From: Verrucomicrobiota bacterium
GTDB lineage: Bacteria; Verrucomicrobiota; Verrucomicrobiia; Limisphaerales; UBA9464
Direction: 5' to 3'
DNA: 64,000 nt
Assembly: GCA_017309115.1 (NCBI GenBank)
Contig: JAFLEF010000010.1
Location: 90,617-154,616 of the forward strand
The notes beneath the pieces are model-generated. The model worked only from the letters and a program-made list of their open reading frames with translations. It made no database searches and had not been told where the DNA came from. The stretch's first letter is position 1; the number at the start of each line of letters is the position of its first letter. Position numbers and translations under genes: made by a program. Shown here in pieces: positions 1 through 64,000 of the stretch.

Positions 1-1
1 T

Positions 2-562
2 CCCCCGCTCCGGCGCGAACTCCGGGAGGAACTCCGCCGCATTCATGCGGCCACTGGAGTAACCTTGCTCTACGTGTCCCACGATCGTCAGGACGCCTTG
101 ACCCTGGCAGACCGGGCCGCCGTTCTGAACCACGGTCGTCTCGAACAAGTGGCCTCGCCTTCCGAGTTGTTCCTTCGTCCCGCCACTCGCTTCGTCGCCG
201 AGTTTCTGGGCGAGATGAACTGGATTCCCGGACGACTCAGCGGCTCCTCCCGAGCCCCGCTTGAAATCGAAACGGAATTGGGTCTATTCGTTGCCACCGA
301 ACCGGCCTCTGTTCCCGGGTCCCAGGTGTGGATCGGTATTCGACCTCGGCATCTTTTGGTCGGCGATACGGGAACAAATTCGTTCTCCGCCCGCGTTCGC
401 AGCCGCTCCTGCCTGGGAGAACATGACGAATGCGTCATGGAAGCCGGTGAGAACATTATCCTGAAGCAACACAGTTCCGGACCGCAACCCTCCCCCGTTT
501 CGGCGAATGTTGTCAGGATGTCAGTGGATCCGCAGCATCTGATCGTCCTTCCCCGGGACTGA
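2..562 (+). CDS. ABC transporter ATP-binding protein, C-terminal part (MalK/PotA type)
   Basis: The open frame enters from the left edge, so the Walker A and signature motifs lie outside the window. The first visible residues (PLRRELREELRRIHAATG) match the segment just after the Walker B/D-loop of CUT1/PotA-type importer ATPases. They are followed by the switch histidine in YVSHDRQDALTLADR and the usual LNHGRLEQVASPSELF stretch. After the GEMNWIPG hinge come about 110 residues in the position of a TOBE_2 regulatory domain. The protein would power uptake of a sugar, iron or polyamine at the inner membrane; the substrate cannot be told from this part. The internal ATG at 65 is not the real start. 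Confidence 0.85.
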   Translation, partial: PPLRRELREELRRIHAATGVTLLYVSHDRQDALTLADRAAVLNHGRLEQVASPSELFLRPATRFVAEFLGEMNWIPGRLSGSSRAPLEIETELGLFVATEPASVPGSQVWIGIRPRHLLVGDTGTNSFSARVRSRSCLGEHDECVMEAGENIILKQHSSGPQPSPVSANVVRMSVDPQHLIVLPRD

Positions 563-564
563 AA

Positions 565-582
565 TACGCGATTTCTCGCGTA
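565..582 (+). terminator. small hairpin just after the ABC ATPase
   Basis: A perfect 7-bp stem (TACGCGA/TCGCGTA) with a TTTC loop begins 3 bases after the stop codon. No U-tract follows, so it is at best a weak or factor-assisted terminator. Confidence 0.35.
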
Positions 583-827
583 AATCCGGCCTATTCTCAT
601 CTCTGAGACGGCCCCGCGCTTGCGTACCAGGAGACGCGATCGGTCAAATTCCCGCGTTGCGATCCTGCGATGCCACTCCTGACAAGATGTCAGCATTGTA
701 AGTTAGAATTGACCCCGGGGTTTCTTCCGATCAGTCGGCATTTTGAGGCGTCTGTACTTGCGAATTCATTGAACCGGATTTTCCGGCGGTGGGTTCGCCT
801 GAAAGTACAAAACGCCAACCAATAACT

Positions 828-1967
828 ATGATGACTCTGATTCCTGCCAGCGCCCGCACCAAGGCCGACTCTCTGAGCAACCCTCGTCCGGTTCGTTCCA
901 AGCTCTCGGTAAAGCGGGTCCGGACGCGGGCGCCCCGGGCCAAGACTTCCGTCCCCGACGAGGTCGCCGCATCCCGCCTCGCCTCCCTCGTCCCCACCGC
1001 CAACCGCTCCACCAGCCCGCTGGTCACACCGGCCGCTCCCGTAAGCGTACCGCGGGTCGAAGTCGACAAAGCCCCGGAACGGGAAGCGCGCAGCATCGCC
1101 AAAGACGGCGAGTTCAACCTTCGTCGTTATCTCCGCGAGATCAGTGAAACTCCGCTGCTAACACCGGCCCAGGAAGTCGAGCTCGCGGCCCGGATTCAGG
1201 CCGGTGATGGCGAGGCCCGTGAACACATGATCAAGGCCAACCTCCGGTTGGTGGTAAAGATCGCCAAGGATTTCGACGGCATGGGACTGCCCCTGCTCGA
1301 CATGATCAACGAAGGCAACATTGGTCTGATGCGGGCCGTGGAACGGTTCGATCCGATGAAGGGAGCCAAGCTCTCCACGTACGCCGCGTGGTGGATCAAG
1401 CAGGCCATCAAGCGCGCGCTGGCCAATCAGGGAAAAACCATCCGCCTACCAGTCCACCTCGTCGACCGAGTCGCCAAGATCCGCCGCACGGCAATGCGGC
1501 TGCATGAGGAACTCGGACGCGAGGCGACGGAGGCCGAGATCGCCGAAGCCATGGGGATGACCCGAGAACGGGTTGGCGAATTGCTGACCGCCTCCTTCCG
1601 CCCGGCTTCCCTCGACGCGCCGATCGGCGAGGACGGCGACACGCAACTGCAGGACGTGGTTCGCGACGAAAACATCCAAACCGCCTATGAAGACTACGAA
1701 TCGCAGACACGGTATGACCTGATTCGGGAACTGATCGACCACTTGGATGAGCGGGAACTGACCATCATCCGTTACCGCTTCGGCTTGGATGGCGGTCCGG
1801 AACGCACACTCGAAGAAGTGGGTGACAAGTTCGGAGTCACGCGCGAACGAATTCGTCAGATCCAGAACTCAGCTCTGTCGAAGCTGCGTCGGATGATGGA
1901 GAAGCGAGATGCCATCCGGGATCCTGGAATGGATGCCTTCTGCCCGGGACTGACCCATTCTCTCTGA
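828..1967 (+). CDS. RNA polymerase sigma-70 factor (RpoD/RpoS group)
   Basis: This is a primary-type sigma factor directing RNA polymerase to -10/-35 promoters. Region 1.2 begins near residue 99 ([11 protein letters not shown]). Region 2 holds [35 protein letters not shown] and [15 protein letters not shown]. Region 3 includes [13 protein letters not shown]. Region 4 carries the helix-turn-helix [19 protein letters not shown]. The first 95 residues are a basic, Ala/Pro/Arg-rich low-complexity tail instead of a recognisable region 1.1, so group 2 is as likely as the housekeeping factor. The start could also be the ATG at 831 or a GTG at 789; none has a good Shine-Dalgarno sequence. The next gene begins about 50 bases downstream. 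Confidence 0.93.
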
Positions 1968-2015
1968 TTCAACCGATCGTTTACTTACTGGAATGGTCCC
2001 CGTTATGGTCCCGGC

Positions 2016-2639
2016 ATGGCTGATTCGCCTACCAACCCCCGAACCACTCCGGCCTCGCTGCCGGAGGTGGTTCGTCGGTTTTGGTGGCCGGTCTACGGCG
2101 AGGCCCGCTCCCGCGGACATTCCCCTTGGGCGGCACTCCGGGTATGCGGATCAGTGCTCAGTCGGGCGGCCGATAGCGGAAGCCTACTGAAGGCGGAGGA
2201 TCATGGTGGTCAGCTGCGTCTGTTGATTCGATCTGAACTCAAAGAGGCACTCGCCAAGCCCGAACGGGTTGAATTGGCGTCGCCTTTGAAGGAGATCACG
2301 GTAGCGGAAGCCGAAGCCCGCGACGATTACGACCTCTTCCCGGACGATTCGGCCTTCAATCGCCGCTGGGCACTGGTGGTTCTGGAGTTGGCTCTCGAAC
2401 GGGTCCGTCAGGAATACCCGACTCCCGAGCAGCAATTACGTTGGAAGCAGCTTCTGCCTTACTTGGCGCGGCGAGTACCCGAGGGGCATTACCAGGATAT
2501 CTCAGAATCAGTGGATTCCAGCGAAGTCTTCAATCTCCGGGACCGATTCCGGGATCACGTGCGGCGCGTCGTCAGCGAAACGGTCACCACCCCGATGGGC
2601 TTGGACGTTGAACTGGCGGAACTTTTTGGGGCGGCATGA
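2016..2639 (+). CDS. ECF-like sigma factor / kinase-linked regulator
   Basis: This 207-residue protein resembles the divergent ECF-type sigma proteins that precede large Ser/Thr kinases in Planctomycetes and Verrucomicrobia. The recognisable core is FNRRWALVVLELALERV, followed by EYPTPEQQLRWKQLLPYL and the C-terminal part RFRDHVRRVVSETV with VELAELFGA, where family members carry region 4 and an EL-x-x-LF ending. The HTH segment (residues about 155-180) is poorly conserved, so DNA binding is uncertain. Its stop overlaps the kinase start as ATGA, indicating translational coupling and a shared signalling role. The assignment rests on remembered family resemblance. Confidence 0.65.
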   Translation: MADSPTNPRTTPASLPEVVRRFWWPVYGEARSRGHSPWAALRVCGSVLSRAADSGSLLKAEDHGGQLRLLIRSELKEALAKPERVELASPLKEITVAEAEARDDYDLFPDDSAFNRRWALVVLELALERVRQEYPTPEQQLRWKQLLPYLARRVPEGHYQDISESVDSSEVFNLRDRFRDHVRRVVSETVTTPMGLDVELAELFGAA

Positions 2640-5600
2640 ACCGGTCCACACCCTGCATCCACTGCGGAACACCAGTTCGCGCCCGGGTTCTCTCGGGGCT
2701 CTGTCCCGCCTGCGTAGTACGGCATTCCCTGGATTTCGTCCGGGTCGTCGCCATCGCCGACAGCCCCGTCGCTGACCGACTGCGGCTGCCCCCGTTTCGT
2801 CCTCCCTCCCGGATGATTGTGGCGGACTACGAGCTCGAATCGGAGATCGCGCGGGGAGGCATGGGAGTGGTCTATCGCGCCCGCCAACTCAGCTTAAACC
2901 GCCCAGTCGCGCTCAAGCTTCTCTTGTCGGGCCAGTTTGCCGACGTCGATCAAGTCCGCCGCTTCCGGGCTGAAGCCGAAGCCGTGGCCCGGTTGGATCA
3001 TCCGGGAATTGTCCCGGTCTACGAGGTCGGTGAGTTTGAAGGCCGCCACTTCTTCAGCATGAAGCTGATCGAAGGGCGCAGTCTGGCCGGGGCGATGAAT
3101 GACTTCGGACTGGACGCCACTCGGCGGGCCGCTGAAGACGCCGGCAAACCGATTACCGGCCCGCTGCGCCAGCGGCAACGTGAGTTAGCCCGTTTCCTCG
3201 CCGACATCGCCCGCGCTGTCCATTACGCCCATCAACGCGGCGTCCTGCACCGCGACCTCAAACCGGCCAACGTCTTGGTCGATGCGGATGGCCAACCCCA
3301 TGTCACCGATTTCGGACTGGCGCGGTTCATCGGAGACGAGCGTCGCATGACGCAACCCGGCACCGTGGTGGGAACACCGTCCTACATGCCGCCCGAGCAG
3401 ACGGTTGCTCCGGAACTGGTCACTGTGGCCGCCGACGTTTATTCGGTCGGGGCCATTGGCTACGAACTGATGACTGGCCAACCGCCCTTCGAGGCGGGGA
3501 ATCCTTTGGAGACCATTCTCCAACTCCGGGAAAGGGAACCCACCCGACCGCGCGAACTCGCTCCGGAGATCGAAAAGGATCTCGAAACGATTCTGCTCAA
3601 GTGCCTCTCCAAGGATCCCGCCCATCGTTACGTTTCGGCGTTGGCACTGGCGGAAGATTTGGACCGCTTTATCGCCGGCGAACCCATCCAGGCACGCCCG
3701 GCCCGGTTTCCCGAACGTGCTTGGCGTTGGTCCTGTCGGCATCCGGCCATTGCCATCCTCACCGCCAGTCTGTCGCTACTGGTGCTAGCCGTGGCGATCG
3801 TTGCTCCGGTAGTGGCAGTTCGACTCGAAGGCGAACGGGCCCGGGCCGAAACCGCGAGTGAAACCGCCCGTAACGAGCTACGAGAAGCCACCCTAGCCCG
3901 AGCCCGAGCCCAACGGCTCACTCAAGAGATGGGGCAACGCAGCGGGGGACTCCGGTCGACCGTGGAAGCGGCCCGGATTCGACCCGACGAAGACGTCCAG
4001 ACGGAGGCCATTGCCCAACTCGCCCGGTTTGATTCCTCCCATGTTGAGAAGTTCCGCCCACGGCTGGCGCCGGACTCCCCGGTCGCCATGTCCCCCGATT
4101 TCAAGATCAGTTACCAGGTCGATGCCTCCGGAGTCATTCGGGCTGTCGATGAAGCCAAACAGACGGTTCGGTGGGAATGGCCCAAACCTAGCCGCGGACG
4201 GATTTATGAACTGATCCCGTCTCCGGATGAGCAACACCTCGTGATCCTGCGCCGCGGCAAAATGGATCTCTTGGACACCCGAGCTCCCGAGTTAGTGACC
4301 GAGATTTCTCTGGTTGAGTTTTTGCGTTTTAGTCCCGACGGGAGGTGGTTCCTGATCCTAGATCGGGAGCGAAAAGTCCAACGCCACGAAACGGCAACCG
4401 GACGGCACTTGGGAACCGTTTCTCTGCCGGGTGTCAGCCCAGGCGACGTCGCCATCTGCCCGGATCCCCGGTATCCGTGGTTGGCCGTCCTCTCCGGTCG
4501 CCGACTTGAGATCTACGATTGGAAGCAACAGGTGGTGGTGGCCTCGTTGGATCAGCCCGGATCCTTCGGCGACATTGTCTGGAGCGGTGAGTGGCTGGCC
4601 GCCGGCAGCGATTCGGGCGAGCTTGGAGTGTGGCACCTGCCCAGCGGTCGCCATCATTCCCTGACCGCCCACAAAGCTCCGATACGCTCGGTCCAGTTTA
4701 TTCCGCGAACAGCGTTCCTGCTTGCTACCACCGTCGATGGCCAAATGTCCTGCTGGGATGTCGCGTCCGGCGATCGTTTGCTGATTAGCGGCGAGTTTCT
4801 GCCACTCCAGGTCAGCAAGGATGGTCGCAAACTGCTTCATGGCACCACGGAAGCCTGGGGCTGGACCGAGTTTTTCCCCTCGCGCTCGCGGTTGCCGATC
4901 AGTTTCCGGGACGAGGGTCACGACCGGATCCGGTCCGTCTGTTTCAGTGCCAATGGTCGCTGGCTGCTGGTGGGCAAGCAGGTGGGAGTTCACCTCTACG
5001 ACCGAGTCAATGCCCGCAAAGCCGCCTTCCAACCCCTCATGGGTACCGTGCTTGCCACGTTTGTTCCCGGTATGGACCAGATCGCTGTCCAAACCCGCGA
5101 TTCCCTGAATTGGTTCTCCTTCGATCCGGCAAATGGAAGCATTTCCAATAAGCCCCTGCGTCGCTATCAGCCGCTGACCAACGCGTGGATGGAACGCGGC
5201 GCCTGGTGCGATCAGGCGTCAACGATGTCCTTGATCTTGCCGGGTGGGATCCTGGAGGAAGTCGACCTGGTGGAAGGACGGATTCTATTGCATCAGAAAT
5301 TTGCCGAATTGAGTTCGGCGACCCAATTCGACCAGTGGAGCACCAACCTAGTTTTCTGGCCCGGACGCGAACGACAAGTCGTTGGTCTCAATCTCAACAC
5401 CACCGTCTCGCGACCCCTGTCCAACGTGGCCTCCACGCCCACCTTCGCCCCCGATGGACACTCCCTCTTGTTGAGTGGCCTCATGAAACATGAACTTCTG
5501 AACTGGCCTGACGGGGCGCTCCAGTTTTCGGACACAGTTCGGGGACGGTTGGCCGGCAGCCTGCCCCCGGCGGCTTGGACGCCTGACTCCAAACATGTGG

Positions 5601-6526
5601 CGCTGGTCACTGATCGGGACCAAATCGTTCTCCGCCGGCGGGATGACTGGAAGGTGATCGGGCGGCTGACCACCCCCCAACCCTCTTCCTTCACTGCCCT
5701 TCGCTTTAGTCCGGGTGCGCGGTGGCTGGCCGTCGGAAATGCCCAGGGAAGCGTCGAAATCTGGGACTTGGCCCGACTACGATTCGATCTGGGGGACCTC
5801 AATCTGGATTTTGAATGGCCCACCTCCAGCGAAGACGACCTCCCTTCTTTGGTGGAAACCGGATTACCTGAGCACGCGTCTGTTCTGCCGCTCCAGTTGC
5901 CTCGACCTCATCGGCCCATCCAAGCCCGGCTTTCCGGGGCCACTCCCCAGCAAGTCGACCTCGGCCCATTCTACAATACAACCTTGGGGGATCTGCTCAT
6001 CGACCCCCCGAGGATCGGTCCTAATTTGGTCGAGCTCCCGGTGGGACTTCTGCGATCCGCCGGGGTTGATTTTGAGATCCGGGGATTCATCCAATTGACG
6101 GGCAACCGTCACATGCTCGAACGGCCGGACCTTCCCGTGGCGGTACGCAACATTCCGGTGAACGCGATCGTCCATCACCTCCATTTGCTCGGAGCGGCCA
6201 TCCATGCGCCAAACTCGGTGATCCGACCCTTGGAAATCGCAACCCTTCACATCCGGTATCAGGACGGTGGATCGGTCGATTTCCCGATTCGTCTGGGCGA
6301 GGAAATTGAGGATCAATGGTCGGGCCCTCGGACTCCGAACGTGGCCCGAAACGCCCGGGTGGCTTGGCGGGGCTTCAACAGTTCGAGTGAGAATGCATCC
6401 AGTTGGATTCAGCTTCATCACTCGACGTTTACCAATCCGCATCCGGAACGGGCGGTCGAATCGGTGGACTTGATCTCGGCTCAACAATTGCCAGCCCCGT
6501 TTTTTGTGGCGCTGTCAGTGGATTAA
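2636..6526 (+). CDS. transmembrane Ser/Thr protein kinase with WD40-like propeller half
   Basis: Residues 7-26 form a CxxC...CxxC zinc-ribbon-like motif. A Hanks-type kinase domain follows from about residue 64: glycine loop ARGGMGVVYRA, catalytic lysine in VALKLLL (K94), HRDLKPAN (D207 catalytic), DFG at 225-227 and GTPSYMPPEQ in the activation segment, so it should be active. A single membrane helix lies near residues 371-393 and a short coiled coil follows. The remaining 850 residues contain repeated F-SPDG/W-x-V-x-SG type blades (FSPDGRWFLIL, FSANGRWLLVG, FSPGARWLAVG), indicating WD40/PQQ-like propellers that probably sense a ligand across the membrane. It is translated from an ATGA overlap with the ECF-like gene. 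Confidence 0.93.
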   Translation: MNRSTPCIHCGTPVRARVLSGLCPACVVRHSLDFVRVVAIADSPVADRLRLPPFRPPSRMIVADYELESEIARGGMGVVYRARQLSLNRPVALKLLLSGQFADVDQVRRFRAEAEAVARLDHPGIVPVYEVGEFEGRHFFSMKLIEGRSLAGAMNDFGLDATRRAAEDAGKPITGPLRQRQRELARFLADIARAVHYAHQRGVLHRDLKPANVLVDADGQPHVTDFGLARFIGDERRMTQPGTVVGTPSYMPPEQTVAPELVTVAADVYSVGAIGYELMTGQPPFEAGNPLETILQLREREPTRPRELAPEIEKDLETILLKCLSKDPAHRYVSALALAEDLDRFIAGEPIQARPARFPERAWRWSCRHPAIAILTASLSLLVLAVAIVAPVVAVRLEGERARAETASETARNELREATLARARAQRLTQEMGQRSGGLRSTVEAARIRPDEDVQTEAIAQLARFDSSHVEKFRPRLAPDSPVAMSPDFKISYQVDASGVIRAVDEAKQTVRWEWPKPSRGRIYELIPSPDEQHLVILRRGKMDLLDTRAPELVTEISLVEFLRFSPDGRWFLILDRERKVQRHETATGRHLGTVSLPGVSPGDVAICPDPRYPWLAVLSGRRLEIYDWKQQVVVASLDQPGSFGDIVWSGEWLAAGSDSGELGVWHLPSGRHHSLTAHKAPIRSVQFIPRTAFLLATTVDGQMSCWDVASGDRLLISGEFLPLQVSKDGRKLLHGTTEAWGWTEFFPSRSRLPISFRDEGHDRIRSVCFSANGRWLLVGKQVGVHLYDRVNARKAAFQPLMGTVLATFVPGMDQIAVQTRDSLNWFSFDPANGSISNKPLRRYQPLTNAWMERGAWCDQASTMSLILPGGILEEVDLVEGRILLHQKFAELSSATQFDQWSTNLVFWPGRERQVVGLNLNTTVSRPLSNVASTPTFAPDGHSLLLSGLMKHELLNWPDGALQFSDTVRGRLAGSLPPAAWTPDSKHVALVTDRDQIVLRRRDDWKVIGRLTTPQPSSFTALRFSPGARWLAVGNAQGSVEIWDLARLRFDLGDLNLDFEWPTSSEDDLPSLVETGLPEHASVLPLQLPRPHRPIQARLSGATPQQVDLGPFYNTTLGDLLIDPPRIGPNLVELPVGLLRSAGVDFEIRGFIQLTGNRHMLERPDLPVAVRNIPVNAIVHHLHLLGAAIHAPNSVIRPLEIATLHIRYQDGGSVDFPIRLGEEIEDQWSGPRTPNVARNARVAWRGFNSSSENASSWIQLHHSTFTNPHPERAVESVDLISAQQLPAPFFVALSVD

Positions 6527-6624
6527 TTTCCAGCGACCATCTGGCCCGAACTGATCTATCTTGGCCGGCTTTTCAGCTGGCCTTGGGTCCTTTAGATACC
6601 TACTCTTGAGCGTACCACACGCGC

Positions 6625-7473
6625 ATGTTGTCTGCCATGAGACGAACCACTCTTCCCCCGCGAGCCGCCCGCGGTTTCACGCTCATCGAACTCCTCGTCG
6701 TCATAGCCATCATCGCCATTTTGGCGGGTATGTTGTTGCCGGCATTGAGCAAGGCGAAACAAAAGGCTCAAGCAATCCAATGCGTCAGCAACCTGAAGCA
6801 ACTCGCACTCGGCTGGACGATGTACTACACGGACAATAACGACCGTCTGGTTCCGAACTGGCTGAACACCACGAATCCCTGGATCTTGGGAAATGTTTCT
6901 TCACTTCCTGGTGCTACCAACGAAACCGATATCCGGAACGGAAAGCTTTTCGTCTACAATCAGTCGGTCGGCATCTACAAGGATCCCGCAGCCATTGAAC
7001 TGCCTAATTCCCTTAGGAATCAAAAAGCCAGAATACCGAGAGGCTTGGTGCGGACCTACTCCATGAGCGGTCGCATGGGCGGCGCCGATGCGTCCGACGC
7101 CCGATTTGGGGCGACTGATACGTCTTGGGTCATGGGGAGCAAATACCCTCAATTCAAGAAATTCGCCGACATCCTAAATCCCTCACCGTCCGGCTCTCTG
7201 GTCTTCATCGACGAAAGCAAGGAAACCATTGATGACGGTTACTACGCGACCAAGGCTCCTCCTGAAAAAATTTGGCAAAACTCCCCGACCGCCCGGCATG
7301 GGAAGGCGGCGGCCTTTTCCTTCGCGGACGGACATGCCGAAGTTTTCCGGTGGAAAGTCCTAAGTTTCGATCAAGGGCTGGACCAGGCGGCCGCGACCAG
7401 CAAAGGCGGGAGCACTTTGGATGACCTGAAGAAGATGCAACGCATTGTCGTTCCTCCCGAAGACGTGCAGTAA
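6625..7473 (+). CDS. type II secretion/type IV pilin-like pseudopilin, H-X9-DG type
   Basis: The N-terminus is a prepilin leader ending in [10 protein letters not shown], with the conserved Glu at +5 (E22) and a hydrophobic helix ([17 protein letters not shown]). The C-terminal part carries the H-X9-DG motif (H225, D235-G236) that defines a very large pseudopilin family in Verrucomicrobia and Planctomycetes. It would be cleaved by prepilin peptidase and placed in the envelope, where its function is not established. An ATG at 6637 gives a more typical 13-residue leader and may be the true start. No secretion genes adjoin it. Confidence 0.92.
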
Positions 7474-7541
7474 TTCGGGATTTACCCAAGAAATCGCTTT
7501 CCGACGTACAGTTGCATTCCTAGCCTGCTGCCTCTGACACC

Positions 7542-8393
7542 ATGAGATTCGGCATCAACACGTTTCTATTCGTTTCCCCCTTCACCACCGCCAGCGTCAA
7601 GCTGCTCCCCAAGTTCAAGAAGTGGGGCTTTGATTCGATCGAGATTCCGGTCGAGGACCCCAGCCACATCGACCCCGTCAAGGTCAAGGCGGCTTTGGAC
7701 AAAAACGGACTGGTCTGCGGCTCCATTTGCGCCTGTATGGGACCGGGACGGGATTTCCGGGGAACGGACGAGGAACAGCAGACGGCCATGACCTACTGCA
7801 AGGCCTTGGTGGATCAGGCCGTTGCCCTCGGCGGCGCCAAGATCATCGGTCCGGTTTATTCGGTGGTCGGCAAGGCCGATGCCGTTGAACCCGCGCAGCA
7901 AAAGGTGGAGTTCCAATTGGTGGTCAAGAATCTCAAGGAACTTGCCAAGTACGCCGAATCCAAAGGCATCACCATCTGCATCGAGCCTTTGAACCGGTTC
8001 GAAACCGACTTCCTCAACACCTGCGACCAGGGCCTCAAGCTGCTGAAAGCCGTCAACTCAAAGGCACTTCGCCTCCATCTCGATACGTTCCACATGAACA
8101 TCGAGGAGAAGAATCAGGCGGTGGCCATCAAGAAGGCCGGAGCCTTGCTCGGCCACTTCCACGCCTGCGGTACCGATCGCGGCACTCCCGGCAGCGACTC
8201 GCTCAACTGGAAGGAAATCGTCAGTGCCCTCAAGGCTGTGAAGTACAATGGTGACGTGGTCATCGAATCGTTCACCACCGACGTCAAAGTCATCGCCCGG
8301 GCCGCCGCCATCTGGCGCCGGATCCAACCCACCCGCGACGAAATCGCCGTGGACGGTCTGAAGAATCTGAAGAAGGCGTTCGGCAAGAAGTGA
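7542..8393 (+). CDS. sugar 3-epimerase / isomerase, D-tagatose 3-epimerase type
   Basis: This is a 283-residue xylose-isomerase-like TIM barrel. The four metal ligands of the D-tagatose/D-psicose 3-epimerase family are all present: E148 in CIEPLNRFE, D181 in LHLDTFHMNIEE, H207 in GHFHACG and E242 in VVIESF. The substrate-binding arginine follows in TDRGTPG. No signal peptide is seen, so it acts in the cytoplasm on a ketose or ketose-like sugar. The DUF1080 gene starts 15 bases downstream, suggesting a two-gene operon for a 3-keto-sugar route. The exact substrate cannot be read from the sequence. Confidence 0.88.
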   Translation: MRFGINTFLFVSPFTTASVKLLPKFKKWGFDSIEIPVEDPSHIDPVKVKAALDKNGLVCGSICACMGPGRDFRGTDEEQQTAMTYCKALVDQAVALGGAKIIGPVYSVVGKADAVEPAQQKVEFQLVVKNLKELAKYAESKGITICIEPLNRFETDFLNTCDQGLKLLKAVNSKALRLHLDTFHMNIEEKNQAVAIKKAGALLGHFHACGTDRGTPGSDSLNWKEIVSALKAVKYNGDVVIESFTTDVKVIARAAAIWRRIQPTRDEIAVDGLKNLKKAFGKK

Positions 8394-8408
8394 CCTCCCT
8401 TTTCTGAA

Positions 8409-9143
8409 ATGAAACACCTCTCTGCGCTGGTTCTGGCGCTGGGCACCGCCTTGTGGTCCCAGGCCGGGGACAAAACTCCCACGATTGCCGCTCCCAAAGG
8501 CGCGGTGCCCCAGGTCCTCTTTAACGGGACGACGCTCGAGGGTTGGGCTGGGTTGCCTGATCATTGGAAGGTCTCCGAGGGAGCCATCACCGGATTCACC
8601 ACCAAATGGGCTCCGCTGAAGAACAACACGTTCCTGGTTTGGACCAATGGTACGGTCGCTGATTTTGAGCTCCACCTGAAGTACCGGATTCGGGGTGGCA
8701 ATTCCGGAATCCAATACCGCAGCGAACTCAAGGATCCCGCCGAATTCATCGTCGGGGGCTATCAGGCCGACATCGATTCTTCCCCGCGGTACACCGGCAT
8801 TCTTTACGAAGAACGAGGCCGCGGCATCCTGGCGGAGCGCGGTCAGCAAACCCTGGTGAAATCCGTCGACGGCAAAACTCAGGTCAAGGTCACCGCCAAC
8901 CTGAACACCGCCGATGCCCTCCAGAAGTTCATCAAGGACGAGGACTGGAACGACTACATCATCGTGGCCCGAGGCAACAATGTGATGCATTTCATCAATG
9001 GTCACCTGATGTCGACCAGCGTTGACCTCGATGCTGCCAAGGCTCCAGTTCAAGGAATTCTGGCCCTCCAGATCCACACCGGCCCGCCGATGGAAGTCCA
9101 GTTCAAGGACATCAAGCTCTTCCCCCTGGAAGCAAAGCCTTAA
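8409..9143 (+). CDS. DUF1080 (3-keto-disaccharide hydrolase-type) secreted protein
   Basis: A signal peptide (MKHLSALVLALGTALWSQAG) precedes one DUF1080 jelly-roll domain. Typical motifs are LFNGTTLEGW near the start, WKVSEGAITG, and FELHLKYRIRGGNSGIQYRS, with a C-terminal VQFKDIKLFPL. Members of this Pfam family have been assigned as 3-keto-disaccharide hydrolases, so it would split 3-keto-glycosides outside the cytoplasm. Its length (244 residues) is normal for a single-domain member. It follows the epimerase gene closely, and an inverted repeat at 9167-9199 probably ends the transcript. Confidence 0.88.
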   Translation: MKHLSALVLALGTALWSQAGDKTPTIAAPKGAVPQVLFNGTTLEGWAGLPDHWKVSEGAITGFTTKWAPLKNNTFLVWTNGTVADFELHLKYRIRGGNSGIQYRSELKDPAEFIVGGYQADIDSSPRYTGILYEERGRGILAERGQQTLVKSVDGKTQVKVTANLNTADALQKFIKDEDWNDYIIVARGNNVMHFINGHLMSTSVDLDAAKAPVQGILALQIHTGPPMEVQFKDIKLFPLEAKP

Positions 9144-9166
9144 GGCAGAGTTTTCTAAGCCCCTGC

Positions 9167-9210
9167 ATCCGCGGCCCAGGTATCGCCAGGGCCGCGGATT
9201 TATGCTTTCT
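9167..9210 (+). terminator. probable terminator between DUF1080 gene and nusB
   Basis: An 11-bp perfect stem (ATCCGCGGCCC with GGGCCGCGGAT, 9167-9177 and 9189-9199) encloses an 11-base loop that can itself pair GG with CC. A modest T-rich stretch (TTATGCTTTCT) follows. Its position just after the DUF1080 stop, and before the nusB start, fits termination. Confidence 0.55.
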
Positions 9211-9252
9211 CCCCGTTCAAATCCCTTCCCGTTCCGAGGTTCGCCCCGCATT

Positions 9253-9777
9253 ATGACCGTCATGCGCAAACGCCGTGAGGCCCGCGAACGCGCGATCCAG
9301 TTCCTCTTCCAGTACGACCTGAATCCTCCCGAGGATTTACCGGCGGCCTTGGACCATTTCTGGGATTCCCAGCGGACCAACGCCGTCATGGAGCGAATTC
9401 CCGCCTCCACCTGGGGGGAACGGGTGGAAATCCCACCGCCTTCGCCCGAAGATCAGGCGCAACGGCTGTTCGCAGATGGCTTGATCAGCGGTGTGATCGA
9501 ACGTCTCGCGGAACTCGACGAGATCATTTGCCAGTTCACCAAGAACTGGGAGTTGAATCGCCTGGCGGTGGTCGATCGAAACATCCTGCGGCTCGCCATC
9601 TACGAGATGCGCTATCGCGACGACATTCCCCCGGTCGTGAGCATCAATGAAGCGGTCGACATCGCGAAAAAGTTCTCCACCGACCAGAGCGGCAAGTTCG
9701 TCAACGGCATCCTCGACAAGGTGAAGGACAGTATTCTTCGACCGGCCCGGACAGCCAAGTATCCAGGGGAAGCCTGA
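9253..9777 (+). CDS. nusB: transcription antitermination factor NusB
   Basis: NusB binds boxA RNA with NusE and supports rRNA transcription. The N-terminal helix has the family signature MRKRREARERAIQFLFQYD. The C-terminal half has NWELNRLAVVDRNILRLAIYEM, then PPVVSINEAVDIAKKFSTD and KFVNGILDKV, all diagnostic. An insertion of about 30 residues (around PASTWGERVEIPPPSPED) lies between the first helices, longer than in E. coli NusB. I chose the ATG at 9253, with GAGGT 12 bases upstream; ATG 9262 is also possible. The longer frame to 9022 overlaps the DUF1080 gene and the hairpin and is not credible. Confidence 0.95.
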   Translation: MTVMRKRREARERAIQFLFQYDLNPPEDLPAALDHFWDSQRTNAVMERIPASTWGERVEIPPPSPEDQAQRLFADGLISGVIERLAELDEIICQFTKNWELNRLAVVDRNILRLAIYEMRYRDDIPPVVSINEAVDIAKKFSTDQSGKFVNGILDKVKDSILRPARTAKYPGEA

Positions 9778-9778
9778 G

Positions 9779-10645
9779 TTGACGGGCGATTCCCTTCCCG
9801 TTTCTTCCCCCGGGCTCATGTTTGCCGATCTTCACCTCCACACGTTCTTTTCAGACGGAACCTTTTCCCCGGAGGAGTTAGCCACCCGCGCTCAGACGGA
9901 AGGTTTGAACGCCCTTGCGCTGACCGACCATGACAGCATTGAGGGGTGTGCCCGGATGGAAGCTGCCTGCCGAGAGCGCGGAATTGAGTTCATTCCCGGC
10001 GCCGAGCTCACCGCCGAGCACCGCGACCGGGAAGTGCATATCCTAGGTTACTGGTTGGACACGACGTCTCCGCCCTTGCTGTCTCGGCTCGCCGGTTTCC
10101 AAGCCGTCCGGTCCAACCGAATCCGGGACATGGTGCACCGGCTCAACGAGCGAGGCATTCCCCTGACCGCTGAGTCCGTCTTCGCTATCGCTAACTGTCA
10201 GTCGCCCGGCCGGCCTCATGTCGCCCGCGCCCTAGTGGAGGGTGGGTTTTGCCGAGACTACGACGAAGCTTTTGAAAAATATTTGAAGAAAGGACGGCCC
10301 GGATGGGTGTCCAAGGCCCGGATGGATGTGCCCACCGCGATTGGAATCATCCACGCGGCCGGCGGCGTGGCGGTGCTCGCGCATCCCGGCTTGTACCGCG
10401 CCGACTTCATCATTCCGGAACTGGCCGCCGCAGGTCTTGACGGCCTAGAATGCTGGCATACGAAGCATTTCGGGGGGACCTCCGCTTCGTACGAACGAAT
10501 GGCTGGACAACTGGGCCTGGTCGCCACGGGGGGCAGCGACTGCCACGGCATGGCCAAGGGCGAGCCCTTGATCGGCCGAATCCGACTCCCTTACGCTCAG
10601 GTCATCGCGCTCAAGGCTCGGCGTCCTCTGGCGCAAGCAGCCTAA
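9779..10645 (+). CDS. PHP-domain phosphoesterase (RNase AM / nucleoside-bisphosphatase type)
   Basis: A complete PHP metal site is visible: DLHLHTFFSDGTFS, LTDHDSIEG, PGAELTAEH, VHILGYWLD, GRPHVARAL, VLAHPG and ATGGSDCHG. This is the YciV/TrpH arrangement, members of which are 3',5'-nucleoside bisphosphate phosphatases or 5'-3' exonucleases trimming rRNA and other RNAs. The TTG start lies one base after the nusB stop, with AGGGGAA at a 7-base spacing. An ATG at 9818, matching the usual N-terminus, is the alternative. It sits in a cytoplasmic housekeeping run with nusB and ftsY. Confidence 0.9.
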   Translation: MTGDSLPVSSPGLMFADLHLHTFFSDGTFSPEELATRAQTEGLNALALTDHDSIEGCARMEAACRERGIEFIPGAELTAEHRDREVHILGYWLDTTSPPLLSRLAGFQAVRSNRIRDMVHRLNERGIPLTAESVFAIANCQSPGRPHVARALVEGGFCRDYDEAFEKYLKKGRPGWVSKARMDVPTAIGIIHAAGGVAVLAHPGLYRADFIIPELAAAGLDGLECWHTKHFGGTSASYERMAGQLGLVATGGSDCHGMAKGEPLIGRIRLPYAQVIALKARRPLAQAA

Positions 10646-10664
10646 GCACTTTCTGGAATCTACT

Positions 10665-11579
10665 GTGGGTCTCTTCGACAAACTCAAGGCGGCGTTCACC
10701 AAGACCACCTCCACGCTGTCCCATGAAATTCGGCGCATCGTCACGCGATCCCCGCGCCTGACCGCGGAAAGCTTGGAAGAATTGGAAGCTGCCCTGCTCC
10801 GCGCCGATTTGGGAATGGCCACGACGCAGCAGATCTTGTCCGCCGCCCGGCTGGCCTTTGAGACCCAGGGAAGGTCCGGACTGGATTTTGTCGAGATCGC
10901 CGCCCGGGAAGTGGAGAAGAACCTCGGCGAGACCAATCCCGCCCTTCGCAAACAAGCCTCCGGCCTGACCATCGTCTCGGTCGTAGGCGTCAACGGCACC
11001 GGGAAAACCACCACCTGCGCCAAGCTTGCCAACCTCGTGCAGCAAGGAGGCGAACCTGCGGTCCTAGCTGCCTGCGATACGTTTCGGGCCGCTGCCATTG
11101 AACAACTCAAGCTGTGGGGCCAGCGCCTAAACGTCCCGGTCGTCGCCGGCGCCAATCAGGCCGATCCCGCCTCGGTCGCCCATGACGCGATTGCCGCCGC
11201 GGAAGCCCGACAGGCGCAATGGCTGTTCGTGGACACTGCCGGTCGGTTGCACACCAAGAACAATCTGATGGCGGAGTTGCAGAAGGTGCACCGGGTCATT
11301 GGCAAGAAGTTCCCCGGAGCGCCGCACGAAGTCCTGCTGGTGCTCGACGGATCCACCGGACTGAATGCCCTCAACCAAGCCCGGGAGTTTCACAAGGCGG
11401 TCAACCTGACCGGATTGGTCGTGACAAAACTCGATGGCACCAGCAAAGGCGGAGCAATCGTGGCCATTCAGAAGGAGCTGGGGGTTCCGGTGAAATTCAT
11501 TGGGGTGGGCGAACAGCCTGAAGACTTGCAGCCGTTCAATGCTCATGAGTTTGCCGACGCCCTCTTTGAGACGCGGTAA
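10665..11579 (+). CDS. ftsY: signal recognition particle receptor FtsY
   Basis: FtsY is the membrane-associated SRP GTPase that delivers nascent membrane proteins to the translocon. The N domain (residues 1-95) begins MGLFDKLKAAFTKT and contains LEELEAALLRADLG. The G domain has P-loop GVNGTGKTTT (108-117), the DTFRAAA motif (138-144), DTAGR (190-194), VVTKLDGTSKGG, and the closing FIGVGEQPEDLQPF. The acidic A domain of E. coli FtsY is absent, as in many bacteria. The GTG start at 10665 fits the family N-terminus. The ribD gene follows after 6 bases. Confidence 0.97.
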   Translation: MGLFDKLKAAFTKTTSTLSHEIRRIVTRSPRLTAESLEELEAALLRADLGMATTQQILSAARLAFETQGRSGLDFVEIAAREVEKNLGETNPALRKQASGLTIVSVVGVNGTGKTTTCAKLANLVQQGGEPAVLAACDTFRAAAIEQLKLWGQRLNVPVVAGANQADPASVAHDAIAAAEARQAQWLFVDTAGRLHTKNNLMAELQKVHRVIGKKFPGAPHEVLLVLDGSTGLNALNQAREFHKAVNLTGLVVTKLDGTSKGGAIVAIQKELGVPVKFIGVGEQPEDLQPFNAHEFADALFETR

Positions 11580-11585
11580 CGGGAA

Positions 11586-12725
11586 ATGAACACCCCGGAA
11601 GCCGACGCGTTTTGGATGCGCCGGGCGCTCACTCTCGCCCGCCGTGCGCTGGGCCGAACTTCCCCCAACCCCATGGTCGGCGCCGTCCTGGTTCGAAACG
11701 GCCACGGCATCGGTGAAGGTTACCATCATCAGGCCGGCCACCCTCACGCGGAGGTCGAGGCGCTGCGGAACTGCGCTCAACGAGGGGGCAATCCGCTAGG
11801 CGCCACCCTGTACGTGACACTCGAACCCTGCTCCACCTATGGACGAACGCCCCCCTGCACGACCGCTATCCTGGAAGCCGGGGTGAAACGGGTCGTGGTA
11901 GCCGCCACCGACCCGAACCCGCGCCATCGGGGCCGCGGCCTGGACCTTCTAAGGGAGCACGGAGTGGAGGTAACGGAAGGCGTCCACACCCCCGAAGCGA
12001 CTGAACTGAACGCCACGTTCAATCATTGGATTGTTCACGGAACCCCCCTGGTCACTCTCAAGGCCGGAATGACTCTGGACGGAAAGCTGGCCACCACCTC
12101 AGGGGAATCCCGCTGGATAACAGGCGAAGCTTCCCGACGTCGGGTTATGCGGCTACGACAAGAGCACGACGCCATTTTGATCGGTATCCAAACCGCCCTG
12201 ACGGATGATCCGAGTCTCACCGTCCGACGCGGTCGGACCCAGCGATCGCCATGGCGAATCGTTCTCGACACTAGGGGGCGACTCCCTGAAACGGCCCGTC
12301 TCCTGACCGATGAGTATGCCGAGCGAACGCTGATCGTGGTGGGAGAGGGTATTTCTTCTCGAAGACTGAAAACGCTCCAACGTCGGGCTTCTGTCATCGT
12401 GGCGCCCCGGGAGGCGGGGCGCATCTCTCTTCCCTGGCTGTGCCGAGAATTGGGACAGCGCCAGGTCACTGGCCTCTTGGTAGAGGGCGGCGGGGAAGTT
12501 CACGCTTCGTTCCTCACCGCCGGATTAGCCCAACGCTTGGCCTTCTTTTATGCCCCGAAAGTGCTGGGCGGCCGAACCGCTCCCCGGGCGATCGCCGGAC
12601 CGGGATTCCCATCTCTCACCGCCGCTCCGCGCCTGCGAAACCTGCACTGGCAAAAATTGGGGCCTGACCTGCTATTGACCGCCCGGATCGAATCGGCCCT
12701 CCCCAAAAAAGACGAAGAGCCGTGA
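11586..12725 (+). CDS. ribD: bifunctional riboflavin biosynthesis protein RibD
   Basis: RibD deaminates and then reduces the pyrimidine intermediate of riboflavin synthesis. The deaminase domain contains the zinc site HAEVEAL (H54, E56), EPCSTYG (C82) and RTPPC (C91). The reductase domain from about residue 150 has TLKAGMTLDGKLAT, SRWITG and LLVEGGGEVHASFL. The length of 379 residues is normal. It follows ftsY by 6 bases, so it is probably cotranscribed. No FMN riboswitch is seen upstream, and no other rib gene is in the window. Confidence 0.96.
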   Translation: MNTPEADAFWMRRALTLARRALGRTSPNPMVGAVLVRNGHGIGEGYHHQAGHPHAEVEALRNCAQRGGNPLGATLYVTLEPCSTYGRTPPCTTAILEAGVKRVVVAATDPNPRHRGRGLDLLREHGVEVTEGVHTPEATELNATFNHWIVHGTPLVTLKAGMTLDGKLATTSGESRWITGEASRRRVMRLRQEHDAILIGIQTALTDDPSLTVRRGRTQRSPWRIVLDTRGRLPETARLLTDEYAERTLIVVGEGISSRRLKTLQRRASVIVAPREAGRISLPWLCRELGQRQVTGLLVEGGGEVHASFLTAGLAQRLAFFYAPKVLGGRTAPRAIAGPGFPSLTAAPRLRNLHWQKLGPDLLLTARIESALPKKDEEP

Positions 12726-12869
12726 TGATTCCAACCGCTGTCCGAATTGGCTCCCGTCTCGGACAACTGCCTCAATCACCACGGCCCAAAATTCCACTTT
12801 GAGGAAAGGCCGCCCAGACCACCGGCCTGAGCGGCCCACCAACCACTACTCCACAAACCACCAAGGCCG

Positions 12870-14381
12870 TTAACCTTGGGAATCTTGAGATTCGTCCACC
12901 ACGACGAACCGGCTACCACCCTTGCTCCAAATCTTCAGCAGGGTCGTCTTGTCGTCAGCCTTCTCAGTGAGCTTCACCGCCGACTCCGCGTCGCTGACCG
13001 ACTTGCGATTGATCTCGAGGATCACGTCCCCGGGTTGCAGTCCAGCCTCCGCCGCCGCCGAGTCCGGCTCCACCTGCGTGATGACCGCGCCTTCGACCGA
13101 TTCCGGGATGTTGAACTGCCGGCGATTCTTACTGTCGAGGTCGGCCACTCCGACCCCGTTCAAGGTTCCGTCATCCGGAGCCGTTGCGGCTTTGGCCACT
13201 GTCGGATCACCGGGCAATTCACCCACCTTCACCTTCAGGGTCTTCTCCTGGCCATCGCGCAGAACCTTGATTGTGGCCGTTTCACCGGGATCGACTCGCG
13301 CCACCGAGAGCTTCAGCGTTCGGCTGTCCTTCACCGGCCGGCCATTGAGCTCGACCACCACATCTCCACTCTCAAGTCCAGCCTTGTCCGCCGGCCCTTT
13401 CGGAGTCACTTCACCGACCAAGGCACCGTGGGAATCCTCCAGACCAAACTTCTTGGCCAGGGACGGATTGATGTCCTGGATCATCACCCCGAGATAACCC
13501 CGGGTGACTTTGCCGTCGCGAACGAGGGATTCCATGACGTCCCGGGCCAGACCCACCGGAATGGCGAACCCGATGCCTTGATTTCCCCCTGACCGGCTCA
13601 GGATGGCCGTGTTAATCCCGATCAGGCGACCGTTGGCGTCCACCAAGGCGCCACCCGAATTGCCGGGATTGATCGCCGCGTCGGTCTGAATGAAATCCTC
13701 ATAATCCAATCCGAGTGTCGCCCGGCCCGTGGCGCTGATGATTCCCATGGTCACGGTCTGGCCGATTCCGAAGGGATTCCCCACCGCCAATACGACATCA
13801 CCCACTTCGATCTGCTCGCTGTCTCCCAGAGCCACGGCAGGTAACGACTTGGCGTCAACCTTGAGCACGGCCACGTCGGTCTTGGGATCGCGACCCACGA
13901 CTTTGGCGTCGAACTCCCGACCATCCTGCAGCGCAACCTTAACTTGGTCGGCACCATCCACCACGTGGTTGTTGGTCAGGATGTAGCCGTCGTCGGTGAC
14001 GATCACTCCGGAACCCAGGCCGTGCTGACGTGGTCCGCGGGAATTCTCTTCGGGATTACCGAACGGCATCTGTTCCCCGAAGAACCGGCGCAATTGGGGA
14101 GGAATCTGTTGCATGTCCGGACTGGGCATCGAAGCCAGCTTGGCCTTCTGGGTGACATTCACCCGGACCACACTGGGCCCAACCTTCTTGATCACGTCGG
14201 AGTAACTGGCCGCAATCCGACCATCTCGGGCAACCGGGGTCTCATCCACCGTCAGTTTCAGCTCCGGCACCGGTGCAGTTTTGGTCTTGTCCGACTTCGG
14301 GCCGGCCCAGACCGCAGTGGCTGCACCCAGCAAGCCACCTGCTACGATCAAGGGGATCAATTTTTTGTAAGCAGCGTTCAT
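12870..14381 (-). CDS. HtrA/DegP-type periplasmic serine protease with two PDZ domains
   Basis: This envelope quality-control protease degrades misfolded exported proteins. A signal peptide or anchor occupies residues 1-27 (LIVAGGLLGAATAVWAG). The trypsin-like domain has the complete triad: H139 in TNNHVVDGAD, D169 in DPKTDVAVLKV and S242 in NPGNSGGALVD. PDZ1 lies at about 285-385 (VTRGYLGVMIQDI, LESGDVVVELNGRPV) and PDZ2 at about 410-495 (LQPGDVILEINRKSV), the Do-family layout. It converges on ribD. The aldolase gene lies upstream on the same strand, but a strong terminator separates them, so it should have its own promoter. Confidence 0.95.
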   Translation of the reverse strand: MNAAYKKLIPLIVAGGLLGAATAVWAGPKSDKTKTAPVPELKLTVDETPVARDGRIAASYSDVIKKVGPSVVRVNVTQKAKLASMPSPDMQQIPPQLRRFFGEQMPFGNPEENSRGPRQHGLGSGVIVTDDGYILTNNHVVDGADQVKVALQDGREFDAKVVGRDPKTDVAVLKVDAKSLPAVALGDSEQIEVGDVVLAVGNPFGIGQTVTMGIISATGRATLGLDYEDFIQTDAAINPGNSGGALVDANGRLIGINTAILSRSGGNQGIGFAIPVGLARDVMESLVRDGKVTRGYLGVMIQDINPSLAKKFGLEDSHGALVGEVTPKGPADKAGLESGDVVVELNGRPVKDSRTLKLSVARVDPGETATIKVLRDGQEKTLKVKVGELPGDPTVAKAATAPDDGTLNGVGVADLDSKNRRQFNIPESVEGAVITQVEPDSAAAEAGLQPGDVILEINRKSVSDAESAVKLTEKADDKTTLLKIWSKGGSRFVVVDESQDSQG

Positions 14382-14530
14382 GGGAGTTAACGAGTCTTTG
14401 GTTTGGTTCGTGTTTTTGTTGGCGGCATGTCCGCCGTGTTTCTTGCCCTAACTGACACTCCCACCATGGCTCCGGCCTTTCTCCGGCATTACAGCTTTGA
14501 AAGGTTGAGTCGGACTGCGATGCAGCCGCG

Positions 14531-14562
14531 AAAAACAAAGCCCCGCCGGAGACCGGCGGGGC
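14531..14562 (-). terminator. rho-independent terminator of the aldolase gene
   Basis: A perfect 10-bp GC stem (GCCCCGCCGG / CCGGCGGGGC, 14540-14562) with a 3-base loop is followed, on the minus strand, by TTTGTTTTT. This is a textbook intrinsic terminator about 45 bases after the aldolase stop. Confidence 0.9.
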
Positions 14563-14606
14563 AGCAGCAAACGCAAAACGCGGACGGGACTGATCCGGAG
14601 TGTAAA

Positions 14607-15440
14607 CTACACCCGAATCAACCGGGCAGCCTCAGTCGCAGTCGCGCCTTCGTGGACCAACGCCATCAAGGCCCGGGTCATCCCCGCCGGATCCGCATGC
14701 TGGATGATGTTGCGACCATAAACGATGCCCGCAGCTCCCTGCTTCATGAGGGCTTCGGTTCGATTCAAAATCTCCTGGTCCGAGGCCTTGCCGCCGCCAC
14801 GCACCAGAACCGGAATCCGGCCAGCAATCTCCACGACCCGATGATAGACCCCCACGTCATCGGTAGGATCGGCCTTGATGATGTCCGCCCCGAGTTCGCA
14901 CGCCTGCCGTACCAACGGAAGGATTTTCTCGAGATCGCCGTCAACCATGTATCCGCCCGCCTTCTGATTCGACTGGAAGACGAGCGGTTCGATCATCAAG
15001 GGCATCGCGAACTGATCGCACACCGGTTTGATTTTCAGAATGTTTTGGATGCACTGATCCGTGACCTCGGGTTGCTCGGGAATCCGGAACAAATTCACCA
15101 CGACGCAGGTTGCGTCGAGTCGGAGCGCTTGTTCCACCGGGGACTCGATCATTCGGCTGAACAAGGTTCGAGGAAGCTGGGTTCCATACACGTTCGCGAC
15201 ATCCGTTCGGAGCACGAGGGCGGGCTTGGCCTTGCCTGGCAACGATTGCAGATAATGCGCCTGACCAACGGTAAGCTGGACAGCATCTGGCGCCGCGGTG
15301 ACCACGGTTTTGACGGCCGCCTCCAGATTCTCAATTCCCTGGAGAAACCCACGCTCATTGAAGAATCCGTGATCGATGGCGACATCGAAACAACGATTGG
15401 AGCGGGCGTTGAAGAGACGGTTGAGGCGATAAGACTTCAT
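14607..15440 (-). CDS. class I aldolase, DeoC/LacD/FbaB family (fructose-bisphosphate aldolase type)
   Basis: This is a 277-residue Schiff-base TIM-barrel aldolase. Visible signatures are DVAIDHGFF (D23), the Schiff-base lysine K189 in DIIKADPTDD, the phosphate-binding RGGGK (214-218) and GIVYGRNI. The family includes archaeal-type class I FBP aldolase and tagatose-bisphosphate aldolase, so a glycolytic or sugar-phosphate role in the cytoplasm is expected, but the substrate is not certain. The ATG at 15440 gives the family N-terminus; the open frame to 15551 adds a 37-residue extension without homologous features. It ends at a strong terminator. Confidence 0.85.
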   Translation of the reverse strand: MKSYRLNRLFNARSNRCFDVAIDHGFFNERGFLQGIENLEAAVKTVVTAAPDAVQLTVGQAHYLQSLPGKAKPALVLRTDVANVYGTQLPRTLFSRMIESPVEQALRLDATCVVVNLFRIPEQPEVTDQCIQNILKIKPVCDQFAMPLMIEPLVFQSNQKAGGYMVDGDLEKILPLVRQACELGADIIKADPTDDVGVYHRVVEIAGRIPVLVRGGGKASDQEILNRTEALMKQGAAGIVYGRNIIQHADPAGMTRALMALVHEGATATEAARLIRV

Positions 15441-15924
15441 CGGTGCCGTTGATTTCGTGGGGCCGATGGGCAAATGCCAATCGAAAATGCGAGGCACAGA
15501 CGTCGTCGTTAGCCAGCATCGGTTCGTCCGGTTCCACGACCACCCCCCCACAACCTCTAATCCCTTTACGAACTATCCAAAGCAGTTCTGATCAACCGGA
15601 TAAAACAGCACTGCCAACACCCCCTTTTTCGGGTACGCCCACACAAAGTTACTGAACCTTTTCCTTGAATTGACCGAGTGCGGTTCGACAGCATGACGAC
15701 ACTCCCACTACGCCAGCGGATCTATCCGACTCATCATCGTGAGCAGAACGTCTTGAATTCGATCACCCCCAACTCTGCGTTCCTGCTCCCGTCCTCACTC
15801 CTGATCCCACCGACCAATCCCGATGGGATCCTTGGACTCTCCACCAAGGTCAAAGGAGCGCGGGAGTCTTCCCCAGGTAGCAACTGCTGTGCGTGAAATT
15901 GGAGCCTAGCAACAACAGCGTAAC
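15441..15924. other. intergenic region upstream of the aldolase and LamG genes
   Basis: This 484-base stretch separates the divergent aldolase (minus) and LamG (plus) genes and should hold both promoters. I see no gene: a 72-codon open frame at 15678-15896 has no protein-like features. Two small hairpins lie near the LamG start: ATCCC/GGGAT with a 3-base loop (15817-15829) and CCTTGG/CCAAGG with an 8-base loop (15830-15849). These could be part of a transcript leader. Confidence 0.5.
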
Positions 15925-18858
15925 ATGAAACAAACGAACCAACACAAGTTCAGATCAGCCTTGCTGGCCGCTTTGGCGGCCAGCGGTCTGATTACGTCGG
16001 CCCAAGGCGCCGATTTGATCGCCGGCTGGGACTTTGAAAAAGTCGAAGCCGACGGTGTCTCCATCAAATCGGTCGTCGGTCCCTATGTGGGCACCATCAC
16101 TGATGCGGCCATCCTCACCGACGCCGGCGGCGGTCGACCGACGGGCGGCGGAAAAGGCTTCGATGTGTCGCTCAATAATCGGGGTTTCCTGCTGGTAGAA
16201 GCTACCGGCACAGACAATCCGATGAACGTGGCCGCGGAAGAGGATCAAACCACGATCGTCCTGTGGCAACGGAACAACAGTAACGTCAACAGCAGCACGT
16301 TCTGGGGTGTGGCGGAAAGTCAGGCCCGTGGGTTCCAGTTCCATGTTCCTTGGTCCGACGGAACCATTTATTTCGACACTTCCGGCTGCTGCGGAGGCAA
16401 CACCCGCCTCAGTCAGAATGTGGTCGGAGCCCTTCCGGAGTTCGACTGGCTCGCTTGGCATCACTACGCCTTCGTCAAAGATGGCGCGCGGAAGGCGATT
16501 TATGTGGATGGTGTCCTCCTGCGCGAAGGCGAGGGATTTGATCCCCTACCGGTTGATTTCAACGCCCTCTACATCGGCGCGGCCAATGATCGCAACGCGC
16601 CCGACGGTGTGATCGACGACTTCGCCATCTACCGGGGCGTTCTGGCGGACGCGGACATTCAAAAACTGGCCGCGGGCGGATCCCCATTTGCTCCCCCGGT
16701 GGATACCGACAAGGACGGAATGCCCGACGACTGGGAAATTCTGTATGGATTCAATCCCAACAATGCGAGTGACGCCGCCTTGGATTTCGACGGTGACGGC
16801 GCCACCAACCTAGCCGAGTACACGGCCGGAACCAATCCGACCGACGTGACCAAACCGACACTGGTTTCGACGGCTGGAACAGCCTCGTTGAATCAGGTAA
16901 TTCTGACCTTCTCAGAAGCGCTGGACCCCACTTCGGCGCAGAACGTCGCGAACTATTCGCTTAGCCCAAGCGTGGCCGTCACCGGTGCCACCTTGAAAAA
17001 GAACGTGGTCACTTTGACCACCGCTGCTCAGACGCCCGGTGCCACCGCCTACACGGTGACCGTCAACAACGTCGTCGACACCTCGAAGAATGCGGTTCTG
17101 GCGAATACCCAGGGCAAGTTCTACAGCTACCTGTTGACCAAGAACGGCGTGCTGAAGCTATCCATCTGGAACGGCATTACCGGCACCCCGGTCTCCAACT
17201 TGACGGACGATCCGCGGTATCCGGCCACTCCGGACTCCGTGATGACGCTGTTCTCGGCCAACACCCGGGACGCCCTGCCCACGGACGCGTTGGAAAACTA
17301 CGGTGGCTCCGTGGAAGGCTATCTGACGCCGACGGAATCGGGTCAATATGACTTCTTCCTCCGCAGCGATGACGCCTCCGAGCTGTACATCAGTTCCGAC
17401 GCCACCGAAGCGAATCTGATGCTCCAGGCGTTCGAAACGGGCTGCTGCGACGGCTTCAAGGAACCAGGTGCTGAAGAAACCACGGCGGCACCGCTGACCC
17501 TGACTGCCGGCAACCGGTACTTCATCCGCGTCCTCTACAAAGAGGGCGGCGGCGGCGATTATGCTCAGGTTGCCTGGCGCAAAGTGGGAACCACGACTCC
17601 GGCTTCCGCGTTGCAGCCGATCTCGGGTCAGTTCCTGAGCTCCGCCATCGACTTGCCGGCTCCTCCCGAAGGTGCTTTCACGGCCCAAGTGCCTGCGGCC
17701 AATGCCCGGGGAGTTAGCCCGGCGACGCGGATCACCCTGGCCCATCGGGACGGCAAGACGGAGCTGACCTCGGCCAATGTGAGCCTGAAGGTCAATGGCA
17801 CCGCTGTGACGCCTCTGATCACCAAGCAGGCGGGTACCCTCACCGTCGATTATGCGCCTCCGGCCCTGTTGCCGAGCAACTCCACCAATGAAGTGGAATT
17901 CAGCTACCTCGATGCGGGTGGCCAACCTGCCTCGCTGAAGTGGTCCTTCGTCACCTATGCCTACGTCGGCATCACCAAAGATAAAGTTGGCAACTATCCC
18001 GGACTCGTCACTGGTAACGCGGTTTACTCCGCCAACCAAGGTGGCCGCTCAGGTGCTGCTGGTGACTACGCGCTCGATACCACCCCGCGGGGCGGCTTCG
18101 TCGAGGTTCCCGATGTGAACTGGGCCAAGCCAGCCTTCGCTGCGGATGAACTCACCGTGGCGTTCTGGATGAAGAAATACGACATCGCCGACGGCTCGGC
18201 CTTCGTCTTCCGCTCGCCCTCAGTCTCCAATCAACGCGCCTATCACGCCCACGTGCCGTGGAGCGACAACACCATCTACTTCGACACTGCAGGCTGCTGT
18301 ACCGCCGACACCCAGCGCATCTCTGCGAACGCCACCACGTTCTCAGGTTGGGTCGGCAACACTGATCCTCTGGAGATCGGATTCTGGACCAACAGCTGGC
18401 ACCACTTCGCGTTCACCAAGAAGGCCGGCAATAAGCAAATCTATATCGACGGCATCCAGTTCCTCGCTGGTGACGGCGCCGACCCGGTGCCAAGCGACTT
18501 GACGGCCCTGTTCATCGGTTCCGACGGACCTGGCGGAAGCCCCGCGGTTCGCGCAATCCTTGATGACTTCGTCGTGTACTCGACCCAACTGGGTGACACC
18601 GACCTCAAGGCCTTGGCCGGCGGGGCAGCGCCGTCGACCTTGGCCGGCAAGGGTCTGATTGCGCACTGGGACTTCAACGACGCCGCCACCACGGTGCCGC
18701 CGACGATCTCGATCCAGGGCTCCACCATCACCTACACCGGAACCCTGCAGTCCTCGACCACTCTGGGCGGGACCTACGCTCCGGTGGCCGGTGCCAGCAG
18801 TCCGTACACCATTCCGGCCGCCACCACTGGGGCCAACTTCTTCCGCGCGGTTCAATAA
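15925..18858 (+). CDS. secreted LamG-PA14-LamG protein
   Basis: A signal peptide (AALAASGLITSAQG) precedes a first LamG/concanavalin-like domain (residues about 30-250). Next come a thrombospondin-type-3-like calcium motif (DTDKDGMPDDWEILYGFNP, DFDGDGATNLAEY), an Ig-like domain, and a PA14 domain (about 410-560, with GQYDFFLRSDDASELYI). A second Ig-like segment, a second LamG domain (about 720-910) and a short C-terminal module ending GANFFRAVQ follow. Both LamG domains carry the same strand HVPWSD-x-TIYFDT-x-GCC. The layout points to carbohydrate binding outside the cell; no catalytic residues are recognised. Two of the domains look internally duplicated. A strong terminator follows. Confidence 0.88.
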   Translation: MKQTNQHKFRSALLAALAASGLITSAQGADLIAGWDFEKVEADGVSIKSVVGPYVGTITDAAILTDAGGGRPTGGGKGFDVSLNNRGFLLVEATGTDNPMNVAAEEDQTTIVLWQRNNSNVNSSTFWGVAESQARGFQFHVPWSDGTIYFDTSGCCGGNTRLSQNVVGALPEFDWLAWHHYAFVKDGARKAIYVDGVLLREGEGFDPLPVDFNALYIGAANDRNAPDGVIDDFAIYRGVLADADIQKLAAGGSPFAPPVDTDKDGMPDDWEILYGFNPNNASDAALDFDGDGATNLAEYTAGTNPTDVTKPTLVSTAGTASLNQVILTFSEALDPTSAQNVANYSLSPSVAVTGATLKKNVVTLTTAAQTPGATAYTVTVNNVVDTSKNAVLANTQGKFYSYLLTKNGVLKLSIWNGITGTPVSNLTDDPRYPATPDSVMTLFSANTRDALPTDALENYGGSVEGYLTPTESGQYDFFLRSDDASELYISSDATEANLMLQAFETGCCDGFKEPGAEETTAAPLTLTAGNRYFIRVLYKEGGGGDYAQVAWRKVGTTTPASALQPISGQFLSSAIDLPAPPEGAFTAQVPAANARGVSPATRITLAHRDGKTELTSANVSLKVNGTAVTPLITKQAGTLTVDYAPPALLPSNSTNEVEFSYLDAGGQPASLKWSFVTYAYVGITKDKVGNYPGLVTGNAVYSANQGGRSGAAGDYALDTTPRGGFVEVPDVNWAKPAFAADELTVAFWMKKYDIADGSAFVFRSPSVSNQRAYHAHVPWSDNTIYFDTAGCCTADTQRISANATTFSGWVGNTDPLEIGFWTNSWHHFAFTKKAGNKQIYIDGIQFLAGDGADPVPSDLTALFIGSDGPGGSPAVRAILDDFVVYSTQLGDTDLKALAGGAAPSTLAGKGLIAHWDFNDAATTVPPTISIQGSTITYTGTLQSSTTLGGTYAPVAGASSPYTIPAATTGANFFRAVQ

Positions 18859-18884
18859 CTGCCGCTGAAGTTCTCATACTTCAG

Positions 18885-18920
18885 GGAGGCCGGACACTCG
18901 TCCGGCCTCCTTTTTGTTTT
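18885..18920 (+). terminator. rho-independent terminator after the LamG gene
   Basis: An 11-bp perfect stem (GGAGGCCGGAC/GTCCGGCCTCC, 18885-18910) with a 4-base loop is followed by TTTTTGTTTT. It lies 27 bases after the stop codon. Confidence 0.95.
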
Positions 18921-18957
18921 CGTCCGGAAGGCTTTTGGGCAGATTCGGCCACCCCTC

Positions 18958-21900
18958 GTGGCCTCCCGCGCCTCCCTTCGTCCTTCCGATTTCCCGCCGC
19001 CCCTGAACAGCGGCGGCCGCCGGTTATTCCTAGTCGCCCTCTTTTGGTTGTGGGTCGGCGACTCACCGGGACAGGCACAAACTGACGCCCGGGAAGGCAT
19101 CCGACTGGTCACACCCGGGCCGACTGGCACTACCGGATTCAGCCGTCTGGAAGCCGAACTCACCGGAATCGCCTTTACGAATCAGCTCACCGGCGACGCG
19201 TTTCTCACCAACGTCGTGGCCCACAACGGATCCGGCGTAGCCCTGGCCGATGTGGATGGCGATGGCTGGGTGGACATCTACTTCTGCCGCCTCCAGGGAC
19301 CCAATGTCCTGTACCGAAATCGGGGTGCCTGGAAGTTCGAAGCTATAGACGCCGGCGACGCCGCCTGCCCGGACCAATTTTCCACCGGAGCCGCCTTTGC
19401 CGACCTCGATGGGGATGGCGATTCCGACCTGCTGGTCAATGGAATCGCCGCCGGCACTCGACTGTTCCTAAACGATGGCCGGGGGCACTTCCAGGAACAG
19501 CTTCAATCAGGACTCTCCCGCACCGCCTCCGCCACCTCGCTGGCGTTGGCTGATGTGGATGGCGATCGTGACCTCGATCTCTACTGCGCCCATTACCTGG
19601 ATGTCCTGATGCTCGCGGACCCCACGACGCAGCTGAAATTTGGAAATGAGGGAGTCCGACGGGTGGTCACGGAGGTGAACGGTCAACCGACCACTCTGCC
19701 TCGCTGGAAGAACCGTTTCGCGGTCGATGCCAGTGGTGAAGTCCGCGAACTGCCGGAGGCGGATGCGCTCTATCTGAATGAAGGCGGCGGACGATTCCGG
19801 GCCATTCAGGATCAACCAGGAACCTTTCGAAACGAAACCGGTCAGGTGATTCCTCCGCCCCGAGACTGGGGGCTCGGGGCGATGTTCCGGGACCTCAACC
19901 ATGATGGGCGACCAGATCTGTTCGTGGCCAACGACAGTGGTTCCCCCAATCGGCTGTGGCTCAACATGGGGAATGCCTCCTTTCAGTTGGCACCCGCCGC
20001 GGCGCTCCGGCATGGCAGTCGCTCGTCCATGGGTGTTGACTTCGCCGACCTCAACCGGGATGGCCAAGATGACTTCCTGGTTTTGGACATGTTGGCCCGG
20101 GATTCCATCCGGCGGAAACTACAGCCAATCCGATCCAATCCCGCCTACTGGTGGAGTCAGGGACTCGCCGAACGCCCCCAGTACAATCGCAATTCCCTGT
20201 TCCTCGGACGCGCCGACGGCACCTTCTCCGAAGCCGCACTCTGGGCTGGTCTGGCCGCCACCGACTGGTCGTGGTGCCCGGTGTTCCTGGATGTGGATTT
20301 AGACGGATACGAGGACCTGCTGGTCAGCTCGGGATTTGATCAAGACGTCCTGGATCAGGACAGCACCGACGATATCTCGCGGCGAAAATGGACTCCCGAG
20401 GAAATGCGCCGCTATCGGCAAATTCACCCGTCCTGGCACAGCGTTCCAGGCGCCTTCCGCAATCGTCAGGACGGGACCTTCGAATCAGTCGCTTCCCAGT
20501 GGGGATTCCGAGAACCCGGCGTGTCCCACGGAATGGCAGTCGCGGACCTCGACAACGATGGAGATCTCGATGTCGTCCTCAATTCCCTGAACGCTCCCGC
20601 CGGAGTGTACCGCAACAATTCGTCGGCCCCGCGAATCGCCGTTCGCCTTCGGGGACTGGGGCTGAATCCGGAAGGAATCGGCGCGCGGGTCCGTCTCACG
20701 AGCGGCTCGTTCACGCAGGAACAGGAAGTTATCAGCGGGGGTCGCTACCTTTCCGGCGACCAAGCCATCCGGGTCTTTGCCCTTCCCCCAAACCTCCAGC
20801 CTCCGGCCCAACTGGAGGTCAACTGGCGAGGCGGAGGACGATCCCTGATTGGCAATATCCTCCCCAATCGAATCTACGAAATCGACGAGCCCTCTGCCGC
20901 TGTCGATCCCCCCGCCAAACCCGTGCGACCCCCACCCCAGTTTCAGGACACAAGCGACCGACTGGCCCTGAACGCACGCGAAAGTGACTTTGACGATTGG
21001 TCCCGTCAGCCCCTGTTGCTCAACTCCCTGAGCCGGGAAGGACCCGCGCTGGCCTGGTATGACTTCAACGCCGATGGCTGGGACGATCTGCTGGTAACCG
21101 CCGCCCGGGGTCAGCGAATGACCGTCCTCGCCAATAAGGAGGGACAGTCCTTTCAACTCCTCCAGGGCGAGGGTCAGTCCCCGGGCGATCAAAGCGCCAT
21201 TGTCGGCTGGAACAACGGACACGGTGTCGCCCAGTTTCTGGTGGCCACCTCCAACTATGAATTGCGGCCTTCCGAAGAAAGCCAACTCACGGTGTTCTCT
21301 CCCTTGGCAGCGCCCGTGAATCTTCCGGCGGGAGCTTCGGCCATCGGGGCACTCGAGGTGGCCGATCTCGACGGCGACGGAGACTTGGATGTGTTCGTGG
21401 CGGGTCGGGTTCTTGCCGGCCGCTATCCCGAAGCCGCCTCTTCCTCGATCTGGCGCAACGAGCAGGGACAACTCCGTCTGGATCCGGAAGCCAGCCAACC
21501 CTTTCAAAACCTGGGCCTCGTCAGCGGATCAGTGCTAACCGATCTCGATAGCGACGGCGACCCGGACTTGGCCCTAGCTCTGGAGTGGGGTGCGGTGCGC
21601 CTTTTTCGAAACCAAAAGGGGCGATTCGAGGCGCTGATTGACCCCGGGCTGTCGGCAGTCACCGGTCGTTGGACACGCCTGACCGCTGGTGATTTTGACG
21701 GCGATGGTCGAATGGATCTGGCCGTCGGAAATCTGGGCCGCAATACCGAAGCCGAACTGTTCGGCGCCAGCCCTCAGCGGCTGTACTACGGTCGATGGAT
21801 CCCCGGGGGACCGGTCCAACTTCTGGAAGCGTGGTCCGATCAGGGCTCATGGAAGCCGGTCCGGGACCGCAATTTCCTGGTCCAGGGAATGCCCGACCTC

Positions 21901-22638
21901 CTCGCCCGGTTTCCCACCCACCGCGCGTTCAGCCAGGCCAGCGTCGGGGAGATCCTCGCCGGACTTCCTGACGCGGCACGATACCTTGAAGTCAACACCT
22001 GGGACTCCGGCGTCTTCCTGAACCGCCCGGCCGGCTTTGAATGGCGCCCCTTCCCGGCGCTGGCTCAGTTGACCGCCACCGTGTCGCTCGCCGTCGGAGA
22101 TCTGGATGGCGACGGTCATCAAGACTTGTTCCTCGGCCAGAACAGTTTTGTTCACGCCAGCACGCTGACCCGGCTCGATTCCGGACAAGGCCTCTGGCTG
22201 CGGGGTCGGGGCAACGGGACCTTCGAGGCTCAGGATTCCGTGGCGTCAGGCCTTCGCATCGAAGGGGAACAGAAGGGATGCGCCGTCGGGGATTTCAATC
22301 AAGACGGCCGTTTGGATCTCGCTGTTTCTCAAAACCAGGGGCCCCTAAAGTTGTTTCTAAATCAGCGCGCTCGGGAGGGCCTGCGCGTCCTCCTGCAAGG
22401 ACCTCCCGGCAATCCGGCCGCCGTGGGCAGTCAACTCCGACTCAAGTACGCCCCGGACAACTGGGGTCCCGCACACGAGGTTCGCCAAGGCACCGGTTCC
22501 GGAGGGCAGTCGAGCGTGGTTCCAGTGTTGGGCCGGAAGCAGCAAGCTGGAGAACTTTGGATTCGTTGGCCCGGCGGCCGCGAACAGATCCTTTCCCTTT
22601 CCCCTGACGCCGCGACGGTCAAGCTCATCGCCCCTTGA
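18958..22638 (+). CDS. FG-GAP/VCBS repeat protein with two ASPIC/UnbV domains (CRTAC1-like)
   Basis: A signal-peptide-like segment (RRLFLVALFWLWVGDSPGQAQ) starts this 1226-residue exported protein. It contains many calcium-loop repeats of the type ALADVDGDGWVDIYF and AFADLDGDGDSDLLV, predicted to form beta-propellers. An ASPIC/UnbV domain occurs in the middle (GIGARVRLTSGSF ... LEVNWRGGGRS) and a second copy ends the protein (AVGSQLRLKY ... LWIRWPGGREQ). The protein is thus two propeller-ASPIC modules in tandem. Such proteins are surface or secreted and their function is unknown; ligand or matrix binding is likely. The GTG start at 18958 is tentative. Its paralogue converges on it with only a 12-base gap. 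Confidence 0.9.
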   Translation: MASRASLRPSDFPPPLNSGGRRLFLVALFWLWVGDSPGQAQTDAREGIRLVTPGPTGTTGFSRLEAELTGIAFTNQLTGDAFLTNVVAHNGSGVALADVDGDGWVDIYFCRLQGPNVLYRNRGAWKFEAIDAGDAACPDQFSTGAAFADLDGDGDSDLLVNGIAAGTRLFLNDGRGHFQEQLQSGLSRTASATSLALADVDGDRDLDLYCAHYLDVLMLADPTTQLKFGNEGVRRVVTEVNGQPTTLPRWKNRFAVDASGEVRELPEADALYLNEGGGRFRAIQDQPGTFRNETGQVIPPPRDWGLGAMFRDLNHDGRPDLFVANDSGSPNRLWLNMGNASFQLAPAAALRHGSRSSMGVDFADLNRDGQDDFLVLDMLARDSIRRKLQPIRSNPAYWWSQGLAERPQYNRNSLFLGRADGTFSEAALWAGLAATDWSWCPVFLDVDLDGYEDLLVSSGFDQDVLDQDSTDDISRRKWTPEEMRRYRQIHPSWHSVPGAFRNRQDGTFESVASQWGFREPGVSHGMAVADLDNDGDLDVVLNSLNAPAGVYRNNSSAPRIAVRLRGLGLNPEGIGARVRLTSGSFTQEQEVISGGRYLSGDQAIRVFALPPNLQPPAQLEVNWRGGGRSLIGNILPNRIYEIDEPSAAVDPPAKPVRPPPQFQDTSDRLALNARESDFDDWSRQPLLLNSLSREGPALAWYDFNADGWDDLLVTAARGQRMTVLANKEGQSFQLLQGEGQSPGDQSAIVGWNNGHGVAQFLVATSNYELRPSEESQLTVFSPLAAPVNLPAGASAIGALEVADLDGDGDLDVFVAGRVLAGRYPEAASSSIWRNEQGQLRLDPEASQPFQNLGLVSGSVLTDLDSDGDPDLALALEWGAVRLFRNQKGRFEALIDPGLSAVTGRWTRLTAGDFDGDGRMDLAVGNLGRNTEAELFGASPQRLYYGRWIPGGPVQLLEAWSDQGSWKPVRDRNFLVQGMPDLLARFPTHRAFSQASVGEILAGLPDAARYLEVNTWDSGVFLNRPAGFEWRPFPALAQLTATVSLAVGDLDGDGHQDLFLGQNSFVHASTLTRLDSGQGLWLRGRGNGTFEAQDSVASGLRIEGEQKGCAVGDFNQDGRLDLAVSQNQGPLKLFLNQRAREGLRVLLQGPPGNPAAVGSQLRLKYAPDNWGPAHEVRQGTGSGGQSSVVPVLGRKQQAGELWIRWPGGREQILSLSPDAATVKLIAP

Positions 22639-22650
22639 GGACCACTTCGC

Positions 22651-25600
22651 TCACTGGGCCGCCACTCCCGAACGATCAATCCGCACGGCGACAGCTCCCT
22701 GAGGCCACCGGACCTCTTGCACCCCACCTCCAGGCCAGCGCACCTCCACACCAAGCGGCTCCGTCGGAGCTCCCAGGATCAAGGTGGTCGAGTCCTGCGA
22801 ACCAAATCCATTGCCGACCCGAATCTCCCGGGCAGGCCCCAGTCGATCCGGATACCTGAGCCGCACCGTCGCGCCGATCGCCTGGGGATTCTCCGGCGGT
22901 CCCACCAGGAGAACCGATCTCCCCGGGAGGCCCGTGTCATTGCGCAGGAGATGCGTTGTTCCCCGGTTTTGCGTCACCACCAAGTCAGGCCGCCGATCCC
23001 CGTTGAAATCTCCGACCGCGCAGCCCCGCTGTTCTCCGGCAATCGCAATTCCCGACTCCTGAGGCCGAAGTGCCCGAAATGCCCCGCGACCATCACCCAA
23101 CAGGCACAAACCAAACCCCGCATCCAGCCGGGACGTCTCTGCATCCGTCCCAAAGAAATTCTGGGCCAGGAACACATCTTCATTCCCGTCTCCATTGAAG
23201 TCCGCCACGGCCAATCCAAAGACGGGAGTGAACTGGGCCTCCATCAGTAACGGACGAACCTCGAAATTTGTCCCCCGATTGAGCAACACAACCGAAGCGA
23301 GAGTGCTGGCTCGAAGTTCGCGGGCCCGGGACGCTGACGGTCCCAGGATGGTGGCCAGACTCGATCGTCCGTAGGTGTGATGATCCGGTATGCGCTCCGC
23401 CAAGTCGGGGATCATTTCCTTGAGCCGCCGAAACTCACGCCAGGGAGTGACTTGGTTTTGAAACGGATCGACCGAAGCCAAGAGGGTCGCCATCCGTCCG
23501 TCCTGAGCCAGGTCGCCATAAAATAAGCTGACCGGCAACTGCTGGCCCGGCGGTTCGTCCGTTCGCCCGTTCAAACCCCAATTCCCAACCACGAAATCCA
23601 TGCGCCCATCCCCGTCGAAATCGCCCGCCCCAATCGACGTCCACCATCCCGTTAACTCGCCCACCCCCATCTCCCGGGACACATCCACCCAAGCGCTCCC
23701 ATCATTGCGGAGGAAGCGGGGCGTTCCCCACTCAACCGCCACCACCAGATCAGCGTCCGCGTCGCCATCGAAATCGGCAAACACCGCACCCTGAACCAAT
23801 CCCAGTTCGGGCCAGAGCATCCCCGGTCGCCAGTGACTTCCTTCATTCATCCAGAGCTGCGAGGGCGAAGCCTCGGGATATCGGCCCGGAAGGGCTCCTC
23901 CACCCACGAACAGATCCAAATCGCCATCCGCATCCACATCCGCCATGGCCAAAACTCCCACCGCTAGTGCGGGCAGCGCCTTCGGCCGTTGCCAGCCGTT
24001 CGTTCCCCCGAGATCAAGTGTCGCCACCGGAACAGGTCCCAGCCGATCGCGTTCCCAGCCGGACTCCCCCAGCATCAGACGCGCTCCCCGTCCGTCTCGC
24101 CAGCCGAGCAGGGCGACTTGATCCGTCGCTTCCGCCAGGACGGGTAGATTCCATGGGCTCCAACGACTGTCTCGCTCGTTGCGATAACCGACGGGAGAAT
24201 GGGTCCCCACCCCACCGACAAACAGATCCTCGTCTCCGTCGCCATCCGCATCCCACCACCCCACGGAGGGCCCCCGCGTGCTCAGTCGACGGGGCAACAA
24301 CGGCTGACGCCCAAAGTCGTCGAACTCAGAGTCCCGGGTTTGATGACCCAAGTTCGCACTCACATCCGCGAACAAGGGTGGCCGATCGGAAACCGCCTTC
24401 GCCGGCAGCAACTCGGCGGTCGCTTCCGACACTTCATAAAGGTGATTCGGCAACACTCCCTTCAGCTGCGACGTCTTTCCACTGCGCCAGACCACCTCTA
24501 TGTCGACCGCGGCCGCGTTGCCGGTGGCAAAGGTCCGCATTGGATCATCACTCGAAAGGTAACGACCCGCTCCGAGAATCTCCTGCGATTGAATCACCGG
24601 TCCGCCCTTGATTTGAATCCGCGCCCCCACGCCTCGGGAGTTTTTGCCTTCACCCCGCAGCCGAACCGCCACCCGAGGCGCACTGGTGTCGTTGCGCAAA
24701 ATTCGGGCCGGTTCGTTCAAGCAGTTGATCACCACATCGAGGTCTCCGTCTCCGTCCAGGTCTGCGAACGCCATACCATGGGCGATTCCCACCTGACCAA
24801 ATCCCCAATCGGCACTCCGATCTTCGAACGTCAGATCCCTTCGATTACGCAAAGCCACACTGGGCGTGAGCCTTCGAGGAATCATCGACAAGTCCTTCAA
24901 ACGCTGCTCCCGGGTCTTCCAACCGCCGCCGCGGGCGATCTTGAGGGTGGCGTCCAAGTCTTGGACATCATGGTAGGCGCCAGTGGTGAGGAGCAGATCC
25001 TCCCAACCATCCAGATCCACATCTAGAAACGCCGCGCTCCACGTCCAGTCCGTCGCACTCACTCCCGCCAACCGGCCGATTTCGGCGAAGGTCCCGTCCC
25101 CCCGCGACAGATGCAGGGTATTGCGCGTGACCTCCGGACGAAATTCAGGATCCGCGACTGGCCACACGATGGTTCCCGCCAGGGTATCCGGCCGTTGCCA
25201 CGCCCGGGTCTCCCGACGCGGACTCAGCATTTCAGCAACGAAGATATCGTCGTGACCATCCCGATTGATGTCCGCGACATCCACCGCCATGGCGGACAAA
25301 CTCACGTTTCGAAGACTGGTGCGCGGCGCCGCCCGAAACCGCTTCCCGCCCTGATTGAACCAAATTCGATCCGGCCAATGGACAAAGTCATTGCACACGT
25401 ACAGATCAGGCAATCGGTCACCATTCAGATCCCGAAACACGACTGCCAGTCCCCAGTCGGTCGGTGGACCACCAAGAAACTCCCCCTGCTCGTCGAGAAA
25501 GACCCCGACATTCCAAGGCGCGGGTACAAACTGTCCTGCTCCCCGGTTGACGTAGAACAGGTCCGGTTCCCCTTTCTCGATCACTTCCAACCCGCCGGAC

Positions 25601-26307
25601 ATGGTCGTCAAACCCTGGAAACGATGGGCTGGCTCGACCACTACGCGCCCGTCTGGACCGACCTTGGTCTCGATCCGGATCGACCGGGAATTGTCATGAA
25701 AGGTGTCAGTCCGGTAGTTGGTCACATACAGATCCAGATCCCCATCGCCCTCGACATCGGCCAGGGCCATCGACGTTGCGCCCAGGCTGCGGGCCACCCC
25801 GGAGTTGGTGCTTTCGCTGAATCGAGCCCGGCCGTCGTTGAAGAAGATTCGAGTTCCCTGGCCCAGACTATTGACCACTAGGTCAAGGTCACGATCCCCA
25901 TCCAAGTCCACCAAGGCCGCCCCGGTGGAGTACTGATCCGGACACGCCGTCCCGGAAGCCGCGGTCATTTCTTCGAACCGCCAATCCCCCAGGTTCCGAT
26001 AGAGCGCGTTGTCTCCCTCCGTTCGGCAGAAGTACAAGTCCACCTTCCCGTCTCCATCCACATCCCCCGCCGCGACGCCTGACCCGATTTCCAGGAGTCG
26101 GTTGGCGGCCATGGAAGCCTGCGACAGTCGATTGCTAAAACCAATGCCTGTCGTCTCCGCCGGCAGCACCGTGAACCCCACCCGCTGACTTGCGGGAACC
26201 AACAACGGCTGCCCTCGAACCTCGGACTGAGCGAGTAATCGACTGCCGAACACGATCCCAAAACAGAGTAACCCAAGCGAGAGCCCGATTAGCGGCCGAG
26301 GGGACAT
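22651..26307 (-). CDS. FG-GAP/VCBS repeat protein with two ASPIC/UnbV domains, paralogue of the converging gene
   Basis: A signal peptide (LIGLSLGLLCFGIVFGSRLLAQ) leads a 1218-residue protein with the same domain order as its plus-strand neighbour: propeller repeats (VAAGDVDGDGKVDLYFCR, ALVDLDGDRDLDLVV), a central ASPIC/UnbV domain (GVGARIQIKGGPV ... VWRSGKTSQLKG), further repeats (AMADVDADGDLDLFVGG) and a C-terminal ASPIC-like domain (AIGATVRLRYP ... VEVRWPGGGVQ). Shared landmarks such as DWGL, TDW(S/T)W and DFGRQPLL/DWSRQPLL show common ancestry by duplication. Its role is presumably binding at the cell surface. The two genes end tail to tail. Confidence 0.9.
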   Translation of the reverse strand: MSPRPLIGLSLGLLCFGIVFGSRLLAQSEVRGQPLLVPASQRVGFTVLPAETTGIGFSNRLSQASMAANRLLEIGSGVAAGDVDGDGKVDLYFCRTEGDNALYRNLGDWRFEEMTAASGTACPDQYSTGAALVDLDGDRDLDLVVNSLGQGTRIFFNDGRARFSESTNSGVARSLGATSMALADVEGDGDLDLYVTNYRTDTFHDNSRSIRIETKVGPDGRVVVEPAHRFQGLTTMSGGLEVIEKGEPDLFYVNRGAGQFVPAPWNVGVFLDEQGEFLGGPPTDWGLAVVFRDLNGDRLPDLYVCNDFVHWPDRIWFNQGGKRFRAAPRTSLRNVSLSAMAVDVADINRDGHDDIFVAEMLSPRRETRAWQRPDTLAGTIVWPVADPEFRPEVTRNTLHLSRGDGTFAEIGRLAGVSATDWTWSAAFLDVDLDGWEDLLLTTGAYHDVQDLDATLKIARGGGWKTREQRLKDLSMIPRRLTPSVALRNRRDLTFEDRSADWGFGQVGIAHGMAFADLDGDGDLDVVINCLNEPARILRNDTSAPRVAVRLRGEGKNSRGVGARIQIKGGPVIQSQEILGAGRYLSSDDPMRTFATGNAAAVDIEVVWRSGKTSQLKGVLPNHLYEVSEATAELLPAKAVSDRPPLFADVSANLGHQTRDSEFDDFGRQPLLPRRLSTRGPSVGWWDADGDGDEDLFVGGVGTHSPVGYRNERDSRWSPWNLPVLAEATDQVALLGWRDGRGARLMLGESGWERDRLGPVPVATLDLGGTNGWQRPKALPALAVGVLAMADVDADGDLDLFVGGGALPGRYPEASPSQLWMNEGSHWRPGMLWPELGLVQGAVFADFDGDADADLVVAVEWGTPRFLRNDGSAWVDVSREMGVGELTGWWTSIGAGDFDGDGRMDFVVGNWGLNGRTDEPPGQQLPVSLFYGDLAQDGRMATLLASVDPFQNQVTPWREFRRLKEMIPDLAERIPDHHTYGRSSLATILGPSASRARELRASTLASVVLLNRGTNFEVRPLLMEAQFTPVFGLAVADFNGDGNEDVFLAQNFFGTDAETSRLDAGFGLCLLGDGRGAFRALRPQESGIAIAGEQRGCAVGDFNGDRRPDLVVTQNRGTTHLLRNDTGLPGRSVLLVGPPENPQAIGATVRLRYPDRLGPAREIRVGNGFGSQDSTTLILGAPTEPLGVEVRWPGGGVQEVRWPQGAVAVRIDRSGVAAQ

Positions 26308-26421
26308 GGATGCGCCACGCTACTGAGTAACCCCGGCGCGGTGCGATCCAAATCTTTACCTGAGCGACTAATAGTGCCTCCCGGGCCCAACCCTCCACTC
26401 CGCTCGGTTGATTATCCCGAC

Positions 26422-26539
26422 CTAGCCCGGAAACTTCACAGTCTTTCTGCTGCGGCTTGCTGCAAGCCCGTCTGGCGGCGTTGGCCAGACGGGCTTTCGC
26501 TGCACCTCGCGACGAAAGCTTGTGAAATATCCGGGCTAG
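26422..26539. repeat. CTAG-ended inverted-repeat element with inner hairpin (MITE/REP-like)
   Basis: The 118-bp element begins CTAGCCCGGAAACTTCACAG and ends, read on the other strand, CTAGCCCGGATATTTCACA, an imperfect terminal inverted repeat of about 20 bases. The centre holds a perfect 13-bp stem (26464-26476 with 26484-26496; AAGCCCGTCTGGC / GCCAGACGGGCTT) around a 7-base loop. The right-hand CTAG contains the TAG stop codon of the adjacent minus-strand gene. A partial copy lies at 36250-36315. Confidence 0.8.
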
Positions 26540-27324
26540 CACTTCGCCGACTTGCGCTTTCGGCCGATCGTTCCCCGTTTTTGAACGTTGCGAATGTAAG
26601 CCGAAGCCAGCGGAACTTCACAGCTGTTCGGACCCAGATCCGCTTCCACCGGCCCAAGTTCGTCTGCAATCTCTAGGGCCAGCGGCGTCAACTCGGCCAC
26701 ATAACAGCCAGCGGCAATAAGAAATCCGTTCATCTGATACCGGACCCGGTCGGGCGCCTTACAAAGGTCGCGCAGAACGCGCTTCATCAATCTTTTCAAT
26801 TCGGGCAGGTCAAGATCGGCATCGGGTTTTACTGACACGAGGGAACTCCACGTGGCCCAACCCGCTTCCTGTTCGTCGGCCGATGCTGAATCAATCCACC
26901 GGCGAGCCAGCGTCAATCCATGGGGACTGGACGCCGCCACCCACGGCAGGGTGCAACCCAACTGACTGCGCCCCTGGGCCGTGTTCACCCAATGTTGCAA
27001 ATCCCGTTCCGTCATGCGCACGTCGTCCGCCATCAGGCCGGCCAGATACCGAGCGTCGTAGTGGCCGGTGTCGTACAACTCGAGCGCCAGTTCGTAGTTG
27101 GGTCCCACCCGCTTCAGGATTTTCTTCAACTCCGAAATGGGCACGCCGTCGATGGGTTCACAGGCACCATGATTCTTCATCAGAACCCGCTTGTAGCTCT
27201 CGCGTCCCAGCGACTTGAGCTCCTGTAGAATCTGCGCTGCGGTCGCGGAGGTCGGTGACGAGGGAGAGCGCTTCATGAGTTTCCCAATTCGTGCGCCAAG
27301 TTTGGCCACAGTCGCAAGCGGCAT
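26536..27324 (-). CDS. DNA alkylation repair protein, AlkD-like HEAT-repeat family
   Basis: The helical, lysine-rich N-terminal part ILQELKSLGRESYKRVLMKN, then GVPISELKKILKRVGP and YDTGHYDARYLAGLMADD, match the AlkC/AlkD HEAT-like DNA glycosylase family, which excises N3/N7-alkylated bases without flipping them. The length of 262 residues is close to the family norm. A basic C-terminus (RKRKSAK) would aid DNA contact. The start may instead be the ATG at 27276, which begins closer to the family N-terminus. Its TAG stop codon is formed by the CTAG terminus of the repeat element, so the last residues may have been changed by the insertion. Confidence 0.8.
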   Translation of the reverse strand: MPLATVAKLGARIGKLMKRSPSSPTSATAAQILQELKSLGRESYKRVLMKNHGACEPIDGVPISELKKILKRVGPNYELALELYDTGHYDARYLAGLMADDVRMTERDLQHWVNTAQGRSQLGCTLPWVAASSPHGLTLARRWIDSASADEQEAGWATWSSLVSVKPDADLDLPELKRLMKRVLRDLCKAPDRVRYQMNGFLIAAGCYVAELTPLALEIADELGPVEADLGPNSCEVPLASAYIRNVQKRGTIGRKRKSAKC

Positions 27325-27526
27325 CTAAGCCCGGACCCGTAGCCGCTGAGGGAACGAAGCGCTGACTTCTCTGAAATACTTCACGCGTTGGTTTGCCGTG
27401 ACGCGAGCGAAAGGAATCGAGACGGCGCCTCCTCCCGTCGGCGGCTACTCGGTTAATTCGCGGTTCCCACAGCATTGGGCCGAATCTCGCTCGACACCCC
27501 AGGCACCCCAGCAGCATCGTCACCTC

Positions 27527-28621
27527 ATGCCCCAGACCAAGGTTTCCCTCGCTGCCTTGTTGCGTGCGTTGATCGATAACGGGGGCTCAGACCTGCACTT
27601 GCAATCGGACGAGGTTCCCGTGGGCCGAATCCAAGGCGTGCTGGGACGCTTTGAATTGCCCCCGCTTTCGGAAGCCGACGTGCTCGCCTTGGCCGAACAG
27701 ATCCTCGGCTCAGCCGAAAAAGCCCGGGCCTTCGAGCAAACCAAAGACGTTGATTCTGCGTTCGCTCTGGAAGGGCTCGGACGGTTTCGTGCCAGCCTCT
27801 TTTTCCAACGAGGCAAACCCGGGCTGGTGCTCCGGGTCATCGGCACTCGAATCCGTTCGCTCGAAGAACTCGATCTTCCGCCCATCCTGAAAACCCTGGC
27901 CACCGCCAGTGACGGATTGGTTTTGGTCACCGGAGCCACCGGCAGCGGCAAGTCGACCACGTTGGCGGCGATGATTGATCATCTGAATGCCACCGAGGCC
28001 CGGCACATCATGACCCTGGAGGATCCCATCGAGTTTGTTCACGAGAACAAGCTGTGCCTGATCAACCAGCGGGAGATCGGACTGGATACCGAATCCTTCG
28101 CCTCCGGACTCAAGCACGTACTTCGGCAGGATCCGGATGTCATTTTGATTGGCGAAATGCGCGACATGGAATCGGCCTCCGTCGCGCTCACCGCCGCAGA
28201 AACCGGCCATCTCGTGTTCGGCACCCTCCACACCCAGGACGCCGCGGAGTCGGTCGAACGTATGCTCAATCTCTTTCCCACGGACCGCACCCATCAGATC
28301 CGCCTGCAACTGTCGCTCGGATTGCGGGGTATCGTCTGCCAGCGCTTGCTTGCGCGCGCCGCCGGCGGACGGATCGCCGCCCTGGAAGTGCTCACCAACT
28401 CACCGCGTATCCGCAAACTGATCCTCGACGGCGAGACTACGAAAATCTCCGCCGCGATTCAGTCCAGTCGGACCGAAGGCATGCAGACCTTCAATCAGGC
28501 TCTGACGGACCTAGTCAAGGCGAGCAAGGTGACCGAAGACGAAGCCGTGGCCAATTCCTCCAAGCCCGACGAACTGCGCATGAACCTCAAAGGCGTGTAC
28601 TCCGGTTCCACCGGACTTTAA
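27527..28621 (+). CDS. PilT/PilU-type type IV pilus retraction ATPase (first of two)
   Basis: This is a hexameric secretion-superfamily ATPase acting at the inner-membrane base of type IV pili. The N-terminal PAS-like part has GGSDLHLQSDEVPVGRIQG. The RecA part has Walker A GATGSGKST (136-144), the Asp box LEDPIEFVHENK, Walker B VILIGEMRDMES and the His box ETGHLVFGTLHTQDAAE. The PilB N-terminal domain is missing, so it is of the PilT/PilU class. The ATG at 27527 fits the family start. The second PilT gene begins 16 bases downstream. It is more divergent than its neighbour and may be the PilU-like partner. Confidence 0.9.
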   Translation: MPQTKVSLAALLRALIDNGGSDLHLQSDEVPVGRIQGVLGRFELPPLSEADVLALAEQILGSAEKARAFEQTKDVDSAFALEGLGRFRASLFFQRGKPGLVLRVIGTRIRSLEELDLPPILKTLATASDGLVLVTGATGSGKSTTLAAMIDHLNATEARHIMTLEDPIEFVHENKLCLINQREIGLDTESFASGLKHVLRQDPDVILIGEMRDMESASVALTAAETGHLVFGTLHTQDAAESVERMLNLFPTDRTHQIRLQLSLGLRGIVCQRLLARAAGGRIAALEVLTNSPRIRKLILDGETTKISAAIQSSRTEGMQTFNQALTDLVKASKVTEDEAVANSSKPDELRMNLKGVYSGSTGL

Positions 28622-28637
28622 CTGCCCCCTTCCGCCC

Positions 28638-29699
28638 ATGGATCTCGCCGAACTCCTCCAATACGCCGTCCAATATCAGGCGTCCGACCTCCATCTGACG
28701 GTCGGCCGTCCCCCAATGGTCCGCCTGGCCGGCAAACTGGTTGCAAGCGGGTACGAACAGGTGCTCGCCGCCGATGACACCAAGAACCTCATCTACAGTG
28801 TGCTCACGGACGATCAGAAGGCGAAGTTCGAAGAGGAGCACGAACTGGACTTCTCCTTGGGCATCCCGGGGATCTCCCGCTTCCGCGTCAACGTGTTCAT
28901 GCAGCGTGGCAGTGTGGCCGGGGTGTTTCGCACCATCGGCGACGACATTCCCACCGTGCAGCAACTCGGTGTGAGCCAGGCCGTCCAACAACTCGCCCTG
29001 CTGCCGCGCGGATTAGTGCTCGTCACCGGCCCCACCGGGAGCGGCAAGTCCACCACGCTGGCCTCCTTGATCCATCTCATCAATTCCGAGAAGGAAGCGC
29101 ACATCGTCACCATCGAAGATCCCATCGAGTTCGTGCATCCCCACGGAAAGTGCACGATCAACCAACGCGAATTGGGCACGGACACCTTCTCATTTCCCCG
29201 GGCTCTTAAATCCGTCCTGCGGGAAGATCCCAATGTGGTTCTGGTCGGCGAAATGCGCGACCTCGAGACCATTGCCGCCGCGCTGACCTTGGCGGAAACC
29301 GGACACTTGGTGCTGTCCACTCTGCACACCCAGGACGCCTCACAGACTGTGGACCGGATCATCGATGTCTTCCCGCCCTACCAGCAGGAACAAATCCGCG
29401 TCATGCTTGCCGCCACACTCAAGGGGGTCGTCTCGCAAATCCTGCTACCCCTGTCCGACGGCAGCGGACGCATTGCCGCCCGGGAAACCCTGATCGTCAC
29501 CCCAGCCATCGCCGCCATCATCCGCGAAGGCAAGACTCACCAGATTTACTCTGCGATCCAGACCGGTGGCCGCGACGGAATGGTCACCATGGAACAGTCG
29601 CTCGCGGGTTTGGTCGCCGGTGGTTTGGTTTCAGCTGAAGACGCCCTGTCCAAGGCCAATTATCCTGAGGAATTCCGCAACCTCGCCCGACTCACCTGA
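28638..29699 (+). CDS. pilT: type IV pilus twitching motility ATPase PilT
   Basis: The protein closely matches PilT: ASDLHLTVGRPPMVRLAGKL at the N-terminus, RFRVNVFMQRGSVAGVFR, Walker A GPTGSGKST (131-139), TIEDPIEFVHPHGK, Walker B VVLVGEMRDLETI and the His box ETGHLVLSTLHTQDASQ. The C-terminal GRIAARETLIVTPAIAAIIREGK is also typical. Its length of 353 residues is normal. It powers pilus retraction for twitching. The stop codon overlaps the start of the cNMP/GAF gene by one base, so the three genes form one operon. Confidence 0.95.
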   Translation: MDLAELLQYAVQYQASDLHLTVGRPPMVRLAGKLVASGYEQVLAADDTKNLIYSVLTDDQKAKFEEEHELDFSLGIPGISRFRVNVFMQRGSVAGVFRTIGDDIPTVQQLGVSQAVQQLALLPRGLVLVTGPTGSGKSTTLASLIHLINSEKEAHIVTIEDPIEFVHPHGKCTINQRELGTDTFSFPRALKSVLREDPNVVLVGEMRDLETIAAALTLAETGHLVLSTLHTQDASQTVDRIIDVFPPYQQEQIRVMLAATLKGVVSQILLPLSDGSGRIAARETLIVTPAIAAIIREGKTHQIYSAIQTGGRDGMVTMEQSLAGLVAGGLVSAEDALSKANYPEEFRNLARLT

Positions 29700-30652
29700 T
29701 GGACGCTTCCACGCTTCAACGCCTCGAAGTTTTTCGCGAGCTGCCGGCCCCGATTCGGACCGAACTGGCCCAAGTGCTCGACGAGCGCACCTACGCTGAC
29801 GGCGAGACCATTTTCGCTGAAGGCACCCCGGGAGACACCCTGTTCTGCGTCGTGGATGGGGCAGTGCGCATCGAGAAACGCGTGGCCGCGGACGAAGCCG
29901 CCACCAAGACGTTGTCCATTCTGACTCCTGGCGAACTGTTCGGCGAAATGTCCGTCTTCGACAGCAAACCGCGCTCGGCCACAGCCCGCGCCGACGGCCC
30001 CACAATCCTGTGGGCGCTACCCAAGCCGGCTTTCGAAACACTGTTGGCCCACAATCCCACCTCGGCGCTGCAACTGCTGTTCAGCCTGATGCGGGCCATG
30101 AACGAGCGGATTCGCCGGCTTAACTCCAGCGTGGTCGTGTACGACGAAATCGGCCGCTCCATTGGATCCGCTGATCATCTCCAGACCCTGCTCGACCGGG
30201 CCCTGCACCAACTGGGAGAAGCCATCGGCGCCGATCGCGGACTGGCGTTCATTCAGGCGGAGTTTCACCGTGAACTCGAAGTCCGTGCCCGCTGGGGCTC
30301 CGTACCACCGGCCACGCCAGTGGAACTTCCCGGAACCGAATACCTGGTGGGCCAGGTCGCCAACGGGACATCACCCTGGCTGGTGCTGGACCGGGCCCAG
30401 GACCTCCGCTGCCAAGCCCGTCCCCCGAGGTCGTGGGAAGGCACCTCCCTGATCCTTGCTCCCATCCTGATCTCAGGGTCGCTCCTCGGCGTGATGGCGT
30501 TCAGTCATACCTTGCCCCGGCGCTTCGATCGAAATCATCTCAATTTGGTGGAAGGAATCGGCCGACAAATCGCCCAAGCCTTGCTCAACCTGCGGCATCG
30601 GGAGGAACAGCATTCCCGCGCCCGCATGGGACGTCAGTTTGTGAAGTTCTGA
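29699..30652 (+). CDS. cyclic-nucleotide-binding plus GAF domain protein
   Basis: Residues 1-120 form a cNMP-binding (CAP-type) domain, with ETIFAEGTPGDTLFCVVDGA and the phosphate-binding-cassette region GELFGEMSVFDSKPRSATA. A GAF domain follows (about 155-300), beginning with DHLQTLLDRALHQLGEAIGA. No DNA-binding helix-turn-helix is seen, so it is a cytoplasmic sensor and not a CRP-type repressor. The ATG overlaps the TGA of pilT, implying that it modulates the pilus ATPases in response to a cyclic nucleotide and a second ligand. That regulatory role is an inference from the operon. Confidence 0.85.
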   Translation: MDASTLQRLEVFRELPAPIRTELAQVLDERTYADGETIFAEGTPGDTLFCVVDGAVRIEKRVAADEAATKTLSILTPGELFGEMSVFDSKPRSATARADGPTILWALPKPAFETLLAHNPTSALQLLFSLMRAMNERIRRLNSSVVVYDEIGRSIGSADHLQTLLDRALHQLGEAIGADRGLAFIQAEFHRELEVRARWGSVPPATPVELPGTEYLVGQVANGTSPWLVLDRAQDLRCQARPPRSWEGTSLILAPILISGSLLGVMAFSHTLPRRFDRNHLNLVEGIGRQIAQALLNLRHREEQHSRARMGRQFVKF

Positions 30653-30716
30653 TACCCGCTCGTTCCAGCGGTCTCCCCTTCGCATGGCGGCGGATTCTCG
30701 CTATCGTTCCCAAATC

Positions 30717-32282
30717 ATGCGCCGCGCTCCGTTTCCCTCTCCTCGCCGTTTGCCCATCGGCGTCCTGTTCGCGTGGCTCGGACTAGCGTTTTTGCCGGGC
30801 CAAGCCGCCGACCGACCGCAGTTCGGTCAGGCTTGGAACCGGAATCCAGCGTCCTCCGAGATCGGGCTCCCGGACTCCTTCGATCCTAAGTCTGGCAAGA
30901 ACGTCCGCTGGTCGGTTCCGTTGGGGACGGAGACTCATTCGACTCCGGTGATCAGCCAGGGTCGGGTCTACATCGGAACTAACAACGGCCAACCCCGAGA
31001 CGAACGTCGGACCGGCGACCGAGGCGTCCTGCTGTGCCTCGATGAACGGGACGGACATCTGCTCTGGCAACTGGTCGTTCCCAAGCGGGAACAGGATCCC
31101 TACTTCGACTGGCCCAAGTCCGGTATTTCGTCACCCGCGAGCGTCGAAGGCGACCGGGTTTACCTGGTGGACAATCGCGGGGTGGTTCTCTGCCTCGACG
31201 CCCAGGGTCTGGCCAACGGAAATCAAGGCCCCTTCCAGGACGAAGCCAGCTACTTCACTCCCCGCGGCACCAACGGCCTGCCGGTCCAGACTCCCCTGCC
31301 CCTCGGACCGCTGGATGCCGATATCCTCTGGCAGTTCGACCTAACGCGGGAAGCGGGCATCTGGTCCCACGACGCCGCTCACAGTTCGATTCTGATTCAT
31401 GGCGATCATCTGTATCTCAACACCGGCACCGGAGTCGACAACACGCACAAAAAGATCCGGACTCCGGAAGCTCCGAGCCTGGTGGTCCTCGACAAATCCA
31501 CTGGCCGCTGGCTTGCCCAGGATGGACTCGGTATCGCCCCGCAGATTTTTCATTGCACGTGGTCCTCGCCATCGCTCGCCTCGATGGGCGGACGTGACCG
31601 GATATTCTTCGCCGGTGGCGATGGGGTCATTTATTCCTTCGAACCACTTCCCAGGAAGTTCCAACCCGGCGCAAAACCCGTTGTGCTGAAGTTAATCTCC
31701 CGTTTCGACTTCGATCCCCAGGCGCCCAAGGAGGACGTGCACCGCTACAACAGCAACAAGAGTGTCAGTCCGAGCAACATTTACGGATTCCCCGTGATCG
31801 AGGATGGCCGGCTGTTTGTGGCCGGGGGCGGCGACTGGTTCTGGGGCAAGAACGAAGCCTGGCTCAAGTGCGTCAATCCCGACGGCGAAGGCGATCTCAC
31901 CGCAACTCACCTGCTTTGGGAATATCCGCTCGGGCGACACACGATGTCGTCACCCTCCATTCAGGACGGCCTGGTGGTGGTGGCGGATTCCATGCGCAAA
32001 GTGCACTGCGTCGACGCGGCCACTGGTCAGCCCGTTTGGACCGAGGAATTAGACGGCGAGTTGTGGGCGTCAGCACTGCTGGCCGACGGAAAAATTTACA
32101 TCGGAACCCGGCGCGGCGATTTCCGGATCTTTGCCTTGAATCGAACCAAGCGGGAACTGAGCCGAATTCAGCTGGACTCCGGCCTGAGCGCCACTCCGGT
32201 CGCTGCGAACGGATCGGTTTACGTGGCGACGCAAACCCGACTCCACGCGCTCACCCAACCCGTGCCCACCGCCCAACCGTGA
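30717..32282 (+). CDS. secreted PQQ-like beta-propeller repeat protein
   Basis: A signal peptide (IGVLFAWLGLAFLPGQAA) precedes repeated W-type blades characteristic of PQQ-binding-like or BamB-type propellers, for example LLCLDERDGHLLWQLVVP, VYLVDNRGVVLCLDAQ and VHCVDAATGQPVWTEELDG. PQQ-dehydrogenase catalytic residues are not recognised, so a ligand-binding or scaffolding role is likelier than oxidation. Starts at 30717 or 30684 are both possible. Its stop overlaps the sulfatase start (GTGA), indicating coupled translation and a linked role in handling exported substrates. Confidence 0.85.
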   Translation: MRRAPFPSPRRLPIGVLFAWLGLAFLPGQAADRPQFGQAWNRNPASSEIGLPDSFDPKSGKNVRWSVPLGTETHSTPVISQGRVYIGTNNGQPRDERRTGDRGVLLCLDERDGHLLWQLVVPKREQDPYFDWPKSGISSPASVEGDRVYLVDNRGVVLCLDAQGLANGNQGPFQDEASYFTPRGTNGLPVQTPLPLGPLDADILWQFDLTREAGIWSHDAAHSSILIHGDHLYLNTGTGVDNTHKKIRTPEAPSLVVLDKSTGRWLAQDGLGIAPQIFHCTWSSPSLASMGGRDRIFFAGGDGVIYSFEPLPRKFQPGAKPVVLKLISRFDFDPQAPKEDVHRYNSNKSVSPSNIYGFPVIEDGRLFVAGGGDWFWGKNEAWLKCVNPDGEGDLTATHLLWEYPLGRHTMSSPSIQDGLVVVADSMRKVHCVDAATGQPVWTEELDGELWASALLADGKIYIGTRRGDFRIFALNRTKRELSRIQLDSGLSATPVAANGSVYVATQTRLHALTQPVPTAQP

Positions 32283-33712
32283 CCCGATCCCTCCGCTTCC
32301 GGCTGGCGGCCGTTTTGACCGGGGTGTTCCTGCTGCCCCTGATTGCATCGGCCGGCCCTCGGCCCAATCTCATTCTGATTCTCGCCGACGACCTCGGCTA
32401 TGGGGAACTCGGCTGTTATGGGCAGAAGACGATTCGGACACCGAACCTGGATCGCATGGCTCGGGAAGGCCTGCGGTTCACCCAATTCTACGCCGGGTCC
32501 ACGGTGTGTGCCCCCTCCCGCAGCGTCCTGATGACGGGCCTGCACACCGGACATACGCGAGTTCGCGGCAATGCCGGCGCCGCCCGTCCCGAAGCACAGG
32601 CCCTCCGACCGGAAGACAATACCCTCGCCCGAATGCTCCAGCGGTCCGACTACTTCACTTCGTTGGTCGGCAAGTGGGGGTTGGGCAATGTGGGCGCGGC
32701 CGAAACCGGTCTGCCTCGACGCCAGGGTTTCGACGCCTTCTACGGATTTCTGAGTCAACACCACGCTCACAACCACTACCCCGACTACCTGTGGCGGAAT
32801 GAGGCCCAGGAATCCCTGCCCAACGAAATCGTTCCGGTTGGTCCGGATGGCGCAGGCTACGCCACTCGGTCAGTGGTCTTTGCAGATGACCTTTTCGCGG
32901 ACGAAGTGCTCACCCAAGTCACGGCAAGGCGCGACCAACCGTTCTTTCTGCTGTGGTCGATGGTGGTTCCCCACGCCAACAACGAACGCCGCGCCCGACG
33001 ACACGACGGCGCGGAGGTTCCCGACTACGGACCCTATGCCGATCAGCCCTGGTCGGATCCCAACCGGGGTCATGCCGCCATGATCACGCGTCTGGACGGC
33101 TACGTGGGCCGGCTGCTGGACGAACTGCGCCGGCGGAAGCTCGAGCGAAAGACCCTGGTTCTCTTCACCTCCGACAACGGACCCCATCGCGAGAGCAACC
33201 ACGATCCCGACTTGCTCTTCCAACCCTCCGGCGCGGTTCGCGGCTACAAACGCGATCTTACCGACGGAGGCATTCGAGTTCCCCTCCTCGCGTGGTGGCC
33301 GGGAACGATTGCGGCCGGACGCACCACCGATCACATCGGCTATTTCGGCGATTTCTTCGCCACCTTTGCCGAACTGGCCGGAGCCCCAGTTCCCCCCGGA
33401 CTCGACTCCCTCAGTCTGGTGCCAACCCTACGAGGCAAATCCTCCCGGCAGCCGAACCACGACTATTTGTACTGGGAATTCCACGAATCCGGCTTCAGCC
33501 AGGCCGTGCTGATGAACGGTCGTTGGAAGGCGATTCGACTGCGACGTCCGGACGCCCCCATCCAACTCTATGACCTTCAATCCGACCCGCGCGAACTCAC
33601 GGAAGTCAGCGCGCAATTCCCCGCCCTGGTCGCCGCGGCTCGCCAACTACTGGAAACGGCCCGACGGGATTCACCCGATTGGCCCATTACGCCTGCGCGT
33701 TCCCAACCCTAG
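32279..33712 (+). CDS. exported sulfatase (arylsulfatase A family)
   Basis: After a signal peptide (LAAVLTGVFLLPLIASA) the alkaline-phosphatase-fold domain opens with NLILILADDLGYGELGCYG, whose D37 and D38 bind calcium. C77 in VCAPSRSVLMTG is the C-x-P-S-R site converted to formylglycine, so an active type I sulfatase is expected. Further motifs are VGKWGLGN, PFFLLWSMVVPH and LFTSDNGPH. It would remove sulfate esters from polysaccharides or small molecules in the periplasm or outside. The GTG start at 32279 overlaps the stop of the propeller gene. No sulfatase-maturing enzyme is in the window. Confidence 0.93.
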   Translation: MTRSLRFRLAAVLTGVFLLPLIASAGPRPNLILILADDLGYGELGCYGQKTIRTPNLDRMAREGLRFTQFYAGSTVCAPSRSVLMTGLHTGHTRVRGNAGAARPEAQALRPEDNTLARMLQRSDYFTSLVGKWGLGNVGAAETGLPRRQGFDAFYGFLSQHHAHNHYPDYLWRNEAQESLPNEIVPVGPDGAGYATRSVVFADDLFADEVLTQVTARRDQPFFLLWSMVVPHANNERRARRHDGAEVPDYGPYADQPWSDPNRGHAAMITRLDGYVGRLLDELRRRKLERKTLVLFTSDNGPHRESNHDPDLLFQPSGAVRGYKRDLTDGGIRVPLLAWWPGTIAAGRTTDHIGYFGDFFATFAELAGAPVPPGLDSLSLVPTLRGKSSRQPNHDYLYWEFHESGFSQAVLMNGRWKAIRLRRPDAPIQLYDLQSDPRELTEVSAQFPALVAAARQLLETARRDSPDWPITPARSQP

Positions 33713-33717
33713 CCGGC

Positions 33718-34014
33718 TCAGGGACTGGGTTTGGTTGAATCCAAACCCGGCTCGGGCGAACGGAAAAACTCCTCAATCGCCTGTAACGCCTCAAACTCGT
33801 CCGCACCCGAAGCCTCAATTTCCAGGGACGTTCCCAGGCCGGCACTCAAGAGAACGAGGCTTAAGATACTGCGTGGGTCGGCCATCTTGCTGCCCAACTG
33901 AACGGCCAGCCGGCTGGTAAAGCGTTGCGAGACCTGGACCAACTCTGCGGCCGTCCGCAAATGCAATCCGGTGGACCAAGGGACTGTCACATTGACCTTT
34001 TTCATGGCACTCAA
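33718..34014 (-). CDS. HPr-family phosphocarrier protein
   Basis: The 98-residue protein has the HPr fold pattern: beta strand KKVNVTVPW, active-site loop with His in GLHLRTAAELVQ (H18), then DPRSILSLVLLSAGLGTSLEI, which contains the serine at the HPr Ser-46 position. The usual GLHARPA is changed to GLHLRTA, so the residues beside the histidine differ from PTS HPr. No EI, EII or HPr kinase gene is nearby, so a regulatory (NPr-like) role is likelier than sugar transport. An ATG three codons later is an alternative start. It converges on the sulfatase with a 5-base gap. Confidence 0.85.
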   Translation of the reverse strand: MSAMKKVNVTVPWSTGLHLRTAAELVQVSQRFTSRLAVQLGSKMADPRSILSLVLLSAGLGTSLEIEASGADEFEALQAIEEFFRSPEPGLDSTKPSP

Positions 34015-34146
34015 CTTGACCAGTTCGACCCGGTGCCAAGCGTGACGTTCAGAATCCCCCGAAGCGATCTCGAAAAAAACTTTTCGATCCCCGGGTCCCT
34101 TCCAAACCGGTGGCCAGTGACGGGGAACATCTCTAGTGTCACGACA

Positions 34147-36249
34147 ATGTCACGAACGCGCCACGCCCTCCTGGGACTTTTCGTTCTGTGGACTGCATTC
34201 CGCGCCCTTGCCGATGACATCGCCCTCGTGGGGGTGGGAGAGACGTGGCGCTATTGGTACGCGATTGCCGAACCCCCGGCCCATTGGTCGGCTCCCCAAT
34301 ACTCCGACGCGGAATGGTTCCAAGGCGACTCCGGTTTTGGCCGCAGTACTTGGGGCGAGAACAACCTCCTCACCGGCCTGGAACGCGGTTCCGGCAGTGT
34401 TTACTTCCGCAAGGAGTTCACCGTTGCTGATCCCACGGCGGTCGGCTCCCTGACCCTGCGCGTCGACTGGCAGGGAGGATTCGTGGCCTATCTCAATGGT
34501 CGGGAAGTGGTCCGGCGCAACGTGGCTGGACCTCCGGGTTCGCGGGTCCCGTTCGATACCGAGGCCGGCCCCCGCTATGCCGGCGTGGCCGAGGACATCC
34601 TGCTCACCGGACCCGAGGCGACCCTCCTGAAGGGACGAAATGTGCTGGCGATTCAGGTTCACCCGATTCAGGGAAGTCCGGTCGAGGTGGTGCTGGTGCC
34701 CGAGCTGCTCGCCAACTTCACCCGGGGTCCGTATCTGCAATCGGTTCTTTCCGATCAAGCCCGGGTCCTCTGGCGAACGCCACTGCCGCAAACCGGAGTC
34801 GTCGAATGGGGAACCCAGCCCGACCTCTCCGATGCACGAAGAATGCCGGCATCCGGGGTGCTCAGCGCACAGGAGGTTCGCCTGAGCGGTCTAGCGCCGG
34901 GCACCCGCCATTACTACCGCGTCCAGGCTGGGAACCAGGTGTCGCCGGTATTTTCCTTTCGAACCCTGCCTGCTCAGGGCGATCTGGATTTTGTGGTGTT
35001 GGGCGATTCGGGTGCCGGGACCTCGGCCCAATTCGACGTCGCCCGCGGCCTGACCCGTCGGGCTCCCGACCTGGCCATCCACCTTGGCGATATCGTCTAT
35101 CCCCACTTCACCTTCGGGCAGACCGATACCCGCTGCCTGAGCGTCTACCGCCAACTGTTTCGGACGACCCCGTTTTATTTCACCTGGGGCAATCACGACC
35201 TCTACGCCGGGGTCGAACCCTTCAACGCCGCCTTTCGCCAACCCACCAACAACACCCCGCTGACCGATCATCTCGCTGAAGGAACGCGACCGGAGTTTTA
35301 CTATTCGTTCGACGCCGGTGACGCGCACTTCGCGGTCCTGTTTTGGCCTTACTCGAGCCAGTACTACATGCGCGAAGGCTGTCCTCAGTTGCGCTGGCTG
35401 GAAGCCGATCTCGCCGCCAGCACCAAGCCTTGGAAGTTCCTCTGCCTGCACCATCCGGTAAACACCTCCGGTGGTCATCGGAACGACGACTACAACTTCA
35501 ACCGGATTCCGGACCGTGCCGAAGTCGCCGCCCGCCTGCTTCCCGTGGCGGCACGCTATGGGGTGCAACTCATCTTTTCCGGACATGACCACAACTTCGA
35601 ACGGTTCCATCCGATTCAGCAAACTCACACCGTAGTCACCGGCGGCGGAGGCATCATCCTCTACGGCCTCGTTCAATTGGATCCCAATAGCGCGGCCTTC
35701 CAGATCCGCTGGCACCATTCCGAGGTTCAAATTCGTCAGGATCAGCTGCGCTTGGTGGCTGTGGACCGTGCTGGCGAAGCCTTTGATGTTCTCGAGTTCC
35801 GACGCACGCCCCCCACCTCGGACGATCCGGACGGTGACGGCTTGGGACCGGCAGCCGAAGCCGCGGCCGGCACCCGACCCGACAGTCCCGACACCGACGG
35901 GGATGGCCGGCCGGATGGTTGGGAGTACCTGCGCTGGGCTTCCCCGACCAATTCCGACCTGGCTCTGAATTCGTCGCATTTGCTCGAACTGCTGAGTGTT
36001 CCCCTGTCCCGACCGACACTCCAACTGAACAGTCGCCTGGCAGAGGACGGTCACTTGGAACTGCGTTGGCTTGGCCAGGTAGGCCACTGGGCCATCCTGG
36101 AGTCAGCGGCGTCTCCGGATGCAGCCTGGACGCAGCTTCCAGGAATCCAGGCCGGTGGGCCCTTGCGACAGGATCCGCAACAGCTGCGTGTACCGCCCAC
36201 CGACGCCCCCCGATTCTTCCGTCTCCGCCTAGTGCCTCACCCCAATTGA
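34147..36249 (+). CDS. secreted metallophosphoesterase, purple-acid-phosphatase-like
   Basis: A signal peptide (LLGLFVLWTAFRALA) is followed by a beta-sandwich region (to about residue 200), then a fibronectin-like N-domain of purple acid phosphatases (RGPYLQSVLSDQARVLWRTP). The calcineurin-like domain has the full metal site: VVLGDSGAG, IHLGDIVYP, TWGNHDLYAG, CLHHPV and FSGHDHNFER. A calcium-type loop (DDPDGDGLGP, DTDGDGRPDGWEYL) and a short C-terminal module ending in FFRLRL follow. It would release phosphate from organic esters outside the cytoplasm. The ATG at 34147 gives a clean signal peptide. Its stop codon lies at the edge of the partial repeat. Confidence 0.9.
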   Translation: MSRTRHALLGLFVLWTAFRALADDIALVGVGETWRYWYAIAEPPAHWSAPQYSDAEWFQGDSGFGRSTWGENNLLTGLERGSGSVYFRKEFTVADPTAVGSLTLRVDWQGGFVAYLNGREVVRRNVAGPPGSRVPFDTEAGPRYAGVAEDILLTGPEATLLKGRNVLAIQVHPIQGSPVEVVLVPELLANFTRGPYLQSVLSDQARVLWRTPLPQTGVVEWGTQPDLSDARRMPASGVLSAQEVRLSGLAPGTRHYYRVQAGNQVSPVFSFRTLPAQGDLDFVVLGDSGAGTSAQFDVARGLTRRAPDLAIHLGDIVYPHFTFGQTDTRCLSVYRQLFRTTPFYFTWGNHDLYAGVEPFNAAFRQPTNNTPLTDHLAEGTRPEFYYSFDAGDAHFAVLFWPYSSQYYMREGCPQLRWLEADLAASTKPWKFLCLHHPVNTSGGHRNDDYNFNRIPDRAEVAARLLPVAARYGVQLIFSGHDHNFERFHPIQQTHTVVTGGGGIILYGLVQLDPNSAAFQIRWHHSEVQIRQDQLRLVAVDRAGEAFDVLEFRRTPPTSDDPDGDGLGPAAEAAAGTRPDSPDTDGDGRPDGWEYLRWASPTNSDLALNSSHLLELLSVPLSRPTLQLNSRLAEDGHLELRWLGQVGHWAILESAASPDAAWTQLPGIQAGGPLRQDPQQLRVPPTDAPRFFRLRLVPHPN

Positions 36250-36315
36250 GGGCCAACGCCGCCAGACGGGCTTGCAGTCAGCCGCCGCCGAAGGAGTGGG
36301 AGATATCCCGGCTAG
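36250..36315. repeat. partial copy of the CTAG-ended repeat element
   Basis: Read on the minus strand, this begins CTAGCCGGGATATCTCCCAC and runs to the same GCAAGCCCGTCTGGCGGCG core as the element at 26422-26539. It then stops where the second arm of the inner hairpin should begin. The terminal CTAG again contains the TAG stop of the adjacent minus-strand gene (36312-36314). Confidence 0.8.
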
Positions 36316-37316
36316 ACCACCCGATCCAACAAAGGTTCCCCGCGGACGAACCGCTGAAAGTTGCCGAGGAAATGGCCAAGGAGAGTCCCTTGTTCGTCGT
36401 GATGACCTCCAGCCACGTGCGGGGTGATGAAGCAATTGGGCTCCTGCCACAGCGGATGTGACTCCGGCAACGGCTCCGGATCGGTCACATCGAGCCATGC
36501 CGCGCCCACCTGACCCGATTTCAGTGCCGACGCCAGGGCCTCCTGATCAACGGTTGTACCCCGACCGATGTTGTAAAACGTGGCCCTGGGCTTCATCGCG
36601 GCGAATACCGCCCCGTTGCAGAACTGCCGAGTTTCTGCGCTATCCGGCAAAATGTTAACAACATGGTCTGCTAGCCCAAGGGCGGAACGCAGTTGGAGGG
36701 AATCCACGGTCGGAATCCCCTCGTCCCCGCGCGGCTGACGCCGGTATGCGCGGACCTCCATTTCGTACGGACGAAGCAATTCCACCAGACGTCGCCCGAT
36801 CGTTCCAAACCCCAGAATCAGGAGACGCTGTCCGCGCAAGGGCACGCAGGAACCGCGGAGTTCGTGCCAGGCCTCGGAGCCGTTGGCAGTGCGGAGGGCT
36901 AGGGATCGCGGCAAGTTTCGAGACTGCCCCAGCAAGAAGGATAACGCGTGGTCGGCGCAAGCGTCGGCATACACCCGCGCACTGTTGGTCAATTGAATGC
37001 CCCGTTCCTTCAGCCAATTCCGAAACTGCGGCGTGTCGTAGCGCGTGATCCCCGAGGAACTGATCTGAATCCACCGAAGGTTCGGCGCCCCCCGAATGGC
37101 GTCCAAGGCGGGCTGACCAAACGCCACTTCCACCTCGGCAAAACGCGGGTCGGGCTCTGCCTGAGCTAGTACGGAGGCCACTGGCTTGGCGGGAAACACG
37201 AGTTCATGACCGACCGTCCCAGCCCGCAACCGAGCCAGCGACTCCGGCGTCAACGCCAGATCCACAAATACGCGAAATGATTCGGACGGGTGCATCGTCT
37301 GGCCGGACCGTCGCAT
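36312..37316 (-). CDS. D-2-hydroxyacid dehydrogenase
   Basis: This NAD(P)-dependent oxidoreductase interconverts 2-keto and D-2-hydroxy acids. The Rossmann nucleotide-binding motif is LLILGFGTIGRRL (G169-G174 region). The catalytic set of the family is complete: R252 in NIGRGTTVD, E281 in DPEPLPESH and H300 in ITPHVAGG. No specific substrate can be read. A second start at 37295 is possible. It is divergent from the carbon-nitrogen hydrolase gene, with their promoters sharing about 100 bases. Its stop codon lies in the repeat terminus. Confidence 0.92.
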   Translation of the reverse strand: MRRSGQTMHPSESFRVFVDLALTPESLARLRAGTVGHELVFPAKPVASVLAQAEPDPRFAEVEVAFGQPALDAIRGAPNLRWIQISSSGITRYDTPQFRNWLKERGIQLTNSARVYADACADHALSFLLGQSRNLPRSLALRTANGSEAWHELRGSCVPLRGQRLLILGFGTIGRRLVELLRPYEMEVRAYRRQPRGDEGIPTVDSLQLRSALGLADHVVNILPDSAETRQFCNGAVFAAMKPRATFYNIGRGTTVDQEALASALKSGQVGAAWLDVTDPEPLPESHPLWQEPNCFITPHVAGGHHDEQGTLLGHFLGNFQRFVRGEPLLDRVV

Positions 37317-37420
37317 TCCCCTCCGGACCGAATCAATCCTGGGCGGCCAGCCAGCAGCGGTTTGCTCCCCCTCTTGTTCTGGGCTCGTCGCCTTACAAGC
37401 GGGCGGTTAGCCTCCGCTCC

Positions 37421-38212
37421 ATGACCGTCGTAGGTCTGCAATTGGACATCGCCTGGGAAGACAAAGCCGCCAACTTCCGCCGGGTTCGGGAACTGTTGAA
37501 GCCCCTGCCGCCCTTGACGGGTGGCCTGATCGTCCTACCCGAGATGTTTGCCACCGGGTTCAGCATGAACACGGTTCTCACCCGCCAAGGCACCCCTGCT
37601 GAGACCGAGGAATTCTTGGCTGAATTGGCCGGAACCACCGGAGCTGCCGTCATGGGCGGGGTGGTAGGAACGCACCACGACGTGCTCCACAACGAAGCCG
37701 TCACCTTCGGACCCGACGGTCGATGCCTGGCCCGTTTCGCGAAGATTCATCCGTTCAGTCCGGCCGGTGAAGGCCTTCATTATCCCGCTGGACAGACCGT
37801 GGTGACCTTTGAATGGGGCGGGTTTCGGATCGCTCCGGTGGTTTGCTACGACCTGCGCTTCCCGGAACTCTTCCGTGCCGGACTCGATTTGGGCGCGACT
37901 TTTTTTACCGTGATCGCCCAGTGGCCGGATCGCCGCCTGGCCCATTGGACCACCCTGTTGCAGGCCCGCGCGATCGAAAACCAGGCCTACGTGTTGGGCG
38001 TCAATCGGGCCGGCCGCGACACCATCGGCACCTACTCCGGGCGCAGTTGTTTGGTGAATCCGTTTGGCATTCCGGTGGCTGACGCCGGTGAAGGCGAGGC
38101 GGTCTTACTGGGCTCGGCAGATCCGGCGGCGGTCGAGCGATGGCGGCAGGATTTCCCTGCTTGGAAAGATCGTACGAGGTCCTCTCCTCGACTTAATTCC
38201 GGTCCTGCGTAG
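37421..38212 (+). CDS. carbon-nitrogen hydrolase, omega-amidase (YafV/Nit2) type
   Basis: The nitrilase-superfamily catalytic triad is present: E41 in VLPEMFATGF, K108 in FAKIHPFSPAGE and C142 in VVCYDLRFPELFR. The VLPEMFATGFSM and YDLRFPE patterns are those of YafV/Nit2 omega-amidases, which hydrolyse 2-oxoglutaramate or related amides in the cytoplasm. The length of 263 residues is normal. The ATG at 37421 starts at the family N-terminus (MTVVGLQLDIAWED); upstream in-frame codons overlap the divergent promoter region. Confidence 0.9.
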   Translation: MTVVGLQLDIAWEDKAANFRRVRELLKPLPPLTGGLIVLPEMFATGFSMNTVLTRQGTPAETEEFLAELAGTTGAAVMGGVVGTHHDVLHNEAVTFGPDGRCLARFAKIHPFSPAGEGLHYPAGQTVVTFEWGGFRIAPVVCYDLRFPELFRAGLDLGATFFTVIAQWPDRRLAHWTTLLQARAIENQAYVLGVNRAGRDTIGTYSGRSCLVNPFGIPVADAGEGEAVLLGSADPAAVERWRQDFPAWKDRTRSSPRLNSGPA

Positions 38213-38221
38213 TTTTCGCGC

Positions 38222-41161
38222 ATGTGCAAGCGCGCGGGAGCGTGGACCTTCCTCACCGGATTTCTGACTTGGGTTCTCCAGGCGGCTGAACCGCTGAATC
38301 CTCCAGGATTTCGTCCCAATCCTCCGGACTCTCATGCCTTGGTCGGGGCTCGCGTGTTCACACAACCGGGAACCGTCTTCTCCAATGCCACCGTCGTCAT
38401 CCAAGACGGCCGCATCGTGGCGGTGGGTCCCGATGTCACCCCACCACCGGGCGCCCGCATCTGGGAAGTCTCCGGGCAAACGATCTACGCCGGCTTCATT
38501 GATCCCTATTTGTCGTTGGCCACCACCAACACGTTGGTCAGCACCCGTTTCAGTGACGATGTGAGCAAAGCTATCGCCGGCAGCACCGCCACCGCCGCAG
38601 ACGCTGGGGCGGGTGGATTCCGGTTCTTCGGCGTCCCCGGCCAGGAAACCGATCCCGGCGGTCCCGGTCCAGGCTCGAGCGTCGCCGCTATCACCCCGGA
38701 GAAACGCCTCGCGGACTCTTGGTCACCCTCGGCCAAGGACCTTCAGGAGCTGCGGGAACTGGGCTTTTCCGCCGGCAACGCCATTCCCACCCGGGGAATC
38801 ATCCGGGGACAAAGTGCTTTCGTCACGCTGGGCGATGAGTCTCCCGGTCGTTCGCTGATTCAACTCAACGTCAATCGCGGCACCGCGCAGCACGTGGCCT
38901 TCGAGATTACGGGGGGCGACGGCGTCTTCCCGGCGTCGCTGATGGGCGTGATCGCCGCGATTCGTCAGGCCTACTTCGATGCGCGTTGGTGGTCCGACGC
39001 CCAAGCCGCATTCGTCCAGAATCCCCAGACGGCGCCGCGCGTGGCCGTCAACCGTTCGCTCCAAGCCCTCCAGGAATCCGCCCTCGGACAACCCGTGGTC
39101 GTGGAGCCCGGCAGTATCCTGATGGTGGATCGGGCCCGTCAGCTGGGAGCCGAACTGGGTTGGCCGCGCCTGCAAATCGTGGCCAGCGGCGATGAGTGGC
39201 GCCGACCGGACCTGATTCGACCTGAGGTCACGGCCTACATCGTCCCGCTCGATTTCCCGGCCTTGCCCAAGTTCCCCCAAGACGAGGGATGGGATTCCGT
39301 GAGTCTGGATCAACTCCGGGCCTGGGATTGGGCCCCCGAGAACCCGGCTCTGCTCCGTCGACTCAACGCGTCGGTGGCGTTCACCCTCTACGGACTGGGC
39401 AACCGCAAAGACTTTCGCAAGAACCTCGCCGCCGCTCTGGATCGTGGCCTCAGCCCCACCGACGCCCTCGCAGCGCTAACCCTTGAGCCCGCTCGATACT
39501 GTCAGCTGGATTCTCTGCTGGGCACCATTGAACCCGGCAAACTCGCCAATCTCACAATCTGTGATGCCAAGGGATACTTTGATCCGGACGGCAAGGTGCT
39601 GAGCGTTTGGATCAATGGTCGACCGTACCCGGTGAGTCCCTCAGACTCGCCGGCGAAGGACGCCTCTGCCCCCCCCAAAGAGCCTTCCCCCGACGAACAG
39701 ACGGCCAAGGCCAAAGCGGAACAGAAAAAGAACACGCTGCGGGAGCTCAGCCGGAAACGACTGGCACGCGAACCACTAACCGAACGCGGCCCGCTCACCA
39801 ATCCGCCCGTGGTGTGGGTCCGGGGCGCGACTATTTGGACCGGCGGCGACCGGGGAATTCTCACCAACGCCAATCTCCTGGTTCGAAACGGTCGCATTGA
39901 AGCGGTGGGCGATGTCCGGCCCGACGGACCGGCCCACGAAATCAACGCCAGCGGTCTCCACGTCACGGCCGGTCTGATTGATGCCCACAGCCACTCCATG
40001 ATCCTGGGCTCGGTCAACGAAGGCACCCTGCCCAGCACGTCGATGGTTCGGATCGGCGACGTGGTGAATTCCGAAACCCCCAACATTCATCAGCAGCTGG
40101 CCGGCGGCCTCACCATCGCCAATCTCCTGCACGGATCGGCCAATCCCATCGGCGGCCAAAGCCAGGTGATTAAACTTCGCGACGGAGCTGCGCCGGAGGA
40201 TCTGAAATTCACCAACGCTCCAGCGGGCATCAAATTCGCCTTGGGCGAGAACGTGAAGCAGGCCAATTGGGGGGAACGGTTCACGACCCGGTTTCCGCAG
40301 ACCCGCATGGGCGTTCCCACCTTCATGGCCAACCGCTTCACCGCCGCCCAACAATACGCGGCCGCCCAGCAAGCTTGGCGCGATGCGGGTGGTAACGGAG
40401 TCGCTCCCCGCCGCGATCTGGAGTTGGAGGCGCTGGCTGAGATTCTCGCCGGCACACGCCTGATCCATTGTCACAGCTATCGGCAGGACGAGATCGTGGT
40501 GTTTCTCCGGACCATGGAGTCGTTCGGAGTCCGGGTCGCTACGCTGCAACACGTGCTGGAAGGCTACAAAGTCGCCGACGAAATCGCCCGCCACGGCGCC
40601 GGCGCCAGCTGCTTCTCGGATTGGTGGGCCTTCAAATACGAGGTGATCGACGCCATACCCTACGCCGGCAGTCTGATGCGCAACCGAGGGGTCAATGTCA
40701 GCTTCAACTCCGATTCCAGTGACCATGCCCGGCGGCTGAATTTCGAGGCGGCTAAAGCAGTGAAGTACGGTCAGACCCCACCGGAAGCCGCATTGCAGTT
40801 TGTCACGCTCAACCCCGCCCGTCAGCTCGGCATCGATCGCTGGGTGGGTTCCCTCGAGCCCGGCAAGGATGCCGATTTCGTGGTGTGGTCCGGAGATCCC
40901 CTGGATTCCTCGACCCTCTGCCAACAGACCTGGATTGAAGGTCGGCAGTATTTCGACCGAGCCCTAGAACCGAGCCGGGTCTCCGCCCGCACCCAGGAAC
41001 GCAGCGCGCTCCTGGCCAAAGCCCGGGAATTGGCGGGTGAAGGATCCGATGCCGGGGCCAGTGAATCCGCCCGCGGCAAATTCTTCCGGCGGGCCCTGGA
41101 ACAGGCCCGTCATTTAGGTGTCGAAAATTGCCAGGACTGCCTGCTCCCACGGCAGGAATGA
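38222..41161 (+). CDS. exported double amidohydrolase-fold protein, N-terminal half lacking metal ligands
   Basis: After an N-terminal hydrophobic segment (FLTGFLTWVLQAA) the 979-residue protein contains two amidohydrolase units. The first (to about 470) keeps the composite-barrel strands (ATVVIQDGRIVAVG, LGTIEPGKLANLTI) but has GFIDPYLSL where the HxH metal motif should be. The second (about 530-930) has GLIDAHSHSM (H589, H591), LIHCHSYRQDEI, ATLQHVLEG and FNSDSSDHARR, so it should bind metal and hydrolyse an amide, probably a peptide or imide, in the periplasm. The halves are joined by a charged linker rich in Lys/Glu. The next gene, another amidohydrolase, follows after 22 bases. Confidence 0.85.
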   Translation: MCKRAGAWTFLTGFLTWVLQAAEPLNPPGFRPNPPDSHALVGARVFTQPGTVFSNATVVIQDGRIVAVGPDVTPPPGARIWEVSGQTIYAGFIDPYLSLATTNTLVSTRFSDDVSKAIAGSTATAADAGAGGFRFFGVPGQETDPGGPGPGSSVAAITPEKRLADSWSPSAKDLQELRELGFSAGNAIPTRGIIRGQSAFVTLGDESPGRSLIQLNVNRGTAQHVAFEITGGDGVFPASLMGVIAAIRQAYFDARWWSDAQAAFVQNPQTAPRVAVNRSLQALQESALGQPVVVEPGSILMVDRARQLGAELGWPRLQIVASGDEWRRPDLIRPEVTAYIVPLDFPALPKFPQDEGWDSVSLDQLRAWDWAPENPALLRRLNASVAFTLYGLGNRKDFRKNLAAALDRGLSPTDALAALTLEPARYCQLDSLLGTIEPGKLANLTICDAKGYFDPDGKVLSVWINGRPYPVSPSDSPAKDASAPPKEPSPDEQTAKAKAEQKKNTLRELSRKRLAREPLTERGPLTNPPVVWVRGATIWTGGDRGILTNANLLVRNGRIEAVGDVRPDGPAHEINASGLHVTAGLIDAHSHSMILGSVNEGTLPSTSMVRIGDVVNSETPNIHQQLAGGLTIANLLHGSANPIGGQSQVIKLRDGAAPEDLKFTNAPAGIKFALGENVKQANWGERFTTRFPQTRMGVPTFMANRFTAAQQYAAAQQAWRDAGGNGVAPRRDLELEALAEILAGTRLIHCHSYRQDEIVVFLRTMESFGVRVATLQHVLEGYKVADEIARHGAGASCFSDWWAFKYEVIDAIPYAGSLMRNRGVNVSFNSDSSDHARRLNFEAAKAVKYGQTPPEAALQFVTLNPARQLGIDRWVGSLEPGKDADFVVWSGDPLDSSTLCQQTWIEGRQYFDRALEPSRVSARTQERSALLAKARELAGEGSDAGASESARGKFFRRALEQARHLGVENCQDCLLPRQE

Positions 41162-41183
41162 ACCTCCTTGCCACCCTTTCCCG

Positions 41184-42488
41184 ATGAACCTCCTCCTCCG
41201 ACTCAGTGTGCTTCTGGGATTCCTGGCAGCCGCGCCGGTCCACGCGGAGTCCCTACTGCTCACCAACGCCACGATCCATCCTGTTACCGGCCTCGCCCTG
41301 ACCCAGGCCTCCCTGCTGATTCGGGACGGAAAGATCATCGCCGTGGGTTCGGCCGCCGCCGCTCCAGCTGACCAGGTCCTCGATCTGAAAGGCGCGCATG
41401 TTTTTCCAGGGCTCATTGCGCCCACAACGATTCTCGGGCTTCAGGAAATCGACGCCATCCGAGCCACCCGGGACACGACGGAATCTGGCGAGTACACGCC
41501 CGACGTCTTCTCTTGGAAGGCGGTGAATCCAGACTCGGAACTCATTCCCGTGGCGCGGGCCAACGGCTACACCCACGCCCAACCAATTCCATTGGGACCC
41601 GTGGTCAGTGGACACTCCTCGGTCATTGCGCTCACCGGTTGGACCGTGGAGGACATGGCGATTCGGCGGGATGCCGGGTTGCATGTGTACTGGCCGTCAT
41701 TTGGACTCGATACCACTCCGAAGGAACGGTCAGGCAATCCGGAGCAGTGGAAGTCGCTCGATGATCAGGTAAAGGCTCGCGAGCAGAAACTGCAGCAACT
41801 CGATGAATTCTTCCGAGATGCGGAGGCCTATGATCGGGCGCGTTCGGCGGCCACCGCGAAATCACCGGTCGCGCTGGTTCCCGCCTGGGAAGCGGTGCTG
41901 CCCGCCCTGCGACGGGAAATTCCAGTCTTTCTGCATGCCGATGATCGTCGGCAAATCGAATCCGCCGTGACCTGGGCCCTTCGCCGCAAACTTCGCCCGG
42001 TCCTGGCCGGTGGCCGGGAGGCATGGCGGGTCGCTCCGTTTCTGGCGACCAACCAGATTCCGGTCGCTTACGAACATGTTTTCACCCAGCCGATTCGGGA
42101 CATCGACCCCTACGACGTCTATTTCCACGCCCCCGCCGTACTCGCCCAGGCTGGAGTGCAGGTTTCCTTCACAGAAGGAACCGATCGTTTCGGTGCCTCC
42201 AATGTCCGTAACATCCCCTACGCCGCCGCCCAAGCCCGCGCGTTTGGACTGCCATACCTGGAAGCACTGCGCGGACTCACGTTGTATCCGGCCCGAATCC
42301 TGGGAATCGATGATCGACTGGGAACGTTGGAGCCCGGTAAGGACGCGACGTTCTTCATCGCCGATGGGGATATCCTGGATCTACGGACGCAGGTGAAGCG
42401 GATGTGGATTGCCGGCCGGGAGGTCAGTTTGGAGAGCCGCCACACCCGCCTTTACGACCGCTATCGGCAACGGCCCAAGGCGCCCTGA
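41184..42488 (+). CDS. exported amidohydrolase-like protein without the HxH motif
   Basis: A signal peptide (LLRLSVLLGFLAAAPVHA) leads a 434-residue amidohydrolase-fold protein. The flanking strands are typical (ASLLIRDGKIIAVGSAAA, LGTLEPGKDATFFIADG) but the HxH position reads PGLIAPTTILG, and no other clear metal histidines remain apart from AYEHVFTQ. It may be catalytically inert and pair with the upstream double amidohydrolase, from which it is separated by 22 bases. Similar pairs of active and degenerate members occur in secreted amidohydrolase operons. The ATG at 41184 was chosen because it starts the signal peptide. Confidence 0.8.
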   Translation: MNLLLRLSVLLGFLAAAPVHAESLLLTNATIHPVTGLALTQASLLIRDGKIIAVGSAAAAPADQVLDLKGAHVFPGLIAPTTILGLQEIDAIRATRDTTESGEYTPDVFSWKAVNPDSELIPVARANGYTHAQPIPLGPVVSGHSSVIALTGWTVEDMAIRRDAGLHVYWPSFGLDTTPKERSGNPEQWKSLDDQVKAREQKLQQLDEFFRDAEAYDRARSAATAKSPVALVPAWEAVLPALRREIPVFLHADDRRQIESAVTWALRRKLRPVLAGGREAWRVAPFLATNQIPVAYEHVFTQPIRDIDPYDVYFHAPAVLAQAGVQVSFTEGTDRFGASNVRNIPYAAAQARAFGLPYLEALRGLTLYPARILGIDDRLGTLEPGKDATFFIADGDILDLRTQVKRMWIAGREVSLESRHTRLYDRYRQRPKAP

Positions 42489-42593
42489 CCTGTTTGGAAA
42501 GAGGCAGCGGCAAGATCGGGTTCAACCGATTCATTAGAGAATTCAATTTCTGGCGATTGAAGGCCGACCCCAGCCTCCTTAAAATCCCCGGCC

Positions 42594-42857
42594 GTGAGAA
42601 GAATCCCCATGGGCCCCATGCACGGTAAGCTGCTGTTCCACCGGCCTACCGCCACGTTAGGAATTGCCAATTCACGCCGCAGTCCCTTGAGCACCCCGGA
42701 TCGCGAATTCTGGGATTACTCGCTGAAAAAGGCCGATCGCAGCCGCACTCCGTTCTATCCGCAAAAGGAACTCCGGCTGGCCTCGTCCATCCAGATCAAG
42801 CAATTCCAGGCCGACCGAACGCAGTCGCCCCCGGCTTCCCCTGTCCCCACCGCCTAG
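42594..42857 (+). CDS. small hypothetical protein
   Basis: The 87-residue frame (GTG start; an ATG at 42609 also possible) encodes a basic, soluble protein with STPDREFWDYSLKKADRSR and a proline-rich tail. I recognise no family. It sits between the amidohydrolase and PSD1 genes on the same strand, and nothing better fills the interval. It could be non-coding. Confidence 0.35.
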   Translation: MRRIPMGPMHGKLLFHRPTATLGIANSRRSPLSTPDREFWDYSLKKADRSRTPFYPQKELRLASSIQIKQFQADRTQSPPASPVPTA

Positions 42858-43011
42858 CCGGTGTTGCCAGCCACTCGGAAAACGCGGTTTTTGGACAAGT
42901 CTCTTCCCAGAACCGCCTAGTCCGGGCAGTGCTGAATCGCTAGTGTGTCGGGATGATTCGCCCGACTGCATACCCGCCCGGCGCCGATCCCGGAGGTTGG
43001 TCTGTCTTCCC

Positions 43012-45923
<2,912 letters not shown>

Positions 45924-45924
<1 letters not shown>

Positions 45925-47312
45925 TGCCACCCATGAATCCCCTCCGAACTTCACGCCGCGGCGTCCTCCAAAGCCTGGTGGGAACCTCGCTCTTGTTGCC
46001 TAGCCTGGTGTCGCGACTACTGGCGGAGTCCGATTCCCGCGATCCCTTAGCTCCCCGTCCCTCGCCGCAGCCGGCCCGCGCCAAACGGGTGATTTTCATC
46101 TTCTCCAACGGCGGCGTGTCTCACATGGACACGTTCGACTACAAACCCAAGTTGTTTGCGGCCGATGGTAAAACCATGGGCGTCGGCGGCGGGCTTTCCA
46201 ACCAACAGCGTCGACTGCTCAAGCCCGGCTGGGAATTCCGTCCCGGTGGCCAGTGCGGCGCGCTCGTCAGCGATCTGTTTCCCCACCTTCGGGAACGCAT
46301 GGACGACATCTGCCTGATTCGCTCGATGAAGTCCGACGACAACGAGCACTACCAGGCGACCCTAGCGATTCACACCGGCTCGTTCTTTTTCTCCCGTCCC
46401 AGCATTGGCTCGTGGGTGAGTTACGGCCTGGGAACCATGAATCAGAACCTGCCGTCCTTCGTGGTCCTGGCGCCGCAAATGCCCTACGCCGGAACCCAAA
46501 TCTTCAACAATGACTTCCTACCCGCGTATCATCAGGGCGTCCGCGTGATCCCGGGTCGGGAACCGATTGCCAATTTGGATCCGCGCACCACGCAGCCTGG
46601 AATTCAGGATCTCGAGATTGGCTTGGCCGAAGCCTTCAATCGGCAACACCTCCAGACCCACGGTCTCGATGGCGAACTCGCCGCGCGAATCCGAACCTTC
46701 GAGACCGCCTTCCGGATGCAGACCGAGGCGAGCGAGACCTTCGACTTGTCCAAAGAGTCCGACGAAACCCTGTCCCTCTACGGTCTGAAACGGGGTCAGA
46801 CGGAAGGCTTCGGCTGGCAGTGTCTCGTGGCCCGCCGACTCACGGAACGCGGGGTGCGATTCGTCGAGCTGGTGGACGGCAGTTCCAGTCACAACTGGGA
46901 TCAGCACGGCGACATGGCAGAACACGCGAAGCACGCGAAAGCGATCGACCAACCCATCTCCGGTCTGCTGCTGGATCTCAAGCGCCGCGGCCTGCTCGAG
47001 GACACCTTGGTGGTCTGGACCACCGAGTTCGGCCGAACTCCCGGCGTCGACGGCGAGAAGGGCCGCGGTCACCACAGTGCCTGCTTCTCCTCCTGGATGG
47101 CCGGCGCCGGGGTCCAAGGCGGACTCACCTATGGATCCACCGATGAACTCGGGGCAACCGTCGCCGAGAATCGGGTGCACGTGCACGACTTCCACGCCAC
47201 GATCCTGCATCTGCTCGGCATTGACCACGAGCGTCTGACCTTCCGTCACGGCGGCCGCGACTACCGCCTCACCGACGTCCACGGCAACGTGGTTCAGGCA
47301 CTGCTGGCGTAA
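45924..47312 (+). CDS. DUF1501 exported protein (alkaline-phosphatase/sulfatase-like fold)
   Basis: A twin-arginine-type signal (SRRGVLQSLVGTSLLLPSLV) leads the DUF1501 domain, with RVIFIFSNGGVSHMDTFDYKP, RSMKSDDNEHYQ, VRFVELVDGSSSHNWDQHGD and VVWTTEFGRTPG. These positions correspond to metal-site motifs of the phosphatase/sulfatase fold. DUF1501 genes regularly follow PSD1 genes in Planctomycetes and Verrucomicrobia, and here the stop and start overlap (TGATG), so the products act together, probably in the periplasm. The reaction is unknown. An ATG at 45933 is an alternative start. Confidence 0.93.
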
Positions 47313-47383
47313 GCTTCCTGGCCCAGGTCCGCTGACGTTATCTCGCAAGGGAGAACCACAATCCCGCTCTCCTACTCTGCCCT

Positions 47384-47418
47384 AATCTGTGCGAATCGGC
47401 GTAAATCTGCGGATCAAT
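47384..47418. repeat. decamer-triplet repeat, copy 1
   Basis: Three 10-base units (AATCTGTGCG, AATCGGCGTA, AATCTGCGGA) followed by TCAAT lie between the convergent DUF1501 and TPR genes. Related copies lie at 49679 and 52946. Confidence 0.75.
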
Positions 47419-47429
47419 TCGCCCCTTTT

Positions 47430-48617
47430 TCACCGTTCGTCCCGAACGCGCTGGAAGATTATTCCCAGCGACAACAAAGACATCCCGAAAATCAACGCCC
47501 AGCGGAACAGGGTTACGATCTGATCCCATCGATACGACTGGTACGTGCGCTCATGAACCGGCTCCTTCTGCAATTGGGTCTCGGCGGCGGCAAGCAACTC
47601 GGGAAGGCTCTCATAGTATTTTTCCGAGAAACGCCGATCGACATCGGCCCCCTGCTGAATCCACGCCCGCTCGTCAGCTTCAATGGACGCCCGCCAGTTC
47701 GAAGCTTCCCGGAGGTCCACCTCGAGCGAATCGGCCACCAGCGCGACTGCTTTTGTCCAATTGGGTCCATGGTAGTCAGCATTGGGCATCAATGACTCCT
47801 CGGCCATATTGCGATAGCGATCGGCGACGTCCGCTCGAGTCGAGTTCCGCGCGGCCTTGAGATACGCCCGAGCCGCCAAAAGCCGGGCATCGTCCCTTCC
47901 TTCGCCCGTCCGCAACAAGAGGTCCCCCAGCGCTTCCAGAACCACAGGTGACTCGGCATTGCCAAAGTGAACGATCCCCATGACGCCTTTTAGGGCGGCG
48001 TTGAGTTCATTCGTATCCCACCGGTCCCCGGTCACAAACTGGGCGAAGCCAACCTTTTGAGTCCTGGTAAAGCGGGACTCCGTGCTCAAGACCCCCTCGG
48101 TCTTCAACTCGCTCTTCTGGATATACTGAACCAACAACAGCTGGAACCGCTCCCGACCAAAATGAGCCTCCGGATTGATTTCGAGGGCTCGCTCAATCCA
48201 CCTCGCTCCCTCGGAATGCTGTCCTGCGTGAATCAGGAGCGTTCCCAGGTTGGCAATGGTCTCGTACCGATCCCCGTGGAGTTTCCGAATCCTCTTCAGT
48301 TCCTCGATCCCCTCCAGCGGGCGTCCGAGCTTGTCCAAGGCCACTGCCAGATCGTCCACTAGAGCCGGATCATCCGGCGCGGCTTCGAGTCGACGTCGTC
48401 GGTCTGCCACCCGCCACTCGTAGTACTCTCGCCCGTGGCGTACGAAGCGTCCCGTGATCAATTCGTGGATTCCCGGAAACCGCCGCCGCTCCATCTGCAG
48501 GGTGTCGTAATCCCAAAGACAGGCGTCGAGCGTTCCGCCACTCCAGCCGCTCAGCCAAAACACCAGACAGATCCGAAACAACCGGGTCCATCCGGGGAAT
48601 CGAACATCAGGGGGCAC
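47430..48617 (-). CDS. TPR-repeat protein with C-terminal membrane anchor
   Basis: A hydrophobic N-terminal stretch (ICLVFWLSGWSGGTLDA) looks like a signal peptide. Residues about 80-180 contain tetratricopeptide helices (ALVDDLAVALDKLGRPLEGI, ETIANLGTLLIHAGQHSEGA, RWIERALEINPEA), a protein-interaction scaffold. The C-terminus carries a membrane helix (ALIFGMSLLSLGIIF) with a short basic tail, so the TPR part is periplasmic. No enzyme motif is seen and the partner is unknown. It lies 61 bases after the SDR gene on the same strand. Confidence 0.75.
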   Translation of the reverse strand: MPPDVRFPGWTRLFRICLVFWLSGWSGGTLDACLWDYDTLQMERRRFPGIHELITGRFVRHGREYYEWRVADRRRRLEAAPDDPALVDDLAVALDKLGRPLEGIEELKRIRKLHGDRYETIANLGTLLIHAGQHSEGARWIERALEINPEAHFGRERFQLLLVQYIQKSELKTEGVLSTESRFTRTQKVGFAQFVTGDRWDTNELNAALKGVMGIVHFGNAESPVVLEALGDLLLRTGEGRDDARLLAARAYLKAARNSTRADVADRYRNMAEESLMPNADYHGPNWTKAVALVADSLEVDLREASNWRASIEADERAWIQQGADVDRRFSEKYYESLPELLAAAETQLQKEPVHERTYQSYRWDQIVTLFRWALIFGMSLLSLGIIFQRVRDER

Positions 48618-48678
48618 GCCAGAACCACGTCCCGGACTCGATTCGAGTCAACTGCGGGAACGACGAAAGGTTGAGGAG

Positions 48679-49533
48679 TTAAGACGCTGGTGGAGTGAAA
48701 TCTGTCGCGAGCCCGGTCGCCTCCCAGGTATTCAGTTCGTTGCCCCGCGCGGTCAACTGACGTCGGGTCTTGTCGATGGCGTACTTGCCCAGGACCAGCC
48801 GGAACGGAGGATTGGCTTCGCGGGAAACCGACACGATCGCCGCCGCCGCGCGATCCGGGTCGCCGGGCTGACGTCCGTTGATCTTCTCCAGAAAGCCCAG
48901 AAACTTCCCCGAGGTCGCCGCGTAGGGTTCGATCTGCTGATCCGCCCGTTCCAGGGATCGGCCAATGAAATCCGTCCGAAACGGCCCGGGTTCGACCAGC
49001 GTAACCTTGATTCCGAACGGCGCCGTTTCGGCTCGCACCGATTCGCTCACCAGTTCCAGGGCCGCCTTGGCCCCGCCATACACCGAAAATCCGGCGTAAT
49101 TACTAATCGCCGCCGCCGCGCTGAGGTTGATGAAGTGGCCGGACTTCTGGGCCCGGAAGATCGGGAGGGCCGCGCGCATCACGTGAATGGGCCCCATCAG
49201 ATTGGTCGCCAGATTGCGTTCGATCTGGGGCAACGAGTATTCCTCAAGGGCGCCGATCAGGCCGTAGCCGGCGTTGTTTACCACGACATCAAGTCGACCC
49301 CAGGCGTCTTTCGCCAGCGCCACGACTTCGGTCACTCGCGCAACCTCCGTGACGTCGAGTGCGAACACTCGCAACTGATCTGGAGCGCGCAGTTCCAGAT
49401 CTGCCAGGGTCTCTGGATTCCGCGCCGTGGCCACCACCCGTTCCCCCGACGCAATGACCTGCTCCACCAGCGCGCGGCCGAAGCCCGACGAAGAACCTGT
49501 GATGAACCAAACTCGTTCCGAAAATGCACTCAT
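48679..49533 (-). CDS. short-chain dehydrogenase/reductase
   Basis: A classical SDR of 284 residues: nucleotide motif TGSSSGFGRAL, NNAGYG, the catalytic serine in INLSAAAA and YxxxK in VYGGAKAAL. The C-terminal part (GPFRTDFIGRSL) is typical of the oxidoreductases acting on small carbonyl compounds. The substrate is unknown. The ATG at 49533 has GAAGAAGG about 7 bases upstream, so the long frame to 49719 is an unneeded extension. It is divergent from ada, with 271 bases between the starts. Confidence 0.9.
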   Translation of the reverse strand: MSAFSERVWFITGSSSGFGRALVEQVIASGERVVATARNPETLADLELRAPDQLRVFALDVTEVARVTEVVALAKDAWGRLDVVVNNAGYGLIGALEEYSLPQIERNLATNLMGPIHVMRAALPIFRAQKSGHFINLSAAAAISNYAGFSVYGGAKAALELVSESVRAETAPFGIKVTLVEPGPFRTDFIGRSLERADQQIEPYAATSGKFLGFLEKINGRQPGDPDRAAAAIVSVSREANPPFRLVLGKYAIDKTRRQLTARGNELNTWEATGLATDFTPPAS

Positions 49534-49678
49534 GCCGTAACCTTCTTCACCCTCTACCCGTGCCCCGGAGTCACCCCCTGTCAACCTGGCGCACCTCGCA
49601 CCAACTCGCCCGGGTCTCGGAGCAACGCCAGCGAAACGGTGACGATTGAAGTTCCGGTATCCGGCATTTCTTCCCCAG

Positions 49679-49711
49679 AATCTGAGTGAAGCGGCGTTAA
49701 TCTGCAGATTA
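49679..49711. repeat. decamer-triplet repeat, copy 2
   Basis: Three degenerate 10-base units (AATCTGAGTG, AAGCGGCGTT, AATCTGCAGA) followed by TTA lie in the divergent SDR-ada promoter region. Confidence 0.65.
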
Positions 49712-49804
49712 CCCTTCACCCAAATGATTGAAAGCTGAGGCGCAGTGGTTCCCGCCGAATTGAACGTCGCGTTTTCGGTGGAACCGGTTTGCTATTCTCG
49801 CCGC

Positions 49805-50905
49805 ATGACGAAAGAGCAGCCAACCTTCCGGTTTCTGCCGCCGCGCGCGGAAATGGTGCAGGCGTTGCAAGCCCAAGATGCCTCCTACGACGGCGTTTTT
49901 TGGATCGCTGTGCGCACGACCGGGATTTTCTGTCGACCCGGATGCCGGCCTCCCCGTGCCCCAAAACCGGAGAACGTCGAGTTCTTCGGCAGCGTTCAGG
50001 AATGCGTTTTCGCCGGTTATCGGCCCTGCAAACTATGCCGACCCGATGCCCTCAACGGGGGCATCCCACCCGAAATCTCCCGTCTTCTGGCCGATATTGA
50101 GGCCCAACCCGAGGCCCGTTTCACGGCGAGCGAACTCCGGTCCCGAGGACTCACGCCCGAACGCGTCCGCCGCTGGTTCCACGAGCACCATGGAATGACG
50201 TTCGTCGCCTGGTGTCGCGCTCGCCGACTTTCCCGCGCCTTCACCGAAATCCGCGAACAAGGTGATCTCGACGAAGCCACCTTGGGCAGCGGTTTCTCTT
50301 CGCATAGCGGATTCCGGCAAGCCTTCGAACAAGCCTTTGGTCATCCACCCGGCGCCACGGTCGAAATCCAAAAGGATCCGCTCCGAGTCACGTTTCTCGA
50401 CACGCCGGTTGGCCGAATGCTGGCCGCCGCCAACGAAAACGGCGTCGCGCTGCTGGAATTCAATGACCGGCGTATGTTGCCCGCCAACTACGAGACCATG
50501 CGCCAAAGGTTTGGGGTTCCCGTGGTGCCCGGAAGTCATCGCCATCTCGATCAACTCGGCCGCGAACTCGCCGAGTACTTCCAGGGCCAGCGTCGCTCGT
50601 TCGACGTCCCCCTCGCGCCCCAAGGAACACCGTTTCAGGAGAAAGTGTGGGCGGAACTGGGCCGAATCCCGTTCGGCGAAACCATTTCTTACGACGCCCT
50701 GGCCCGTCGCATCGAACAACCCACCGCCCTCCGCGCGGTCGCCCGCGCCAACGGCCAAAATCGGATCAGCATCCTCATCCCCTGCCATCGGGTCATCGGC
50801 AAGGACGGCACTCTGACCGGTTACGGTGGAGGACTCTGGCGCAAGCGACTGCTGCTGGAATTGGAACGAAGCGGACGATTGCCCGGCGACCTGACTCCGG
50901 GCTGA
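49805..50905 (+). CDS. ada: Ada: bifunctional DNA repair methyltransferase and transcriptional regulator
   Basis: Ada transfers methyl groups from DNA to its own cysteines and activates the adaptive response. The N-terminal zinc site uses C43 and C47 (FCRPGC) and C75 and C78 (CKLC). C43 accepts methyl from phosphotriesters. An AraC-type HTH follows (about 110-190). The C-terminal O6-methylguanine methyltransferase has FQEKVWAELGRIPFGETISY and the acceptor cysteine C327 in IPCHRVIGKDG. All key residues are intact and the length of 366 residues is normal. The ATG at 49805 fits the family. It probably regulates its own promoter. The MOSC gene follows 14 bases downstream. Confidence 0.95.
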   Translation: MTKEQPTFRFLPPRAEMVQALQAQDASYDGVFWIAVRTTGIFCRPGCRPPRAPKPENVEFFGSVQECVFAGYRPCKLCRPDALNGGIPPEISRLLADIEAQPEARFTASELRSRGLTPERVRRWFHEHHGMTFVAWCRARRLSRAFTEIREQGDLDEATLGSGFSSHSGFRQAFEQAFGHPPGATVEIQKDPLRVTFLDTPVGRMLAAANENGVALLEFNDRRMLPANYETMRQRFGVPVVPGSHRHLDQLGRELAEYFQGQRRSFDVPLAPQGTPFQEKVWAELGRIPFGETISYDALARRIEQPTALRAVARANGQNRISILIPCHRVIGKDGTLTGYGGGLWRKRLLLELERSGRLPGDLTPG

Positions 50906-50919
50906 ATCAGTGGTGCGCC

Positions 50920-51765
50920 ATGTCCACGCCGGCCCGCATCAGCAGCCTCCACGTCTATCCCATCAAATCCTGCCGCGGACTAAGCCTGCCCCGCGTGCAG
51001 GTCACTCCCCGGGGATTCGCCTGGGATCGGGAATGGATGGTCGTTGACCCGTCCGGGACGTTTCTCACCCAGCGGGAAGCCCCGTGCCTCGCCTTGGTGC
51101 AAACGGACCTAACGGCCGACCATCTTCTCGTTTCCGCTCCAGGAATGGATCCCTTGCTCGTTCCTCTGGCGTCAGCAGATTCCAAGCCTTCCCGGTCCAT
51201 TCAGGTTTGGAGTTTCACCGGTCCAGCAGACGACGAAGGCGAAGCGGCGGCGATTTGGTGGAGTGCCTATTTGGGTCGTCCAGCGCGGCTCGTCCGATGG
51301 AACCCCAAGGTGATCCGGTGGAGCGACCCCAAATGGACCGGTGAGTTTCGGGCCCCCAATGCCTTCTCCGACGGATATCCGATTCTCGTCGTTTCCCAGG
51401 CCTCCCTTTCCGACCTCAATCAACGCCGGCAACCCGAACAGCCGCTGCCCATGAATCGGTTCCGCCCCAATCTGGTCCTGACCGGTACCACGCCGTATGC
51501 CGAGGACCACCATTCCCACCTTCAAATCGGCGGCATCGAGTTGAAAGCGGTCAAGCCCTGCCCTCGCTGCGTGGTGACCACCACCAATCAGGAAACCGGC
51601 CTGGTCGAGGGCAAGGACCCACTGCAGACATTGGCAACCTACCGGCGGAATGTCCGGGCGGGCGGTGTGATCTTTGGACAGAATGTCGTGATCATCCGCG
51701 GTTCGGGTCTTTGGCTGGAAGTGGGACAATCCGCCGAGTTGACGGACCCCATCGAACTTCCTTGA
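50920..51765 (+). CDS. MOSC-domain protein (mARC/YcbX type)
   Basis: The N-terminal MOSC_N beta-barrel starts ISSLHVYPIKSCRGLSL, with GFAWDREWMVVD and TQREAPCLALV. The MOSC domain has RFRPNLVL and the cysteine pair C214/C217 in KPCPRCVVTT, where the family binds the molybdenum cofactor sulfur. This is the mARC/YcbX architecture, cytoplasmic enzymes that reduce N-hydroxylated compounds with a molybdenum cofactor. It lies 14 bases after ada and may be cotranscribed, giving possible detoxification of N-oxygenated bases. That link is an inference. Confidence 0.9.
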   Translation: MSTPARISSLHVYPIKSCRGLSLPRVQVTPRGFAWDREWMVVDPSGTFLTQREAPCLALVQTDLTADHLLVSAPGMDPLLVPLASADSKPSRSIQVWSFTGPADDEGEAAAIWWSAYLGRPARLVRWNPKVIRWSDPKWTGEFRAPNAFSDGYPILVVSQASLSDLNQRRQPEQPLPMNRFRPNLVLTGTTPYAEDHHSHLQIGGIELKAVKPCPRCVVTTTNQETGLVEGKDPLQTLATYRRNVRAGGVIFGQNVVIIRGSGLWLEVGQSAELTDPIELP

Positions 51766-51899
51766 ACGGGTATCCCTCCGGTAGAAAGAGGCTGAAACGT
51801 CCGGCCCAGCGCACCGCGCCCCGCGGCAGGCGTTTTTGAACACCACTCGCGTCCTCCGCCGAGAGGTGTTGCCACTTTCGCGCCTACCGCCAAGCAACC

Positions 51900-52820
51900 T
51901 CACACATCACACACCTTCGCCGCATGACGCAACGCCAGCGCCTTGTCCGGCCAGGTAGGAATAAATTCCTGCGCGACATGACCCGTATAGCCGATGTCCA
52001 GCACGGCCCGCATCACCGCCGGATAGTTGATCTCCTGCGTGTCGTCGAGTTCCGCCCGGCCCGGGACTCCGGCGGTATGCAAATGCCCGATTACGTCCTT
52101 GTGCTGACGCAACCGTCGGATGACGTCGCCGTCCATGATCGCCACGTGGTAAATGTCGAAGAGGAGCTTGAAGTTCGGGGAGTCCACCTTCCGGACGAGT
52201 TCGACGCAATAATCCACGTGATCCCCCAGATAACCCGGATGCCCCTTCATCGGATGCGTGTTGTCCCGACTGTTGAGATGTTCCAGACACAGGGTCACCT
52301 TTTTCTTCTCGGCGTATCCGATAACCTGCTTCCAGGCGTCCACACAGTTCTGACCGCCTTCTTCCAGCGACATGCCCGGTTCCCGCATGCCGGTGAACGT
52401 AATCACCTTGGGGCACTGAAACTCTACCGCTACATCAATGCCTTCGCGCAACGAACGAATCACTTCCTCGTGGTACGCCCGATTGCACGGTCCCTTGGCA
52501 AAGCCGTGGCTGCCCACCAGCGAAATCTCCAACCCGAGCTCGCGAATCAGCGGATAATGTTCCCGGCCGACCCCTTCCATGGCGACCAATCCAATGTCCC
52601 GACACAGCCGCGCCAATTCCGGCGTGGGCATCGGATTGAACGTCCAGCCCATGATCGACTGCCGGATGCGCCCATGCCGAATCCGATAGTCGGCCTCAAC
52701 CTCAGTCCGGGCCATCTGCGCTACCGCCTCCGGCGCCCATGCGCCCGCCACGCCCGCCGCGGTGACCGCCTGCAACACCCGCCGCCGCGACCAACCTCCG
52801 TCCGATACTGAAGTCTCCAT
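51900..52820 (-). CDS. Tat-exported TIM-barrel isomerase (hydroxypyruvate-isomerase-like)
   Basis: A twin-arginine-type signal (WSRRRVLQAVTAAG) precedes an xylose-isomerase-like barrel with the family metal ligands E180 (LCLEHLNSRDN), D222 (LLFDIYHVAIMD), H248 (GHLHTAG) and E285 (VAQEFIP). The IYHVAIMDGDVIRRL and GHLHTAGVPGR motifs are those of the hydroxypyruvate isomerase group. Folded-state export suits a metal-bound enzyme. Its sugar substrate is unknown; links with the secreted DUF1080 route are possible. The ATG at 52820 has GGAGGG 9 bases upstream and is preferred to an extension to 52898. Confidence 0.85.
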   Translation of the reverse strand: METSVSDGGWSRRRVLQAVTAAGVAGAWAPEAVAQMARTEVEADYRIRHGRIRQSIMGWTFNPMPTPELARLCRDIGLVAMEGVGREHYPLIRELGLEISLVGSHGFAKGPCNRAYHEEVIRSLREGIDVAVEFQCPKVITFTGMREPGMSLEEGGQNCVDAWKQVIGYAEKKKVTLCLEHLNSRDNTHPMKGHPGYLGDHVDYCVELVRKVDSPNFKLLFDIYHVAIMDGDVIRRLRQHKDVIGHLHTAGVPGRAELDDTQEINYPAVMRAVLDIGYTGHVAQEFIPTWPDKALALRHAAKVCDV

Positions 52821-52936
52821 AACGCGAACCCTCCGAAACCCGCCCACCTCGGTCAACCGCGAGTCACCCTCGGAATTCCTCAAAATGAATCGCTCCATTC
52901 CACCGATGAAGCCGAACCCTCATCGACCGGACTGAG

Positions 52937-52980
52937 TTGATCCAAAATCTGCGTGAATCTGCGCTAATCTGCGGATCAAT
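52937..52980. repeat. decamer-triplet repeat, copy 3, with inverted ends
   Basis: Three 10-base units (AATCTGCGTG, AATCTGCGCT, AATCTGCGGA) start at 52946 and end in TCAAT. TTGATCC at 52937-52943 is the reverse complement of GGATCAA at 52973-52979, so the copy can form a hairpin. It lies between two minus-strand genes. Confidence 0.8.
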
Positions 52981-53010
52981 CCCCATCAAAGATTGCCTTC
53001 GCCGGCCCGC

Positions 53011-54276
53011 TCAGCCTTCCACCTTCGGCCGAGCCTCCACCCGGTACAGCTTCGACTTGGATCGCAGAATCAGGCTATCCCCCGCCACGGCCGGCGACGC
53101 CATGAAGCCATCCCCGAGCGAACTCGTTCCCAACACCTCAAACTTCTTACCGGCCGCGAGCACGGTCACCTTCCCGGTCTGATCGAAGAAGTAGATCCGA
53201 TCGCCCATCACCAGCGGCGAAGCCGAGAATTCGCCGCCCAATCGCTCGCTGTAATGAATGGTTCCCTCCCGGGCGTCCATGCAGGTGACAATCCCGTTGT
53301 CCGCCACCATGTACACTTCATTGCCGATCAACACCGGCGACGGTTTCTGCGGCGCCTGACGCGCCACCTTCCACGCCACGTGCGTGGCCGAAACATCACC
53401 GCTGCCCCCGGGACGAATCGCCCAAAATTCCGGCTTCATGAACCCCGTCGCCAGATAAATCAGACCGTGCCCATACACCGGTCGCGTGACGTTTGAGAAT
53501 CCGGGAATATCGACATACCAGAGCTCCTTGCCCGTCGCCGGATCGTAGCCACCCAGCCGAAACGCCCCCATGCTGATCAATTCCTCCCGGCCATTCACCT
53601 GGATCACCGTGGGCGTATGATACGCCTTCTTGAGATCCCCCACCTTACCTTCGAGATCCGCGCCGTTGCTGCGCTCCGTCCGCCACACGGTCTTGCCGGT
53701 CTTCTTGTTCAGCGCCGTGACATAACGGTGAACCGTGCCGTCGCAGTTCAGTATCAGCAAATCGCGCCACAGGATGGGGGAACTACCGGGTCCGTTCTTG
53801 CCATGGTCATGCGGCAGGTCGGTGTTCTTCCAGAGCACTTCGCCAGTTTGGCTGTCGAGCGCCGCCGCCCCGTACATTCCGAAGAAGAAGTACACTCGAC
53901 CATCTTCGATCACCGGCGTAGGCGACGCGTGGCTGTTCAGGGCGTGAATGGGTTCCGGCGCCGCCACCTGAAACAACTCCACATTGTGCCGCAGGGCTCC
54001 GGTCTTTCGATCCACCGCGATGGCCCGCAGCGACTTTCCCTCGTCGGTGGCCGTGGCCATCCAGATCATGCCTTCCGAAACCACCGGCGACGACCAACCC
54101 TGACCGGGAATATCCACCTGCCAGACCACGTTGTCGGACTCGGTAAAGGTCAGAGGCAGTTTGCGGGACGTGGTCTGACCATCCCCGGCTGGCCCGCGAA
54201 ACTGGGGCCATTCGTTGGCGGCAAAGAGTCCCCACCCCACACACACCAGCCATCCGGAAAGCAGGTAGCGAATCAT
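53011..54276 (-). CDS. secreted PQQ-like beta-propeller protein
   Basis: A signal peptide (YLLSGWLVCVGWGLFAA) is followed by NEWPQFRGPAGDG, the usual opening of verrucomicrobial and planctomycetal PQQ-like propellers. Repeats with D-x-x-TG-x-x-W occur throughout (DSQTGEVLWKN, NKKTGKTVWRTE, DPATGKELWYVD). It resembles BamB-type propellers more than active quinoprotein dehydrogenases, since no catalytic Asp/Ca cluster is recognised. It would be periplasmic. It is distinct from the propeller at 30717, with a shorter length of 421 residues. Confidence 0.88.
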   Translation of the reverse strand: MIRYLLSGWLVCVGWGLFAANEWPQFRGPAGDGQTTSRKLPLTFTESDNVVWQVDIPGQGWSSPVVSEGMIWMATATDEGKSLRAIAVDRKTGALRHNVELFQVAAPEPIHALNSHASPTPVIEDGRVYFFFGMYGAAALDSQTGEVLWKNTDLPHDHGKNGPGSSPILWRDLLILNCDGTVHRYVTALNKKTGKTVWRTERSNGADLEGKVGDLKKAYHTPTVIQVNGREELISMGAFRLGGYDPATGKELWYVDIPGFSNVTRPVYGHGLIYLATGFMKPEFWAIRPGGSGDVSATHVAWKVARQAPQKPSPVLIGNEVYMVADNGIVTCMDAREGTIHYSERLGGEFSASPLVMGDRIYFFDQTGKVTVLAAGKKFEVLGTSSLGDGFMASPAVAGDSLILRSKSKLYRVEARPKVEG

Positions 54277-54469
54277 CGCGTCAGCCTGCGATTCCCCCGG
54301 CGCCAGGCCAAGCTAAACCGGGTCGTGAGCGCGAGTGTTCCGTCGCTCGCACCCCGCCGCCTCATCAAATCTGGCGATGGCAAAAGACTGACACGTCGTG
54401 CTCAACTGACCGGGTGGATCACAACAAACCCGATTGGCATCCCTCACCGAGAATGTCATTTTTACCTTC

Positions 54470-54778
54470 ATGAACACCGGAACCGCCGTCTCCGTGTCCG
54501 AGGCCGCCAAGGACTTTCTGGGTCTTCTGGACTGAGTCGAAAGCCGACACCAATCCGCAGTGCTCACCCGGGAGGGAAAGCCTGTTGCCACCCTAAATCC
54601 TTTTCCAAGCCTTCCGCTTACGGGGGCAGAGCTCGCCGAGCGCTGGCCCAGCCTCGACACACTTTCTCCGGACGAAGCTAGTGCCTTTGCCGACGACATC
54701 GAATCCCCTGAGAGTCCAACTACCTCCGGAACTCGGCTTGGAGACCGCGATACAGCTGCTCAGCAACAGCGGGCCTGA
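54470..54778 (+). pseudogene. Phd/YefM-type antitoxin gene interrupted by an in-frame TGA
   Basis: The reading frame from ATG 54470 gives MNTGTAVSVSEAAKDFLGLL-D, then TGA at 54533-54535. In the same frame it continues VESRHQSAVLTREGKPVATL and ELAERWPSLDTLSPDEASAF. This is the normal order of a Phd-type antitoxin, with an Arg codon (CGA) expected where TGA stands (LLD-R-VES). One C-to-T change would explain it. A start codon inside (TTG/GTG near 54560) could give only the C-terminal part. After about residue 80 the frame reads Ser/Thr/Gln-rich sequence unlike the family tail. No toxin gene follows. Confidence 0.7.
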
Positions 54779-54834
54779 CCACCACGTTCATTCCCCAACC
54801 GGCGCCAGCAGCCTTCGCCGTTGCCAAGAGCTGA

Positions 54835-55179
54835 CTACAGACCTGAGTCCTTTGAGCCCTTTGCGTTCATCAGACGCAATCGCCTGTTCTCGATGTAAAC
54901 GACAGCGTTACTCCGGGATATGGTGATCATCTCTTGAATTGCCCGGGAGGTGATCCTTGAGTCGTCTGGATAATACGTCTGAACACTGTGGATCAACTCC
55001 TCCAATTCTTTGTCACTAGCAATTTCATCTGCCGACTCCGCGATGTCTTGAATGACAAGAACTCTAGTCCGACCCAAACTCATTTGAAACGTTAACCATG
55101 AATACGACAGCCCCAAAACAACGATCACGCAAACGCTGATTCTCAAGGCGATTTTCAAACGTCTGATTTCTGAATTCAT
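54835..55179 (-). CDS. small membrane protein of unknown function
   Basis: The 114-residue protein has one N-terminal membrane helix (LRISVCVIVVLGLSYSWL, about 12-29), then a soluble part with acidic helices (ADEIASDKELEELIHSVQ) and a basic C-terminus. No family is recognised. Base composition looks less GC-rich than neighbouring genes, which fits an acquired accessory gene. It lies downstream of the ribbon-helix-helix gene on the same strand, with a 69-base gap. No good ribosome binding site is seen before its start. Confidence 0.5.
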   Translation of the reverse strand: MNSEIRRLKIALRISVCVIVVLGLSYSWLTFQMSLGRTRVLVIQDIAESADEIASDKELEELIHSVQTYYPDDSRITSRAIQEMITISRSNAVVYIENRRLRLMNAKGSKDSGL

Positions 55180-55248
55180 AACATTTTTGGTCGCCGTTCA
55201 TCATAGACTGGTGCTCACACAACTGTTCCCGAGGGTGCCTGATGATTT

Positions 55249-55533
55249 CTAGGTTCCGGAGCCACGCCGACAACTAGCCATCCTTAACCGCCGAATCTGC
55301 TCCACGTCGTCATCATCTTGGCGGTAAAGCGAACGAGCCTCCTTGAGCGACAGCGGATCAACGTTTGAAATCCGCACGGGAGCTTTTCGAAGTGCCTTAA
55401 CGACAGTGGGCAATCCAAACGCAAGTGCCTGCCGCATCAACTCAGCCCGGGAAAGACCGGTGGCCTTGGCGGCCTTCGCCACTTCGCGAGCCAGATTGGC
55501 GTCCATGGGCAAGGGGTAAACTGAAGTCGGCAT
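55249..55533 (-). CDS. ribbon-helix-helix (CopG-like) DNA-binding protein
   Basis: The 94-residue protein begins with a strand and helices of the RHH type: PTSVYPLPMDANLAREVAKA, then ATGLSRAELMRQALAFGLP. The pattern of a strand, a helix with small residues, and S-x-x-E-L-x-R-Q-A-L is typical of antitoxin or plasmid-type repressors. No toxin gene sits next to it; downstream is a small membrane protein. The short inverted repeat at its start codon may be its own operator. It lies in a patch of unknown and damaged genes. Confidence 0.7.
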   Translation of the reverse strand: MPTSVYPLPMDANLAREVAKAAKATGLSRAELMRQALAFGLPTVVKALRKAPVRISNVDPLSLKEARSLYRQDDDDVEQIRRLRMASCRRGSGT

Positions 55534-55547
55534 ATAGGAAGCCTATA
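55533..55547. promoter_or_regulatory. inverted repeat at the start of the RHH gene, candidate operator
   Basis: TATAGG-AAG-CCTATA forms a 6-bp inverted repeat with a 3-base centre. It overlaps the first base of the start codon region of the RHH gene. RHH repressors typically bind such short symmetric sites and repress themselves. The match is suggestive only. Confidence 0.4.
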
Positions 55548-55673
55548 GCGACAGGCGAGAGAGGGCAATCCCATGTTCCGCTGCGCCGGTCCCTTTTCGA
55601 CAATTCGACCCCGAGAGCCCCGACCAATCGTCCCACTCGCTCCGGTCGTCCACGGCCCATTCGCGCCCGAGAG

Positions 55674-56084
55674 TCACCGAACCTTCGGCCATTCCACCGG
55701 GCCTCCCAGCTCGATACTCGTCATCACCGCCGCCCAGTAGTAGATCCGCCAGCGCCTGGAGAACCGTGTGATGCCGGAAAGTCCCTCCAGTTCCTGAGCT
55801 CGCGAACTGACATACCCGCGAAACCGTTCCCGGAAGGAGGGAATTTCAGGGAGTTCCTCACCCAACACTGTCTTGAAGGCCTCCCTCCAGGCCCGTTTCC
55901 GAATCTGGAACCATGTGCTGATTCGTCTTCCGAAGGGCAGGCCACGGAGCTCCTTCCGCCGAGAGTCCAGCTGCCGCTGGAACTCCGTTTTGAGTTCCCG
56001 ACGCAGCCGCTCTACTTCCTCGGGACTCAGGTGATCACTAAACCCCACCGGATGGAGCCCACGAAATATGACCTTCTTGTCCAT
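55674..56084 (-). CDS. hypothetical protein
   Basis: The 136-residue protein is rich in Arg and Glu (SPEEVERLRRELKTEFQRQL, KELRGLPFGRRISTWFQIRK) and mostly helical, ending with a more hydrophobic stretch (WRIYYWAAVMTSIELGG). No family is recognised. The coding composition looks real: the helices are amphipathic and the start has a plausible context. It lies between the RHH gene and the repeat region, on the same strand as both neighbours. It may be an accessory gene. Confidence 0.55.
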   Translation of the reverse strand: MDKKVIFRGLHPVGFSDHLSPEEVERLRRELKTEFQRQLDSRRKELRGLPFGRRISTWFQIRKRAWREAFKTVLGEELPEIPSFRERFRGYVSSRAQELEGLSGITRFSRRWRIYYWAAVMTSIELGGPVEWPKVR

Positions 56085-56127
56085 GGATCCGAATTCTTCC
56101 AGTAGGCAGAGATTACTATCGAGCCAA

Positions 56128-56345
56128 GGTGTGCAGCGACTGCTTTTTGTCCCGGCTGCTGACGTGTGGAGTGTTTCTCACCACCAACTGCCATCAACCT
56201 GCCCCAAAGCGGCAGAGGGCTAGCATGGCTGCCGCACTCTCCAAACGCTCCGCGATCACAGCGCCATCATCCAAGTCTCCCCCGCCCACTCTCTCCCCCT
56301 CTCCCCCGCCCGTCTTTTTCCTGTTTTCATGTTTTCCAGATTCAC
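56128..56345. repeat. dispersed hairpin repeat, copy A, within a gene-free interval
   Basis: The gene-free interval 56085-56446 holds this repeat. It contains CTGCTTTTTGTCCCGGCTG then GACGTGTGGAGTG, then a hairpin GCGGCAG/CTGCCGC (56209-56235), then CCGCACT..CCAAACGCTCCGCG, C-rich tracts and CCTGTTTTC. The same parts, in the same order, occur at 63560-63886. The pyrimidine-rich section 56275-56345 is low-complexity. No gene is supported here. Confidence 0.65.
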
Positions 56346-56446
56346 CTTTCTCCCTGTCTTCCGACCCCGAATCACACACAGAAACGCGAATAAGGACGAG
56401 GAACCACGAATCCTTCGAATGGGCACAAATTCTTCCCCGCCGCAGT

Positions 56447-59092
56447 CTACTGTGCCCCTGTCGTCACCCTAAGCCATCCACCGGCAGCCCCCGCCGGACC
56501 GCGAATCTCCCGGATGGCGTTGGCGCCGGGAAAGGTTTCCAGCACCTGCCAAGAGTCACCCAATCCGTCCGTCCATTCCACGGTGTAGTTCGTGCCGGAA
56601 CTGCCGAAGAAGCGCGTCGTCAGGCGGTCACCCTGCCACTCGGGCATGGCCAGAGGACGTGGCCCGGTCGTATTGAGAGCGATCCAACTTTCGGGCAAAT
56701 TCGGCCACTCGGTCAGATCGCCCCCCACCCAGGCCCGACCCTGCCCGTCGACGAGCAGGCGCCCCACCTCCCGCGGATTCCAGGTGGCGCTGGCCAGCGC
56801 AAAGGTGGGATCCAAGGATCCGTCCGTCTTCAGTCGAAGAACTTGCGCTCCCCGACCGAAAAAGTCGTTCCGGACAGCCACGATCCATCGCTCCGCACCG
56901 TCCTCGGCCGCCGCCAGGACTCCCTGAGCCGTGATCTCCGGCGCGAGGAAAGTTGGATCCGGCTTCCCTTCGGCGGTCAGACGCACCAGTCCCGGAGGAG
57001 TCGGTTGCGGCCCCACGTAGGGCGCCACGAAAATCTGTCCGGAGCGACTCAGCCAGACTTGGGTCAATTGCCGCCAAGTGCTGGTTTGAAATTGAGAATC
57101 CACCGCGCCGGTTGGATCCAAGCGCCGAATGGTCAGGTTGCCTTCCGCGAGGCTGGTGAAGATCACGCCTCCCGTCGGCTGCACTCCAATCAAGCGCAGC
57201 ACGGGGGTGCCTTCCACCAACGGATTGGACTCCACGGTTCCGTCCCGGCTGAAGCGGATGATTCTTGCCCTCGACGTGAAGGCTAGACCGGGAACCTCTC
57301 CCGCCGCCAACACGCGACCATCCGGAAGAACCACAAGGCTGTTGAACGTGGCGCCTTGAATCACCGATCCGGAAAAGCTGGGATCCAACTGGCCGTTGGC
57401 GCGGATCCGAACAATTCTACTCACCGGAGTCCGGGTACCAGGAACGTCCGCGAACTGCGCCATGACCAGCAGCCGCCCCTGCGAGTCAAAGCCCAGCGGA
57501 CAGGACGACGTCACTCTCGGAAGCTCGGGCTCGCCCCGGCCGAACACGAAAGACGGATCCACGGATCCGTCGGACCCCAAGCGGACCAGTTCATACAAGG
57601 CACCGCTGCGGTTCGGCAATAAAGACTGGCGAAGGGCAAACACGCTGCCCGGAAATCCTGGCGCCGGACTCAGCAAATTCGATCCCTTGATGTCCTGCTC
57701 AAAGTTGGTGGTGAGTTCCGAGTTAACCGATCCTGCAAAATGGTTCCTGGGCTTCACCGTCAGGGTCATCGCCGGACCGACAGACTCCCCCGCCTCCGAA
57801 CGAATTCTCAGCTGGTACACTCCGGAATCGGTCGCCCAAGCGCGCCAGGATCGTTCCGGATCCGTCCATCCCGGAATCGGCCGGCCATCGCGCAACCATT
57901 GAAACTGAAGCGAACCCGGTGCCACAAACCGCGGGTACAGTTCGATCCGGTCGCCTTCACCCACCTCGGTCGCTTTGGGCGGTTCCATCCACTGGACTGG
58001 TCCCGGAAGCAACCGACCACCACGCAAGCGAACCAAACGAAGCTCGGTAACGCCAAGCGCCCCCACCATCACGGATTCGTTCTCCGCCGCCACTGAGGAG
58101 TACAGACGCATTGACGCCTGAACCCCATTCTCAACTCCCAGATTCGAATAGTATCCCCAGTCCCGGGAACCATCCGGCAGCAAACGCATGAGTCGGGAAT
58201 CCTGAAATAAGCTGGGATCCAATTGAGAGGGCACAACCACCACGCCCACCGAGTCGGGAATCATCTCCGTCACCGGGGTGGAATACCGACGCGGCGGGAA
58301 CTGTGGTTCCAAACGGCCGTCCGCATCCAACTTCTGAACCAAGCTCCAATAATAGCCGTCCGTTGATCGACTCGAATCGAACCAGTTGTACCACCCACCT
58401 CCCGGAGCCGACATCAGTTCGCCCGAGCCCCGTTTGAACCCAGAATCCGGCGTGCCATCGGGCAGAAATCGCCTGGTCGACCCACCCGTCATCATCAGGG
58501 AATCTCCCGACAACGTCTGTAGTCTGAGAGCGCCTGGCCATCCATTGAAGACCACGTCCGCCCGTTCTCCGAAGGCAGCATCCACCGATCCATCCGGACG
58601 CAGGCGTGTGAAATTCGTCCCGGCCAGGACCACCATTCCGCCATCCGAAAGAAGGGTCAGATCCAGAAGATTGGTGAAGCCCGCTTCCGGACCGAAGATC
58701 GGTCCCACCTGGCCCTCGGCCGTTACCCGCGCCAAACCCACCCGGGGAATCCCACCCAGGTGCTTGAACTTACCGCCTACCCAGGCTCCTCCGTCAGGTG
58801 TCGGGATGATGCGGGTGATTCGCTCACCGCCGCCTGTCTCCAAAGCGAGCGCCGGATCCTGCCGTCCCGTGGAATCAAACCGGCGCAACCGGGAATCCTT
58901 CGCTCCGATCAAATCATGGAACGAGACCCACAGGTTCTGCCGGGGGCCCATGGCCATGGTCTCCGGGAAGGCCGCACCCGGTATTCCTGTGAGGTCCGCC
59001 CGGAACGTGGGATCCACCTGCCCCGGAAACTCCGCCGCACCAACTCCCATCGTGCACAAAAGTAATCCGAGGGACGATCTGAGATTGTTCAT
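56447..59092 (-). CDS. secreted delta-60 repeat protein with Ig-like domain
   Basis: A signal peptide (SSLGLLLCTMGVGAAEFPG) is followed by repeats of the delta-60 type, recognisable as G-x-x-DP-x-F ... V-x-R-L-x-x-DGS-x-D (LDPSFSGSVIQG, RLGSDGSVDPSF, RLKTDGSLDPTFAL), predicted to form propellers. An Ig-like domain sits in the middle (about 365-450, with LQFQWLRDGRPIPG and GVYQLRIRSEAGES). The C-terminus has NYTVEWTDGLGDSWQ and GGWLRVTT, like the short module ending other secreted proteins in this window. Function is unknown; surface binding is probable. The length is 881 residues. Confidence 0.9.
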   Translation of the reverse strand: MNNLRSSLGLLLCTMGVGAAEFPGQVDPTFRADLTGIPGAAFPETMAMGPRQNLWVSFHDLIGAKDSRLRRFDSTGRQDPALALETGGGERITRIIPTPDGGAWVGGKFKHLGGIPRVGLARVTAEGQVGPIFGPEAGFTNLLDLTLLSDGGMVVLAGTNFTRLRPDGSVDAAFGERADVVFNGWPGALRLQTLSGDSLMMTGGSTRRFLPDGTPDSGFKRGSGELMSAPGGGWYNWFDSSRSTDGYYWSLVQKLDADGRLEPQFPPRRYSTPVTEMIPDSVGVVVVPSQLDPSLFQDSRLMRLLPDGSRDWGYYSNLGVENGVQASMRLYSSVAAENESVMVGALGVTELRLVRLRGGRLLPGPVQWMEPPKATEVGEGDRIELYPRFVAPGSLQFQWLRDGRPIPGWTDPERSWRAWATDSGVYQLRIRSEAGESVGPAMTLTVKPRNHFAGSVNSELTTNFEQDIKGSNLLSPAPGFPGSVFALRQSLLPNRSGALYELVRLGSDGSVDPSFVFGRGEPELPRVTSSCPLGFDSQGRLLVMAQFADVPGTRTPVSRIVRIRANGQLDPSFSGSVIQGATFNSLVVLPDGRVLAAGEVPGLAFTSRARIIRFSRDGTVESNPLVEGTPVLRLIGVQPTGGVIFTSLAEGNLTIRRLDPTGAVDSQFQTSTWRQLTQVWLSRSGQIFVAPYVGPQPTPPGLVRLTAEGKPDPTFLAPEITAQGVLAAAEDGAERWIVAVRNDFFGRGAQVLRLKTDGSLDPTFALASATWNPREVGRLLVDGQGRAWVGGDLTEWPNLPESWIALNTTGPRPLAMPEWQGDRLTTRFFGSSGTNYTVEWTDGLGDSWQVLETFPGANAIREIRGPAGAAGGWLRVTTGAQ

Positions 59093-59188
59093 GCCCGTAA
59101 ACTAAATACCACCCAAGTTTCCCAGCAAGCGATTATTCCAGAACTTCGCGTGATTTCCGGCAAATGGTCTGGCAAGATTCGCCCCTTG

Positions 59189-59626
59189 ATGAAACGTCCG
59201 AATCGGTTTGCTCCCGCTGCTCCACCTCCTCCCTTGGAACCGGAAACCGTTTCGCCTCGCGCCGGTTCCCGGTCGGTGGCGGCGGTGGAGGCGTATCTGG
59301 CGCGCTTTGAACCGCGCCAGCGCGCCGCCCTCGAAGATTTGCGCCGGGTCATCCGCGCCAGCGCCCCTCAAGCCGAGGAATGTCTCAGCTACGGCATCGC
59401 CGCCTTTCGTCAGAACGGCATGCTCGTCGGCCTCGGGGCGACGCCCAAACACTGCGCGTTTTATCTGATGAGCGATTCCACCGTGGCCCGCTACAGCCGG
59501 GAGCTCTCCGGCTTTTCGTGCAGCAAAGGAACCATTCGGTTCCAGCCAGAAGCCCCGCCCTCCGCGACGCTGGTTCGCCTCCTGGTCAAGGCGCGCCTCG
59601 ACGAGAACAACGCCCGCAAAGCCTGA
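59189..59626 (+). CDS. DUF1801 protein (YdhG/iron-chaperone-like fold)
   Basis: The 145-residue protein has the DUF1801 signature: VEAYLARFEPRQRAALEDLR, APQAEECLSYGIAAFR and GLGATPKHCAFYLMS, ending with FQPEAPPSATLVRLLVKAR. The fold is that of YdhG/CyaY-like small proteins; the exact role is unknown, with iron handling suggested for some members. The first 30 residues are a Pro/Ala-rich tail. The ATG at 59189 is chosen; a GTG at 59150 would add 13 residues. It converges on the RodZ-like gene. Confidence 0.85.
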   Translation: MKRPNRFAPAAPPPPLEPETVSPRAGSRSVAAVEAYLARFEPRQRAALEDLRRVIRASAPQAEECLSYGIAAFRQNGMLVGLGATPKHCAFYLMSDSTVARYSRELSGFSCSKGTIRFQPEAPPSATLVRLLVKARLDENNARKA

Positions 59627-59641
59627 GCCGAACCGGATCGC

Positions 59642-60172
59642 TCAGCGACGGCGCGAAGCCGGCGCATTGGTCGGCGGCGGCACCGGCAAGGTGCCGGGGA
59701 CGGTATCCACCTTTGGCTGATACAGCCGGGGCGCCACGACGGGTTCGGTGACCTGCGGACGGGTCTGCCATGACTTCCACCCCCACCCGGCCACGGCAAT
59801 CACCGCCAACCCCAGGAGAATCGGGAACAGTATCTGCCAGCGCACCAGGGCGAGCTTCATCATCAAGAAGTCCAGCGGACCGCGCCGGAGCCCACCCGGT
59901 CCCCGGGCTTCCCGGAAATCAGTTCGCCCCGCCAGCTCTTCGTCCAGTTGCTCCGCCACTTCCCGGTCGTTGAGCCGCAGATAGCGCGCATAGGTCTTCA
60001 CGAATCCTCGCACGTACACCGGAGCAGAGAACGCGCCCCAATCGTCCGCCTCGATGGCACGGACGTGGTCGGCCTTGATGTTGGTGGCCTCCGCGACCTG
60101 GGAAACGGTGAGTTTGCGTCGCTCCCGTTCCGTGCGGAGACGATCGCCGGTACTTGGCATTGCGGTGGTCAT
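59642..60172 (-). CDS. RodZ-like helix-turn-helix membrane protein, short form
   Basis: Residues 9-75 form the RodZ-type Cro/C1 HTH (GDRLRTERERRKLTVSQVAE, TNIKADHVRAIEADDW, YVRGFVKTYARYL). A membrane helix follows at about 113-131 (ILFPILLGLAVIAVAGW). In E. coli RodZ this cytoplasmic domain contacts MreB and helps set cell shape. Here the periplasmic part is only about 45 residues and proline-rich, without the usual DUF4115 domain, so this is a truncated or reduced form at 176 residues. It is divergent from the glycosidase gene. Confidence 0.85.
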   Translation of the reverse strand: MTTAMPSTGDRLRTERERRKLTVSQVAEATNIKADHVRAIEADDWGAFSAPVYVRGFVKTYARYLRLNDREVAEQLDEELAGRTDFREARGPGGLRRGPLDFLMMKLALVRWQILFPILLGLAVIAVAGWGWKSWQTRPQVTEPVVAPRLYQPKVDTVPGTLPVPPPTNAPASRRR

Positions 60173-60469
60173 AACCGAATGGAACCCCCTGCGGCAACGC
60201 CGGAAACCCAGGAAACCCGAAGGACCTCGTCAATTCCTCCCGCTTCAGCCGCGTCTCTCCATTCCCGGTTCCAGTTCTTGGGAGTTCGTTCGCGGTGGGG
60301 CGAAGCGATCTACAGGGTGGCAGCCCTCTGTCGCTCGATTTCATCGCGAGGCCGGAACACCGAAGTTGGAACCAAGAATTCCCGGCAGCTTTCTGATCCC
60401 CGTAGAACTGATTTTCCAGGTTTTCGAACGTCCCGAAAACGCGCACCATCTGCTCGAACCCCTTCGCCC

Positions 60470-62311
60470 ATGCGTCTCCTTTTCCTGCTGTTCGCTCTCG
60501 CCGCGTCCGGGTGGGTCTCCGCCGCCTCCGCTCGGGAAACCCTCCGGCTCCACCCGAAGAATCCCCGGTATTTCGAATGGCGCGGACAACCGCTCTTCCT
60601 GCTCACGTCCGCCGAGCACTACGGCGCCGTGCTCAACGCCGACTTCGACTACCACCGGTACCTCGATACGCTGGCCCGCGAGGGTATGAATCACACCCGG
60701 TTGTTTACCGGCGGCATGTACGTGGAGCCGCCCGGCGCCTTCAACATCGACCGCAATACCCTCGCTCCCGGCCCCGGACGCTTCCTGTCGCCCTATGCCC
60801 GGAGCGATCAACCCGGCTACACCGGCGGTGGGAACAAGTTTGATCTCGACCGCTGGGATGACGCGTATTTCGCCCGACTCCGGGACTTCATGAGTCACGC
60901 TGCCCGCCGCGGAATCGTCGTCGAAGTGAATCTGTTCTGCGTGCTGTACGAGGATCCCCAGTGGCAGCTCAGCCCGTACCATCCGCGCAACCACGTCAAC
61001 GGCCTGCCCGAGATCCAGCGCGAACATGTGCTGACCTTGGATCACAGCGGACCCTACCTCGCCCTCCAGGAACAGCTCGCCCGCAAGTTTGTCCAGGAAC
61101 TGCGCGACTTCGGTAATCTGTACTTCGAGATCATCAACGAACCCTACGTCACGGCCACGCCCGATGACTGGCAACGGCATCTGACCGAAGTAGTCGCCGA
61201 CGCACAACGACGGCACGCCCATCCCAAACTCATTTCCTGGAACATTGCCAACAACACCGCCGTCGTCAGCCAACCGCATCCTGCGGTGTCGATCTTCAAC
61301 TTTCATTACGCCTCCCCGCCCGAGGCCGTGGCGCAAAACTGGGGACTCAATCGGGTCATCGGCGACAACGAGACTGGATTCCGCGGAACCAACAACGCGT
61401 TCTATCGGATGGAAGGCTGGGATTTCTTGCTCGCTGGTGGCGGACTGTTCAACAACCTCGACTACTCGTTCGCCACCGGCTTCGAGAACGGCACGTTCCC
61501 CTATCCCGCCACCCAACCCGGCGGCGGCAATCCCCAACTGCGCCGGGAGTTTCGAACGTTGGGTGAGTTCCTCCGCAGCTTCCCATTTGTTCGCATGCGA
61601 CCCGAACCCGGTCTCTTCCTAAAGGGTGTTCCGTCCACGCACACGGCCCGCGCCCTGGTCGAACCCGGCCGCTCGGTCGCCGCCTACTTTCGTCCGTATC
61701 TGGTCACCCGATTCTCCACCCGCTGGACCGGATTCCTCGAAGTACCCGCCACCGGGGAATACACGTTCTACACCCTGTCGAACGACGGGGTCCGTCTGTG
61801 GCTCAAGGACCAGAACCTGATTGATCACTGGAATGATCACGGGGCGACCGAAGACACCGCGCGAATTCACCTGGAAGCCGGCCGTCGTTATCCGATTCGG
61901 CTAGAATACTTCTACAACGGTGGCCAGTCCGTCATGCAACTGGCGTGGTCCGGGCCCGGGGTGGGACGCCAGATCATTCCAGCCCGCGCCCTGCATCCGC
62001 CCACCGGCACCGGATCCGGACTCCGCGGCGAATACTTCGAAGGCATCGACCTCAAACAACCCTGGCGTGAGCGAACCGATTCCCAAGTGGATTTCACCTG
62101 GGGCACCGCCTCACCGTTCGAACCGCCCACGGGGCAAAATTCGGGCACCCTCGAACTGGCCCTACCGACCGGCACCTGGCAGGCCGACTGGTTGGATCCC
62201 GTCTCCGGCCGCTGGGTGGCGCGGCAAACGGTCACCGCCCGCCAGGGCCGACTTTCCCTGCACCTTCCGGAATTCACCGAAGACCTTGCCCTCCGGCTGA
62301 AGCGACGGTAA
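60470..62311 (+). CDS. secreted glycoside hydrolase (clan-A-like barrel) with PA14 domain
   Basis: A signal peptide (LLFLLFALAASGWVSAASA) precedes a TIM-barrel domain with NPRYFEWRGQPLFLLTSAEH, as in DUF4038/GH5-like enzymes. Candidate acid/base is E224 in FEIINEPYV and candidate nucleophile E301 in IGDNETGF, the usual positions at strands 4 and 7. A PA14 domain follows (about 400-520, GEYTFYTLSNDGVRLWL), often carbohydrate-binding. The last 60 residues (GTWQADWLDPVSGRWV ... EDLALRLKRR) match the C-terminal strand region of DUF4038-type proteins. It should cleave a polysaccharide outside the cell. The ATG at 60470 gives the signal peptide; the longer frame to 59948 is spurious. Confidence 0.85.
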   Translation: MRLLFLLFALAASGWVSAASARETLRLHPKNPRYFEWRGQPLFLLTSAEHYGAVLNADFDYHRYLDTLAREGMNHTRLFTGGMYVEPPGAFNIDRNTLAPGPGRFLSPYARSDQPGYTGGGNKFDLDRWDDAYFARLRDFMSHAARRGIVVEVNLFCVLYEDPQWQLSPYHPRNHVNGLPEIQREHVLTLDHSGPYLALQEQLARKFVQELRDFGNLYFEIINEPYVTATPDDWQRHLTEVVADAQRRHAHPKLISWNIANNTAVVSQPHPAVSIFNFHYASPPEAVAQNWGLNRVIGDNETGFRGTNNAFYRMEGWDFLLAGGGLFNNLDYSFATGFENGTFPYPATQPGGGNPQLRREFRTLGEFLRSFPFVRMRPEPGLFLKGVPSTHTARALVEPGRSVAAYFRPYLVTRFSTRWTGFLEVPATGEYTFYTLSNDGVRLWLKDQNLIDHWNDHGATEDTARIHLEAGRRYPIRLEYFYNGGQSVMQLAWSGPGVGRQIIPARALHPPTGTGSGLRGEYFEGIDLKQPWRERTDSQVDFTWGTASPFEPPTGQNSGTLELALPTGTWQADWLDPVSGRWVARQTVTARQGRLSLHLPEFTEDLALRLKRR

Positions 62312-62419
62312 GCGGGGCGCAGCAGGCAGGGACGCGCCTTCTGCCGAGAACGATCAGCGATAAATCTGCCGGAGTGAATTCCCGGTTCCAACGGCCGTGT
62401 CCCGGCTTAAGATCGCTCC

Positions 62420-62923
62420 ATGTCGAAGCGAAAACATCTGGGTGTTTACGCCGGGAGTTTTGATCCGCTGACCGTCGGTCATCTCTGGATGATCGAACAG
62501 GGCGTGCGCCTCTTCGACCAACTGGTCGTGGCCCTCGGCCTGAATCCGGACAAGCGCTACACCTTCTCGCCGGAGGAACGCCTGAACATGCTGCGTGATT
62601 CCTTGGGCCATTATCCCGGACTTCAGATCACGTCGTTCACCAACCAGTACCTGATTCATTACGCTCAATCCATAGGAGCGACCCACATCCTCCGTGGGAT
62701 CCGCTCCGCGGCCGACTACGAGTACGAGCGCTCCATGCGAAACATCAATGGGGATCTCGATTCCGGAATCTGCTCTGTGTTTCTGATGCCGCCTCGCGAT
62801 ATCGCCGAAGTCAGCTCCAGCCTCGTGAAGGGCCTGGTCGGACCGGAAGGCTGGCGCGAGGTGGTGAAGAAGTATGTGCCGGATCCGGTTTACCAACGGT
62901 TGACGGCTCGGGGACCCGCATGA
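62420..62923 (+). CDS. coaD: phosphopantetheine adenylyltransferase
   Basis: CoaD transfers AMP to 4'-phosphopantetheine in coenzyme A synthesis. The nucleotidyltransferase motif [15 protein letters not shown] has the T-x-G-H site (residues 18-21). [19 protein letters not shown] is the family hallmark, and the C-terminal [10 protein letters not shown] replaces the ISSTLVR motif. Length of 167 residues is normal. Its stop overlaps the next start (ATGA), so it is cotranscribed with the HD protein. Confidence 0.96.
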
Positions 62924-63534
62924 ACGCAGTCACTCCCGAGCGCTGGAAGGCCCTGTGGCATCGACTCGGCGCCCCGGCGCCGACCGGCTGGTTCGAGCGA
63001 CTAACGCACTCCTACTCCGCGCCGGAGCGGCACTATCACAATCTTCAACATCTGGAGGAGTGTCTGACCGAATGGGACGGTGTCCGGGAACTGACGCGGG
63101 ATCCGGAAGCTGGGGAATTGGCACTCTGGTTCCACGATGCGGTGTACGATTCCCGAGCCAGCGACAACGAGCCTCGAAGTGCCGACTGGGCCGATCAGTG
63201 TCTGGCCGAAGCCGGAGTTTCGCGGCCTTCGGTCCGAAACCTGATCCTAGCCACACGGCTCCACGAAACCCATCTGGATCCAGACGCAGATTGGGTGGTG
63301 GATGTGGATCTGAGTATTCTCGGCCGGGAAGAGTCGCGCTTCTGGGAGTACGAACGTCAAATTCGCGCCGAGTACGCCTGGGTCCCGGCCGAAGTGTTCG
63401 CCACCAAACGCGCGGAAGTGCTGCGGCGATTCCTGAACCGGGAACGGATCTACACCACGAGGGAATTTTCTTCGCGTCTGGAGGTTCAAGCCCGTCGGAA
63501 TCTCATCGCCTCGCTCCAACGACTCGGCAGCTGA
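62920..63534 (+). CDS. predicted HD-superfamily metal-dependent phosphohydrolase (COG4339 type)
   Basis: The 204-residue protein has the pattern [13 protein letters not shown] and [11 protein letters not shown], followed by DVDLSILG, which together give the His and Asp ligands of the HD fold. The substrate is unknown. The ATG overlaps the coaD stop, indicating coupled expression, though no functional link with coenzyme A is known. The C-terminal [18 protein letters not shown] is conserved in this family. Confidence 0.85.
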
Positions 63535-63559
63535 GAGACCAGGCGGTTATACGCGACAG

Positions 63560-63886
63560 CTTCTTAGACTACGGCAGCTCTCTAGCCCTCTACCGCTTTT
63601 CGTCCCGGCGGGTGACGTGTTGAGTTGATCCACACGCCCACCTGCTCCTGGCCCCACAGCGGCGGAGAAGGGAATCTGGAAAACAAGAAAACAGGAAGAA
63701 GTCAGGGCGTTACGGATTCCGATAGATCATCTGGACCTTCCCGCGGGCGAAGGCCAGCAGCGGATCAAGCGTCCCCCACTCCCTACGCCCCGCGATGGGA
63801 AAGCGGCAGAAAGTCTGCCCGCACTCCAAACGCTTCGCGCTCCCAACACCGTCTCCCCCGTTCTTCGGCTTTCTCCTGTTTTCCTT
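63560..63886. repeat. dispersed hairpin repeat, copy B, in a gene-free interval
   Basis: The interval after the HD gene contains CCGCTTTTCGTCCCGGCGG then GTGACGTGTTGAGTTG, later AAAGCGGCAGAAAGTCTGCC (a hairpin near 63803-63822), then GCACTCCAAACGCTTCGCG and CTTTCTCCTGTTTTCC, in the order seen at 56128-56345. The middle part differs and includes a short minus-strand frame reading LLAFARGKVQMIYRNP before a stop, which may be a gene remnant. No full gene is supported. Confidence 0.6.
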
Positions 63887-64000
63887 CTAAGAAACTACCG
63901 AGGCGGCCGGGGTGTTTGGGGTGAGTTGGAAGCCGAGGTTTTGGGCGGTTTTGTGGAGGTGTTTGAGGACGCGTTGGCGGTGTTTTTCTTCGTACTCTTC
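63887..64000 (-). CDS. C-terminal end of an unidentified gene, truncated by the window edge
   Basis: The minus-strand frame from the right edge gives 37 residues, EEYEEKHRQRVLKHLHKTA then QNLGFQLTPNTPAASVVS, ending at TAG (63887-63889). The basic helix followed by LGFQLTP resembles the ends of some insertion-sequence transposases, but this is a weak impression from a short segment. The adjoining repeat DNA makes a mobile element plausible. Confidence 0.4.
   Translation of the reverse strand, partial: EEYEEKHRQRVLKHLHKTAQNLGFQLTPNTPAASVVS

Follow-up and report, generated by a model that had tools for sequence, protein, structure and literature searches.

Two genes in the window (the whole stretch of 64,000 nucleotides that was analysed, G000:C2:90617-154616, where G000 is the source genome, a 7.53-Mb draft in 111 contigs and 95.3% complete) end on copies of the same repeat, and they raise the question of whether a mobile element has been directed to stop codons, has brought stop codons with it, or has come to rest on them for some more ordinary reason. 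The original prediction was that an AlkD-like gene and a D-2-hydroxyacid dehydrogenase gene each take their stop from the TAG inside the terminal CTAG of the repeat, and both stops were confirmed (Table 1). It had further held that the repeat is oriented in the same way relative to each gene, which is wrong: when placed against the genome-wide family, copy 1 (+ strand) presents its right end to the AlkD-like gene, and copy 2, a left half lying on the - strand, presents its left end to the dehydrogenase gene, a difference that is masked by the near-palindromic shape of the element. The two copies share an exact 19-mer, set against a chance expectation of 0.05 matches (at up to three mismatches) in the window. 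On its other side, copy 2 has a convergent gene whose TGA stop is separated from the truncated end of the repeat by a single base; the start of this gene is uncertain, and our codon-usage caller prefers 34147. Two tandem PilT-like ATPase genes, named from residues only, occupy 27398-29699 of the window (27398-28621 and 28638-29699).

Table 1. Repeat copies, flanking CTAG words and adjoining genes, in coordinates of the window.
Feature	Position	Strand	Remarks
Copy 1, two-ended element	26422..26539	+	CTAG on both sides; core of about 110 bp rather than 176 bp, internal deletion
Left CTAG of copy 1, putative target-site duplication	26422..26425		
Right CTAG of copy 1, putative target-site duplication	26536..26539		Contains the TAG stop of the AlkD-like gene; empty site in L114
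AlkD-like gene (DNA alkylation repair, PF08713)	26536..27324	-	Stop 26536-26538; Pfam match; C-terminus conserved
Convergent gene	33925..36249	+	Looks like a metallophosphoesterase, judged from residues alone
Copy 2, left half-element	36251..36315	-	Truncated inside the central hairpin
Remaining CTAG of copy 2, putative target site	36312..36315		Contains the TAG stop of the dehydrogenase gene
D-2-hydroxyacid dehydrogenase gene (PF02826/PF00389)	36312..37316	-	Stop 36312-36314; Pfam match; C-terminus conserved

The repeat is a non-autonomous transposon (MITE). A complete copy is about 180 bp long, with a 176-bp core, CCCGGATATTTCACA...TGTGAAATATCCGGG, bounded by two CTAG words; it is short, carries no transposase gene, has terminal inverted repeats (both ends being present in 24 of the 42 copies in G000), is flanked by target-site duplications, and occurs in dispersed copies, with 42 elements in G000 and 16 and 10 elements read in G048 and G050, two genomes of the same genus. 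These elements were counted from termini with at most two mismatches, and weaker copies (for example those on C34 and C107) lie outside the 42. The other 18 elements of G000 were classed as one-ended, and include three of full length (L052, L056 and L060) whose second end is weaker. More widely, the exact 17-base terminus occurs in 26 of 321 genomes and 21 of 118 genera of the order, G000 included, and the reversed terminus pattern had no match in the scan of these 321 genomes. A 26-base element end was also found on six contigs of ‘Verrucomicrobiales bacterium new MAG-8’ and ‘Verrucomicrobia bacterium UWPOB_VERRUCO1’, which are probably G048 and G050. In three genomes (L220, L223, L225) the exact 17-base terminus stands 5′ of a gene, in almost identical positions, and these termini may be conserved sequence instead of element.

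The family of transposase that probably moved this MITE is indicated by its ends. In G004, an insertion sequence of 1761 bp (TAG to CTA), flanked by CTAG, shares its 15-bp ends (CCCGGATATTTCACA) with the repeat, and its transposase of 486 aa scores 339.8 bits against NF033539 (the NCBIfam IS1380 model, cut-off 180) and 416 bits against PF13701. A tblastn search with this transposase found relatives adjoining the same terminus in L094 (92% identity) and L224 (56%), as well as a match of 80 residues at 50% in L245 and a weak one of 23 residues (E 8e-4) in L248, such that IS1380 elements with ends identical to those of the repeat are complete in L093, partial in L094, L224 and L245, and weakly represented in L248. 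No IS1380 element with these ends was found in the 111-contig, 95.3% complete draft of G000, the only IS1380 match of which (L152:1357-2877) has other ends, CCGGAACGATGC, and a 5-bp CTAAG duplication on both sides. Because this one match has different ends, we only infer that an IS1380-family transposase moves the MITE in trans; the partner may have been lost, or may be missing from the draft. Termini lying about 1.2 kb apart on C1, and two more on C44, resembled a complete insertion sequence, and were set aside as no transposase was recognised by eye among the open reading frames between them; searches for the IS630 and IS1380 families likewise gave no match between either pair of termini.

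The pairing of the flanks makes a 4-bp target-site duplication the best reading of the terminal CTAG itself. Among 42 two-ended elements from the window's genus and nearby genomes, 28 have CTAG in both flanks (excluding a 209-bp pairing at L049, a chance match), and in 11 of the remaining 14 one flank carries a single mismatch. Elements from other genera of the order include six with CTAG and five with TTAG in both flanks (L222, L230, L232, L251 and L258, some read on the other strand), the rest being mixed or weak pairings; this co-variation of the flanks demonstrates a duplication of 4 bp in those genera, with the TAG supplied by the target. Elements from the window's genus and neighbouring genomes show a less tidy pattern: TTAG is confined to one flank, and among 84 ends nine have a substituted outer C (C to T in eight) whereas every inner G is intact (p = 0.004); for these genomes a TA duplication within a CTAG or TTAG word would fit the flanks as well or better. 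The two models alike preserve a TAG stop at a CTAG target. A C stands directly outside the CTAG at 39 of 78 element ends from G000, G048 and G050, compared with 62 of 260 other non-coding CTAG words in G000, and the preferred target is therefore C-CTAG-G.

Our initial working reading was of an IS630/Tc1-mariner MITE with a TA duplication inside CTAG, an assignment to which we now give almost no credence. The variable outer C and invariant inner G just described would suit it, as would the CTAG context, which for IS630 was reportedly described by Tenzen and Ohtsubo in 1991; the IS630-family element of G000 (L069:1344-2510) is likewise inserted in CTAG. The ends of this complete element differ from those of the repeat, however, and IS630 was rejected on that ground as the mobilising family, the matching ends being those of IS1380 elements, and the TTAG/TTAG pairs of other genera show that the duplication there is of 4 bp. 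The second DDE_3 match in G000 (L070) is a fragment.

If the TAG belongs to a duplicated target, then the stops of the two window genes might be expected to predate the element, and the comparison of C-termini with element-free orthologues that had been proposed with the original prediction bears this out. For the AlkD-like gene, eight other genomes were matched and six aligned (L120 and L121 fell below the cut-off), and five of the six relatives have their stop exactly where the query does (residue 262); the remaining one, L119, is more distant (26% identity) and reads on. In L114 the site is empty, aagtgcTAG, and without element. For the dehydrogenase, 30 genomes were matched and 29 fetched, and all 29 relatives read a stop, be it TGA, TAA or TAG, within four residues of the query's end, with no terminus of fewer than five mismatches in up to 400 bases after the stop in the 29 read. 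The gene adjacent to the element at L035 behaves similarly, with 19 relatives ending at 213-230 of 215. Judged from these relatives, the two window stops are native and were not made by the element.

These comparisons also bear on the suggestion that the element carries its own stop and so truncates or seals the genes that it enters. A gene running into an element end would, in one of three frames, be closed at once by the TAG, and there is one locus, L052, at which an RmuC-family gene (L052:2417-4000) continues 15-33 residues beyond the stop of 28 relatives (29 homologues in all, one of which, L308, is a fragment) and ends at the element's TAG; the stop of this gene is not ancestral, and a lost stop has possibly been replaced there by the element's target copy. 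Against this, the TAG is part of the duplicated target, and the C-termini of the AlkD-like, dehydrogenase and L035 proteins coincide, or nearly so, with those of their relatives. The suggestion thus finds no support at either window gene, where element-free relatives stop at the same residue or no more than four residues away, and as a general account of the repeat we consider it very improbable.

How often do copies sit on stops? Genes were called with our own codon-usage caller, which is not published and which was trained on G000 and applied unchanged to the other genomes, and on these calls the terminal TAG is the stop of a gene for 11 of 42 elements in G000, 9 of 16 in G048, 2 of 10 in G050 and 2 of 3 in G015, and for none of the single elements of G016, G041 and G004. 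The ‘two of two’ that had seemed striking in the window does not hold as a general rate and is a small-sample effect; at the G000 rate it has a probability of 0.064. By class, the stop-borne elements of G000 comprise 7 of the 18 one-ended and 4 of the 24 two-ended copies, and in G048 they include 8 of the 10 two-ended copies. Divergent genes flank another 11 of the 42 copies in G000, which touch no stop. In other genera, stops coincide with 7 of 42 exact-terminus sites (from 45 of 47 termini read, G310:C468 and G313:C502, at contig ends, being left out), or with 7 of 39 if L220, L223 and L225 are omitted, and two of these seven, L215 and L218, have low coding scores (17 and 15).

Seven of the nine stop genes of G000 outside the window match a Pfam family; the L035 gene, which has no Pfam match, has homologues in 47 of 51 genomes of the family (its own included), and the L047 gene (102 aa) has neither a Pfam match nor other support. 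Two of the least-changed copies in G000, those at L035 (no changes) and L040 (two changes), are on stops. At L040 (L040:2876-4000), the gene whose stop is the TAG of the element, a full copy with almost no changes, encodes a Y1 (IS200-like, Y1_Tnp) transposase of 375 aa. At L099 (G048:C210:5635-5816), two convergent genes each end in the TAG of their own CTAG copy of one element, and before the insertion these genes could have used one palindromic CTAG as both stops.

Whether such counts exceed what the supply of CTAG would give depends on the background chosen. An earlier, smaller background (12 stop, 77 intergenic and 136 intragenic CTAG words) gave p = 0.08-0.24 for stop versus intergenic sites, with 40 to 50 elements assumed, and p < 0.001 versus all CTAG. 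In the larger background, which includes the loci around copies and so is not drawn from random loci, 18 of 182 CTAG words outside genes and elements are on stops in G000, and 2 of 19 in G048; relative to these, the elements are in excess in both genomes (Fisher, OR 3.2, p = 0.009 in G000; OR 10.9, p = 0.009 in G048). CTAG is far rarer in G048, a fragmented assembly, than in G000, there being only 31 non-element words, 11 of them in genes, in the approximately 377 kb with element loci. Pooled over both genomes, the Mantel-Haenszel OR is 4.3 (p = 0.0002), and a genome-wide excess, the absence of which was to count against targeted insertion in the original prediction, is thus present for the two genomes taken together, whereas the two-ended copies of G000 on their own show no significant excess (4/24 versus 18/182, p = 0.30). 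The targeting of stop codons that had been proposed is therefore only partly borne out: stops are over-represented relative to non-coding CTAG, but the target is CTAG, preferably C-CTAG-G, and TAG stops make up a part of such sites.

The excess in G000 is carried mainly by one-ended copies (7/18, p = 0.003 against background), and this remains so if L052, L056 and L060 are moved to the two-ended class (one-ended 6/15, p = 0.004; two-ended 5/27, p = 0.19), although the difference in stop share between the classes is not significant (p = 0.16). The higher share among one-ended copies hints, without proving it, that ends used as stops are kept longer; this longer survival is argued against by the two-ended copies of G048, 8 of 10 of which are on stops, and by the little-changed copies at L035 and L040, which are on stops as well. 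When copies are compared with CTAG words 1-60 nt downstream of a stop, p is 0.06 stratified and 0.009 unstratified. Weighting the G000 background for C-CTAG-G leaves the excess in place (p = 0.004; 0.25 for two-ended copies alone); the corresponding value for G048 has only two stop sites behind it and was left unused.

Some of these figures would suit a true preference, over and above the CTAG word, for stops or the 3′ ends of genes, due for example to transcription-linked DNA structure or exposed 3′ regions. The pooled odds ratio and the persistence of the G000 excess under weighting speak for it, as do the position of the L099 element on the ends of two convergent genes and the counts from G048, where survival alone does not easily account for 8 of 10 two-ended copies being on stops. 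The two-ended copies of G000, however, lack a significant excess under either assignment or with weighting, the stratified comparison with sites just past a stop and the first, smaller background fall short of significance, and the 7 of 42 sites of other genera stand without a matched background; on balance we think such a preference unlikely. A broader version, in which an IS1380-type lineage places or retains stop insertions beyond what CTAG supply and selection would give, either by 3′-end targeting or by ends that are taken over as stops and outlive the element, is doubtful but somewhat easier to entertain. The excess at gene ends is modest, and the case is mostly an ordinary one.

It is also conceivable that the repeat is a REP-like hairpin, retained behind genes where it protects or ends their mRNA. 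The predicted RNA fold, a long hairpin, is very strong (z -8.65 for the complete L040 copy and -10.28 for copy 1), and GTAG-class REPs often supply TAG stops, according to those parts of PMC3733652 that deal with their termini. Yet there is no terminator-like site around copy 1, the one copy scanned, nor any Rfam match over 26200-36500, and the 11 G000 copies between divergent genes involve no stop at all; a role of this kind therefore strikes us as improbable.

The account that we favour, and hold to be very probably correct, is that of an IS1380-mobilised MITE with a CTAG target, combined with selection against insertions in genes and perhaps a longer survival of ends that serve as stops. 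An IS1380-family transposase, acting in trans, would mobilise the MITE and insert it at a 4-bp CTAG (sometimes TTAG), duplicating this word on either side of the element. Since TAG is a stop codon, a gene that ends in C-TAG presents the same target as an intergenic CTAG, and insertion there would copy the stop to both sides, such that the gene would retain its stop and its protein in either orientation of the element. Insertion at a CTAG within a gene would usually be harmful and be purged by selection, and surviving copies would therefore be intergenic or exactly on stops; this harm is something that we infer. An end that serves as a stop may then be kept by selection as the rest of the element decays, a last step that the class counts of G000 only faintly suggest.

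If this is right, a simple rule would follow, namely that any gene ending in C-TAG is a place where a CTAG-targeting transposon can land without harm, as stop and protein are both kept. Should the excess over CTAG supply prove true in fresh insertions, it would represent stop-codon targeting by a DDE transposase; should there be no such excess, the copies on stops would illustrate how fossil transposon ends can be fixed as stop codons.

No report of an IS1380-derived MITE on stop codons was found in the open-licence literature searched; one pneumococcal genome paper contains both IS1380 and CTAG, and in the portion of it that does so the CTAG is part of a primer (PMC3055811). Among the closest known systems is the IS1380 family itself, elements of which in related genomes have the same 15-bp ends, and from which the window repeat differs in lacking a transposase, in its length of about 180 bp or less, and in its CTAG target. 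The IS1380 family (NF033539 / PF13701) has served as an outgroup to piggyBac, and the TTAA of piggyBac, as given in the relevant part of the same source (PMC10813416), resembles the CTAG of the repeat in being a short duplicated target with a central TA. Stop provision of another sort is seen in ISPsp10, of the IS427 group of IS5, where the duplicated target site likewise provides a stop codon; there, as far as the description in part of PMC4133298 goes, the target completes the transposase's own gene, whereas here it is the stop of a host gene that is kept. Finally, the provision of stops by repeat ends is not new in kind, as GTAG-class REPs set a precedent: they too are palindromic, lie near genes and have termini that often give flanking ORFs their TAG stop. 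These REPs are, in the sections of PMC3733652 that define them, palindromes of 20-40 bp tagged with GTAG, and the element described here departs from them in both length and terminal CTAG, being about 180 bp long, flanked by CTAG and bounded by inverted repeats that it shares with IS1380.
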